42,335 nt of DNA from Candidatus Nanopelagicales bacterium (lineage in GTDB: Bacteria > Actinomycetota > Actinomycetes > S36-B12): contig JAFMHB010000011.1 of NCBI GenBank assembly GCA_017854795.1, forward strand, positions 1-42,335. Reading direction: 5' to 3'. The stretch's first letter is position 1, and each line of letters begins with the position of its first letter. The notes below the pieces were generated by a model that was not told the DNA's origin, ran no database searches, and saw only the letters and a program-made list of their open reading frames with translations. Shown piece by piece: positions 1 through 42,335 of the stretch. The translations under genes and the position numbers were made by a program.

Positions 1-1155
1 GGCTGGTTGACCGCTGGGCGCTTTCACGAGGAGTTCCAGCGAGAGTTAGCTAAATACGTTGGTTCTCGTGGGGCTTTGATGGTCAACAGTGGATCAAGCG
101 CGAACTTGGTGGCGTTGAGTGCTCTAACGAGTCCGAAGTTGGGTAAGAAGGCTTTGAAGCCAGGCGATGAAGTTCTTACCGTCGCAATGGGTTTCCCTAC
201 AACAATTAATCCGATCATTCAAAACGGTTTAAAGCCAGTGATGGTCGATGTTAATCTTGGGACCTACGACGCCATCGCAGATCGACTGCGTGAAGCAGTT
301 GGTCCCAAGACTCGTGCAATCATGATGGCGCACGCATTGGGTAATCCTTTTGATCTGGACACCGTGCAGGAGCTGTGCAAGGAACACGGCATGTGGTTGA
401 TTGAAGACTCATGTGATGCATTGGGTTCGGAGTATCGCGGAAAGCGCACCGGAAGTTTTGGGGACACTGCAACAGCCAGTTTCTACCCCGCTCACCATAT
501 AACAACGGGTGAAGGTGGCGCTGTTTTCTTCAAATCACCATTGGTAGCAAGGCAAATTGAGTCATTCCGCGACTGGGGTCGAGATTGCTACTGCGAAACA
601 GGGTGTGACAACACCTGCCTAAAACGATTTGAATGGCAGTTGGGTGAGTTACCCGAGGGCTACGACCACAAATACATTTACAGTCACATTGGTTACAACC
701 TCAAAGCCACCGACATGCAGGCCGCGCTCGGTCTCTCACAACTCCTGAAACTCGATGGCTTCGTTGCTGCCCGTAAGAAGAATTTCGATTTCTTGTACGC
801 CAAACTCGCCGGGGTTGCCGGCTTGATCATGCCGCAAGCAACAGAGCACTCTGAGCCATCTTGGTTCGGCTTCCCCATCACTTTGGACCCCGAACTTGAC
901 GTGGATCGTGAAGAACTCATGCGATTCCTCGACGCCCGAAAAATCGGCACCAGGCTCATGTTCGCCGGGAATATCTTGCGCCAGCCCGCCTATAAGAACG
1001 TAGAAGCACGGGTGGTCGGTGATTTAACAAACACCGACATTGTTATGCGCCGCACCTTCTGGGTGGGGGTTTACCCGGGGTTGACCGAACCCATGCTCGA
1101 CTACATTTCCCACAGCATCACCGAGTTCGTGAACGATCCCAAGGTCAAGCCCTAG
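1..1155 (+). CDS. rfbH: CDP-6-deoxy-xylo-4-hexulose 3-dehydrase (E1), 5'-truncated
   Basis: This is a DegT/AHBA-fold enzyme that removes the C3 hydroxyl of CDP-4-keto-6-deoxyglucose, with an electron-donating reductase, on the route to CDP-3,6-dideoxyhexoses. The reading frame is open to the window edge and the first codons (GWLT) already match the family, so about 60 N-terminal residues lie outside. The PLP-binding lysine of aminotransferases is replaced by His ([10 protein letters not shown], His at 493-495), which is diagnostic of this PMP-dependent dehydrase. The cysteine cluster [12 protein letters not shown] (about 583-618) matches the [2Fe-2S] ligands of E1 enzymes. The next gene makes its substrate. 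The reductase (RfbI/E3) and CDP-glucose pyrophosphorylase (RfbF) are not in the window. Confidence 0.95.
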
Positions 1156-1163
1156 CCTGCCCC

Positions 1164-1176
1164 TAGTATTGAGGGC
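1164..1176 (+). promoter_or_regulatory. Leaderless -10 element for rfbG
   Basis: TAGTAT at 1164-1169 fits the actinobacterial -10 consensus TANNNT and lies 7 bases before the ATG at 1177, so transcription would begin at the start codon. The GAGGG at 1171-1175 is too close to the ATG to act as a ribosome site. No -35 is recognisable. Confidence 0.5.
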
Positions 1177-2211
1177 ATGCATTACCTGATCACCGGGCAC
1201 ACCGGCTTCAAAGGTGCTTGGTTGACCTTGATGCTAACCCAACAGGGTCATCAGGTTTCTGGGCTCTCCTTAGATCCTGAGCCGGGATCCCTCTACGAGG
1301 TAGGTGACGTGGGCGAACTAATCCACAAAGATATCCGCGGGGATATCCGATCCGCTGACACCGTACGAGCGGCTCTTGAGACCACTTCACCTGACGCCGT
1401 GTTTCACCTAGCAGCCCAACCGCTGGTTCGTGAGTCCTACTCGGACCCACGGACTACCGTGGAAACCAACGTTATGGGTACATTCAATGTGATCGAGGCC
1501 ATTTCTGCTGTTCCTTCGATTCAGGCCTCGGTGATTATCACCACTGACAAGGTGTATCGAAATGTGAATCAAATCCAGGGGTACATCGAGTCTGACCCGC
1601 TGGGGGGCCACGACCCCTACAGCGCTTCCAAAGCAATGACCGACATTCTCGCGCAGTCATGGATGCTGAGTTTCCCCGGCTCACCCATGGCCATTGCTCG
1701 AGCTGGCAATGTCATTGGCGGAGGCGACGTCTGCCAAGACCGCCTGATGCCCGACCTCATGAACGGCTTTTCCCAAGGTTCTGAGGTGCTTTTGCGCTAC
1801 CCCGAAGCCGTTAGACCCTGGCAGCATGTTTTGGACTGTCTCACAGGATATCAACTTCTCATGCAGGAACTAATAACTCGCAACCCCATGATTCTGGAGC
1901 AGCCAACCTGGAATTTTGGTCCCGGTCCGGCGAATTTCAAAACGGTCGGTGAAGTCGCTGACCTCGCGGCAAAACTGTGGGGGTCACCTGCTTCCTGGTC
2001 CGTACCCACCCAAACCCACCCACATGAAGCTGAATTACTCGCCCTAGATGCCACCGCGGCTCGACAGAAGTTGGGATGGGCTGACCGCTTGGACTTCAGC
2101 CAGGCCGTTGAGTGGACCGTCGAGTGGACCAAGAGCGTCAATTCAGGAATTGATCCTCACACCGCCACAATTTCACAAATTACGCAGTTTGAAACTTTGG
2201 TGAATCAATGA
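1177..2211 (+). CDS. rfbG: CDP-glucose 4,6-dehydratase
   Basis: This extended short-chain dehydrogenase converts CDP-glucose to CDP-4-keto-6-deoxyglucose, the substrate of the RfbH enzyme just upstream. The 344-residue protein has the NAD-binding motif GHTGFKG (residues 7-13), the TTDKVY segment (about 122), the catalytic YSASK (Tyr148, Lys152), and the CDP-glucose-dehydratase signatures ARAGNVIGGGD and RPWQHVL. Its length is a little under the usual 355-360. The stop overlaps the ABC transporter start by 4 bases (ATGA), which implies translational coupling. The 21-base gap after rfbH holds a candidate leaderless promoter, so rfbG may also be transcribed on its own. Confidence 0.95.
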   Translation: MHYLITGHTGFKGAWLTLMLTQQGHQVSGLSLDPEPGSLYEVGDVGELIHKDIRGDIRSADTVRAALETTSPDAVFHLAAQPLVRESYSDPRTTVETNVMGTFNVIEAISAVPSIQASVIITTDKVYRNVNQIQGYIESDPLGGHDPYSASKAMTDILAQSWMLSFPGSPMAIARAGNVIGGGDVCQDRLMPDLMNGFSQGSEVLLRYPEAVRPWQHVLDCLTGYQLLMQELITRNPMILEQPTWNFGPGPANFKTVGEVADLAAKLWGSPASWSVPTQTHPHEAELLALDATAARQKLGWADRLDFSQAVEWTVEWTKSVNSGIDPHTATISQITQFETLVNQ

Positions 2212-4127
2212 GTGAAAACAACGTGGAGTTCGATCCAGTCACGGGCACACGAGTGGGTGATGTCCCCCGAGATCGGACGTTAATCGAGTCGGTGCGCGCG
2301 TCACTTGCATTGCTCACAAAGCGGGACCGCCGCTTGTACGCATTAGCCGCGCTCGCCCAGATGCTGCTTAGCATTCTTGACCTCGCTGGAATTGTTTTGA
2401 TTGGGGCGATCGGGGCCGTGGGTATCTCCGGGATTGACCCCAACGCACTCCCCGACTCACTCCTCGTCTGGAAAGAAAGATTCGGATTAGAAAGTTTAAC
2501 CGCCTCGCAACTCATTGGGCTGCTGGCCGCCGCGGCGGTTGTACTTTTGTTGACCAAGACATTACTCTCCGCTTTGATAACCCGTCGCATGTTGCGATTC
2601 CTAGCGAACCGTCAAGCAGATGTTTCGGCGCGTTTGGCCCGCAAAATACTGAGTCGTCCACTCCTTGAGGTCCAACGGTGGAGTACATCGGAAGTGCTCT
2701 ATGCACTCACCGGTGGTGTTTCAGCAGCAATAACGACCCTGCTGGGAGCGACCCTGATCATTGCGACCGAAGTTTTCCTCTTCGTGATTATTGGTGTAGG
2801 TCTTTTCGTTGTTGATCCATTACTTACCCTCAGCGCTGCCGGATTCTTTGCGGTCATTGTCTACTTCTTGCAAATCTGGCTCGGTCGCGCATCAGCGCGT
2901 AATGCCTCGATTCAAGCCAACCGCGGAATGTCCACAATAACCACAGTTTCCGAAGCACTCACCACATACAGGGAAACTACAGTTCTCCACCGGCGGGATT
3001 TCTACATTGATCGATTTGATCGGCTGGCACGTGAATCTGCTCGAGCTGGTGCAACAAACGCATTCCTCGCGGAAATCCCGAAATACGTTCTGGAGTCTGC
3101 TTTAGTCGTAGGCGCATTCGTGTTAGCACTTGTTCAGTTCCTCACCAAGGACCTCGCCGCAGCCGCAGCAATAGTCGGTTTGTTCCTCGCTGCCGGATTC
3201 CGAATTATTCCCGCACTTCTGCGGCTTCAAGGTGCAGGGATTTCGATTCGATCCGCAGCCGCCGCGGCCCGCAAGACTTTTGAATTAGCGTTCTGGTTTG
3301 GACTCAAAGACGGGCAAGGGGAATCCAGTAACCGAATCAGTGATTCACAAGCTCGGGCGATCCGCGAAAGAATCGCTGCCGGGCACGGTGACTTCAACGC
3401 CGAGGTAGTTGTTACAGACGTGAGCTTGATCTACCCAGACGCAGAACGACCAGCAGTGATTGGGGCTTCCGCCAGAGTTGGTTCGGGTCGATCCTTGGCA
3501 TTGGTAGGGAGTACCGGGGCTGGAAAATCAACACTTGCTGACCTCATTCTGGGCGTTTTGGAACCTGACTCCGGTGAAGTACTCATTAGTGGGGCTCCAC
3601 CACGCGAGGCGGTCGTTCGCTGGCCAGGGGCGATTGCGTACATTCCTCAAAGTGTTGGTCTGACCGAGGGAACCGTCCGTGAAAATGTTGCCTTAGGTCT
3701 GCCTGACCTAGCTATCGACGACGAACTCGTCTGGGAGGCGCTGGAACGAGCCCACCTTGCTGAGTTCCTGCGAGATACACGTGAAGGTTTGCACACCGTG
3801 ATCGGTGAACGAGGGGTTCGACTCAGCGGTGGGCAACGCCAACGACTAGGTATTGCGCGTGCGTTGTACACGCGGCCACGCTTACTAGTGCTCGACGAAG
3901 CCACGAGTGCTCTTGACGCAGAAACCGAACAGGCAATTACCGAGACGCTCCGTGAACTCGAAGGTGAGGTAACCACTATCACTATTGCCCATCGACTCGC
4001 CACCATTCGTTTCGCCGACGAGGTTGTGTTTATGCGTCACGGCGTTATCGAAGCGCGGGGATCATTTGAAGAAGTACGCGCCAGCACCCCTGACTTTGAG
4101 CGTCAAGCACACCTTTTGGGACTGTGA
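2208..4127 (+). CDS. ABC transporter, fused permease-ATPase, probable glycan flippase (PglK/MsbA-like)
   Basis: This is a half-transporter with an N-terminal six-helix membrane domain (about residues 40-340) and a C-terminal ATPase. The ATPase shows Walker A GSTGAGKST (about 434), the signature LSGGQRQR (about 538), Walker B LLVLDEATS (about 561) and the H-loop TIAHRLAT (about 590). The first membrane segment, LDLAGIVLIGAIGAVG, resembles that of PglK-type lipid-linked oligosaccharide flippases, and the gene is coupled to sugar-nucleotide genes. I infer that it flips a lipid-linked glycan outward, since no Wzx flippase is present. It ends in a 4-base GTGA overlap with the next gene. A peptide or drug exporter cannot be excluded from sequence alone. 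Confidence 0.85.
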   Translation: MSENNVEFDPVTGTRVGDVPRDRTLIESVRASLALLTKRDRRLYALAALAQMLLSILDLAGIVLIGAIGAVGISGIDPNALPDSLLVWKERFGLESLTASQLIGLLAAAAVVLLLTKTLLSALITRRMLRFLANRQADVSARLARKILSRPLLEVQRWSTSEVLYALTGGVSAAITTLLGATLIIATEVFLFVIIGVGLFVVDPLLTLSAAGFFAVIVYFLQIWLGRASARNASIQANRGMSTITTVSEALTTYRETTVLHRRDFYIDRFDRLARESARAGATNAFLAEIPKYVLESALVVGAFVLALVQFLTKDLAAAAAIVGLFLAAGFRIIPALLRLQGAGISIRSAAAAARKTFELAFWFGLKDGQGESSNRISDSQARAIRERIAAGHGDFNAEVVVTDVSLIYPDAERPAVIGASARVGSGRSLALVGSTGAGKSTLADLILGVLEPDSGEVLISGAPPREAVVRWPGAIAYIPQSVGLTEGTVRENVALGLPDLAIDDELVWEALERAHLAEFLRDTREGLHTVIGERGVRLSGGQRQRLGIARALYTRPRLLVLDEATSALDAETEQAITETLRELEGEVTTITIAHRLATIRFADEVVFMRHGVIEARGSFEEVRASTPDFERQAHLLGL

Positions 4128-6265
4128 GTCTCGATTCAATGAGCAATTTGCTGGCTACCGGGGTAGTTCTTCTTCAGGTTGTCGCAGGTGTCGTGATCTG
4201 GCTTGTTCTCTTGGGTCGGTATCTGAAAAGTCTTTTACTCACCCTCGGTATAGGAATTGCCCTAGGCACTTTTCTTTCCATGATCAGCAGTGTTTTGCTT
4301 CACGGAAGCACTCTTGGATCAGTTGCTTGGGCGCTGCCTAGCATTCTGGCGGTCGCACTGGCGGCATTGAATTGGTCTCGTTTGGTTACATCACTACGGG
4401 CACTAACTCTCTCACGCGGTGAGGTCGTTGGTTTGGGAATTACTTTCTTGGTAGCCGGTGTAATCATGCTGGTGAGTTGGATCCGGACGCCACTCAGTGT
4501 TATTGCCGCAGGTGGCTCGGTTGACATGTATTTCTTTGAAGCTATCTCTCAAGGGATAGCAAAATTCGGGCCTGCTGAGAGCATCCTGATGTCCGGCGGG
4601 AGCCTGAGATACCACTGGTTTACCTACGCATGGGCGGGTGAACTCAGCGCTACGGCGGGTCTGGACAATTTTGTTGCCCTTACCCGATTTCTTCCTTCGG
4701 TGACCCTTATTGCGGTGACTTTGTTAGCGGTTGGCTGGGCGGCGAGCATGAAATTCGGAGTGCGCAGATCCCCTGTGTGGGTACCCGCCTTGGCTGGACT
4801 TCTTGTCACCGTCGGTGGTTATACGGGGGCACTGTACGGAGTAATTCTTAACTTCGACTCACCATCCCAAGCCATGAGCACTATCTGGCTGCTTGCTCTG
4901 GCGGTGATCTTCACTACCTACCTGCTTTCCCAGGAAAGACCTTTGTCGCGTGGTACCCATGGCGCCTTCCTCACGGTAATTGCCGTACTCACAGTCGCCA
5001 CCATGGGAGGTAAAGCGAGTACCAGCATTGTTGCTATTGCCGGAATTGGTTTCACGGCAATCATCGGCTTAGTCTCGCGGTCCTACTGGGCTAAACGTGC
5101 AATCCTCGCAAGCCTTGTCTCCATCACGTTGGGTGCGGTCACCTATGTGTTGGTTCTCTCTGGAGTTTCCATCAATGACAATCTCACAGATGCAGTCAGT
5201 GTCCGCGCATCCACTTGGCAGCAACTTGACCCGGTCATCGGTCGCTGGGCTCCCATGCTCGGAACTATTGCACTGCTGCTTGCCGTATTCGCCCGACTCG
5301 GGGGGGTAGCGTGGCTGGGGGCGAATCGCTGTACTCGAAAATCACCTGAGGTGTTGTTTTCTATCGGCGCTGTGATCATCGGTGTAATCGCCCTCATTGT
5401 TTTACGGGGCGGAATCAACGACCTATGGTTTCTATTGGCCGCGTCTGCCCCAGCCGCCATTGTTTCTGCCTACGGTGTTGGTCAAGCCTCGGCAAGACTT
5501 AAGCAACCACTTCTGATTACCGCTGTGCTTATCGCCATTACTGCGAGCCTTGTTTCATTGCTCCTGAGCATGAACTGGGCGTTCGACCAAAGTTCCGTGA
5601 AGGACTCATTCTTTGCATTCCCCGGCGTGCTGTTCTGGTTAGCCGCGGTAACACCGTGGCTGGTCATTCCATTATTGGCAGCCGCCACCTTCCGTCTGCA
5701 CGGAAAAGGAATTCCCGTTCGCTCAGTTGTAATGGGTGCAACTGCATTAAGCGTCATTGCTCTCACCCTCACATCTTTGTTGACCCGACCGGCGGTTGTG
5801 TGGACTCAGTCACGACAGTCGGTCACCGACATTGGAGTAGTGACTCCCACTCCTGCCAGTGACGTTCTTACAACTAATAATTCCTCTGGTAAATCCCCTA
5901 GCTATGTCTACCGGGCCGATGCCAGCGTTTGGCTCAAGAACAACACTGCCGAGTCGGACCTAATTGCATCATCAGCACCAAGTTTGACAAATATCCCAGC
6001 ATTCACGGGTAGACAGATGTATCTCGCAGGGTCGGTGTATCAACTTGGTTTAGGAAACGCTGAGGAATCGGATACTGTTCTGAGTCGTTCAACTCTTTCC
6101 ACCGCTTTGTCCACAAGCGAGTGGCCAACAGCAATTGCGCAGATGTGTGGTGCCGGAGTGGATTGGTTTTGGATCGAGGGAGCAGACCCAAACCTTCTAG
6201 AAAAAGGTGTGACCGTTAGCTTCGGATTTGTTTCGATTTACTCCAGAGCTTCCATGTGTGACTAG
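4124..6265 (+). CDS. Large polytopic membrane protein, possible GT-C glycosyltransferase
   Basis: This 713-residue protein has roughly fourteen hydrophobic segments. A first outward loop carries an acidic motif (GGSVDMYFFEAIS) and a GSLRYHWFTYAW segment. The C-terminal soluble tail (about residues 590-713) has a WLKNNTAESDLIA and FTGRQMYLAG pattern that I associate with lipid-linked-sugar GT-C proteins. I recognise the type but not a named family. The GTG start overlaps the ABC gene by 4 bases; an ATG at residue 6 is an alternative. Coupling to a flippase suggests it acts on the flipped glycan, as a transferase or polymerase. It ends 3 bases before the convergent acyltransferase. Confidence 0.7.
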   Translation: MSLDSMSNLLATGVVLLQVVAGVVIWLVLLGRYLKSLLLTLGIGIALGTFLSMISSVLLHGSTLGSVAWALPSILAVALAALNWSRLVTSLRALTLSRGEVVGLGITFLVAGVIMLVSWIRTPLSVIAAGGSVDMYFFEAISQGIAKFGPAESILMSGGSLRYHWFTYAWAGELSATAGLDNFVALTRFLPSVTLIAVTLLAVGWAASMKFGVRRSPVWVPALAGLLVTVGGYTGALYGVILNFDSPSQAMSTIWLLALAVIFTTYLLSQERPLSRGTHGAFLTVIAVLTVATMGGKASTSIVAIAGIGFTAIIGLVSRSYWAKRAILASLVSITLGAVTYVLVLSGVSINDNLTDAVSVRASTWQQLDPVIGRWAPMLGTIALLLAVFARLGGVAWLGANRCTRKSPEVLFSIGAVIIGVIALIVLRGGINDLWFLLAASAPAAIVSAYGVGQASARLKQPLLITAVLIAITASLVSLLLSMNWAFDQSSVKDSFFAFPGVLFWLAAVTPWLVIPLLAAATFRLHGKGIPVRSVVMGATALSVIALTLTSLLTRPAVVWTQSRQSVTDIGVVTPTPASDVLTTNNSSGKSPSYVYRADASVWLKNNTAESDLIASSAPSLTNIPAFTGRQMYLAGSVYQLGLGNAEESDTVLSRSTLSTALSTSEWPTAIAQMCGAGVDWFWIEGADPNLLEKGVTVSFGFVSIYSRASMCD

Positions 6266-6268
6266 TTC

Positions 6269-7366
6269 TTAATGAATGTACTTACGTGCCGCATTCAAAA
6301 TTGGTTTCTCCAAAATTCGCCAAGAAACCCAACCGACTGCCCAGGAAATAAAAGTCGCCATAATCCAGATCACAATCAGCGTGGCGATATTCCACGTCAC
6401 TGAAGTTTGATCATTGCCAGGAAGATCCAATCCACGGTAAAGATCTTCGATCCAGCGCAGCGCCCAGAAATGGAAGAAATACATAAAATAGGAGTAACGA
6501 CCAATACTGCGAAGCATCTCGCCAACACCCGGTATTGCATTAAGCGCCAGCGCTAAAAATACGCCAAAAATTACATATCCCAGAACAAAAAAACCCGGGG
6601 TTTCTTGGGAATACGTGCTGAGCCCAATCAACACCAAAGCAACCGTGACCAGCACTGGTGTCTTGACCTGATTAGGGAACAAACCTGTTAGACCTTGTTT
6701 GCTCCACATGCGGAACAGTGCTAAACCAAGGCCACCCAAAAGAAAAAATGGCCACGAATTAAACAGCTGCAACCTCAACCAGCCATTAATTGCGATACCG
6801 AATACCGAATCAGGGTCAACAGACTGTTGAAGGTATCGAGCGAGCACAGCGGATAAATATCCAACAATTACTGTCCCAGCAAGAAATGCGGCACTTTTCT
6901 TTCGGAACAAAGCAAAGAGCGTGTAGTGACCCATTTCCTGCTGAATTGTCAGACCGCCAGTTGGAACAGAAGCCAAATTGGGGGTGAGCCATCCGAGGAA
7001 AAAGATACTGATTACCAGAGACAGCCAAATATTTCCCTCAGGGTTTGGGTTAGAAAGAAAAACAAATGTTCCGATGACAAAAACAATCCACAAAGGCCAA
7101 ATTCTTGCCCACCTTCGCGCCCAATAGATTCGCTGCGAGAAGTCTCCATGACCGGTGTACAGGCTAAACATCAACCAGCCTGAGAGGACGAAAAAAAGTT
7201 GAACTCCAAACTGGCCGTAGTCAAAAAGTTTAAAGAGTGGCGTAGGGATGTTGTAACTACCGGTGACGGCCACCGTGGCCGAAAGTGAGTGAGTAGCAAC
7301 GACCATCAAAATCGCTATACCCCGGACAGCATCCAGTGCAGGGATACGACTGTGATGTACCTCCAT
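6269..7366 (-). CDS. Membrane acyltransferase, acyltransferase-3 family
   Basis: This is an integral membrane O-acyltransferase of about ten helices. It shows the family N-terminus RIPALDAVRGIAIL followed by VVATHS, whose His is the usual catalytic residue, and the FGVQLFFVLSGWLMF motif. Such enzymes acetylate or acylate surface sugars using cytoplasmic acyl-CoA. I chose the ATG at 7366 because GGGAG (7372-7376) lies 5 bases upstream; the longer reading from a TTG at 7399 has no ribosome site. The gene is monocistronic, convergent with the upstream operon and divergent from the dioxygenase gene. It looks more AT-rich than the rfb genes, consistent with a different origin, but I have not measured this. 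Confidence 0.85.
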   Translation of the reverse strand: MEVHHSRIPALDAVRGIAILMVVATHSLSATVAVTGSYNIPTPLFKLFDYGQFGVQLFFVLSGWLMFSLYTGHGDFSQRIYWARRWARIWPLWIVFVIGTFVFLSNPNPEGNIWLSLVISIFFLGWLTPNLASVPTGGLTIQQEMGHYTLFALFRKKSAAFLAGTVIVGYLSAVLARYLQQSVDPDSVFGIAINGWLRLQLFNSWPFFLLGGLGLALFRMWSKQGLTGLFPNQVKTPVLVTVALVLIGLSTYSQETPGFFVLGYVIFGVFLALALNAIPGVGEMLRSIGRYSYFMYFFHFWALRWIEDLYRGLDLPGNDQTSVTWNIATLIVIWIMATFISWAVGWVSWRILEKPILNAARKYIH

Positions 7367-7371
7367 CTGAA

Positions 7372-7376
7372 CTCCC
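7372..7376 (-). promoter_or_regulatory. Ribosome-binding site deciding the acyltransferase start
   Basis: GGGAG on the minus strand lies 5 bases before the ATG at 7366 and favours it over ATG 7378 and TTG 7399. Confidence 0.5.
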
Positions 7377-7441
7377 ATCCCGGTTTCGCTGCTCAACAAA
7401 TTATGTCCGAGCGCTACCCTAGGAGATGGATAGGCACTTCA

Positions 7442-7464
7442 CATAATGGTTCCTCAGGGAGGGG
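7442..7464 (+). promoter_or_regulatory. Candidate -10 and ribosome site of the dioxygenase gene
   Basis: CATAAT at 7442-7447 resembles a -10 box. GGAGGGG at 7458-7464 is a strong ribosome site 7 bases before the ATG at 7472. This is one of the few operon heads here with a conventional leader. No clear -35 is visible. Confidence 0.45.
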
Positions 7465-7471
7465 AAGTCCC

Positions 7472-8521
7472 ATGTCACTCTTAACACAAGTCGCGGATCG
7501 AGTAACCGGTGGCAAACTCACCAAGCGCTCCTACGAAAAGCGGCTCGAGCGCTATCTGGAGACAGGGCAGAGAAAATCCGGTGACGGTGAGATCCTGACG
7601 GACGCGTTCCTAATGTCCGCTGGTGAATGGCTAACCGAATCCTCTAAAGCAATGGCTGCGGGTCAAGGTCGATACAACTTTGAAGAAACCCATGACTTCT
7701 TGGGGCTGTGGTCACAGCCAGGGTCGAAAGAAGCTGCACTTTCTGACCTACGCCGAGATGGTTACGCAATCCTCAAGACCAAATTAGATTCAAACATTGT
7801 CAGGGAACTCACCGAGAAGTTTGCTCAAGCTCCCTGCACATTGACATCAGATAAAGAAACGTCACTGGCAAAAGATGAAACGGTCGTCGTGGACTTGGCT
7901 AACCCGCTAGCGGAAAAGTACACAATCGACACCAATTTTTTACTCTCTGTGCCGACCGTTCGTAATCTCCTTCTCGACCGTGGCCTCTTGGAAATGGCGC
8001 AAGATTACATTGGGTCAGCGCCCACTGTTGACATTATTACCTCGTGGTACTCGTTCCCATCTGATTCACCCAGCCATCAGGCCGCGCAGTTATTTCATTT
8101 TGATCTCGATCGAATTCGTTGGGTCAAAGCTTTCTTCCTGCTCACCGATCAGACCATTGAGACAGGTGCCCACCTCTATGTTCCTGGCTCACACAGGGAC
8201 GGCGGTATTCCACGCGAACTCCTCGACCGCGGTTACGCCCGTCTTGAGGATCCAGAGGTCGCCGAGTTCTTCCCTGAGAGCGCTTGGAAAACAATGGAAG
8301 CTCCGGCCGGCACAATTCTTTTGGAAGACACTCGAGGATTGCACAAGGGAATCTCGCTCAAGCGGGATCACCGCTTGATGCTGCAGTTTGAATACACCCA
8401 ATCCCTATTCGGTCATGAGCCCTTCTTAGGCACACTGAAATTCGACAAAGTGACCGACCCCTACTGGAATCAAATGCGCAGCTCATACCCAAAAATATTT
8501 GAAGCCATTAACGAGCGTTAG
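7472..8521 (+). CDS. Phytanoyl-CoA dioxygenase-like Fe(II)/2-oxoglutarate enzyme
   Basis: The 349-residue protein matches the PhyH superfamily of non-heme iron, 2-oxoglutarate-dependent hydroxylases. The metal triad is visible: HFD (His209, Asp211) and a distal His291 in GLHKGIS, followed by RDHRLMLQFEY, whose Arg would bind 2-oxoglutarate. The segment GAHLYVPGSHRDG is also typical. The substrate is unknown. Its place among glycan genes suggests hydroxylation or oxidative tailoring of a sugar or lipid carrier. The start at 7472 is fixed by a strong ribosome site; an in-frame extension to 7289 overlaps the divergent gene and is unlikely. The 3' end overlaps the convergent GT2 gene by 14 bases. 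Confidence 0.85.
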   Translation: MSLLTQVADRVTGGKLTKRSYEKRLERYLETGQRKSGDGEILTDAFLMSAGEWLTESSKAMAAGQGRYNFEETHDFLGLWSQPGSKEAALSDLRRDGYAILKTKLDSNIVRELTEKFAQAPCTLTSDKETSLAKDETVVVDLANPLAEKYTIDTNFLLSVPTVRNLLLDRGLLEMAQDYIGSAPTVDIITSWYSFPSDSPSHQAAQLFHFDLDRIRWVKAFFLLTDQTIETGAHLYVPGSHRDGGIPRELLDRGYARLEDPEVAEFFPESAWKTMEAPAGTILLEDTRGLHKGISLKRDHRLMLQFEYTQSLFGHEPFLGTLKFDKVTDPYWNQMRSSYPKIFEAINER

Positions 8522-9290
8522 CGGCTTGGCGTGCTCGTCGTGTAACACTACGCGCCGCGACTCGCGTTGCACCACGAACAGGCTTCTCCCAAAGCCAGGA
8601 GAGTTTGCGGGCTCGCGGTGAAAGGTAACGCCGTTTGATCTCTTCGCTTTCATTGAGTGAAGAGGTTCGGTCTGAGACCGTAAGTGAGTCAGGGTGCCAG
8701 CGGAATTGGGAGACCACCTGCCCTACATCAACAAATCCGCCTTGGCCGCGCAATTTTAATAACAGGTCGAGATCGAACGCAAAGCGCAGGGAAGTGTCTA
8801 ATCCACCGACCGCGGCCCAAGCATCACTCCGTACCAACATTCCCGGCTGGGGAATCAGATCCGGACCCCAAGACAAAATTCTTTGCGCCCATTTCCCTGC
8901 GCGACTCACCCACAGGGTCTGGCCTTCCTCATCAATATATTCACACGCCCCGTAAGCGATCACCACCCCTGAATCGGCGCTAAGGGCTGCATGGGTTGCC
9001 AGAAGTGAGCCTGGGGCTAATAGGTCGTCGTCACCCAACCAATTCACGTAACTGTGCTGAACACCAGCCTGGGCAACCCCGAGATTGATTGCAGCCGGGA
9101 GTGAGCCGGGGTCATCAATAACCTTGGCACCGAACTCGTGGGCTAACGATCTGGCAGTCACTGAACTTGACGGAGTGACGACTGTTATATCCGCCTCAAC
9201 TTGCTGGTTCCGAATGGACTCGAGTGTCTGCCTCAGATAGTCGACTCGCTGACCCAAGGTAGGAATCACAATTAACACCTCGGTGGCCAC
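8508..9290 (-). CDS. Family 2 glycosyltransferase
   Basis: This is a GT-A fold inverting glycosyltransferase of 260 residues. It shows the N-terminal VLIVIPTLGQR strand, an acidic metal/nucleotide motif GDDDLLAPG (Asp87-89), and a PGMLVRSDAWAAVGG segment followed by FDLDL, typical of GT2 acceptor regions. No membrane helix is evident, so it should act on the inner face of the membrane. The C-terminus is rich in arginine, which may help membrane contact. The GTG start at 9290 is preceded by a candidate leaderless promoter and the gene appears monocistronic. Donor and acceptor are unknown. Confidence 0.9.
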   Translation of the reverse strand: MATEVLIVIPTLGQRVDYLRQTLESIRNQQVEADITVVTPSSSVTARSLAHEFGAKVIDDPGSLPAAINLGVAQAGVQHSYVNWLGDDDLLAPGSLLATHAALSADSGVVIAYGACEYIDEEGQTLWVSRAGKWAQRILSWGPDLIPQPGMLVRSDAWAAVGGLDTSLRFAFDLDLLLKLRGQGGFVDVGQVVSQFRWHPDSLTVSDRTSSLNESEEIKRRYLSPRARKLSWLWEKPVRGATRVAARSVTRRARQAANAR

Positions 9291-9302
9291 ATGGGAACTC
9301 TA
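9291..9302 (-). promoter_or_regulatory. Leaderless -10 element for the 8508-9290 GT2 gene
   Basis: On the minus strand TAGAGT (9302-9297) lies 6 bases before the GTG at 9290. No ribosome site is present. Confidence 0.5.
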
Positions 9303-9336
9303 TCGGAGCAACGGCAACGGGTACGCTTTCACGAAT

Positions 9337-9363
9337 TAACGTCCGTTGATTTGGTTGGAGAGG
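9337..9363 (+). promoter_or_regulatory. Candidate -10 and ribosome site deciding the start at 9372
   Basis: TAACGT at 9337-9342 fits TANNNT. GGAGAGG at 9357-9363 lies 8 bases before the GTG at 9372. This supports the internal GTG over the ATG at 9291, which directly abuts the start codon of the divergent gene. Confidence 0.5.
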
Positions 9364-9371
9364 CGCGACTT

Positions 9372-11315
9372 GTGAGCAATCTGCTCTTTGGCATTGGCTT
9401 GATTGGCCTTCTCGCGGTCGCAATTATTGCCAGTCGCTCCATGGCTCGGTTAGCAATTGTGACACTATTCACGGTCACGGTGTCCGGGGCGATACTTCAA
9501 TTTCTCAGTTACCACTCCCTTGACGTCACATTCGGATTAACACAATGGTGGCTTCTCCTAACGGGGGTGTTGCTAGCTCTGCTTTCCTTCTACTACGGTC
9601 GGGGCTCGGGCCGTTTGGCCTTGTGGAGCAGAACTAGTAACGCAATCCTGATTGGGAGTTCAGGACTCATCACCGTCGCTTTCCTCGCCTCCCGCCTGCT
9701 AGCTCCCGGGGACTTGGCGCCACTGAGTGCAGTGGGATTCTTCGTTGAAAAAGTCGCAGCCGAAGACAATGCGAAATGGCTCAATGCAACTTCACAACTT
9801 GCTGATTCAAGTGTGATCGATACCTGGGCAAATGTGGGTGGGCCGATCCTCCTCATCATGTCAGTCGGTGCAACCTTGATCGGCGCTGTTTCATTTCTAC
9901 TATATGGATCCGTTAATGAAGTCGCGGTCTCCGCAGGGTCAGTTATTTTTACCCAAATCTTTTTCGTTGTTATTGCACCCTTTGCTCTTGCACCAATTGT
10001 CGAAAAAACATATCGAAAAATAGTGGGCGGAGCGCAACTTCCCAAGTTGTATTCGTTACTGAGTATCGCCATCATCACTGCAAGTAACGCGGTTTTGCTG
10101 ACCTACGGTCACATCACACTTCAGTTCACAATAATTGCCCTGACCCTATGGATCGGTGCCTTCTTAGCCCCGGTTTCACGTTTCCCTGCCCGTCTATTCA
10201 CCACTTTAGCCGTGATAGCCACGTCCCTAGTGTGGTTCCCGCTCGCTGGAATTTCACTGGTAATTTTGCTCGGGGCCGTGATTTATTTTGGGCGAGGACT
10301 CTTTCGAGGTTCCCGCGAATCGCGCAAAAAGTCTGCGGTTGGTTTTGCCTTGAGTCTGGTACTTGGGGTATTGACAATCCAATTTCTCAATGAAGCCTTG
10401 CGCTACTCCCTCGGTGTTGATTCTGTGAGCGCGACTCCTTCTGGTGGTGAGCCCGTGTCTGGTTTTGCCGGAGGGATCTCCGCTGCAGTTCGCTCAATAA
10501 GTGCACCGACTCTGCCGCTCTTTGACGATCCAGGAGGCACCGAACAGATCACAACTCTGCTTCTGATTCTCACGCTGGTGTCGATCCTCGGACTCGTCTG
10601 GGTACGTATTGGAAATCAGACATTTTCGCGCAGTCGGACAATCCCATTCATTCCCATTGTTTTAACTGGCTGTTACGCCTTAACTATTGCCTTCGTAGAT
10701 TTCTGGGCTGTGGGAGATGGCCCCAACTACGGTGCACTCAAAATCAGTTTCGCCGTTTTCCTCCCGATCTTGGTGTGTTCACTTCCGTTCGCCCTCATGA
10801 CTTTCCACCGAGGTTCGGCCATGGTAAATGGTCTCGGGGTAGGTGCTGTCGCGTTGATCGTCATCATGCTGACTTTGGACACTCTCTTTCCTCGGGCAGT
10901 TCTTCAACTCAAGCCCGCGAATTGGCCAGGAGTTACTGGTTCGCCCTACTGGTACCCAGCCGAAGTGCGAGACACCGGTGATCAAGCACTTGCCAGCAAT
11001 CCCATTGGTTGCGTGTTCCTTCCACGGGGGGCGAGCGCTCCGACCGGATTGCCGCAAGGACAACTTATTTACACCTGCACCAGGCTCCTGGCCGGAGTTG
11101 CCGGTGTGGAGACCCTCGCAGCCCCAATAGTGAAATGGGAACTGGACGAGTGGTTGCAGAACCGCAGCATGTGGAACGAAGTCCACCCCCAATTCAGTGC
11201 CCTGAGTCCGGAAATTCAGAAGCGGACCCTGATCCTGTTGGACGACGACCGTCAAGTGGCTGGCCTCGAATCCCTGGGGGTTTTGCTGAGTCGGTTCCCG
11301 CCGTTAGAGCCGTGA
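9372..11315 (+). CDS. Large polytopic membrane protein, possible GT-C type
   Basis: This protein of about 647 residues has roughly fourteen to sixteen hydrophobic helices and a C-terminal soluble portion (about the last 120 residues). It is similar in plan to the membrane protein at 4124-6265. A charged outward loop (VAAEDNAKWLNATS) follows the first helices, as expected for a GT-C active-site loop. I do not recognise a named family. I set the start at GTG 9372 because of the GGAGAGG site; a longer form from ATG 9291 adds 27 residues. It heads a plus-strand set with the TIGR04325-like methyltransferase 28 bases downstream. Role as an extracytoplasmic transferase or polymerase is inference. 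Confidence 0.7.
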   Translation: MSNLLFGIGLIGLLAVAIIASRSMARLAIVTLFTVTVSGAILQFLSYHSLDVTFGLTQWWLLLTGVLLALLSFYYGRGSGRLALWSRTSNAILIGSSGLITVAFLASRLLAPGDLAPLSAVGFFVEKVAAEDNAKWLNATSQLADSSVIDTWANVGGPILLIMSVGATLIGAVSFLLYGSVNEVAVSAGSVIFTQIFFVVIAPFALAPIVEKTYRKIVGGAQLPKLYSLLSIAIITASNAVLLTYGHITLQFTIIALTLWIGAFLAPVSRFPARLFTTLAVIATSLVWFPLAGISLVILLGAVIYFGRGLFRGSRESRKKSAVGFALSLVLGVLTIQFLNEALRYSLGVDSVSATPSGGEPVSGFAGGISAAVRSISAPTLPLFDDPGGTEQITTLLLILTLVSILGLVWVRIGNQTFSRSRTIPFIPIVLTGCYALTIAFVDFWAVGDGPNYGALKISFAVFLPILVCSLPFALMTFHRGSAMVNGLGVGAVALIVIMLTLDTLFPRAVLQLKPANWPGVTGSPYWYPAEVRDTGDQALASNPIGCVFLPRGASAPTGLPQGQLIYTCTRLLAGVAGVETLAAPIVKWELDEWLQNRSMWNEVHPQFSALSPEIQKRTLILLDDDRQVAGLESLGVLLSRFPPLEP

Positions 11316-11343
11316 TGCGAATGAAAAGAATTAGGTGGTGTGT

Positions 11344-12150
11344 GTGAGCTGGCAATCCTGGGTTGTGCCAGCAGGTGTAAGCAACTGGGCAGCACGCCGC
11401 AGCAGATACCTCACTGTATTTGATGATTCCGGCGGTACGTGGGAAGCAGCGCAAGCTCAGAGTTCCGGGTATAACGCCGGTGAAATTCTCAGCAGGGTTA
11501 AGACAAGTACCCAAGCGGTATTGCGGGCCGAGGCTGCCTTTGAGCGAGATGGTGTTGAGTTCGCTGCACCCCAATACCGCTGGCCGGTTTTGGCCGGATT
11601 GCTTGAAGTGGCTACGCGTGACGGTGAACTGAAGGTGCTGGATTTTGGTGGCTCTCTGGGATCCCTGTACTGGCAACACCGCAAGTTTTTTACAGGGCTC
11701 AAGGTTTCCTGGGGTGTAGTAGAGCAGCCTGAATTCGTTGCTGTCGGGAAAGATTTGGATCAAAGTTCTATTGATTTTTTCTCCAGCGTCACCGAATCCT
11801 TGGAATCGGTCACTCCCAACGTGGTGCTCCTCTCCAGTGTTCTGCAGTATCTGCCGAATCCGGAGCAGACTTTGCGTGAGTTGCTCGCAACCCCTGCAGA
11901 CACCGTGATTCTCGACCGAACTCCCATCAGTACCGCTACTTCCAATGTCCCCTGCTTACAGGTAGTTCCGCAGCACATCTATGCCGGCAGTTACCCCGCT
12001 TGGATTTTCTCAGAAACCTGGTTGCGCAATCAATTGGCAGGGTGGGAGATCGTTGCGGAATTTGACGGAATTGAGCCGGCCGGTCAAACAAAAAATGGCA
12101 TCAACTTCAGTTGGGATGGCCTAATTGTCCGAAGGAAAGCCAATGACTGA
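11344..12150 (+). CDS. Putative SAM methyltransferase, TIGR04325-like
   Basis: This 268-residue protein has a Rossmann methyltransferase motif I, VLDFGGSLGSLY (residues 98-109), followed by YWQHRKFF and a late VVLLSSVLQYLPNP segment. That combination is characteristic of a putative methyltransferase family found in surface-polysaccharide loci. Expected role is O- or N-methylation of a sugar. Three closely spaced GTGs (11335, 11338, 11344) could start it. I prefer 11344, which follows AGGTGG at 11333-11338. Its 3' end overlaps the DUF6492 gene by 8 bases, so the two are probably translated together. Exact substrate unknown. Confidence 0.75.
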   Translation: MSWQSWVVPAGVSNWAARRSRYLTVFDDSGGTWEAAQAQSSGYNAGEILSRVKTSTQAVLRAEAAFERDGVEFAAPQYRWPVLAGLLEVATRDGELKVLDFGGSLGSLYWQHRKFFTGLKVSWGVVEQPEFVAVGKDLDQSSIDFFSSVTESLESVTPNVVLLSSVLQYLPNPEQTLRELLATPADTVILDRTPISTATSNVPCLQVVPQHIYAGSYPAWIFSETWLRNQLAGWEIVAEFDGIEPAGQTKNGINFSWDGLIVRRKAND

Positions 12151-13138
12151 GTTGGCTCTGCTGGTAAAGAGTTACCACGGTGACTTCGAATACGCCGAGC
12201 GCCTAATGCAGTCAATCAATGCTCACAACATTGATGCGTTGCCCGTCTACATTGTGGTTCCCGAGAAGGATCTTCAGCAATTCAAGGTTTTTGCAAGTGA
12301 CACCACAAAAATTTTGAGTGAAAATCTATTTGAGAACCACTTAGTTCACGGGGAAACTGCCGGCTTTCGACCTGGCTACATTAATCAAGAGATAATCAAA
12401 CTTGCGTTTTGGGAACTTGACTTGTGTGACAACTATTTCTGTGTCGATTCAGATGCGGAATTTATTCGCGACTTTGACCGCGCCGATTTCATGGCCCAAC
12501 CGGGCATTCCCTTCACATTCTTGACCGAAGACCGCGAGCTAGTTGTTGAACCCGACTACTACCAATCCACCTGGGTGAACCGCATGAAGTCTTTAGAAAA
12601 AATTCGTGAAAGCATTGGTTACACCGGACCGTGGCTCTTCACCGTGCACGGTCACGCGGTTTTTTCTGCAACAGTCTTGCAATCCTTCGTCACAGATTTT
12701 CTGGAACCACGCGGGTGGGATTACAAAGATGCACTCGCAATTTCACCTTATGAACCAACGTGGTACAACACCTGGTTGCTCCACACGGGTGTGATCGAGA
12801 TCATTCCTCGCGAACCTTTGGTCAAGACCTTTCATAATGCGCAACAACATTTGGAGTATCAGCTTCGTGGGATTCGCAAGGAAGATGCAGCACGTGGGTT
12901 CTTGGCAGTTGTGGTAAATTCAAATTACTCACGCGGACATGGCGTGATGGATGCGGAGAATTCACTGAAGGACACACTGGCTGCCTACATTCCCTTGCCG
13001 CAGTTGTTAAGAGCACTCGGTTTTAAATTGAGGCGTGACGTGTTTATTCGACGCACACCACTGCGCAAACTCCGATTCTGGTTAGGTGCACTCGCTCTGA
13101 AGATTCCCGGTGTGCGCCGACTAGTTCAGTCTGGCTGA
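12143..13138 (+). CDS. DUF6492 family protein, putative GT-A-like glycosyltransferase
   Basis: This 331-residue protein begins with ELALLVKSYHGDFEYAERL and carries a GT-A-like acidic motif, VDSDAEF (Asp102, Asp104), together with GYINQEIIKLAF, FTFLTEDREL and QQHLEYQLRGI. I assign DUF6492 from overall pattern. Biochemistry of the family is poorly known, but association with polysaccharide loci suggests sugar transfer. A clear paralogue lies at 17723-18670 with the acidic motif at the same residue number. The start at ATG 12143 follows GAAGGA and overlaps the methyltransferase by 8 bases. The 3' end overlaps the convergent gene by 13 bases. Confidence 0.8.
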   Translation: MTELALLVKSYHGDFEYAERLMQSINAHNIDALPVYIVVPEKDLQQFKVFASDTTKILSENLFENHLVHGETAGFRPGYINQEIIKLAFWELDLCDNYFCVDSDAEFIRDFDRADFMAQPGIPFTFLTEDRELVVEPDYYQSTWVNRMKSLEKIRESIGYTGPWLFTVHGHAVFSATVLQSFVTDFLEPRGWDYKDALAISPYEPTWYNTWLLHTGVIEIIPREPLVKTFHNAQQHLEYQLRGIRKEDAARGFLAVVVNSNYSRGHGVMDAENSLKDTLAAYIPLPQLLRALGFKLRRDVFIRRTPLRKLRFWLGALALKIPGVRRLVQSG

Positions 13139-14292
13139 CAGCACTTCGTTACAACTTTCCAAAAAATATTTTCTTGCACGTACCCCGCCATGGTGGCGTG
13201 ACCATTCTCCGCGATTCGCCGACGTAAATCGAAATCAGAAGCAATTGCTGAAATTTCGGCAACGGCCTGATCAACGCCCTCAAACTCGAGATAGTCCGAT
13301 TCTTTGATGAAGTACGGAAAACCACCTTCAACGCATTGAGCAACTAATGCCGTTCCTGCAGCCATGGTTTCGGCGTAGCGAAATACCGCCTGGCGAACCC
13401 AGATCCAATCCATAAATCCACGGGTGGGTCCTTGAAGTGTGGTGGTGAAGATAATGTCTGACTCCACCAAAACCCGCCAGTAATCATCATTGGAGGTCCC
13501 GGATTTATCCGAATTGATCGTGAGTGAGATTCCTTTGTCGGCAAGTTTTCCTTGAACTACCTGAAGAAATTCATCCCGCGGCGAGTACATGGAGCCGATG
13601 AATTGAATGACCAAGGGCGTGGTCGAATCACGACTGCTGGTGAAATGGGCTTTCGCCAATTCCAATTGGGTTAAACGCTTTTGGGAAACCGGCATGAACA
13701 GGGGTCCACATATTCGAGAGTGCGGGAAAATTTTGCCTGCAATATCTGTATGAGCAAAAGTAACCACACATCCGTGGAATGCGGTGAGAACCGCGGCCTG
13801 CCAGCGATGCCGACGATAAAAGGCGTCGGTGAGAACCACAATCGGAGTGATTCCTCTGCGATTCAGGAACCAGGCCACCCGAAATCCCTCAACCAGTGAA
13901 CGTGGCCAACTTTGTCCCGGAGTTCGCACGTCAAGTACTACGGTGTTTGCGCTACTTTTCTGTTGGTTGACTGCAAATTGAGGGTAGTAGGGCTGGTCAC
14001 GGTCAATAACTTGCTGGTAGACGTGGCTCGATCCAAAAAAGTCCTGCGCCGAGCCCAGAAGTTCTTCGAAATACACGTGGGTCCAGCCAATTATTCCCGA
14101 CTCGATCGCTACTAGTGGTTTTTGATTGCGGTTACGGCGGCGAGCACCCGCCCCAAGCACCCGCGCGGGTAGTAGAGCCACCCAATAGACCCAAAATAAG
14201 GGGATTACCAATCGTGGCAGTATTCGATCCCGCCACAGTCGATGTGTTTCGGGAGGGTTGAACCCGCGCGAATACAACTCAGCCTGCTCCAC
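13126..14292 (-). CDS. GT-B glycosyltransferase-like protein
   Basis: This 388-residue protein has a short hydrophobic stretch near the N-terminus (about residues 27-50, IPLFWVYWVALLPA), which may be a membrane anchor. Its C-terminal half resembles group 1 glycosyltransferases: LVIQFIGSMYSPRDEF, then FRYAETMAAGTALVAQ, the usual position of the donor-binding segment, and a final region like ISAIASDFDLRRRIAENGH. The classic EX7E motif is not clean, so the family is uncertain. It is monocistronic from a GTG at 14292 that shares a 17-base divergent promoter region with pseF. Sugar specificity is unknown. Confidence 0.65.
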   Translation of the reverse strand: MEQAELYSRGFNPPETHRLWRDRILPRLVIPLFWVYWVALLPARVLGAGARRRNRNQKPLVAIESGIIGWTHVYFEELLGSAQDFFGSSHVYQQVIDRDQPYYPQFAVNQQKSSANTVVLDVRTPGQSWPRSLVEGFRVAWFLNRRGITPIVVLTDAFYRRHRWQAAVLTAFHGCVVTFAHTDIAGKIFPHSRICGPLFMPVSQKRLTQLELAKAHFTSSRDSTTPLVIQFIGSMYSPRDEFLQVVQGKLADKGISLTINSDKSGTSNDDYWRVLVESDIIFTTTLQGPTRGFMDWIWVRQAVFRYAETMAAGTALVAQCVEGGFPYFIKESDYLEFEGVDQAVAEISAIASDFDLRRRIAENGHATMAGYVQENIFWKVVTKCCQPD

Positions 14293-14304
14293 CCGCCTAG
14301 GCTA
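14293..14304 (-). promoter_or_regulatory. Leaderless -10 element, minus side of a near-palindromic divergent promoter
   Basis: TAGCCT (14304-14299, minus) lies 6 bases before the GTG at 14292. It overlaps the plus-strand hexamer by 5 bases. Confidence 0.55.
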
Positions 14305-14309
14305 GTGGG
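14298..14309 (+). promoter_or_regulatory. Leaderless -10 element for pseF
   Basis: TAGGCT (14298-14303) lies 6 bases before the GTG at 14310. The whole intergenic space is 17 bases, too short for two leaders with ribosome sites. Confidence 0.55.
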
Positions 14310-15065
14310 GTGACCACCGCTCAACCCATTGCCATTATTCCGGCGCGCGCCGGATCCAAGAGGATCCCCGGGAAAAACTCTCGATCCATGCTCGGGATCC
14401 CCTTGATAACCCGGGCGATTCGGATCTGCCAAGAGTCAGAGATATTTGAATCGATTGTGGTCAACACCGACTCAGAGCAGATCGCTGAACTTGCCCGAGC
14501 AGCAGGTGCCCAGGTTCACAATCGGCCCATTGCCTTAGCCGACGACCATACCCCCTTACTCCCGGTGATCGCCGAGGCCACGGTGGACACGGTAGACACT
14601 AACCCGACCATGCCCATCTGTTGCTTTTATGCCACCGCAGTTACCGTCGACCCCGGAGAGCTCGTGAATAGTTGGCGGGTTTTTGGAGCGATGGTGGCTA
14701 ATCCCACCAGCGCCAATTCGTTCCTCACGGCAGTTGTGCGATACCCACATCCCATTCAGCGGGCATTGGAATTGGGTGCAAATGGAGACGTGACCATGCT
14801 TTCCCCGGAATACGCCCTCACGCGCACGCAAGATTTACCCGAACGCTGGCACGATGCCGGCGCGTTTATCTGGGGTAGTGCATTCGCTTGGTCACAAAGT
14901 GAACCCGTGTTAACCCGTGCCCATGGATTTCCGCTCGCACACTCCCAAATTGTCGATCTTGATACCGAAGAGGACTGGTTACGCGCCGAAACACTGCTTA
15001 CGGTGAGAGAAAACAAACTTTCACCAACGACCGATAGTCTTAACCAGCACGAAAAAAACACATAA
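14310..15065 (+). CDS. pseF: Pseudaminic acid cytidylyltransferase
   Basis: The enzyme activates pseudaminic acid (or a close nonulosonate) with CTP to give CMP-Pse. The 251-residue protein starts IAIIPARAGSKRIPGKN, the CMP-sugar synthetase nucleotide loop. It continues with VVNTDSEQIAELA and HDAGAFIWG, and ends near IVDLDTEEDW, all typical of PseF and the related NeuA group. Assignment to pseudaminate rather than sialate rests on the adjacent pseB and pseC. It heads a plus-strand operon, with pseB 9 bases downstream behind an AAGGAG ribosome site. There is no fused PseG hydrolase domain. Confidence 0.9.
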   Translation: MTTAQPIAIIPARAGSKRIPGKNSRSMLGIPLITRAIRICQESEIFESIVVNTDSEQIAELARAAGAQVHNRPIALADDHTPLLPVIAEATVDTVDTNPTMPICCFYATAVTVDPGELVNSWRVFGAMVANPTSANSFLTAVVRYPHPIQRALELGANGDVTMLSPEYALTRTQDLPERWHDAGAFIWGSAFAWSQSEPVLTRAHGFPLAHSQIVDLDTEEDWLRAETLLTVRENKLSPTTDSLNQHEKNT

Positions 15066-15074
15066 GGAGACTAA

Positions 15075-16049
15075 GTGTCAGTCATTGATGAATCCTCGAT
15101 TTTGATCACCGGGGGCACGGGTTCCTTTGGCAAGGCCTTCCTCCAAGAGGTTTTGACAGCTCACAATCCTCGCCGGGTTGCGATTCTTTCCCGTGATGAA
15201 CTCAAGCAGTCAGAAATGCGGGCACACTTCACGGATAAACGAATTCGCTGGTTTCTCGGGGACATCCGTGACAAAGATCGCTTGATTCGAGCTTTTCATG
15301 GTGTGGATTACGTTGTCCATGCGGCGGCCCTCAAACAAGTTGACACCGCTGAGTACAACCCGTTCGAGTACGTCCAAACAAATATTCTGGGCAGTCAAAA
15401 TGTGATTGACGCTGCCATAGATTCTGGCGTGAAAAAGGTCGTTGCTCTCTCAACGGATAAGGCGTCCTCGCCCATCAATCTTTATGGGGCAACAAAACTC
15501 ACCGCCGACAAACTATTTGTCGCAGCCAATAACTACAGCTACAGCTACAACACGGCCATGGCCGTTGTGCGCTACGGCAATGTCATGGGCAGTCGAGGAT
15601 CAGTGATTCCGTTCTTCCAAAAATTAATCGCCGAGAACAAACCACTTCCCATTACCGATCCCAACATGACTCGGTTCTGGATCACGCTGCCCCAGGCTGT
15701 TCAGTTTGTTATTGATTCATTTGACTCAATGCACGGTGGGGAACTGTACGTCCCACGAATACCCAGCATGCGAATCATGGATCTGGTCGAAGCTCTCAAG
15801 CCGGGTGCCGAAACTCATGTTGTTGGTATTCGCCCCGGTGAGAAACTCCACGAGGAAATGATTGCCTCTGACGACAGCTACCGGACACTGCGCCAAGCAG
15901 ATCGCTACGTGGTGCAACCAACCGTTAAGGAGTGGTGGTTCAAAGATTCTGAGGGTGAAGCGGTTGCAGAGGGTTTCTCATACTCCTCCGACACTAATGA
16001 CCAATGGTTAACGATCCCGGAATTGCAAAACTGGATTGCTAAAGGCTAA
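15075..16049 (+). CDS. pseB: UDP-N-acetylglucosamine 4,6-dehydratase (inverting)
   Basis: First enzyme of pseudaminate synthesis: it dehydrates and C5-epimerises UDP-GlcNAc to a 4-keto-6-deoxy-altro sugar. The 324-residue protein has GGTGSFGK (about residues 13-20), AALKQVDTAEYNP, STDKASSPINLYGATK (Tyr137, Lys141) and YGNVMGSRGSVIP. The STDKA plus AALKQV set is diagnostic of the PseB/FlaA1 group. The GTG start follows AAGGAG. It abuts pseC with no intergenic base, which supports co-expression. Length and all visible catalytic positions are normal. Confidence 0.95.
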   Translation: MSVIDESSILITGGTGSFGKAFLQEVLTAHNPRRVAILSRDELKQSEMRAHFTDKRIRWFLGDIRDKDRLIRAFHGVDYVVHAAALKQVDTAEYNPFEYVQTNILGSQNVIDAAIDSGVKKVVALSTDKASSPINLYGATKLTADKLFVAANNYSYSYNTAMAVVRYGNVMGSRGSVIPFFQKLIAENKPLPITDPNMTRFWITLPQAVQFVIDSFDSMHGGELYVPRIPSMRIMDLVEALKPGAETHVVGIRPGEKLHEEMIASDDSYRTLRQADRYVVQPTVKEWWFKDSEGEAVAEGFSYSSDTNDQWLTIPELQNWIAKG

Positions 16050-17153
16050 GTGAGCCAATCCATGATTCCTTATGGGCGTCAGCAGGTCGATGCCGCTGAC
16101 ATTGCCGCCGTTGAAAAAGTTCTCAAAAGCGACTGGTTGACAACCGGTCCTGTTATCACCGAATTCGAAATGGCTCTCGCCGACTATGTTGGAGCGAAAT
16201 ACGCAATCACATTTTCATCGGCCACGGCGGCCCTGCATGCTGCTTGCGTTGTTGCAGGTTTAGGACCTGGTGATCTGGTACACACGAGTCCTCTAACATT
16301 TATCGCAAGTGCAAATTGTGCGCGCTACGTTGGCGCCACACCTGCATTGATTGACATTGATCCATCCACATTCAATATTGACACCGACCAAATCACCGAA
16401 AACATTCAGGCCGTTATTCCGGTGCACTATGCGGGACTGCCAGTGGAACTGGGCGCAATACCTGCTCGCCCTCGGGTGATCATCGAAGATGCATCCCACG
16501 CTCTCGGTGCACGGAGTACAACTGAAAGGGTTGGAGCCACCACGCACAGTGATATGTGCGTCTTTTCATTCCACCCGGTCAAGCCAATCACCACAGGCGA
16601 AGGTGGTGCAGTCACCACTAATAATGCGGATTACGCGCAAGCGCTTAAGGAATTCCGCTCCCATGGAATCAAAGCGAATACAGATCCACTGTCCTGGGAA
16701 TACAACGCGACTACCCTCGGTTACAACTACCGATTAACCGACATCCAAGCCGCTCTAGGTCTTAGCCAGTTGAGGAAACTTGACCGATTCATTGCCGAAC
16801 GTAACGCGATTGCTGAGCGTTATCGGGAGAAACTCTCGGAACTACCACTTGAATTACCCCCAGCCGCGCCTGCAGGCGCACTGCACGGTTACCACCTTTT
16901 TGCCATTCGGGTTCCCCAGCGACGCGAAGTATTTGCCGAGTTGCGCAAACGGGGAATAGGTGTTCAAGTGCACTATGTACCCGTTCACCACCACGGCGTG
17001 TCTGCTGACATCGAAATCCCACTAGGTGGCTACCCGCACGCCGATTCCGTCTATAACGGACTGATCAGCATTCCTACTTTCCCTGGACTCACCGAGTCGG
17101 AACAGGACATTGTGATTGCAACATTGACAGACGTTCTGGAACTTCATGGTTGA
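16050..17153 (+). CDS. pseC: UDP-4-amino-4,6-dideoxy-N-acetyl-altrosamine transaminase
   Basis: This PLP enzyme aminates the PseB product at C4. The 367-residue DegT-family protein carries the Schiff-base lysine in FSFHPVKPITTGEGG (Lys178), unlike the His-bearing RfbH at the window start. It also shows IPVHYAGLPVELG, IIEDASHALGA, and a C-terminal HHHGVSADIEIPLGG region. The IPYGRQ start and the neighbouring pseB, pseF and acetyltransferase support PseC specifically. The GTG start directly follows the pseB stop and the 3' end overlaps the next gene by 8 bases. Confidence 0.93.
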   Translation: MSQSMIPYGRQQVDAADIAAVEKVLKSDWLTTGPVITEFEMALADYVGAKYAITFSSATAALHAACVVAGLGPGDLVHTSPLTFIASANCARYVGATPALIDIDPSTFNIDTDQITENIQAVIPVHYAGLPVELGAIPARPRVIIEDASHALGARSTTERVGATTHSDMCVFSFHPVKPITTGEGGAVTTNNADYAQALKEFRSHGIKANTDPLSWEYNATTLGYNYRLTDIQAALGLSQLRKLDRFIAERNAIAERYREKLSELPLELPPAAPAGALHGYHLFAIRVPQRREVFAELRKRGIGVQVHYVPVHHHGVSADIEIPLGGYPHADSVYNGLISIPTFPGLTESEQDIVIATLTDVLELHG

Positions 17154-17730
17154 GCATGACCTTCAGTGGGATTCGGGCTATCGCTTCTTCCCCGAACTCA
17201 ACGCCACAAGTGCCGATAAACGCTACCAACTCCGTCCCCTTCACTGGAATGATCGCGATGCAATCCGAGTATGGCGCAATGCACAGATTGACGTCCTGCG
17301 ACAACAAAATCCATTATCGGCGAATGAGCAGGATAGTTACTTTTCGAGCATAGTTCTGCCTCAACTCGCCGAGAAACTCCCTGAGCAAATTCTCTTCGCT
17401 TTCCTCGAGGATTCCCAGCTTGTTGGTTATGGCGGCTTTGTGCACATTGTGTGGGCTGATCGCCGCGCGGAAGTGTCATTCTTAACCGACATAGATCGCT
17501 CGGATCAAAAGATATTTTCCCAAGATTGGGTGGAGTACCTGAAGTTACTTGTACAGCTTGCCCAAAAAATTGGCTTTCATAAACTCACTACCGAGACATA
17601 CAGCATTAGGCCGGAATTAATTAGAATTCTCGAGAATTTTGGTTTCACTCGAGAAGGGATCCTGCGTGATCACCATCTCATCAATGGTGTACCAGTTGAC
17701 AGCTTCGCCCATGCGTATCTGATCAACTAG
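17146..17730 (+). CDS. pseH: GNAT acetyltransferase, probable PseH
   Basis: This is a GCN5-related N-acetyltransferase of the RimJ/RimL type, 194 residues. The order of features is YQLRPLHWNDRDAIRVWRN, a VGYGGFVHIVW strand, an acyl-CoA region, and GFTREGILRDHHLINGVPVD near the C-terminus. In the Pse pathway PseH acetylates the 4-amino group made by PseC, and the gene overlaps pseC by 8 bases, so this assignment is natural. A second GNAT gene at 20886 sits beside pseI, and either could be the true PseH. It ends with an 8-base overlap with the convergent DUF6492 gene. Confidence 0.8.
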   Translation: MVEHDLQWDSGYRFFPELNATSADKRYQLRPLHWNDRDAIRVWRNAQIDVLRQQNPLSANEQDSYFSSIVLPQLAEKLPEQILFAFLEDSQLVGYGGFVHIVWADRRAEVSFLTDIDRSDQKIFSQDWVEYLKLLVQLAQKIGFHKLTTETYSIRPELIRILENFGFTREGILRDHHLINGVPVDSFAHAYLIN

Positions 17731-18670
17731 AACTTGTCCTGCGTCCTTTGCCAAGGAGTGAACGGACGCGTGGCGCACGAACAAACATTCTTTCAAACGC
17801 AGCACCAAAAAGAATTCGGTAACTGATGTACCGAGAGAGGGTGTTGGAAATTGGTTCCTGAAAGTCAATGACACCATGGTCTTGCGCAAAACCTGAGTTG
17901 ATCAACACTGCAACATAGCCTCGAGCGAGATCGTTTTCCGTGATTCCCTTCAGTGAGTACTCAAGGTGCTGGTGTGGTTGATGCAGCATTAACATTATTG
18001 GCTCGCGAATTTTTCTCGCAGCTCCCTGATCTTTCTCAACCCAAAAGTTATACCAACCAAATTCGTAGGGTGAAATCTCCAGAGCACCCGCCCAGTTCAA
18101 TCCGCGATCAGACAGATACTTCTTGAGGTTAAGAACTTGCTCACTGGAAAAGACCGCCATGTTGTGACAAGTTGCAATCGGTGTTGCAGGGAGTTCAAGG
18201 AATTCACGAATTTGTACGAGGAACTGCTCTCTAGCAGTCCAATATGCATCAAAGTAAACCGGATCCGCGTGCAATTCGTGGTCTTCAGTGATGAAAGAGT
18301 ACGGGACTCCACTGGGGTCCATGAAGTCGCGGGAACTAAATAAACGAATAAAAACAGCCTCTGAATCGGCGCAGAGATAGTTCCTGAGATACCCACCTTC
18401 GGCAAAAGCTAATTTTATGATCTCTTGATTGATGTACCCAGGGTTATTCCCGTGGATTGGATAGTCAACTAATTGATCCGCCCATAGTGATTCAGACAAC
18501 ACGGTTGCGTGACTGGCAAACACCTCGGTAAATGCAGGGACGTCTTGATCGGGGACAACAACGAAAAGCGGGATCGGTTCAGTTGCATATGCAAGAAAGG
18601 ACTGTAGAAAACGCTGGGCATATTGCAAGTCCGGACCATAGGACTTCAGCATGATCCCAAAGTTGTCCAT
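17723..18670 (-). CDS. DUF6492 family protein, second copy
   Basis: This is a paralogue of the 12143-13138 protein. Both share LKSYGPDLQYA/LVKSYHGDFEYA starts, the GYINQEIIKLAF block, the ITEDHEL/LTEDREL block, the EISPYE..WYN block, HQHLEYSLKGI, and a RGYVAVLINS-like segment. The acidic motif here reads ADSEAVF with Asp102, the same residue number as in the first copy, which supports the ATG start at 18670. The second acidic residue is Glu rather than Asp. It lies 10 bases downstream of a C-methyltransferase gene, so each DUF6492 gene follows a methyltransferase. Function is probably sugar transfer, unproven. Confidence 0.8.
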   Translation of the reverse strand: MDNFGIMLKSYGPDLQYAQRFLQSFLAYATEPIPLFVVVPDQDVPAFTEVFASHATVLSESLWADQLVDYPIHGNNPGYINQEIIKLAFAEGGYLRNYLCADSEAVFIRLFSSRDFMDPSGVPYSFITEDHELHADPVYFDAYWTAREQFLVQIREFLELPATPIATCHNMAVFSSEQVLNLKKYLSDRGLNWAGALEISPYEFGWYNFWVEKDQGAARKIREPIMLMLHQPHQHLEYSLKGITENDLARGYVAVLINSGFAQDHGVIDFQEPISNTLSRYISYRILFGAAFERMFVRAPRVRSLLGKGRRTSSS

Positions 18671-18680
18671 TGACACAGCT

Positions 18681-19955
18681 CTAGTAGCCAACAACTTCAA
18701 GGTCAGGGAGCGGGAAGATCAAACGCCCTCCACCAGCGAGGTAGGGCTGTAGGCGCTCCATGAAAGTCTCCCGGAAATGCCACGGCAAAATCAAGAGGTA
18801 GTCGGGGTTCTCCGCGAGCACCTCTTCCTCGCTCACAATAGGGATCTGGGACCCTGGCAGGAACCGCCCGTATTTGTAAGGATTAACGTCACCCACCTTG
18901 GACATGAGTTCCTTGGTAACCGGCGTGGTCATGACAAGAACATTGCCCTTAGTTGAAGCCCCCAGACCCATGACGGTCGCACCGGAATCTTTGAGTCGCT
19001 CAAGAAGTGATTTGAGGTCATGTTGACGTTCTTCCACCCTAGTGCGAAATTCGATCCATGTTTGTGGGTCATGGACTTTCGCTTGAGCTTCCTGCTCAAG
19101 GAGCCACTGAGCGTAGACAGAAATCCCTGCACCTGGTGAGGGTGAGGCGAGTACTGAGACAGAACCACCGTTAACCGCATTGGTTGCTGCATCAATTAAA
19201 TACAGTCCGGCTTCGTCAAGAATTCGCTTAATTGTTGTTAAGGAGTAGTACTCCAAGTGCTCGTGGCAGATCGTGTCGTAGGCACCACTACGTAGCATCC
19301 AGGGCATGTAACTTTGCTCGAAATACCAGATTCCCTCGGGGGTCAGGCAATGCTTCACGTCTTGGGCAAAAGCCACCGGGTTATCAAGGTCGTAAAACAT
19401 AGCAATTGAGGTGACAATGCTTGCCCGTTCTTTGCTTACCGCATCAAAGTTTTTGGCGTTGAAGAAGTCGGGAACCGTGGTCACCGGGTTGGTTACCTTT
19501 TCTGCTTCGTAGAACTCACTGAATTTGGCAATTGTCGGATCAATTCCAATTTTTACAAGGCCGGGGACACTGTAACTGCGAAGCAGTGTTCCATCATTTG
19601 CCCCGATATCGAGAACGGTTTGGCCGGGGAGCAGGTTGGCCCTGACTTCGAGTCGGCGAGCAATCCTTGCCAAGTGAGCCACCATTGAGGCATTCAGTCC
19701 GCTGCGGTAGCCGTAGTTGTCCCCGTACATTTCTTCGGGTGGGAAGGTGTCTCCGAGTTGAACCAAGCCACAGTCATTGCAGACCAGGAGGCGCACTTCA
19801 CCCGAAGAGATTTCCTCTTCGCGCGTGGCGGGGAACACTCCGGTGAGCGCCAAATCACCGAAATTGAGGACTTCAACGAGGTCCGTTGTGCCACAGACCC
19901 GACAGTTCTTCAACTTCGCCACAGTTTTGGCTCTCTCTCTGATTACACGGTTCAC
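18681..19955 (-). CDS. Sugar C-methyltransferase, SAM-dependent, zinc-binding
   Basis: The 424-residue protein has the three-part plan of NDP-ketodeoxysugar C-methyltransferases (TylC3/NovU type). There is an N-terminal zinc site (CRVCG about 19-23, CNDCG about 59-63), a central SAM domain with VLDIGANDGTLL, and a C-terminal half with EHLEYYSL, GLGASTKGN and PDYLLILPWHF. The family methylates carbon next to a keto group in deoxysugars, giving branched sugars. The CDP- or UDP-keto sugars made in this window are plausible substrates. The start is uncertain: GTG 19955 lacks a ribosome site, and a GTG at 19922 after a GAGAG run is possible. It leads a two-gene minus operon with DUF6492. Confidence 0.88.
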   Translation of the reverse strand: MNRVIRERAKTVAKLKNCRVCGTTDLVEVLNFGDLALTGVFPATREEEISSGEVRLLVCNDCGLVQLGDTFPPEEMYGDNYGYRSGLNASMVAHLARIARRLEVRANLLPGQTVLDIGANDGTLLRSYSVPGLVKIGIDPTIAKFSEFYEAEKVTNPVTTVPDFFNAKNFDAVSKERASIVTSIAMFYDLDNPVAFAQDVKHCLTPEGIWYFEQSYMPWMLRSGAYDTICHEHLEYYSLTTIKRILDEAGLYLIDAATNAVNGGSVSVLASPSPGAGISVYAQWLLEQEAQAKVHDPQTWIEFRTRVEERQHDLKSLLERLKDSGATVMGLGASTKGNVLVMTTPVTKELMSKVGDVNPYKYGRFLPGSQIPIVSEEEVLAENPDYLLILPWHFRETFMERLQPYLAGGGRLIFPLPDLEVVGY

Positions 19956-20062
19956 GGCTAACTAGATCAAAATGGTCTCGGTACACCGTTTTAACAATTA
20001 TTGTCCCGTCCTAGACTAGCGAAGTCATTAGAGCGATCCAAAGAACTAAGGGGTACACGCGG
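19956..20062. other. Divergent intergenic region, 107 bases
   Basis: This is the longest spacer in the window. On the plus side TAGACT (20012-20017) fits TANNNT, with AAGGGG (20048-20053) 9 bases before the GTG at 20063, so a leadered transcript is likely. On the minus side no TANNNT falls at leaderless spacing. TTGTTA followed 17 bases later by CATTTT is a weak alternative. No hairpin or operator was recognised. Confidence 0.4.
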
Positions 20063-20881
20063 GTGAGCCACGATCACGACGAGCACCACAAGAACACTGA
20101 ACACGTCGACGACAGCCTGTTGGCGAAAGCAAAAAGAACCCTCCCCCTGGTACCTATTTCCCGTGGCTTGAGCCGAGCAAGTCGCAAAGCTGCTTCCGCC
20201 GCCCACAAACTCCAATACCAAGTGGAATGGGGCGCAGATAACCCCGAATATTTTGATCACTTCATTGACCAACACTGGCAGTGGTCAGCGAATAGGCAGT
20301 CATTCCCGTGGGAGCGCGGTGTCTACTCCTCGCTCGCCCTTCAAGCAACCCGTTCTGGGAGCCGACTGCCTAAGGTTCTGGAACTCTGCTGTGGTGACGG
20401 TTTCAACACCTACCACTTCTACAGTGCTCAAGCCGAATCAATTACTTCGATCGATTTTGATCCCTCCGCGATCGCGACAGCTAAGAAGAATTGCTCCTAC
20501 TCAAATATTCGCTACCTCCTTGGTGACATCAGAACAGATATTCCTGAAGGCTTCTACGACAACGTTATTTGGGACGCTGCGATTGAGCATTTCACGGAAA
20601 CTGAAATCAAAGCCCTGATGGGAACCATAAAGTCGCGCTTGGCTGAAGGTGGAATTCTGTCCGGTTACACCATCATTGAACCTGATGACGGTGGGAAGCA
20701 CCTGCACCAGCACGAATACGAATTCCATGACAAGTCTGACCTGGCTCGATTCCTTGAGCCGTGGTTCGCCAATGTTCAGGTTCTCGAAACGGTTCACCCT
20801 CAGCGCCGAAACCTTTACTTCTGGGCAAGTGACTCGGCTCTACCCTTTAATAGAGATATCGCGCTCACAGTTGAAAAGTGA
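20063..20881 (+). CDS. Class I SAM-dependent methyltransferase
   Basis: The 272-residue protein has a polar, His/Asp-rich N-terminus (about residues 1-25), then a basic stretch, then a Rossmann methyltransferase domain. Motif I is VLELCCGDGFNTYHF (about 110-124) and the acidic end of strand 2 is SITSIDFDPSAI. Later features are NVIWDAAIEHFTETEI and a LAEGGILSGYTI strand. The substrate is not evident from sequence. The operon methyltransferase-GNAT-pseI suggests methylation of a pseudaminate intermediate or final residue. The GTG start follows AAGGGG. The next gene begins 4 bases after its stop. Confidence 0.8.
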   Translation: MSHDHDEHHKNTEHVDDSLLAKAKRTLPLVPISRGLSRASRKAASAAHKLQYQVEWGADNPEYFDHFIDQHWQWSANRQSFPWERGVYSSLALQATRSGSRLPKVLELCCGDGFNTYHFYSAQAESITSIDFDPSAIATAKKNCSYSNIRYLLGDIRTDIPEGFYDNVIWDAAIEHFTETEIKALMGTIKSRLAEGGILSGYTIIEPDDGGKHLHQHEYEFHDKSDLARFLEPWFANVQVLETVHPQRRNLYFWASDSALPFNRDIALTVEK

Positions 20882-20885
20882 GCAA

Positions 20886-21350
20886 GTGAGGATTCGTCCC
20901 GCAACTTCCGCCGACTCTGTCGACGTTTTACGGTGGCGCAATGATCAAACGGCGCGGGAACAATCTCGCACTACGGAAGTCATCACACAAGACGTACATG
21001 ACGTCTGGTTTGAATCAGTCATCAATGACACCTACAGGTATCTTTTCATTGCTGAACTCGAAAACGCTGGGTCCTTTGGCCAAGTCAGGTTTGATCTCCT
21101 TGCAGGTGAGTCAAACGTGTTTGAAGTTTCAATTTCGATTTCCCCCGAGTATCGGGGGCAAAATCTCGCGATTCCCACGCTGTTACAGGCCGAGAAGGTA
21201 TTCACTGACGACCATTCACCCAGTCAATTGCGGGCTTTTGTCAGGTTGGGCAACACCCTCTCCCAACGCATATTCACCGCAGCGGGCTATAGCATTGAGT
21301 CCAAGGTAAGTGACTCCGGCAATTGGTGGTTTAAGGACATAGATGATTGA
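20886..21350 (+). CDS. GNAT acetyltransferase beside pseI
   Basis: This 154-residue protein has GNAT features: VRIRPATSADSVDVLRWRN at the N-terminus, a SFGQVRFDL strand, an acetyl-CoA-binding region ISPEYRGQNLA (which fits the R/QXXGXG/A loop), and AGYSIESK near the end. I start it at the GTG at 20886 because the family N-terminus begins there; the open frame continues upstream inside the preceding gene without homology. It overlaps pseI by 8 bases. It may be the true PseH, or it may add an acyl group elsewhere on the nonulosonate. It is only distantly similar to the GNAT at 17146. Confidence 0.78.
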   Translation: MRIRPATSADSVDVLRWRNDQTAREQSRTTEVITQDVHDVWFESVINDTYRYLFIAELENAGSFGQVRFDLLAGESNVFEVSISISPEYRGQNLAIPTLLQAEKVFTDDHSPSQLRAFVRLGNTLSQRIFTAAGYSIESKVSDSGNWWFKDIDD

Positions 21351-22395
21351 TTCAATTTCCATAGCCGGGAAAAAAATAGGTCCAACATCATCTTGCTATG
21401 TCATTGCTGAAGTGTCAGCCAATCACAAACAAGACATTAATATTGCCAAGGAAACTGTTCGTGCTGCCGCCGAGGCAGGCGCCGATGCCGTCAAGTTCCA
21501 GACTTACACTCCGGACACTCTCACATTCAACTCGGACAGTGAGATTTTTCGGATTGATCATGGAACAGCTTGGGACGGTCGGACCCTGTACTCGATTTAT
21601 TCCGAGGGGTATATGCCGTGGGAGTGGCACGCAGAACTCTTCGAGCTCGCAAATTCACTGGGCCTGGCTGCGTTCTCCTCACCCTTTGATTCAACCGCCG
21701 TTGACTACTTGGCGGATCTTGATGTCCCAGCATTCAAAATCGCATCTTTTGAGATTGTCGACATCCCTCTGATTCAACATGTTGCTCGACAGGGGAAACC
21801 AGTACTCATTTCAACGGGAATTGCCCGCAAAGAAGACATCGAGGCCGCAGTAGCAGCGTGCCGTGAAGTAGGTAACTCCGAAATCATTGTTTTGAAATGC
21901 ACATCCGCCTACCCAGCTCCCGCTAACGAATTGAATTTGCTCACTATCCCCGCGATCACTGAAACGTTCGGGGTTATTGCCGGTTACTCCGATCACACGA
22001 TGACCCCAACTGCAGCCATCGCTGCTGTCACACTCGGGGCGCGAGTCATTGAGCGCCACATCACGCTCGATAGACTCACTGGTGGTCTGGATGCCGGCTT
22101 CAGCACGACAGCCGCGGAGTTTAAGGAACTTGTCCAGCAGATTCGCGAAACAGAAGAAGCTCTCGGTGTTGTCACCTTCCAACTGAGTGCAGTGAGTGAA
22201 AATAGTCGGAGATTCTCTCGATCCCTTTTCGTCACAATGGACGTCAAGGCTGGCGACTTGGTTACCGGTGACAACCTGCGTTCAATTCGCCCAAATAATG
22301 GGCTTCACCCCAAACTATTACCTAACTTAATCGGTCGCACTTTTTCATGCGATGTCACCGCAGGGACGCCAATGTCAGCCGATTTCGTTAGCTAA
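21343..22395 (+). CDS. pseI: Pseudaminic acid synthase
   Basis: PseI condenses 2,4-diacetamido-2,4,6-trideoxy-altrose with phosphoenolpyruvate to give pseudaminic acid. The 350-residue protein has the NeuB-family TIM barrel (about 1-270) with VIAEVSANHKQD, DAVKFQTYTPDTL, FSSPFDSTAVDYL, FKIASFEI and GYSDHTMTP, followed by an antifreeze-like SAF domain (about 295-350). The GYSDHTMT and WDGRTLYSIY segments match PseI more than sialate synthase, in agreement with pseB and pseC nearby. The ATG start follows AAGGA. Its direct substrate requires PseG, which is absent from the window. Confidence 0.93.
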   Translation: MIDSISIAGKKIGPTSSCYVIAEVSANHKQDINIAKETVRAAAEAGADAVKFQTYTPDTLTFNSDSEIFRIDHGTAWDGRTLYSIYSEGYMPWEWHAELFELANSLGLAAFSSPFDSTAVDYLADLDVPAFKIASFEIVDIPLIQHVARQGKPVLISTGIARKEDIEAAVAACREVGNSEIIVLKCTSAYPAPANELNLLTIPAITETFGVIAGYSDHTMTPTAAIAAVTLGARVIERHITLDRLTGGLDAGFSTTAAEFKELVQQIRETEEALGVVTFQLSAVSENSRRFSRSLFVTMDVKAGDLVTGDNLRSIRPNNGLHPKLLPNLIGRTFSCDVTAGTPMSADFVS

Positions 22396-24177
22396 CCTGC
22401 CTGTCAATCGATCAATTTTGATTATTTGATCAGCGATTTCCAATTTTTCTTGATCCTGCTCGAGTGAGTCACCGCGGACTATAGCGAGTGGGTTCCACAC
22501 GGTTGAATTATCAAAATCATTGATTCGTTCGATACATTCCTCAATCCAATCCTGTGATTGTTCTTTCATGGAATCTGATTGGGTTCTACGAGCCTTATCC
22601 CTCATTGATAATTTTCGTGAAATTTTTTCTCTCCAGGCAACGGGTATCACTTTCCGTATCGCGGAAAGTGACTGCTTAGAGTCCCCCACATCTACATATT
22701 CAGGTTGGTGTTGCCACGTTCTGTGGGTAATCGCACGAGCCAGTGTTATTGAGTACCATCGCCAAGCTTTGATCGCTATTTCAGTTGATCTTGGAGTGGT
22801 AATCGCTTGATTGATCGTGGTGCTGTAACCATCCGCATCGAATCTCTCAACTTCAAGGCCAAGTGATGCTGGATAGGCATTGAGACGAGGCGGGTCGTAG
22901 TGCACAACTGGAATACCGAGGGCAAGGAATTCAAGACCGGCACTCGAAGCGTGGTTTATTCCAATGCTGGCAACACGAGCCACGTCATACAAACCTATTC
23001 CGTCATCTGGGGAGTTAATTGAAACGTTAGGTGTTCGCTGCTCAAGTAACTCCTCAATACGGTCTAGATCCGGTGATCTAAGTAGTTCACGTTTATTTGG
23101 TGCAAGCCGCGGATGTAACCTGAAAACAAATTCAATATCAGGCGAATTGCGGGCCGCCAGTAAGGATTGTTCAATGAATTCAGTGACCGCAGAGACTTTT
23201 TCAATCGGCACTCGCTCAAATTCAGCGCCCACCAATGCAGACGATCGTGTTTCATCTGGGCTACCGATCAACACAACCGCAATAGGCTTGCTGCCCGATG
23301 TTCCCAGTTGATCATGAATTTCTTGAGTCGATCTGAATGTCGGTGCAGTGGAATAGACCCACGGGTCCCTTCCCATTATTAGATGCCCCAAATTTCTGGC
23401 AACAATTTCTACTTCGAGCGGAGTTAATGGTGTTTCAAGTGACTCGATGAGTCTCGCCGAATCGACAGCGGTTTGACTTGACTGAATACTTCGGAAGAGA
23501 GCGATGGTTGCATACCGATCAGGTATAAACGCACCCGTACTCATACCAACATATTGGATCGCAGGACTCGAAAGGGCGAGTTCTGTGAAAACTCTATTTG
23601 TTGGGTACAAAGGGTTGTAAACAAAACAGTGGGTGGGTTTTATCTCCTTGAAAATATGAGGCAGGGCATGGTAAGCGAATAACGAACTCGTCAGATCACT
23701 GAGGTATTCATTCCATGAGAGGTCAGTTGAGGTGATATCAGGAACTTTGTGGTGCAGCATCGACAAATATGTTGCATGACGATTAATGGGAAAGGGGTGG
23801 TTTCCAAATTCCTGCCAATTTTCACGCGTTACATATCCGACCTCAGTCACAACCTGACTTCTCTTTTCTTCAGTCAAGTAATCATCGATCCACACGGTCG
23901 AATATTTAGCTACGCTGTGAAATGACGCTTCACTGCTCTTGCACTCCTTACAGATCGATTGTTTCTGCGAATTCGGTGACATGACCTGGAGTCCGTTTGA
24001 TTGCATAGTGGGGCACAATGATTCAAATAGTCCACGACATCTTATGACCACCACTTCAGCCCCTTGACTTACTAGGCCATTCGCAAAATCGTGTTCCAGC
24101 TGACTGGTTTCCCACAGACCTGCGTTGGGAGAAAACCAGAGAATGCGCCACTCTGATACGGGCAATCCAAGAGCCAC
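22375..24177 (-). CDS. GT-B fold capsule-type glycosyltransferase, putative
   Basis: The 600-residue protein starts WRILWFSPNAGLW. Its middle contains a SGSKPIAVVLIGSPDE strand and VFRLHPRLAPNKREL, then HASSAGLEFLALGIPVVHYDPP. That His-Pro plus SAGLEFLALGIPV pattern is typical of capsule synthesis and CDP-glycerol-like GT-B transferases. A charged C-terminal tail of about 100 residues follows. An N-terminal SICKECKSS motif is an oddity of unknown role. The gene is convergent with pseI (21-base overlap) and coupled to the upstream GT2 by a TAGTG overlap. It is a candidate for the nonulosonate transferase, which is inference from position. Specificity is unknown. Confidence 0.65.
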   Translation of the reverse strand: MALGLPVSEWRILWFSPNAGLWETSQLEHDFANGLVSQGAEVVVIRCRGLFESLCPTMQSNGLQVMSPNSQKQSICKECKSSEASFHSVAKYSTVWIDDYLTEEKRSQVVTEVGYVTRENWQEFGNHPFPINRHATYLSMLHHKVPDITSTDLSWNEYLSDLTSSLFAYHALPHIFKEIKPTHCFVYNPLYPTNRVFTELALSSPAIQYVGMSTGAFIPDRYATIALFRSIQSSQTAVDSARLIESLETPLTPLEVEIVARNLGHLIMGRDPWVYSTAPTFRSTQEIHDQLGTSGSKPIAVVLIGSPDETRSSALVGAEFERVPIEKVSAVTEFIEQSLLAARNSPDIEFVFRLHPRLAPNKRELLRSPDLDRIEELLEQRTPNVSINSPDDGIGLYDVARVASIGINHASSAGLEFLALGIPVVHYDPPRLNAYPASLGLEVERFDADGYSTTINQAITTPRSTEIAIKAWRWYSITLARAITHRTWQHQPEYVDVGDSKQSLSAIRKVIPVAWREKISRKLSMRDKARRTQSDSMKEQSQDWIEECIERINDFDNSTVWNPLAIVRGDSLEQDQEKLEIADQIIKIDRLTGRLANEIG

Positions 24178-25106
24178 TAGGAGGACCTTCCCAACAGTTG
24201 AGAAAGGGCAGAAGTGATCCGTGTGGTGATTTTATCTGGTTGCACTCGGGCACTCTGCAGCGTCTGAGAAATCACTTGACGCGCAGCAACGGACTCCACA
24301 ACATCGACTACTTGGATGGGTAAATCAATCCTCTCGGCCGTTACTTCATGTGATGTGGCCGATTCCGAGTGGGTTCCACTGCCTTCTTGTCCAATGTTTT
24401 CAACGAGTGATCGGCCTGGGTAGAGGGTGAGTTTGTTGGCAAGAAATGCCGATGCGTACCAGCGGATTGCCCACGAGTCGATTTTTCCCGCGGCTTGGTT
24501 CCTGAGCATCTGTCGGTAGGGGAAAGCTCCATTGAAATCAAACTCTGCTCGATCCGGTGACCTATCAAGTTCCTTCAAGAGTTTTTGGGAGTCGGATTCA
24601 AAAATTTTCCAACCTCGACGCCAGGTGGCCCAGCCCCAGCAGTCGGCACCGCGCAGGAAAACAGTTTGAGGAAGAACCTGAGGAACCGAGTACATGAAAC
24701 CATGAATACTGATTACTTCTTCATCGTTGACATAAAGCTCAAGGGCCTGATTCATGTACTCCAAAAAGTCGGGGGAAACCACCAAATCGTCTTCCATGAC
24801 AATTACGCTTTCGTGGTCTTCCAGAGTTTGCGTGACACCGGAGATAACCGAGGCCGCTAGGCCAATGTTGTGATCACGTTCTATAACGCGAACCGAGGCA
24901 AACAAGCTTGAGCCTTGGATCTCACGAGCGATTTCCTTGACCTGCTCCACAGCCTCCTGGTCAATCGCTGATTTGGCGCCATCGCAATAGATACTCAAAG
25001 CAGTTCGATCGGCGCCAGGATTAGCAGCAAGTGAGTCAAGGGCCCTGCGCAGATGATCAGGGCGCCGGTAAGCGAAAAGTACTACCGGGGCATGATCGCG
25101 TGACAC
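24177..25106 (-). CDS. GT-A glycosyltransferase (GT2/GT13-like)
   Basis: The 309-residue protein starts APVVLFAYRRPDHLRRALDSL. It carries a metal motif VMEDDLVVSPDFL (Glu105-Asp107) and the aromatic block DCWGWATWRRGW. The EDD and WGWATW pair defines a glycosyltransferase group resembling GlcNAc-transferase I. A paralogue with both motifs lies at 33212-34126. The start at GTG 25106 is chosen because TATGCT lies 6 bases upstream; the longer reading from 25124 would run over the promoter of the divergent epimerase gene. It overlaps the next minus gene by one base (TAGTG). Confidence 0.85.
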   Translation of the reverse strand: MSRDHAPVVLFAYRRPDHLRRALDSLAANPGADRTALSIYCDGAKSAIDQEAVEQVKEIAREIQGSSLFASVRVIERDHNIGLAASVISGVTQTLEDHESVIVMEDDLVVSPDFLEYMNQALELYVNDEEVISIHGFMYSVPQVLPQTVFLRGADCWGWATWRRGWKIFESDSQKLLKELDRSPDRAEFDFNGAFPYRQMLRNQAAGKIDSWAIRWYASAFLANKLTLYPGRSLVENIGQEGSGTHSESATSHEVTAERIDLPIQVVDVVESVAARQVISQTLQSARVQPDKITTRITSALSQLLGRSS

Positions 25107-25118
25107 CGCATGAGCATA
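25107..25118 (-). promoter_or_regulatory. Leaderless -10 element for the 24177-25106 glycosyltransferase
   Basis: TATGCT (25118-25113, minus) lies 6 bases before the GTG at 25106. Confidence 0.5.
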
Positions 25119-25126
25119 GAACACGT

Positions 25127-25139
25127 TACGCTGAACCCC
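25127..25139 (+). promoter_or_regulatory. Leaderless -10 element for the SDR gene
   Basis: TACGCT (25127-25132) lies 7 bases before the ATG at 25140. With the minus element at 25113-25118 it makes a 33-base divergent promoter region. Confidence 0.5.
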
Positions 25140-26156
25140 ATGGTCCCAAGTCAGAACGCCCAGTTGTCTGCGGCGTTTTCGGGATCTAACCCCTTAATCA
25201 CAGGGGGTTTAGGCTTCATCGGTTCCCATGTTGCTCGACGACTGGTCGATTACGGGGCCCACGTCACCGTGATCGACAATCTTGTCCCCGAATACGGGGG
25301 TAACTGGTTCAACGTTGCCGACATCAAAGATCGCATTAACGTCCATATTGGCGATATTCGCGATCAGTCCCTGATCGACCAACTTGTCCCTGGCGCTGAC
25401 TTCATTTTCAACCTTGCTGGGCAAACTAGCCACCTTGACTCCATGACCGACCCGCACACGGATTTAGCTATCAATGCAGATGCCCAGCTTTCGATACTGG
25501 AGGCGTGTCGGGGGCAGAATCCGGCAACTCGAGTTGTGTTCGCGAGTACCCGCCAACTCTATGGAAAGCCAGATTTCCTTCCGGTAACCGAAGAGCATCC
25601 CACCCGTCCAGTTGATGTCAACGGGATCAACAAACTTGCTGGCGAGTGGTATCACTTGCTATACCACGACGTTTACGAAATACCAGCATGTGCACTCCGT
25701 CTCACTAATACCTACGGTCCAGGAATGCGCGTCAAAGATGCTCGCCAAACATTCCTCGGTATCTGGATAAAACAAGCACTCAGTGGTGAAACCATCAAAG
25801 TCTTTGGGGACGGACAGCAGCTGCGTGATTTTAATTATGTAGATGATTGCGTCAACGCACTCTTGATTGCCGCAATATCACCCAATGCTGAAGGAAAAGT
25901 GTTCAACCTTGGTAGCAGAGAAGTGATCTCACTGGAAAAACTTGCGCAACTGATCTGCGAGATTGAACCCGGGGCGAGATATGAACTTGTTCCTTTTCCC
26001 GAGGATCGGAAAAAGATAGACATCGGTGACTACTACGCTGATACAACTTTGATTCATAAAGAACTCGGTTGGGAACCAAGCGTGTCATTAACCGAAGGAA
26101 TCACGAAGACTCTGAATTTTTATCGGGAAAACTCGTCGGAATACTGGGGCAAGTGA
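25140..26156 (+). CDS. NAD-dependent epimerase/dehydratase, catalytic Tyr replaced by Asn
   Basis: This extended SDR of 338 residues has an NAD-binding loop GGLGFIGSH, the NLAGQTSHLDSM region, ASTRQLYGKP, LTNTYGPGMRVKDARQTF and LRDFNYVDDCVNA. The position of the usual catalytic YXXXK reads NGINK (Asn161, Lys165), so the canonical Tyr is missing. The pattern DVNGINKLAGEWYH appears to be a coherent subfamily feature rather than a random mutation. It may need another base, or do a non-standard reaction. It leads an operon with a DegT aminotransferase and a GT-A protein, suggesting it prepares or epimerises a sugar nucleotide before amination. The start at 25140 rests on the promoter; 25110 is an alternative. 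Confidence 0.85.
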   Translation: MVPSQNAQLSAAFSGSNPLITGGLGFIGSHVARRLVDYGAHVTVIDNLVPEYGGNWFNVADIKDRINVHIGDIRDQSLIDQLVPGADFIFNLAGQTSHLDSMTDPHTDLAINADAQLSILEACRGQNPATRVVFASTRQLYGKPDFLPVTEEHPTRPVDVNGINKLAGEWYHLLYHDVYEIPACALRLTNTYGPGMRVKDARQTFLGIWIKQALSGETIKVFGDGQQLRDFNYVDDCVNALLIAAISPNAEGKVFNLGSREVISLEKLAQLICEIEPGARYELVPFPEDRKKIDIGDYYADTTLIHKELGWEPSVSLTEGITKTLNFYRENSSEYWGK

Positions 26157-26166
26157 GGGAAGCGCT

Positions 26167-27276
26167 GTGATATCCATGAATGGCTTCAGCCAAGAGCCCG
26201 CTGAAATTCTGGTAGCGGAGCAAGAGGCTGCCACTTCGGTCTTTGCATCCCACTATTACGTACTTGGGACTCAGGTCACTGAATTTGAATCAGAGTGGGC
26301 CGATTACTGCGGTTCCCAACACGCCGTCGGTGTTGCTAATGGTCTTGATGCACTCGAGATCATTCTTCGCACGCAGGGGATCGGGGCCGGTGATCAAGTG
26401 ATCACAACTCCCATGACGGCCGTGGCCACTATTCTGGGGATCATTCGAGCGGGAGCCACACCTGTATTGGCTGACATTGACCCGGAAACAGCATTACTAG
26501 ATCCTGCAAGTGTTGAACGTTGCATCAATGAAAAAACTCGCGCAATTATTCTGGTCCACCTCTATGGACAAGTCCGAAACATGGCTGCATGGCAGAAGCT
26601 TTGCGATTCACATGGGATTGCCCTCATAGAGGACTGCGCCCAAAGCCATGGTGCGCAAGAGAACGGTCTTGGTTGCGGGTCCTTCGGTGTTGCAGGAGCT
26701 TTTAGTTTCTACCCAACGAAAAACCTTGGTGCAATCGGCGATGCCGGCGCTCTAGTGACAAATAATTCGAAAATTGATCAGCAGGCTCGAATGCTTCGAA
26801 ACTACGGCCAAGTCAACCGATACGAACACCATGAAATCGGAATGAATAGTCGTCTTGACGAATTACAGGCAGCCATATTGCGTGTTCGACTCAATTGGTT
26901 GGATGAGTTCACGGCACGCAGAAAGCAGGTGGCACTCCGGTACCGCACAGGAATCACAAACCAGTGGGTGAAATTACTTGCTGCACCGCTGAATCCTGAA
27001 CAACATGTGTATCACCTATTTGTGTTGACAACACCCTTTCGAGATCAAATGCAACAACACTTAGTGGAATCCGGTGTTGAAACACTCATTCACTACCCCA
27101 TCTCTGCTGATCAACAGGTGGCGTTAAAAGGAATCGCAACAGATCCCCACGGCTTACCTTTCGCGCAGGAACATGCCGAGATGTGTTTTTCTATTCCATG
27201 TCACCCGCAACTCACAGATAGAGATCTCGACCATGTGATTGCATCCGTGAACTCGTTTGTCCCGCGGGAGTCTTGA
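26167..27276 (+). CDS. DegT/DnrJ/EryC1/StrS sugar aminotransferase
   Basis: This PLP enzyme makes an amino sugar nucleotide from a keto sugar. The 369-residue protein has the Schiff-base lysine in FSFYPTKNLGAIGDAG (Lys185), the ALIEDCAQSHGA block that binds the cofactor, GMNSRLDELQAAIL, and a YHLFVL segment. FYPTKNLGA with LGDAGA-like continuation resembles the FdtB/QdtB group (3-amino-3,6-dideoxyhexose formation), but the regiochemistry cannot be read from sequence. It follows the SDR gene by 10 bases, with an AGGGAA ribosome site. A start at the ATG at 26176 is equally possible. Confidence 0.9.
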   Translation: MISMNGFSQEPAEILVAEQEAATSVFASHYYVLGTQVTEFESEWADYCGSQHAVGVANGLDALEIILRTQGIGAGDQVITTPMTAVATILGIIRAGATPVLADIDPETALLDPASVERCINEKTRAIILVHLYGQVRNMAAWQKLCDSHGIALIEDCAQSHGAQENGLGCGSFGVAGAFSFYPTKNLGAIGDAGALVTNNSKIDQQARMLRNYGQVNRYEHHEIGMNSRLDELQAAILRVRLNWLDEFTARRKQVALRYRTGITNQWVKLLAAPLNPEQHVYHLFVLTTPFRDQMQQHLVESGVETLIHYPISADQQVALKGIATDPHGLPFAQEHAEMCFSIPCHPQLTDRDLDHVIASVNSFVPRES

Positions 27277-27280
27277 ATCA

Positions 27281-28213
27281 ATGACGGAGCACTTCGTAAC
27301 ACTTTTTGATTCAACATTTTTACCCAACGGTGTGGCCCTTCATAAGTCACTGATGCGGACTACCTCGGACTTTCACCTTTGGGTAATTTGTATGGATGAA
27401 ATGACGGAGCGCGCATTAACTGCTTTGAAAATGGCACATGTAACCTCAATTCCTCTTGGATCAGTGGAAACCCCTGAGTTACTTGCCGTTAAGAATTCGA
27501 GGTCTATCGCTGAGTATTGCTGGACCCTCACACCTTTCAGTGTTGATTTTGTTTTCGAGCGCGCTCCAGAGGCACAACGGGTGACCTACATTGATGCCGA
27601 TGTATGGTTCACCAAGTCACCCGAGTTGATCTTGGCGGAGATGGAATCGGCGGATTCACTCGTTACGCCGCACGCTTATTCCCCTGAACACCGCGAGCAC
27701 ATCAAGTTCGGCATTTACTGTGTTCAATTCATGCCCTTTACCAGAAATGGATCAACTGACATCCGTCGCGATTGGCAAAGCAAATGCTTGGACTGGTGTT
27801 ATGCGATCGATGAACCAACACGTTTCGGTGATCAGAAATACCTAGACGCATGGACGGATCGATTTGGGGGCCGAGTGCATGTACTCATGGCAGTGGAAAA
27901 AACCCAAGCCCCTTGGAACGCGCTGAGTTATGATCCGGATTCCGCAGTGCTCTACCATTTTCACCGATTACGTTTGGTGAATACCCATCGTGCTTATCTG
28001 GGAACCTACCGTCTCCCCAGTAAGACCATTCGCACTCTCTATCGCCCTTATCTCACCGATATTCGAGAATCACTGGCCGAACTGGATCAAATCGGCATCC
28101 CATTCAAGCCTCAAACTCAGCCGCTCACTGGTTGGGCTCTTGCTAAAGACTGGTTGGACTTTCATCGTCACAACTGGCGCAGTCCACTAGCTCCCTACTC
28201 ACTAACGTATTGA
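27281..28213 (+). CDS. GT-A fold glycosyltransferase, GT8-like
   Basis: The 310-residue protein starts HFVTLFDSTFLPNGVALH and has an evident donor/metal motif VTYIDADVWF (Asp105, Asp107). Before this comes a SIAEYCWTLTPFSVDFVF segment that acts like the GT8 pre-DXD helix, and a late YHFHRLRL motif follows, where His could be the third metal ligand. It probably transfers a hexose or amino sugar made by the two preceding enzymes. The start at ATG 27281 is 4 bases after the aminotransferase stop. The gene ends 8 bases before the convergent membrane protein. Confidence 0.75.
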   Translation: MTEHFVTLFDSTFLPNGVALHKSLMRTTSDFHLWVICMDEMTERALTALKMAHVTSIPLGSVETPELLAVKNSRSIAEYCWTLTPFSVDFVFERAPEAQRVTYIDADVWFTKSPELILAEMESADSLVTPHAYSPEHREHIKFGIYCVQFMPFTRNGSTDIRRDWQSKCLDWCYAIDEPTRFGDQKYLDAWTDRFGGRVHVLMAVEKTQAPWNALSYDPDSAVLYHFHRLRLVNTHRAYLGTYRLPSKTIRTLYRPYLTDIRESLAELDQIGIPFKPQTQPLTGWALAKDWLDFHRHNWRSPLAPYSLTY

Positions 28214-28221
28214 TTGCCGCA

Positions 28222-29328
28222 TCAAAGGCTTGTAACTTGGTTGTAAAAAATAATCAACTGATCCAGTGAACCAACATTGTGTAAATAGGGTGTTCCGTCC
28301 ATCCCTACCCATACGGACAACGGGACAACTAGCCAAGCCAGTGCTTCAACATAGACAAAGTCTCTCGAGCTGAATAGATCTGTTGAGCGCGCAAAAACGA
28401 CCGTCATGATTGACAGGCTCAACATGGAGGTCATGACAAAAACCCGCGTGTGATCCAACGTAAAGACGGCGGGAATCAAACACAGTAAAAATGCGGCAAA
28501 AAGAACAACCTGTTGTTTGCGCCGAACCGACAGGCTTACAACCACAATAAGCCCCCAAGATCCCGCGAAAAGTGAAAGCAGAAATACGGCCCAAAAATTG
28601 ACTGAGGTTACAAGTGAAATGCGGAACCACTCCGCGGTCCAAAATGCACCACGGCCAAATGCCCCTGATTCCGAACTCAGGGTGAGTATCAATGTCAGTG
28701 CTAGTTTTCCAGAAATTAATCCACTGAGTGTGAATAAAAGTTTCCTTGGACTCAAAAAGTCTTGCGGAAGGCGGTCCCGCATGGCCACAACAACGAGGTA
28801 GGCGGCAAGAACAGCGAAAACAGACTGTTCGAAGTGCTGGAAACCAAGAATCACTCCACCAAGAAAAATTAAGGGTGTCTTGTTGTACATCCACGACAGC
28901 AGAACCAGCGCGAAGCCGATTACGGTAAAAGGGTCATAACTGCCAAGAAAAATCAAAAGTAAGGCCACCCAAGGAGAGAGGATTACCAATCTAAATGCCA
29001 TGAATCGTGACCTTCGGGGCGTCATTGCGGCAACCCACCAGAGCGTGAGAACCAATGCCGCCGCAAGCGCAACAACGTGCAATCCCAGAAAGACCACGGG
29101 ATCGCTATTTCCGACAATTGTAAAAATGAATGAACCAATCGGGCTTGTCGCAGAAAAGGCTGAATATTGCGACAGTTCCTTAAACGGCCAACCGAAAGCT
29201 GAATCCGCCGCCGTGGCAATCCCAGGTATGGTGCTCAATCCAACTCGCGTTACGGCCCACAATACAGAGGCGGCGACGAGTGCTAAAGCGATCCCGGGAA
29301 TCTTGGATCGGACTGGTTCACCCACCAT
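28222..29328 (-). CDS. Polytopic membrane protein, unknown, GT-C-like plan
   Basis: This 368-residue protein has about nine or ten hydrophobic segments and short loops. The first outward region (IATAADSAFGWPFKELSQYS) is polar with an acidic residue, and a later outward stretch reads FTLDHTRVF. I do not recognise a family; the plan is compatible with a small GT-C transferase or a membrane partner for the GT-A-like protein encoded immediately upstream, with which it shares a one-base TAATG overlap. No large C-terminal domain is present, unlike the two bigger membrane proteins. Confidence 0.6.
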   Translation of the reverse strand: MVGEPVRSKIPGIALALVAASVLWAVTRVGLSTIPGIATAADSAFGWPFKELSQYSAFSATSPIGSFIFTIVGNSDPVVFLGLHVVALAAALVLTLWWVAAMTPRRSRFMAFRLVILSPWVALLLIFLGSYDPFTVIGFALVLLSWMYNKTPLIFLGGVILGFQHFEQSVFAVLAAYLVVVAMRDRLPQDFLSPRKLLFTLSGLISGKLALTLILTLSSESGAFGRGAFWTAEWFRISLVTSVNFWAVFLLSLFAGSWGLIVVVSLSVRRKQQVVLFAAFLLCLIPAVFTLDHTRVFVMTSMLSLSIMTVVFARSTDLFSSRDFVYVEALAWLVVPLSVWVGMDGTPYLHNVGSLDQLIIFYNQVTSL

Positions 29329-30194
29329 TACGACTCCACCTTTGTGCCGCTATGCATAGAACCTTGAAGGAACAGTCCCGGTTTGATCCAATAACATTCG
29401 ACAGGCGTTGCTTTCATTTCCATAATGAGCTGATTAAGTCGCCAGTCAATAGGAATGCTGGGAAGGATTCCTTGAACCTCTATCGCACTCCCGAATTCAC
29501 GAGCAAAATGGAGCGAATACATATTTGCGCACACCGTGTTTGAGATTGCCGGGGAAATCCCCAGTAACTCTGATTCATTCGAGAGAGTGAGTACAGAATT
29601 ACCGCCTGAGACAATCCCGTCTACCCTCAGTTCAATAGTGTCAATGGATTCTGAAAGATTGATAAAAACGCGACTCGAGTGGCCGTTGAGAAATTCAATT
29701 ATGGTTTGCAACATACCCGCTGTCGTCACAATATTTCCGAAACGGGCATCGTCCTCAATAATCAGCACCCAATCAGCTCCGCTGGCAACCCCCTCTTTCA
29801 ATAAACGCAGATGGGACAGGTCAATGTTGGCGAGGCGGGCAAGTGAACTTGAATTAAATACATAGGAAATAGCCCTCTTAACAAACATGCCACCGAAGAA
29901 TGTGATCCCGTGTTTACGGGAGGAAGTTGAGCATCCCGACCCCGAGACGTATTCATCCCAGGCCTTTTCAATCAGAACCTGATTCCAAGCTGATCTAACC
30001 CGGTCAACGACCCCAATCACTTTGCCGCTTGACGGGAAATCGTTTCGATCACTTATGAGTGTTACAACATTGATTCCGAGTTGCTGCATGGCATTAGCTA
30101 GCTCAATAATTCTCTGGGATGCCTGACCCTCTGAATTGAAGCGTGAATGAGGGTAAGTCACCAGCCCTATGAATATTTTTGGAGTATTACCCAC
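29328..30194 (-). CDS. GT-A-like protein with EDD motif, unknown specificity
   Basis: The 288-residue protein starts IFIGLVTYPHSRF and includes GADWVLIIEDDARFGN, an acidic triad like the metal site of GT25- and GT2-type transferases. It also has IDLSHLRLLKEGV just ahead of it, as in procollagen-glucosyltransferase-like folds. The remaining sequence is not recognised. It is coupled (TAATG) to a membrane protein of unknown function, suggesting a paired unit. The GTG start at 30194 has a leaderless promoter. Glycosyltransferase activity is likely but not certain. Confidence 0.55.
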   Translation of the reverse strand: MGNTPKIFIGLVTYPHSRFNSEGQASQRIIELANAMQQLGINVVTLISDRNDFPSSGKVIGVVDRVRSAWNQVLIEKAWDEYVSGSGCSTSSRKHGITFFGGMFVKRAISYVFNSSSLARLANIDLSHLRLLKEGVASGADWVLIIEDDARFGNIVTTAGMLQTIIEFLNGHSSRVFINLSESIDTIELRVDGIVSGGNSVLTLSNESELLGISPAISNTVCANMYSLHFAREFGSAIEVQGILPSIPIDWRLNQLIMEMKATPVECYWIKPGLFLQGSMHSGTKVES

Positions 30195-30206
30195 CTTGGA
30201 ACCCTA
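30195..30206 (-). promoter_or_regulatory. Leaderless -10 element for the 29328-30194 gene
   Basis: TAGGGT (30206-30201, minus) lies 6 bases before the GTG at 30194. No ribosome site is present. Confidence 0.55.
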
Positions 30207-30234
30207 TCGCGGGTAAGGGTATTCAACCATTTAC

Positions 30235-30246
30235 TAGGCTTTAGAC
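30235..30246 (+). promoter_or_regulatory. Leaderless -10 element for the 30247 GT2 gene
   Basis: TAGGCT (30235-30240) lies 6 bases before the ATG at 30247, with the same hexamer and spacing as the pseF element. Confidence 0.55.
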
Positions 30247-31041
30247 ATGTCAGTAGAGGAGTTAGATGACTCTCCACTCCTACTGAGTGTTATCACCGTT
30301 GTCAGAGACAACACATCCGGTTTTATCGAAACCTTGAACTCACTAAAGGAGCAATCGCTATCGGAATTCAATTGGGTGGTCATTGACAGTTCGGGGGACA
30401 AGAACGTCATCCCTGCCCTCTTGGAGGCTTCCTGCATATCCGCTGATTACCTCTGGGTTGAACCAGAGGGTATTTACCCCGCAATGAACGTAGGAGCGCG
30501 AATCTCACAAGGTCGTTATCTATATTTCCTAAACTCAGGTGACACATTATTCAATTCCGAAACCCTTAGACGCGTCGATGAGGATTTGGCCGCAACCTCT
30601 TCACTATGGGCCTTCGGAAACGTAGATTTTTGGAACCAAAAAGGCCGGAAGCTCACTGAACCAAATTGGGATTACGTTTCAGAGCAACAACATAGATTCG
30701 CTCGCGGAAGATTCCCTAGTCACCAAGGTGTTTTTGTTGAAAAGCAAACCTTTGAGGCTCTGGGCGGGTTTGACACCCAATTCTCAATCGCCGCCGATTA
30801 CCACATGATCTGCCAGCTCTCTCAAATTGAGACTCCACTTGAACTCGGGTTCGTTGTCGCAAACTTCACTCAAGGGGGTGCCTCGACTTTGTCATGGCGC
30901 ACAGCACAAAAGGAATTTCGTAGGGCCCGAAAGATCGTGTTCCCGTTGAACCTAGTCGACCGACTTGAGGAATTGGGCTTCGGAGTGAAAGCCTACGCAT
31001 CTCACATCATCGCCAGCCGCCGTTCAACCTCCGGGCAATAG
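30247..31041 (+). CDS. Family 2 glycosyltransferase
   Basis: The 264-residue protein starts LLSVITVVRDNTSGFIETLNS and has the FLNSGDTLF motif (Asn96-Asp99) that replaces DXD in the WcaA-like branch of GT2. A GVFVEKQTFEALGGFD segment and an ADYHMICQL acceptor-side motif follow. It is cytoplasmic, with no membrane helix seen. The ATG start at 30247 has a leaderless promoter and no ribosome site. Its stop codon TAG forms the first three bases of a hexamer that may drive the next gene. Confidence 0.9.
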   Translation: MSVEELDDSPLLLSVITVVRDNTSGFIETLNSLKEQSLSEFNWVVIDSSGDKNVIPALLEASCISADYLWVEPEGIYPAMNVGARISQGRYLYFLNSGDTLFNSETLRRVDEDLAATSSLWAFGNVDFWNQKGRKLTEPNWDYVSEQQHRFARGRFPSHQGVFVEKQTFEALGGFDTQFSIAADYHMICQLSQIETPLELGFVVANFTQGGASTLSWRTAQKEFRRARKIVFPLNLVDRLEELGFGVKAYASHIIASRRSTSGQ

Positions 31042-31051
31042 GATCACACAC
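31039..31051 (+). promoter_or_regulatory. Leaderless -10 element overlapping an upstream stop codon
   Basis: TAGGAT (31039-31044) lies 7 bases before the ATG at 31052. Its TAG is the stop of the preceding GT2 gene. Confidence 0.45.
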
Positions 31052-32251
31052 ATGCAGGTCAATCTCGAAAGGTCCTTCCTAGGAAAAATTGGGCTCCAGG
31101 TCGGCAAAGTCTTTCCCCAATTTGACGCCACTGTTTGGCAGGTGAAACGCAGACGGTACTGCTCAAAACAACTCAAGGCTCTGTCCTTGGTGGCCTCCCA
31201 ACTTCCAAATGATGGCAAAACTCAAAGACCGATCCATCTGGTTGTTACTGCTCACCACGGACCAGATGCACCTAATTGGCACATAGCTGGAGGCAATATC
31301 GGGTTTGAGACCTACCTTTCAGCTGTTGAACTCCTTGGTGAAGAAAACGTCTCACTTTTTGGTGCCCGCAAAGACGAACCTGAAATTTCCTGGCACTCGC
31401 GGCTACTGGAACTGATGGCCGAAAAAAAAGCGACACATCTCATCGGCCAAATAGAAATTGACCCTAATCAAGCCTTGAACTGGTCCTGGGATGTCTTGGC
31501 AACCGTTTTTAAAGAACACTGGGACGGTGTCTTTATCGGGTTAATGTACGACTCGGCATTTGAATGGCTGCGCCTCAAGACAAAGAGGGTAGGCAAGATC
31601 TACCCGAGGGTACTCTACGTTGATATTTGCGAACCTATTACAGGCTATGTCGTTCCTGGTCGGTCAGAGGTGGGTCCAGTAACAATGCCCATGAGTCAAG
31701 CTAGTGTGAATCGAATTGATGAGTACGTGAGCGGCTTAGAAAAATTGCACCAGGTCTCATTTATTGGTGCCCTTTATGACTACCGAGTTGAGTTGATCGA
31801 TGCTCTAAAGTCAGATGGGTTCGACGTCGTTGTAAACCCTCACCGACCTGACACCACGTTGGATTACCTTGAGAGCCGCACAAATCAACCAACTTACCTG
31901 GACTATATGGCAGGACTTGCGCAGAGTGAGTTGACCATTAACTTTTCACTCGCTAGCGGCGGTCCCCACGAGCAGTACAAAATCAGAGTCCAAGAAGCAT
32001 CCCTCGTTGGGACCATTTGCCTTACCGATGATCGCGAGCGAACCCGATTGTTTTTCGAACCCAATGAATACCGATTCTTCGAATCAATTAGCTCAATTGA
32101 AAAAGTTGTCGAGTCAGCTCTTAGCGAGCCAAATCAACTAGCCTTGGATCAAAGTGCCGCCAGGGAGAGAGCTCATGTTCTTGCCCAAGCAGATTTCTGG
32201 GGAAAGATAAATGATACTTTGGAAATTCGGCGACTTCGAACGTTGACCTGA
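31052..32251 (+). CDS. Putative GT-B glycosyltransferase, CgeB-like
   Basis: The 399-residue protein has a basic N-terminus, a central VVTAHHGPDAPNWHIAGG region, and a C-terminal half with QVSFIGALYDYRVELIDAL, a DYLESRTNQPTYLDYMAGLAQSE stretch cut by insertions, and YKIRVQEASLVGTICLTDD. That last block resembles the donor-site RXFEALACG segment of CgeB-like and group 1 GT-B enzymes. I am moderately sure of the fold and do not know the substrate. It ends 4 bases before the convergent UDP-xylose synthase gene. Confidence 0.55.
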   Translation: MQVNLERSFLGKIGLQVGKVFPQFDATVWQVKRRRYCSKQLKALSLVASQLPNDGKTQRPIHLVVTAHHGPDAPNWHIAGGNIGFETYLSAVELLGEENVSLFGARKDEPEISWHSRLLELMAEKKATHLIGQIEIDPNQALNWSWDVLATVFKEHWDGVFIGLMYDSAFEWLRLKTKRVGKIYPRVLYVDICEPITGYVVPGRSEVGPVTMPMSQASVNRIDEYVSGLEKLHQVSFIGALYDYRVELIDALKSDGFDVVVNPHRPDTTLDYLESRTNQPTYLDYMAGLAQSELTINFSLASGGPHEQYKIRVQEASLVGTICLTDDRERTRLFFEPNEYRFFESISSIEKVVESALSEPNQLALDQSAARERAHVLAQADFWGKINDTLEIRRLRTLT

Positions 32252-32255
32252 TGAA

Positions 32256-33200
32256 TTAAGTCGTTTTCGCTATTTCCCTGAAATAGGCAATTGTCTTGTC
32301 GAGTCCTTCATCCAAGGCAATCGTTGGCTCCCAAGCCAATTGTTGCTTGGCACGAGTGATGTCTGGCTGCCTGCGAACGGGGTCGTCCTGAGGTAGTGGC
32401 CTGAACTCCATAAGGCTCGTTGTCGGGATCTTTTCGACAATCATCTCGGCAAGCTCTTTAACCGTGAATTCACCCGGGTTACCTAAATTGATTGGTCCAG
32501 TGATCGCTGCATCGCTGTTCATCATGGCAAGTAGGCCATCAATTAGATCGTCCACATAGCAGAATGAACGAGTCTGGCTCCCATCCCCATAAAGGGTGAT
32601 CGGGGAGCCCGTGAGTGCTGACATGACGAAATTGGAAACCACCCGGCCGTCTTGGGGGTGCATGCGCGGGCCGTAGGTATTAAACAAACGCACCACTTTT
32701 ATTTCAAGGTTATGTTGCCGCCAATAATCAAAGAACAAAGTCTCAGCTGCGCGCTTACCTTCGTCATAACAAGCCCGGGGACCAATCGGATTTACATTTC
32801 CCCAGTAATCCTCCGTTTGCGGGTGTACCTGTGGGTCTCCGTATACCTCTGAAGTAGAAGTGAGGAGTACACGTGCCTTTGTTCGCTTGGCTAAACCGAG
32901 CATATTTATGGAACCATGTACAGCAGTTTTTGTTGTCTGAACGGGGTCACGTTGGTAGTGAATTGGTGACGCGGGGCAAGCCAAATGGTAAATCTGATCA
33001 ACTTCGACAAAGAGAGGGAACGTTATATCATGACGCAATAACTCAAAATTGGGATGCGGCAGCAGGTGCGCAACATTTTTGCGTGTAGAGGAATAGAAGT
33101 TATCGACACACAGAACCTGATCTCCCGCGTTGAGAAGACGTTCACACAGGTGAGAACCAATAAAACCTGCGCCACCTGTTACTAGAACTCGATTAGACAT
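32256..33200 (-). CDS. uxs: UDP-glucuronate decarboxylase (UDP-xylose synthase)
   Basis: This enzyme converts UDP-glucuronate to UDP-xylose. The 314-residue protein has [39 protein letters not shown], the catalytic YDEGK (Tyr145, Lys149), [18 protein letters not shown] and [11 protein letters not shown], all diagnostic for UXS over related SDRs. It needs UDP-glucose dehydrogenase, which is not in the window. The ATG at 33200 follows AAGGGAG, which overlaps the stop of the upstream GT2 gene 11 bases away, so the two are co-transcribed. It implies xylose in the final glycan. Confidence 0.95.
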
Positions 33201-33211
33201 ACATGGCTCCC

Positions 33212-34126
33212 TTATTTCTTTTTTCGGTAACGCAGAAATTGCTGCACTAAGCCTAGTGTCGTCGCCTGATAAACCGATCTATTCAGGTAGCGATCGGCCT
33301 TTGAGTCGACTTCAATCAAAGGATGCTTTAAAGGGAACTGTATTTCTTCTATCGACTGAAGAGATGGAGGAACTTCCCGAGTGTGTGTTGCTTCACTCCC
33401 CCAACCAATATTCTCCACCAAATTCACATTGGGTACTACGGTAAGCGCCTCGTGGCGCATGGCAGCATTAACTAATTGAATATCCCAAGTATCGATGGCC
33501 ATTTTGGCCATCAATTCAAAGTTTGCAGACCAATAGACAAAAGCAGCCGGTGAGTAGCCAACCGCCTTAAACAGTTGTCGATTAGAAAGTCCCTTATCCC
33601 TCCACCGTTGAATATCTAATGAATAGAGGTCCCAACGATCGCGCCAGGTAGCCCATCCCCATACCTGAGGGATAGCAGAGAATCGGTATGAGAATTCGGC
33701 CGAACGTCCCTGAACCGGCAATCGGTTTGATCCACTAATACACCACACTCGTCGGTCGAATCGAAACTTGTCAAGGAGTTCGGAACTATATTGGAAGAAA
33801 GAAATTGCGGGAATAACATCATCTTCAAGAATTATTCCTTCACTCACGTGGGTGAAGAACCAATTTATTCCAGACGTGACACCTTCAGCGCAACCTAAAT
33901 TGCTCTCCTGAAAATGGGTGGAAACTTCACAACCCCAATTGAATTCATTCACAAGGCTCTGGGTCTCGGCAACCAGAGTCCTATCTGTTTCGACATTGTT
34001 CCTTGGTCCATCAACAGCAAAAAAAATTCTCACGGGTTTAACCTCACGCAATCTTTCAATCAGCTTGCGTACCTGATCAGGTCGATTGAATCCAAGAACC
34101 AAAACTGGAACTTCAAGGTGTTTCAT
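33212..34126 (-). CDS. GT-A glycosyltransferase (GT2/GT13-like), second copy of the EDD/WGWATW type
   Basis: The 304-residue protein starts [17 protein letters not shown] and has [15 protein letters not shown] (Glu101-Asp103) and [12 protein letters not shown]. It is a clear paralogue of the 24177-25106 protein; both also share a LVENIG segment near the C-terminus followed by a His-Thr pair. It is a candidate xylosyltransferase because it is co-transcribed with the UDP-xylose synthase gene (inference). Its start overlaps the DUF2304 gene by 14 bases. Confidence 0.85.
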
Positions 34127-34469
34127 TAGGCTCTTCTAAACGACGCAGTCGTTCATTGAGTAGTGCTGTTTCCTCAGCCAGCCTGCGAATTCTTGCTTCG
34201 TGTCGGCTTAGCTCAAAACTGAGCTGGATATTAACGAGCACCAAAACAACTAAGGTCACAAAGAATACGAGATTTGAGGGAATACTGACCCCGATTGAAT
34301 CGCTGATCCATTTCAGTCCCGCCGGAAAGATCGAGAAAAAGAAGGCAACTCCTGAAACGACTAACCACAGGACCGCATATTTCTCCTTCAGCACGCCTCT
34401 GCTCAGGAGGTATAGGACGAAGAGAAAAACGGTCAGGGCCGAGATCGCAGCCAATATGCCTGCTGCCAC
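34113..34469 (-). CDS. DUF2304 membrane protein, GT2 partner
   Basis: This 118-residue protein has three hydrophobic helices (about residues 3-23, 35-52 and 64-85), the motif LKEKYAVLWLVVSG and IPSNLVFFVTLVVLVL, then a charged coiled coil (about 88-115, RHEARIRRLAEETALL). This is the plan of DUF2304 proteins, which are often encoded next to dolichol-phosphate-mannose-synthase-like GT2 enzymes and are thought to anchor them. The start at GTG 34469 follows GGAG by 8 bases. A DPM1-like GT2 lies at 35340-36062, separated by an inverted gene. Confidence 0.85.
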   Translation of the reverse strand: MAAGILAAISALTVFLFVLYLLSRGVLKEKYAVLWLVVSGVAFFFSIFPAGLKWISDSIGVSIPSNLVFFVTLVVLVLVNIQLSFELSRHEARIRRLAEETALLNERLRRLEEPNETP

Positions 34470-34477
34470 GTGAGACA

Positions 34478-34481
34478 CTCC
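34478..34481 (-). promoter_or_regulatory. Ribosome-binding site deciding the DUF2304 start
   Basis: GGAG on the minus strand is 8 bases before the GTG at 34469. The GTG at 34478 would place this motif at the start itself and has no other site. Confidence 0.4.
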
Positions 34482-34508
34482 ATTCGATCGCGTTTCATTA
34501 ACGTTGGC

Positions 34509-34549
34509 TAGATTCAGCCTCTAAGGCTATCCAAACATAACCAAGGGGA
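34509..34549 (+). promoter_or_regulatory. Candidate -10 and ribosome site of the FkbM gene
   Basis: TAGATT (34509-34514) fits TANNNT, and AAGGGGA (34543-34549) lies 5 bases before the TTG start at 34555. Confidence 0.4.
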
Positions 34550-34554
34550 AAACG

Positions 34555-35343
34555 TTGACTGCAGCAGTGAGTCGAGTAAAGCCGATACTCCTAGCCCTTT
34601 CAGCATGGATTGCCTTGCCATTTTCTCGAGGGGGGCGGCAATTGTTGACCTGGCTGCATCACAGCCAAGTATTTGAATCGGCGCGTGCTACGCATTCGTT
34701 GCCCCAATTGTGCTGGGCACAAGATGGCGAAGATCTATTATTCGCGGAACTTTTTCCAGCATCTGGTTTCTATGTCGACATAGGGGCCAATCACCCCGAT
34801 CGATACTCGGTCACGAAACTCCTCTACCAAAGGGGCTGGCATGGTTTGAACGTTGATGCTTCACCCGGTTTTAGACAACTATTTGACAAGCGAAGGCCCA
34901 GGGATACCAATATCGAATCACTGGTAGGCACCCCCAGAACTGAAGTGTTTTACGAATTCAGCGAATCCACTCTAAGTACACTCAATGCTGTTCGAGCACA
35001 ACAACTACAGGAACTTGGATGGGGCTTAAAAGGTCAACGGAACGTACAAGTTCGAGACTTGAACGTGCTGCTGCAAGACAATATGCAGTCGCATACTCGC
35101 ATTGATCTACTCTCTATTGATGTTGAAGGAGAGGAATTAAATTTGCTGTCCACATTGGATTGGGATAGGTGGGACATTCAAAGGTGTTTGATTGAAATAG
35201 TTGAACCTGCCTATTTAATCCCTGAGCACCCTGTCGCGCGCCAACTGCTCAATCAGGGATTCAAATTGACCCGAGTCTGGGGACGATCCTGTCTTTTCGA
35301 GCGAAACTTTCAAGCGGACGAGCTAGATCGCTCACTCAATTAA
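34555..35343 (+). CDS. FkbM family methyltransferase
   Basis: This SAM-dependent O-methyltransferase of 262 residues has a basic N-terminal stretch, then QDGEDLLFAELF, FYVDIGANHPDRYSVT (Asp75, motif I), GWHGLNVDAS (motif II), and LLSIDVEGEELNLL, the FkbM hallmark, followed by RWDIQRCLIEI. Such enzymes often methylate hydroxyls of surface sugars. The TTG start follows AAGGGGA; a GTG 12 bases further in is possible. It is transcribed opposite to both flanking genes and separates DUF2304 from its likely GT2 partner. It overlaps that convergent GT2 by 4 bases. Confidence 0.88.
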   Translation: MTAAVSRVKPILLALSAWIALPFSRGGRQLLTWLHHSQVFESARATHSLPQLCWAQDGEDLLFAELFPASGFYVDIGANHPDRYSVTKLLYQRGWHGLNVDASPGFRQLFDKRRPRDTNIESLVGTPRTEVFYEFSESTLSTLNAVRAQQLQELGWGLKGQRNVQVRDLNVLLQDNMQSHTRIDLLSIDVEGEELNLLSTLDWDRWDIQRCLIEIVEPAYLIPEHPVARQLLNQGFKLTRVWGRSCLFERNFQADELDRSLN

Positions 35344-36062
35344 GAGCTTTCATCGCTCTTCCGTGTTCGTCGAACTAATTGAACAACCAACGCCAAGGAA
35401 GCGCGACCAAGATAGAGGGTCGACCACAATGCATTTTTGCTCGGGCGACCATATTCACGGAAATACATGGTGACCGGGACTTCGTCGATTTTTAGCCCCG
35501 TTCGAATTGCGATTGCAAGCGAGCCTACTGTGTCGCCGAGATATTCGGCTGGGTAATTTCCACTGAACAGTTGAATAGCCCTCGGGCCAGCCGAACGAAA
35601 ACCAGATGTTGGATCGGATATAGGTGACTTGGCCATTTTCGATAATGCGCGGGACAGCAATCGCATGGCCCACCGGCGCGGGCCTCTAACGTTGTAAGTT
35701 GAATCGGGGTGGAATCGTGTTCCCACGACAATGTCGTATTGATCTAACCCTTCAATCAATGCGTGAAGTTCTGCTGGTTCGTGCTGACCGTCGGCATCGA
35801 CCTGGACGAGTGCCTCGTACCCCCCGCGAATGGCGTACAGAAATGCCGTGCGCATAGCTCCACCCACTCCAACATTGAATGGGAGGGAGACCACGACGGC
35901 GCCAGCATCTTGTGCAACCTGTGCTGTGGCGTCGGTTGAACCGTCATTCACGACCAGAATGTCGACATCTGGTTCATGTTGCTGAATTCTGCCTATTACA
36001 TCTGCAATGGAACCTTCTTCATTCCAAGCCGGAATGGCTACCAAGGTTCTGCGACTACTCAC
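35340..36062 (-). CDS. DPM1-like family 2 glycosyltransferase
   Basis: The 240-residue protein starts TLVAIPAWNEEGSIADVI and has ILVVNDGSTDAT, FNVGVGGAMRTAF, the DXD motif QVDADGQHEP (Asp89, Asp91) and DPTSGFRSAGPRA. It looks like the polyprenyl-phosphate hexose synthases, which charge a lipid phosphate with a single sugar for use by GT-C enzymes. No membrane helix is present, consistent with a separate DUF2304 anchor. The GTG at 36062 is 7 bases after TAACGT. A TTG at 36116 overlapping the upstream stop is the alternative but adds a non-family extension of 18 residues. Confidence 0.88.
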   Translation of the reverse strand: MSSRRTLVAIPAWNEEGSIADVIGRIQQHEPDVDILVVNDGSTDATAQVAQDAGAVVVSLPFNVGVGGAMRTAFLYAIRGGYEALVQVDADGQHEPAELHALIEGLDQYDIVVGTRFHPDSTYNVRGPRRWAMRLLSRALSKMAKSPISDPTSGFRSAGPRAIQLFSGNYPAEYLGDTVGSLAIAIRTGLKIDEVPVTMYFREYGRPSKNALWSTLYLGRASLALVVQLVRRTRKSDESS

Positions 36063-36075
36063 AAGGTGGACGTTA
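36063..36075 (-). promoter_or_regulatory. Leaderless -10 element for the DPM1-like gene
   Basis: TAACGT (36075-36070, minus) lies 7 bases before the GTG at 36062. Confidence 0.45.
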
Positions 36076-36112
36076 GTCCAAGTCCCTCCGTTGCCGCCTG
36101 AGGCGTGCCCAC

Positions 36113-37207
36113 TCAAGTCTGATTCAAGGCCTGGTGGTAGATGGACGCCGTTTCTAGGGCGGTCTTCTGCCAGGAGAACTGGGCGGCTTGCGTCAGCCCG
36201 AGTTCATGTAACCGAGCGCGTTCCTGTGGATCGGAAAGTACCGCGTCCATGTGCTGCGCCAATTGCCCCGAATTGCCCGGGGTGAAATAACGGGCAGCTA
36301 GCCCGCCCACTTCCGGCAAACTGGACGTATCCGCCAAAATCTGAGGGGTGCCCGATGCAAGTCCTTCAAGAGTGGGCAACCCGAACCCCTCATAGCGTGA
36401 TGGAACAACGCACAACTCTGCCTGCGCGTAAATCGAAGGTAACTGCTCCTCGGTGGCGCAAAGCCAACTGATCCGATCCCCGCCCGTAAGAGAGGCCCAC
36501 TGCTTGCGTTCAGTCGGAGTTGGTGCACCTCCACCGACATAGAGCAGTGTGATGTCTGGATGGTCCCCAGCAATCCGCGTAAACGCCTGAGTCAGAGTCC
36601 AGGAATCCTTATAGCCTGATCGATTGCCCACATGCAAGACATACCTTCGGGGCAACGAAGGATCATGCGCCACATTGGGGTTGAAGGCAGGGTTTGCACC
36701 TAAATACACAACGGACATGGGTGCCTGTAGATCAGGCCAAATCCGTTGAACGTCATTGAGTGTTGACTGCGAAATACAAATCACATGATCGGCTGCCTCA
36801 AGAAACTTGCGCTTCCTTGTTGCAAAATCCAAACGCCTCTTTGTGTTTCGCATTAATTCGGGGATCATGTCGTAGACGGTCACAATGCGCTTGGCATTCT
36901 TGTAGCGATAAAGACCAGGGGGTAAATAAAAGGTGTGGTGCACAATTTCAGCTTGACTGTCGAACTGTCCGGGCATCGCTTGTCGGAATAAACCTTGAAC
37001 GGTTGTCTTAGAACCCACGGGCTTCAGCGATTCACGCAACTGGGGATCCGTTAACACATAGTCATTAATAATTGGTCGGGCAAAAGGGAGAAGATCAACG
37101 TCAAGATCCGGATTAGCCACGTACTGTTTCATTACCTCATAAAAGAGCCTTGAGATGCCACCGTGCTTTTGGAGAGCAAAGATCTGCTCATCTACGGCAA
37201 CTTTCAC
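36113..37207 (-). CDS. Family 4 glycosyltransferase
   Basis: This is a retaining GT-B enzyme of 364 residues. It shows the acceptor-side start VDEQIFALQKHGGISRLFYEV, YDMIPEL, ICISQSTLNDV, a RYVLHVGNRSGYKD linker strand and the donor motif VVPSRYEGFGLPTLEGLASG (EX7E). The pattern resembles mannosyl- and rhamnosyltransferases of O-antigen clusters. It starts at a GTG with a leaderless promoter and precedes the DPM1-like gene by 50 bases on the same strand. Confidence 0.92.
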   Translation of the reverse strand: MKVAVDEQIFALQKHGGISRLFYEVMKQYVANPDLDVDLLPFARPIINDYVLTDPQLRESLKPVGSKTTVQGLFRQAMPGQFDSQAEIVHHTFYLPPGLYRYKNAKRIVTVYDMIPELMRNTKRRLDFATRKRKFLEAADHVICISQSTLNDVQRIWPDLQAPMSVVYLGANPAFNPNVAHDPSLPRRYVLHVGNRSGYKDSWTLTQAFTRIAGDHPDITLLYVGGGAPTPTERKQWASLTGGDRISWLCATEEQLPSIYAQAELCVVPSRYEGFGLPTLEGLASGTPQILADTSSLPEVGGLAARYFTPGNSGQLAQHMDAVLSDPQERARLHELGLTQAAQFSWQKTALETASIYHQALNQT

Positions 37208-37219
37208 GCCGCAATGCTA
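37208..37219 (-). promoter_or_regulatory. Leaderless -10 element for the GT4 gene at 36113-37207
   Basis: TAGCAT (37219-37214, minus) lies 6 bases before the GTG at 37207. The rest of the 86-base spacer up to 37293 shows no gene or terminator hairpin. Confidence 0.5.
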
Positions 37220-37293
37220 CCTATGGATCGAGTGGTTTCAGAGAAGCTGGCCATACTCACCTCAATTACTCACATTCCTGTCAAGGATGAAAT

Positions 37294-38772
37294 CTAGGGG
37301 CTTGATTTGGTGAGCCGTAATCGGGGAAACCGCAACTTCTTTGCTGCTACCCAACTCATCTTGAATAGAAGCAGGCCGTGACTGAATCTGGAAATATTGG
37401 TTTCCCCATAGGTCCGTTCCTTGTAATGCACAGGAACATCTCGAATCTTAAGACCCAACCTAGCCGCACCAAATAGTAAGTCAAAGTCTCCAAATGGGTC
37501 GAAGTCCCCAAAGAATGCTCGGTTACTCGCGATGATCTCATAATCGGATTTCCGCAAAACCTTTGTTCCACACAAAGTGTCTCGAACAGGCTGTGACAGT
37601 AGGAACGTGAAAAGCGCTCCAAAAAATTTATTGCCCAATAAGTTTAAGAACCGCATTGCCTTATCGTCCATCGGATAGACGAGGCGCGATCCATTAGCGA
37701 ACTGGCAATGGTTCTTTCCAATCGCTTCCACGAACTGTGGCAATTCTTCGGGAGGGACTGACAAGTCAGCATCGAGAATCATGAGGACCTCCCCGGATGC
37801 TGTTGCAAAGCCGGCTCGAACAGCGTCCCCTTTGCCTATTCCCGTCTGCTGAATTGCGACTATTCGATGTGTGGGTGACGACTTTGCCTCGGCAATCCTG
37901 AGAATTTCATTCCATGTGTCATCCTTGGAACCTCCTTCAACAAAAATCAGTTCTTGGTATGCAGCCATAATGGGTACGCGCTCAACGAGCTCAGCAATAT
38001 TTCCCTGCTCATTACGGGCAGCAACGATCACGGATACTGAATCAATTTCGGCAATCGGGATTTCAATCGGACGCGCTACTGTAATCCTTACTAGGGCTAG
38101 GTGACGAAAAATGGGCAAACTTGAAATCCAACGATTGACCCAATTTGCAATGATCGGTATGCGAACTGGGACAAGGATTCCATCTTTGCGAGTCACTACC
38201 TCAAAACCGTTTAGCTCCAAAAGGTTTTCTACCTCGCGCCAAGGTACATAGTTTTCCTGAGGGCCTTTAATTTTGATTCGGAGAAACTCGGCTAATTTTA
38301 GAAATGGCTGCCAAGCTCTGTTATAGGTGACAGCAATCAACTTGGTTTCGAGATCCGACACTTCCCGGATTTGTTTCATAACAGAACTGACGTCATAGAC
38401 TTGATCGAATATTAGGCTCGCAATCACATACTCTGGCCGTAACTCATTGGGAAATTCCATTGATTCAATCCACGAATTGTGGAAACTAACTTTCGGACAT
38501 TTATCTGACGCTTGAATGAGAGCATCTTCATCAATGTCTACCCCAATCCCCCGACGCGGTTGACATGCCTCTAACGTTTTTCCATCCGAGCACCCCAAAT
38601 CAACGATCACCGAATCGGGTGCAACTTGAGCTCTAATCAATCCATTGACAAGCTCATGAAAATAAGAATTTCCCTCGCGGCGGCGACGGATCTGTTTTTG
38701 ATTGCTCGATAGGAAGTCTTTCCATCTTCTTTGGTGTTGAATCGTGAAGTTGGCCCCCGAAACTGAAGTCAT
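37294..38772 (-). CDS. Fusion of SAM methyltransferase and family 2 glycosyltransferase
   Basis: The 492-residue protein has two domains. Residues about 35-200 form a class I methyltransferase-like fold with VIVDLGCSDGKTLEA (about 57) and GIGVDIDEDALIQA. Residues about 245-492 form a GT2 domain with VSVIVAARNEQGNIAEL, FVEGGSKDDTW, VLMILDADLSVPPEELP, CGTKVLRKSDY and VPVHYKERTYGETN, resembling DPM1-like enzymes. Both halves look intact, so one polypeptide may make and cap, or methylate and transfer, the same residue. The ATG at 38772 is preferred because TAGTTT lies 6 bases upstream; ATG 38778 overlaps that spacing. Confidence 0.82.
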   Translation of the reverse strand: MTSVSGANFTIQHQRRWKDFLSSNQKQIRRRREGNSYFHELVNGLIRAQVAPDSVIVDLGCSDGKTLEACQPRRGIGVDIDEDALIQASDKCPKVSFHNSWIESMEFPNELRPEYVIASLIFDQVYDVSSVMKQIREVSDLETKLIAVTYNRAWQPFLKLAEFLRIKIKGPQENYVPWREVENLLELNGFEVVTRKDGILVPVRIPIIANWVNRWISSLPIFRHLALVRITVARPIEIPIAEIDSVSVIVAARNEQGNIAELVERVPIMAAYQELIFVEGGSKDDTWNEILRIAEAKSSPTHRIVAIQQTGIGKGDAVRAGFATASGEVLMILDADLSVPPEELPQFVEAIGKNHCQFANGSRLVYPMDDKAMRFLNLLGNKFFGALFTFLLSQPVRDTLCGTKVLRKSDYEIIASNRAFFGDFDPFGDFDLLFGAARLGLKIRDVPVHYKERTYGETNISRFSHGLLLFKMSWVAAKKLRFPRLRLTKSSP

Positions 38773-38784
38773 GGGCATAAACTA
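38773..38784 (-). promoter_or_regulatory. Leaderless -10 element for the fusion gene
   Basis: TAGTTT (38784-38779, minus) lies 6 bases before ATG 38772. The opposite strand of the same bases gives TAAACT (38778-38783), which may serve the divergent gene at 38794. Confidence 0.45.
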
Positions 38785-38793
38785 TCGGTCGCT

Positions 38794-40404
38794 ATGCAAA
38801 ACTCGGGGAAGCGCCTTCAATCAACAACGCCCATGTCTACACGAACACGAATCACAATCGGACTCATGCCTGTGGCATTTATTGTCTTAGGTGCTTGGGG
38901 ACTCATTGCCCTGCCACCTATGTGGTTCATGTACGCAGATCCTGCCTATCAGTACCTTCTCAACGGTCTTGCGATAACTATTGGCCCTGGGCCTGGACAT
39001 ACAGATCACCCGGGGACCTCCCTGCAGTTGATTTCAGGGCTTTTAACACTGGCTTCACACATGCTAATTCGCGACGGATCGGGAGTGGTCGCTTCGGTGG
39101 TCGCCAATCCTGAAATGTTTGCCCTGATTTCGGCAATTACTTTGGTCATAGGACAAGGCGCTGCACTCTATTGGACTTCAATCAGGATTTATCGGTCAAG
39201 CAATCTTGGGTCAACCGCGATATTTCAAGCAATTATTCTCGGCGCTGGCGTGTTCTTCCCGTTTAGGGTGTACCTCATTCCAGAGGCACTCGTTATTGTT
39301 TGCGCAATTCTTGTGATTGGTTATATCGCCCCAGCCCTGCTCGGAATGAGTGACCGCATTGATAACAAAGCCGCATTTGTTTTGGGAGTCGTTTTAGCAG
39401 TAGGTCTCACCGCAAAAGTTGTTTTTATTCCGATGTTAATCCTGCCACTAATCGTTTTAAAGTGGCGACAAACCCTCATTACTTACACCTCAATGGTTAT
39501 AAGCACCGCGGTAATCATGTTTTTTGCACGAGACCAGATCGCAAGATCGATTGAATGGTTCACTCAGGTCTCCACAACCTCGGCTCGCTACCCTGATGAA
39601 GTTCCACCCGATTCCTTTTTCGCGAACTTTGTAAATATACCCAGTGCTCTTCTCGAGTGGTACCCCATCTATTTATTTGTCGTTGTCCTTTCTCTACTAA
39701 TTCTTGTCTACGTTGTGACCCGACGAAGAATAATGACATTCCCCCTGCGAGGATTACTAGCACTGCTCGCCGCTTCCGTTCTCGCTCTACTCATGGCCTA
39801 CAAAGCTTTTAGGGCTAACGATCTATTTGTGCTTGTTCCGATTAGCGGCGCAATAGCCGCTTTGCTTTGGTCATGGGGGAGTATGCGAGTGGCTTTCCTT
39901 GCCAAGTCAACAACACAATTAGGAGTTGCCACTCTGGCTGTGGTCCTTGCGATCTCACTTAATGCAATAGATACAAGATCAAAGGTTTCAGAAGCCAACA
40001 CCAACTTTACAGAGAACGATATTTCGGAATTTCTTGATTCGTACGTGTCACGCGGTGCATATGTTGCGGTTGGATACGGAGTATTCACTAAGGAAACCGC
40101 TCTTTACTACGCAAACACAACTTCACGCAATATTGCGTTACCCGAGATAGTGAAGCAGTACCCTGGCTGGCTTGATTTCAATATTTGGAATTCGATGTTT
40201 TACACCTTTTCAGCCGAGGGAAACCGATTAGCCACCTGCGAAGAACTCCAGGCAATAGTTAATTCGGAAAGTGGGCTAATTTTTGTCCCGGGTAGGGAAT
40301 TAAACCTAAGTGCTCCTACTATGCAATACGCAAGTTTGATACTGATTCCAGAAGCGATACAGGGGCGGAATGTGATTTACCGAGTGGCATCTGCAACTTG
40401 CTGA
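38794..40404 (+). CDS. GT-C-like polytopic membrane glycosyltransferase, putative
   Basis: The 536-residue protein has about eleven hydrophobic helices. The first outward loop is characteristic: YADPAYQYLLNG followed by HTDHPGTSLQLIS, where the Asp residues fit a GT-C active site that uses polyprenyl-phosphate sugars. The C-terminal domain is soluble (about residues 410-536). It would be a natural user of the product of the DPM1-like enzymes nearby. The ATG at 38794 may be nearly leaderless from TAAACT at 38778-38783; an ATG at 38833 is possible. The 3' end overlaps the convergent GT4 gene by 28 bases. Confidence 0.7.
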   Translation: MQNSGKRLQSTTPMSTRTRITIGLMPVAFIVLGAWGLIALPPMWFMYADPAYQYLLNGLAITIGPGPGHTDHPGTSLQLISGLLTLASHMLIRDGSGVVASVVANPEMFALISAITLVIGQGAALYWTSIRIYRSSNLGSTAIFQAIILGAGVFFPFRVYLIPEALVIVCAILVIGYIAPALLGMSDRIDNKAAFVLGVVLAVGLTAKVVFIPMLILPLIVLKWRQTLITYTSMVISTAVIMFFARDQIARSIEWFTQVSTTSARYPDEVPPDSFFANFVNIPSALLEWYPIYLFVVVLSLLILVYVVTRRRIMTFPLRGLLALLAASVLALLMAYKAFRANDLFVLVPISGAIAALLWSWGSMRVAFLAKSTTQLGVATLAVVLAISLNAIDTRSKVSEANTNFTENDISEFLDSYVSRGAYVAVGYGVFTKETALYYANTTSRNIALPEIVKQYPGWLDFNIWNSMFYTFSAEGNRLATCEELQAIVNSESGLIFVPGRELNLSAPTMQYASLILIPEAIQGRNVIYRVASATC

Positions 40405-41504
40405 ACAAATTCTCCCCATCGGGGAACATTTGAGGGTTCTAGTGGAATTAGCCCTATTGATTCCGAAATCGTGAAAGCCTGCGACAGTTCCCGACGCAGG
40501 CCACCACAACCTTGCATTAATTCGGCAGCGGGTTGGATTCCATCAAAGATCACGGGTGTTCCCATACGGATGGACTCAAGTACTGGGATTCCGTACCCTT
40601 CCGTGCCATAAGAAAGAAAAAAATCTGATTCCTCAATAATCTGCATGACCTGCGCATCAGTTGCACCCTGAGTCCAGCGGATAGGCAATTCCCTTGCTAT
40701 TGCTCGTTCAATTGCGTCATTGAGGTAAATGTCAACTGATGCTGGTTTGCCCACAAAGTGGAGTTCAATGTCCAGATCGGGATTCCCTGTGAGCGCTCGC
40801 TTAAATTCCTCGAGAATTTCTAGTGGTGCTTTTCGGGCCTCAATTGTCCCCAGCCGAAGGTAACTCGTTGTCGTACTGCTCTTGGGTTTCTTCATATGAA
40901 TTGGGATGTGGTCACCGCCGGGGTGGGCAACAGTGGTTCTCTTGTCGGGATCACGGCGCAAGGTTTCCATGATCGAGTCTTTTGCGTAGTCACTGATACA
41001 AATCAAAGTGTCAGTGCTGGCAACAAGTCGAAAGAATTCGCTGACATTGGCCAAGGTGCCAGGGGTAAACATGTAATTTCCAGGGTGGGTCATGGGGAGA
41101 ACGTCGTAACCGATCATTGCGGTGGGAACTCGTTGCTGGAATTCTTCGAAACGTCTGAGCACACTTGGTTCATAAGTGACTTCGGGCAAAAACCATGTGG
41201 TGAACATATTCATGAGTTGAGTTTCCGAACAAGTTTCCGTTTCGAGTTGGTGAACATGTTCGGTGACAGCCTTACCCAAATCCAATCCGGTGATCCCGGA
41301 ATCAAATGGAATGCTGATCAGTGTGTATGCCTGCTCGGGAGTGAGCAGTTTGTAATGATCCGATCTGGGAATAACGAACCGTGCTGGTAGATCCGCTGGC
41401 CACTCTTTGGCGAGGTACTGCAAAACCCGTTGCACCCCAGAGGCAAATGGATCCAAGACAAACTGTTCAATGTCTATTCCGACCACATTTTCCGAATTCG
41501 GCAT
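40377..41504 (-). CDS. Family 4 glycosyltransferase
   Basis: The 375-residue GT-B enzyme has the acceptor start VVGIDIEQFVLDPFASGVQRVL, IGYDVLPMTHP, LICISDYAKDSI, a SYLRLGTIEARKAPLEILEE linker, and the donor site LSYGTEGYGIPVLESIRMG with the EX7E spacing. No membrane helix is seen. The ATG overlaps the upstream gene stop by one base (TGATG), so both GT4 enzymes are made together and may add consecutive sugars. Confidence 0.92.
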   Translation of the reverse strand: MPNSENVVGIDIEQFVLDPFASGVQRVLQYLAKEWPADLPARFVIPRSDHYKLLTPEQAYTLISIPFDSGITGLDLGKAVTEHVHQLETETCSETQLMNMFTTWFLPEVTYEPSVLRRFEEFQQRVPTAMIGYDVLPMTHPGNYMFTPGTLANVSEFFRLVASTDTLICISDYAKDSIMETLRRDPDKRTTVAHPGGDHIPIHMKKPKSSTTTSYLRLGTIEARKAPLEILEEFKRALTGNPDLDIELHFVGKPASVDIYLNDAIERAIARELPIRWTQGATDAQVMQIIEESDFFLSYGTEGYGIPVLESIRMGTPVIFDGIQPAAELMQGCGGLRRELSQAFTISESIGLIPLEPSNVPRWGEFVQQVADATR

Positions 41505-42335
41505 CAGTTATTCACCCGCGCATTTGTACCGTTGGCGAGATGCTGCAGTACTTGTTGGGCGTATTGCGCAGGTGATTTCTCTGCGAGATATTGCCGGCGT
41601 TGGGACTCAATGTCTTCGGGGTTGTGGGGGTGGGCGATTCGTTGCTCAATTGCTTGAGCAACCATGATCGCGCTGACGTCGTCGGGTAAACGATCAATAA
41701 ATGCAGGTGTGTCAACGTCAACGCACACACCCCGACTCCCCAACGCTGGTGTTCCATGGGCAGCCATGTCACTCAGTGGGCCGGCCACACCCAACAAAGG
41801 GCTGATGCGTAACTGAACACCCAGGTCAATTGCCAAGATGTAGTCGCGATACTCAGTCTCGCTGGTGTAACCGGTGATTTTGAAATCGAATATTCCTGTG
41901 TGCCGGGCCCGCTCCTCAAGGGATGCTTGAACCTCGGGTTGAGCCGAACCAACAAAGTGCAGCGACACCGTGTGCCCCCACTGGGTGAGCCAGGCTGCAG
42001 CCTCAACGAGGACGTCAGCCATTTTGGTGCGGGTGTCAATGAACCCGAAAGAGGCCAAGTGAATCGTGTCTGCGGGGTACTGATCGAATCCGAGATTGCG
42101 ACGAGCATGTAATCGCATGTCGCTGGTTATGTGGTCACTCTTCGGGGCCCGGTACACCGCAAAGGGGAGAATCACCGGATCAAGGCCCGTCTCCCTCAAG
42201 ATTCGTTCTTTGGCCATAGGTGTGTGTAGGAACAGTTGTTTAACTTTGTGTGCCACTTCCCAGTAGCCGGCATTTTGTAGAAGTCGAAGGTCATCAAGTT
42301 GTTGGTAGAAGGGCGGGTGGATCACCGTTCGCCCG
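41504..42335 (-). CDS. GT4-type glycosyltransferase, 5'-truncated at window edge
   Basis: The frame stays open to the window end (codons before the GTG at 42325 read GER), so the N-terminal part is missing. The visible 277 residues are the C-terminal half of a group 1 GT-B enzyme: a VKQLFLHTPMAKERIL segment, IHLASFGFIDTRTKMADVL, LHFVGSAQPEVQASLEERA, then a LGVQLRISPLLGVAGPLSDMAAHG donor region broken by a few residues. In place of the usual E..G..EA motif the text reads LLGVAGPLSDM, so the metal-free donor site is atypical. It is coupled to the downstream GT4 gene. Confidence 0.75.
   Translation of the reverse strand, partial: GRTVIHPPFYQQLDDLRLLQNAGYWEVAHKVKQLFLHTPMAKERILRETGLDPVILPFAVYRAPKSDHITSDMRLHARRNLGFDQYPADTIHLASFGFIDTRTKMADVLVEAAAWLTQWGHTVSLHFVGSAQPEVQASLEERARHTGIFDFKITGYTSETEYRDYILAIDLGVQLRISPLLGVAGPLSDMAAHGTPALGSRGVCVDVDTPAFIDRLPDDVSAIMVAQAIEQRIAHPHNPEDIESQRRQYLAEKSPAQYAQQVLQHLANGTNARVNN

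Follow-up and report, generated by a model that had tools for sequence, protein, structure and literature searches.

Within the stretch of 42,335 nucleotides from a Candidatus Nanopelagicales bacterium analysed here, referred to as the window, the pseF operon and a glycosyltransferase gene diverge from GTG start codons that lie only 17 bases apart. So short a spacer raises the question of how the two genes are transcribed, and in particular of whether expression of one comes at the expense of the other or whether both can draw on a single promoter. The genes surrounding the spacer are the following:

13126..14292, minus strand: glycosyltransferase of 388 aa, a single gene facing away (PF13524, a weak match of 27 bits at a cut-off of 25)
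14310..15065, plus strand: pseF, pseudaminic acid cytidylyltransferase of 251 aa (TIGR03584, 205.8 bits at a cut-off of 205.7; PF02348)
15075..16049, plus strand: pseB, UDP-GlcNAc 4,6-dehydratase, second gene of the pse operon (TIGR03589, 488.7 bits at a cut-off of 407.75)
16050..17153, plus strand: pseC, aminotransferase (TIGR03588, at its cut-off)
17146..17730, plus strand: GNAT acetyltransferase (PF13420), PseH-like below cut-off (TIGR03585, 25.4 bits against 93.1)
21343-22395: pseI, further along the pse region

Judged by sequence, the pseF and glycosyltransferase reading frames that flank the spacer are real, and their starts align with those of their relatives. At its 3' end, the glycosyltransferase gene overlaps a convergent reading frame (12125-13138, plus strand) by 13 bp, tail-to-tail. 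Beside the pse genes, the window also harbors a second pair (25110-27276) encoding a 4,6-dehydratase-like protein and a PseC-like aminotransferase, below the equivalog cut-offs.

The spacer, with sequence CCGCCTAGGCTAGTGGG, occupies positions 14293-14309 and separates the minus-strand GTG at 14292-14290 from the plus-strand GTG at 14310-14312, in exact agreement with the 17-base gap between divergent GTG codons reported in the original prediction. The same applies to its description of TAGGCT and TAGCCT as opposed hexamers overlapping by five bases (14299-14303), each located six bases from its own GTG. The elements of the spacer can be summarized as follows:

14293..14309, no strand assigned: intergenic spacer with a predicted shared bidirectional promoter; its length and/or core are kept in relatives
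14298..14304, no strand assigned: shared core TANNNTA (TAGGCTA), providing -12T, -11A and -7T in both directions, 14299 and 14303 being common to the two; kept in 6/6 complete orthologous junctions
14298..14303, plus strand: -10 element TAGGCT for pseF, matching the genome-wide TANNNT-N6-RTG signature
14299..14304, minus strand: -10 element TAGCCT for the glycosyltransferase gene, matching the same signature
14295..14302, no strand assigned: 8-bp perfect palindrome GCCTAGGC at the spacer centre, absent from L008 and L217, which are distant relatives
14310, plus strand: predicted leaderless transcription start at the first base of the pseF GTG, placed by -10 spacing
14292, minus strand: predicted leaderless transcription start at the first base of the glycosyltransferase GTG, placed by -10 spacing, 18 bp from 14310

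Two bases of the core, A14299 and T14303, serve both strands, as -11A and -7T in one direction and as -7T and -11A in the other. The spacer hence presents the reciprocal -7T/-11A pairing in overlapping -10 elements that defines the 18-bp class of bidirectional promoters. Because both starts are G, the base at -18 is C on each strand, instead of the favoured T. Neither 17-base leader contains a Shine-Dalgarno-like word (GGAG, AGGA or GAGG) before its start codon; a weak AGGCGG directly abuts the minus-strand GTG, with zero spacer.

The six-base spacing observed on both sides of the spacer is a recurrent feature of this genome. The assembly (G000; 2.36 Mb, 60 contigs) was sampled in stretches totalling 766,851 bases, including the window, and genes were called with a simple codon-usage script whose starts are to be read as candidates. 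TANNNT ending six bases before the start was detected in this sample at 69/714 ATG and 63/663 GTG start candidates, compared with only 1/425 candidate TTG, 4/2,864 in-frame internal ATG and 1/3,249 in-frame internal GTG codons. Pooled, these figures amount to 132 of 1,377 candidate ATG/GTG starts versus 5 of 6,113 internal ATG/GTG codons. In a smaller sample, the spacing between TANNNT and start codon peaked at N=6, with a lesser peak at 7, and both pseF and the glycosyltransferase gene present this commonest spacing. Genes with a TANNNT-N6 start make up 132 of 670, a proportion near the 19.2% average leaderless usage given for the Actinobacteria (PMC3160421). With TANNNT located roughly 10-12 bp before both starts, a position enriched at starts across the genome, and no Shine-Dalgarno word preceding them, both messages arising from the spacer are probably leaderless. 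It is this (probable) leaderless nature of both genes that fixes the 17-bp gap.

The short spacer could, however, be incidental, with the promoters of one or both genes lying further upstream, within the opposing gene, and giving transcripts with ordinary leaders. Promoters within neighbouring genes are common, and in one related locus (L006) the glycosyltransferase gene has its own separate -10 element. This possibility appears very unlikely, given the lack of Shine-Dalgarno-like words before either GTG and the presence of the exact N=6 signature at both starts, also observed on both sides in L006. Moreover, a scan of positions 13900-14700 for sigma-70 consensus -35/-10 promoters yielded 0 promoters, against 0.3 expected.

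The reading of the spacer itself as a promoter is well supported by sequence and comparison. We consider it likely that its one symmetric -10 element (TANNNTA, 14298-14304) acts as a bidirectional promoter recognised by the housekeeping sigma factor and drives two leaderless genes, resulting in modest expression of both and not in an either-or choice. RNA polymerase carrying the housekeeping sigma factor would bind this single element in either orientation, using A14299 (-11) and T14303 (-7) in the pseF direction and their complements in the glycosyltransferase direction. The two transcripts would begin at or beside the first base of their GTG codons, 18 bp from one another, and would be translated without a leader. 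The start sites, the sigma factor and the expression levels in this scheme are those that we infer for the locus. Since no -35 element is evident in the sigma-70 scan, as is also the case for Mycobacterium tuberculosis promoters (PMC3898074), promoter activity is probably low to moderate. Modest output of both genes from the common site would be likely, together with a degree of competition when activity is high, and one-sided repression would be expected only if an activator drove one of the genes hard.

The comparative analysis of this junction encompassed relatives with pseF, present in 6/85 family genomes, and with the glycosyltransferase, present in 6/166 genomes of the order, together with five named loci on public contigs. 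Three of the named loci (L032, L033 and L034) coincide with L005, L006 and L008, and another (L030), on the contig of L214, ends inside the promoter, with 11/11 bases alike. Complete junctions were available for the window, L031, L005, L008, L217 and L006, and in the first four of these six the gap is 17. The L031 spacer is identical to that of the window and the L005 spacer matches it at 16 of 17 positions. L008, which belongs to another genus and shows 46-52% protein identity, retains the gap of 17 (GCCGTTAGGGTAGCGAC) and a TAGGGTA core, although both spacers have diverged. In L217, from a third genus, the gap is 19 and the core TAGAGTA lies six bases from pseF and eight from the glycosyltransferase gene. 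L006 belongs to the same genus as the window and presents a gap of 39, in which each gene has its own separate -10 element at six bases from the GTG. TANNNTA precedes pseF in all six complete junctions and is also common to the glycosyltransferase gene in five of them, but the separate elements of L006 and the eight-base spacing of L217 indicate that the shared arrangement is not obligatory. In genome G054 (L007), pseF was found without a divergent glycosyltransferase gene. Two of the public contigs carrying close relatives of this Nanopelagicales-like locus, L031 and L032, are labelled as Arsukibacterium sp. and Bifidobacterium breve, and these MAG labels look wrong or mixed.

The same alignment bears on a further reading of the spacer, in which a dimeric protein regulating both genes would bind the palindrome as its operator and the likeness to a -10 element would be secondary. 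The perfect 8-bp palindrome at the spacer centre is also present in the closely related L005 and L031 junctions and in L030, a truncated locus, but is lost in L008 and L217, where TANNNTA and the six-base spacing to pseF persist. Together with the recurrence of the geometry at unrelated gene pairs that differ in their central letters, described below, this makes an operator role distinctly unlikely.

A shared promoter imposes strict limits on the distance between two leaderless genes. According to a letter check, opposed genes with TANNNT-N6-RTG starts can share fixed -10 letters solely at gaps of 17 or 22, and four fixed bases suffice for sharing at either gap. The 17-bp spacer is therefore the most compact form of shared promoter. 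With regard to the 18-, 23- and 10-bp classes of bidirectional promoter, the 10-bp class would collide with the opposite start codon in leaderless pairs with six-base spacing. In the 766,851-base sample, a census of divergent gaps of 8-30 bases between ORFs of at least 80 aa identified TANNNT-N6 on both sides at gap 17 (two pairs, the window spacer and dapD/dapE) and at gap 22 (one pair), and at no other gap. The second gap-17 pair is located as follows:

L002:1501-1523 (G000:C31:48586-48608): divergent dapD/dapE genes, again with a shared -10 element in a 17-bp gap, CACGGCACTACCGTAGTGGCGTG

Leaderless-type starts were present on both sides in 25 and on one side in 44 of the 100 divergent pairs called. 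Across the whole genome, the exact gap-17 pattern occurs three times, at two real divergent pairs and at a third site (L003) with a gene on one side alone. The pattern read backwards occurs six times, and raw pattern counts in a single genome hence show no excess. Outside the 17-bp form, the window contains two further divergent pairs with leaderless-type starts on both sides (25107-25139 and 30195-30246), with gaps of 33 and 52 and separate -10 elements; the start at 25106 sits 18 bases inside the longest ORF, 24177-25124. At L067:8728-8749 (G000:C1), a 22-bp gap separates two leaderless-type starts whose -10 elements share TA alone, which would place the pair in the 23-bp start-site class.

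Evidence for recurrence comes instead from the Nanopelagicales-like family, in which the gap-17 geometry was identified at 133 sites in 65/82 genomes. Shifting the spacers on each side by -3, -1 and +3 returned 3, 8 and 19 sites, respectively. A reversed-pattern control returned 145 sites, not fewer than the 133 observed, but we judge this control to be poor, since forward patterns rich in TA bring stop codons with them where the DNA is coding. The spacer-shifted controls, two of which keep codon phase, were used for that reason, a weighting that is arguable. Family and phylum totals are sums of hand-entered columns. Real divergent ORFs (at least 80 aa, or 40 aa when running off the stretch) were present on both sides at 32 of 59 checked sites, on one side at 22 and on neither at 5, the 59 comprising 30 supplied loci and 29 hand-picked among the matches listed and not being a random draw. 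Shifted control sites presented ORFs on both sides at 0/30, on one side at 6 and on neither at 24.

The 32 two-sided sites correspond to eight pair types. These include dapD/dapE (12), biotin ligase/carboxyltransferase (10), ABC-2 permease/glycerophosphotransferase-like (4), PhyH/short protein (2) and four single types, among them pseF/glycosyltransferase and MsrA/Cys-Met PLP enzyme. The pattern thus recurs at unrelated gene pairs, and its central letters differ among them. The dapD/dapE junction presents a TACCGTA core in 30/30 family loci, 23 of them having gap 17 and 7 having gap 18, and its flanking spacer columns vary, as counted on sites that were located by the word TACCGTA, present in all 30 loci. 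The ten biotin ligase/acyl-CoA carboxyltransferase loci with the 17-bp geometry (L133-L136, L138-L140 and L203-L205) all belong to genus g7. A raw count of the gap-22 pattern gave 152 sites, and no claim is made for it beyond the one pair in the genome sample.

We also considered whether the geometry is general in the phylum, which the counts did not bear out, with 204 sites versus 177 shifted-control sites in 149 genomes. Twelve other genomes of the class contain 12 gap-17 sites against 2 in the shifted control, and the 136 phylum genomes outside the class contain 189 against 174, barely above the control. Outside the family, the 17-bp form of dapD/dapE is not kept, and of nine loci examined there from the phylum-wide gap-17 scan, three had ORFs on both sides.

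These results bear directly on the question of exclusivity. The contention of the original prediction that two polymerases cannot bind at once agrees with the geometry of the spacer, and the authors of a study on Escherichia coli bidirectional promoters state such steric exclusion (PMC12825309). The prediction further proposed that the overlap may make expression of the two genes mutually exclusive or subject to stochastic switching, each cell then expressing either the pseF operon or the glycosyltransferase, and this step is unsupported. Strong activation of one side does repress the partner in E. coli, but in that study repression arises only under such activation: at basal level, none of the five bidirectional promoters assayed was strong enough for polymerases to compete, and interference reduced cell-to-cell noise, with the Fano factor decreasing from 0.16 to 0.07 at acrA/acrR (PMC12825309). 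By analogy with these promoters, shared use would be expected here. The same geometry is, furthermore, kept at pairs that would be wanted together, such as biotin ligase/carboxyltransferase and dapD/dapE, two enzymes of one pathway. Polymerase occupancy lasts seconds, far below protein lifetimes, and exclusion at the DNA level would therefore create no cell states without feedback. Neither bistable feedback nor invertible DNA was seen in the gap or in the family assignment of either gene. Taken together, we regard an exclusive or switched mode of expression as highly improbable, and the layout points to shared expression of both genes.

The bidirectional promoter proposed here is closely related to known systems. 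Bidirectional promoters are defined by opposite-strand start sites 7-25 bp apart (PMC10268837), and an 18-bp separation with reciprocal -7/-11 positions is the commonest bacterial arrangement (PMC10268837; PMC12825309). Like the 18-bp promoters described by Warman, Forrest, Wade, Grainger and co-workers, the spacer combines opposed -10 elements, coinciding -7T/-11A positions, divergent and often linked genes and, here by prediction, an 18-bp start-site distance. It departs from them in that both transcripts are predicted to be leaderless, so that the promoter takes up the entire gap, with both start codons locked to its position, and in the GC-tolerant TANNNT that takes the place of TATAAT; the start sites are also predicted. 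As in actinobacterial leaderless genes (PMC3160421; PMC3898074), the first T of TANNNT lies 12 bases before ATG or GTG, about one gene in five shows this feature and no -35 element is needed, but here one element is common to two such genes. The M. tuberculosis prpD/Rv1129c pair, in which both genes are leaderless and both are upregulated in starvation, was considered as a precedent and rejected, since its start sites lie 120 bp apart and no -10 element is shared (PMC3898074). A literature search covering few subscription papers, with the 2021 original on bidirectional promoters outside it, returned no description of bacterial bidirectional promoters combined with leaderless genes. The parts are known, and their combination, with two leaderless genes sharing a promoter across a fixed 17-bp gap and kept at several pairs in one family, is a variant for which we found no description.

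The encounter of these two known features, bidirectional promoters and leaderless genes, gives a testable rule, which would predict from sequence only, and to the base, which divergent pairs share one polymerase site. For the Nanopelagicales-like family, we tentatively suggest that the 17-bp shared -10 element may be maintained to hard-wire two linked leaderless genes to one polymerase site, dapD/dapE being an ancient instance of this. The distance between start codons would then be set by promoter symmetry, and translation starts and promoter would evolve as a unit. In conserved pairs such as dapD/dapE, it would be possible to examine whether a common promoter coordinates the output of two enzymes, and whether the noise reduction through interference seen in E. 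coli extends to other bacteria.
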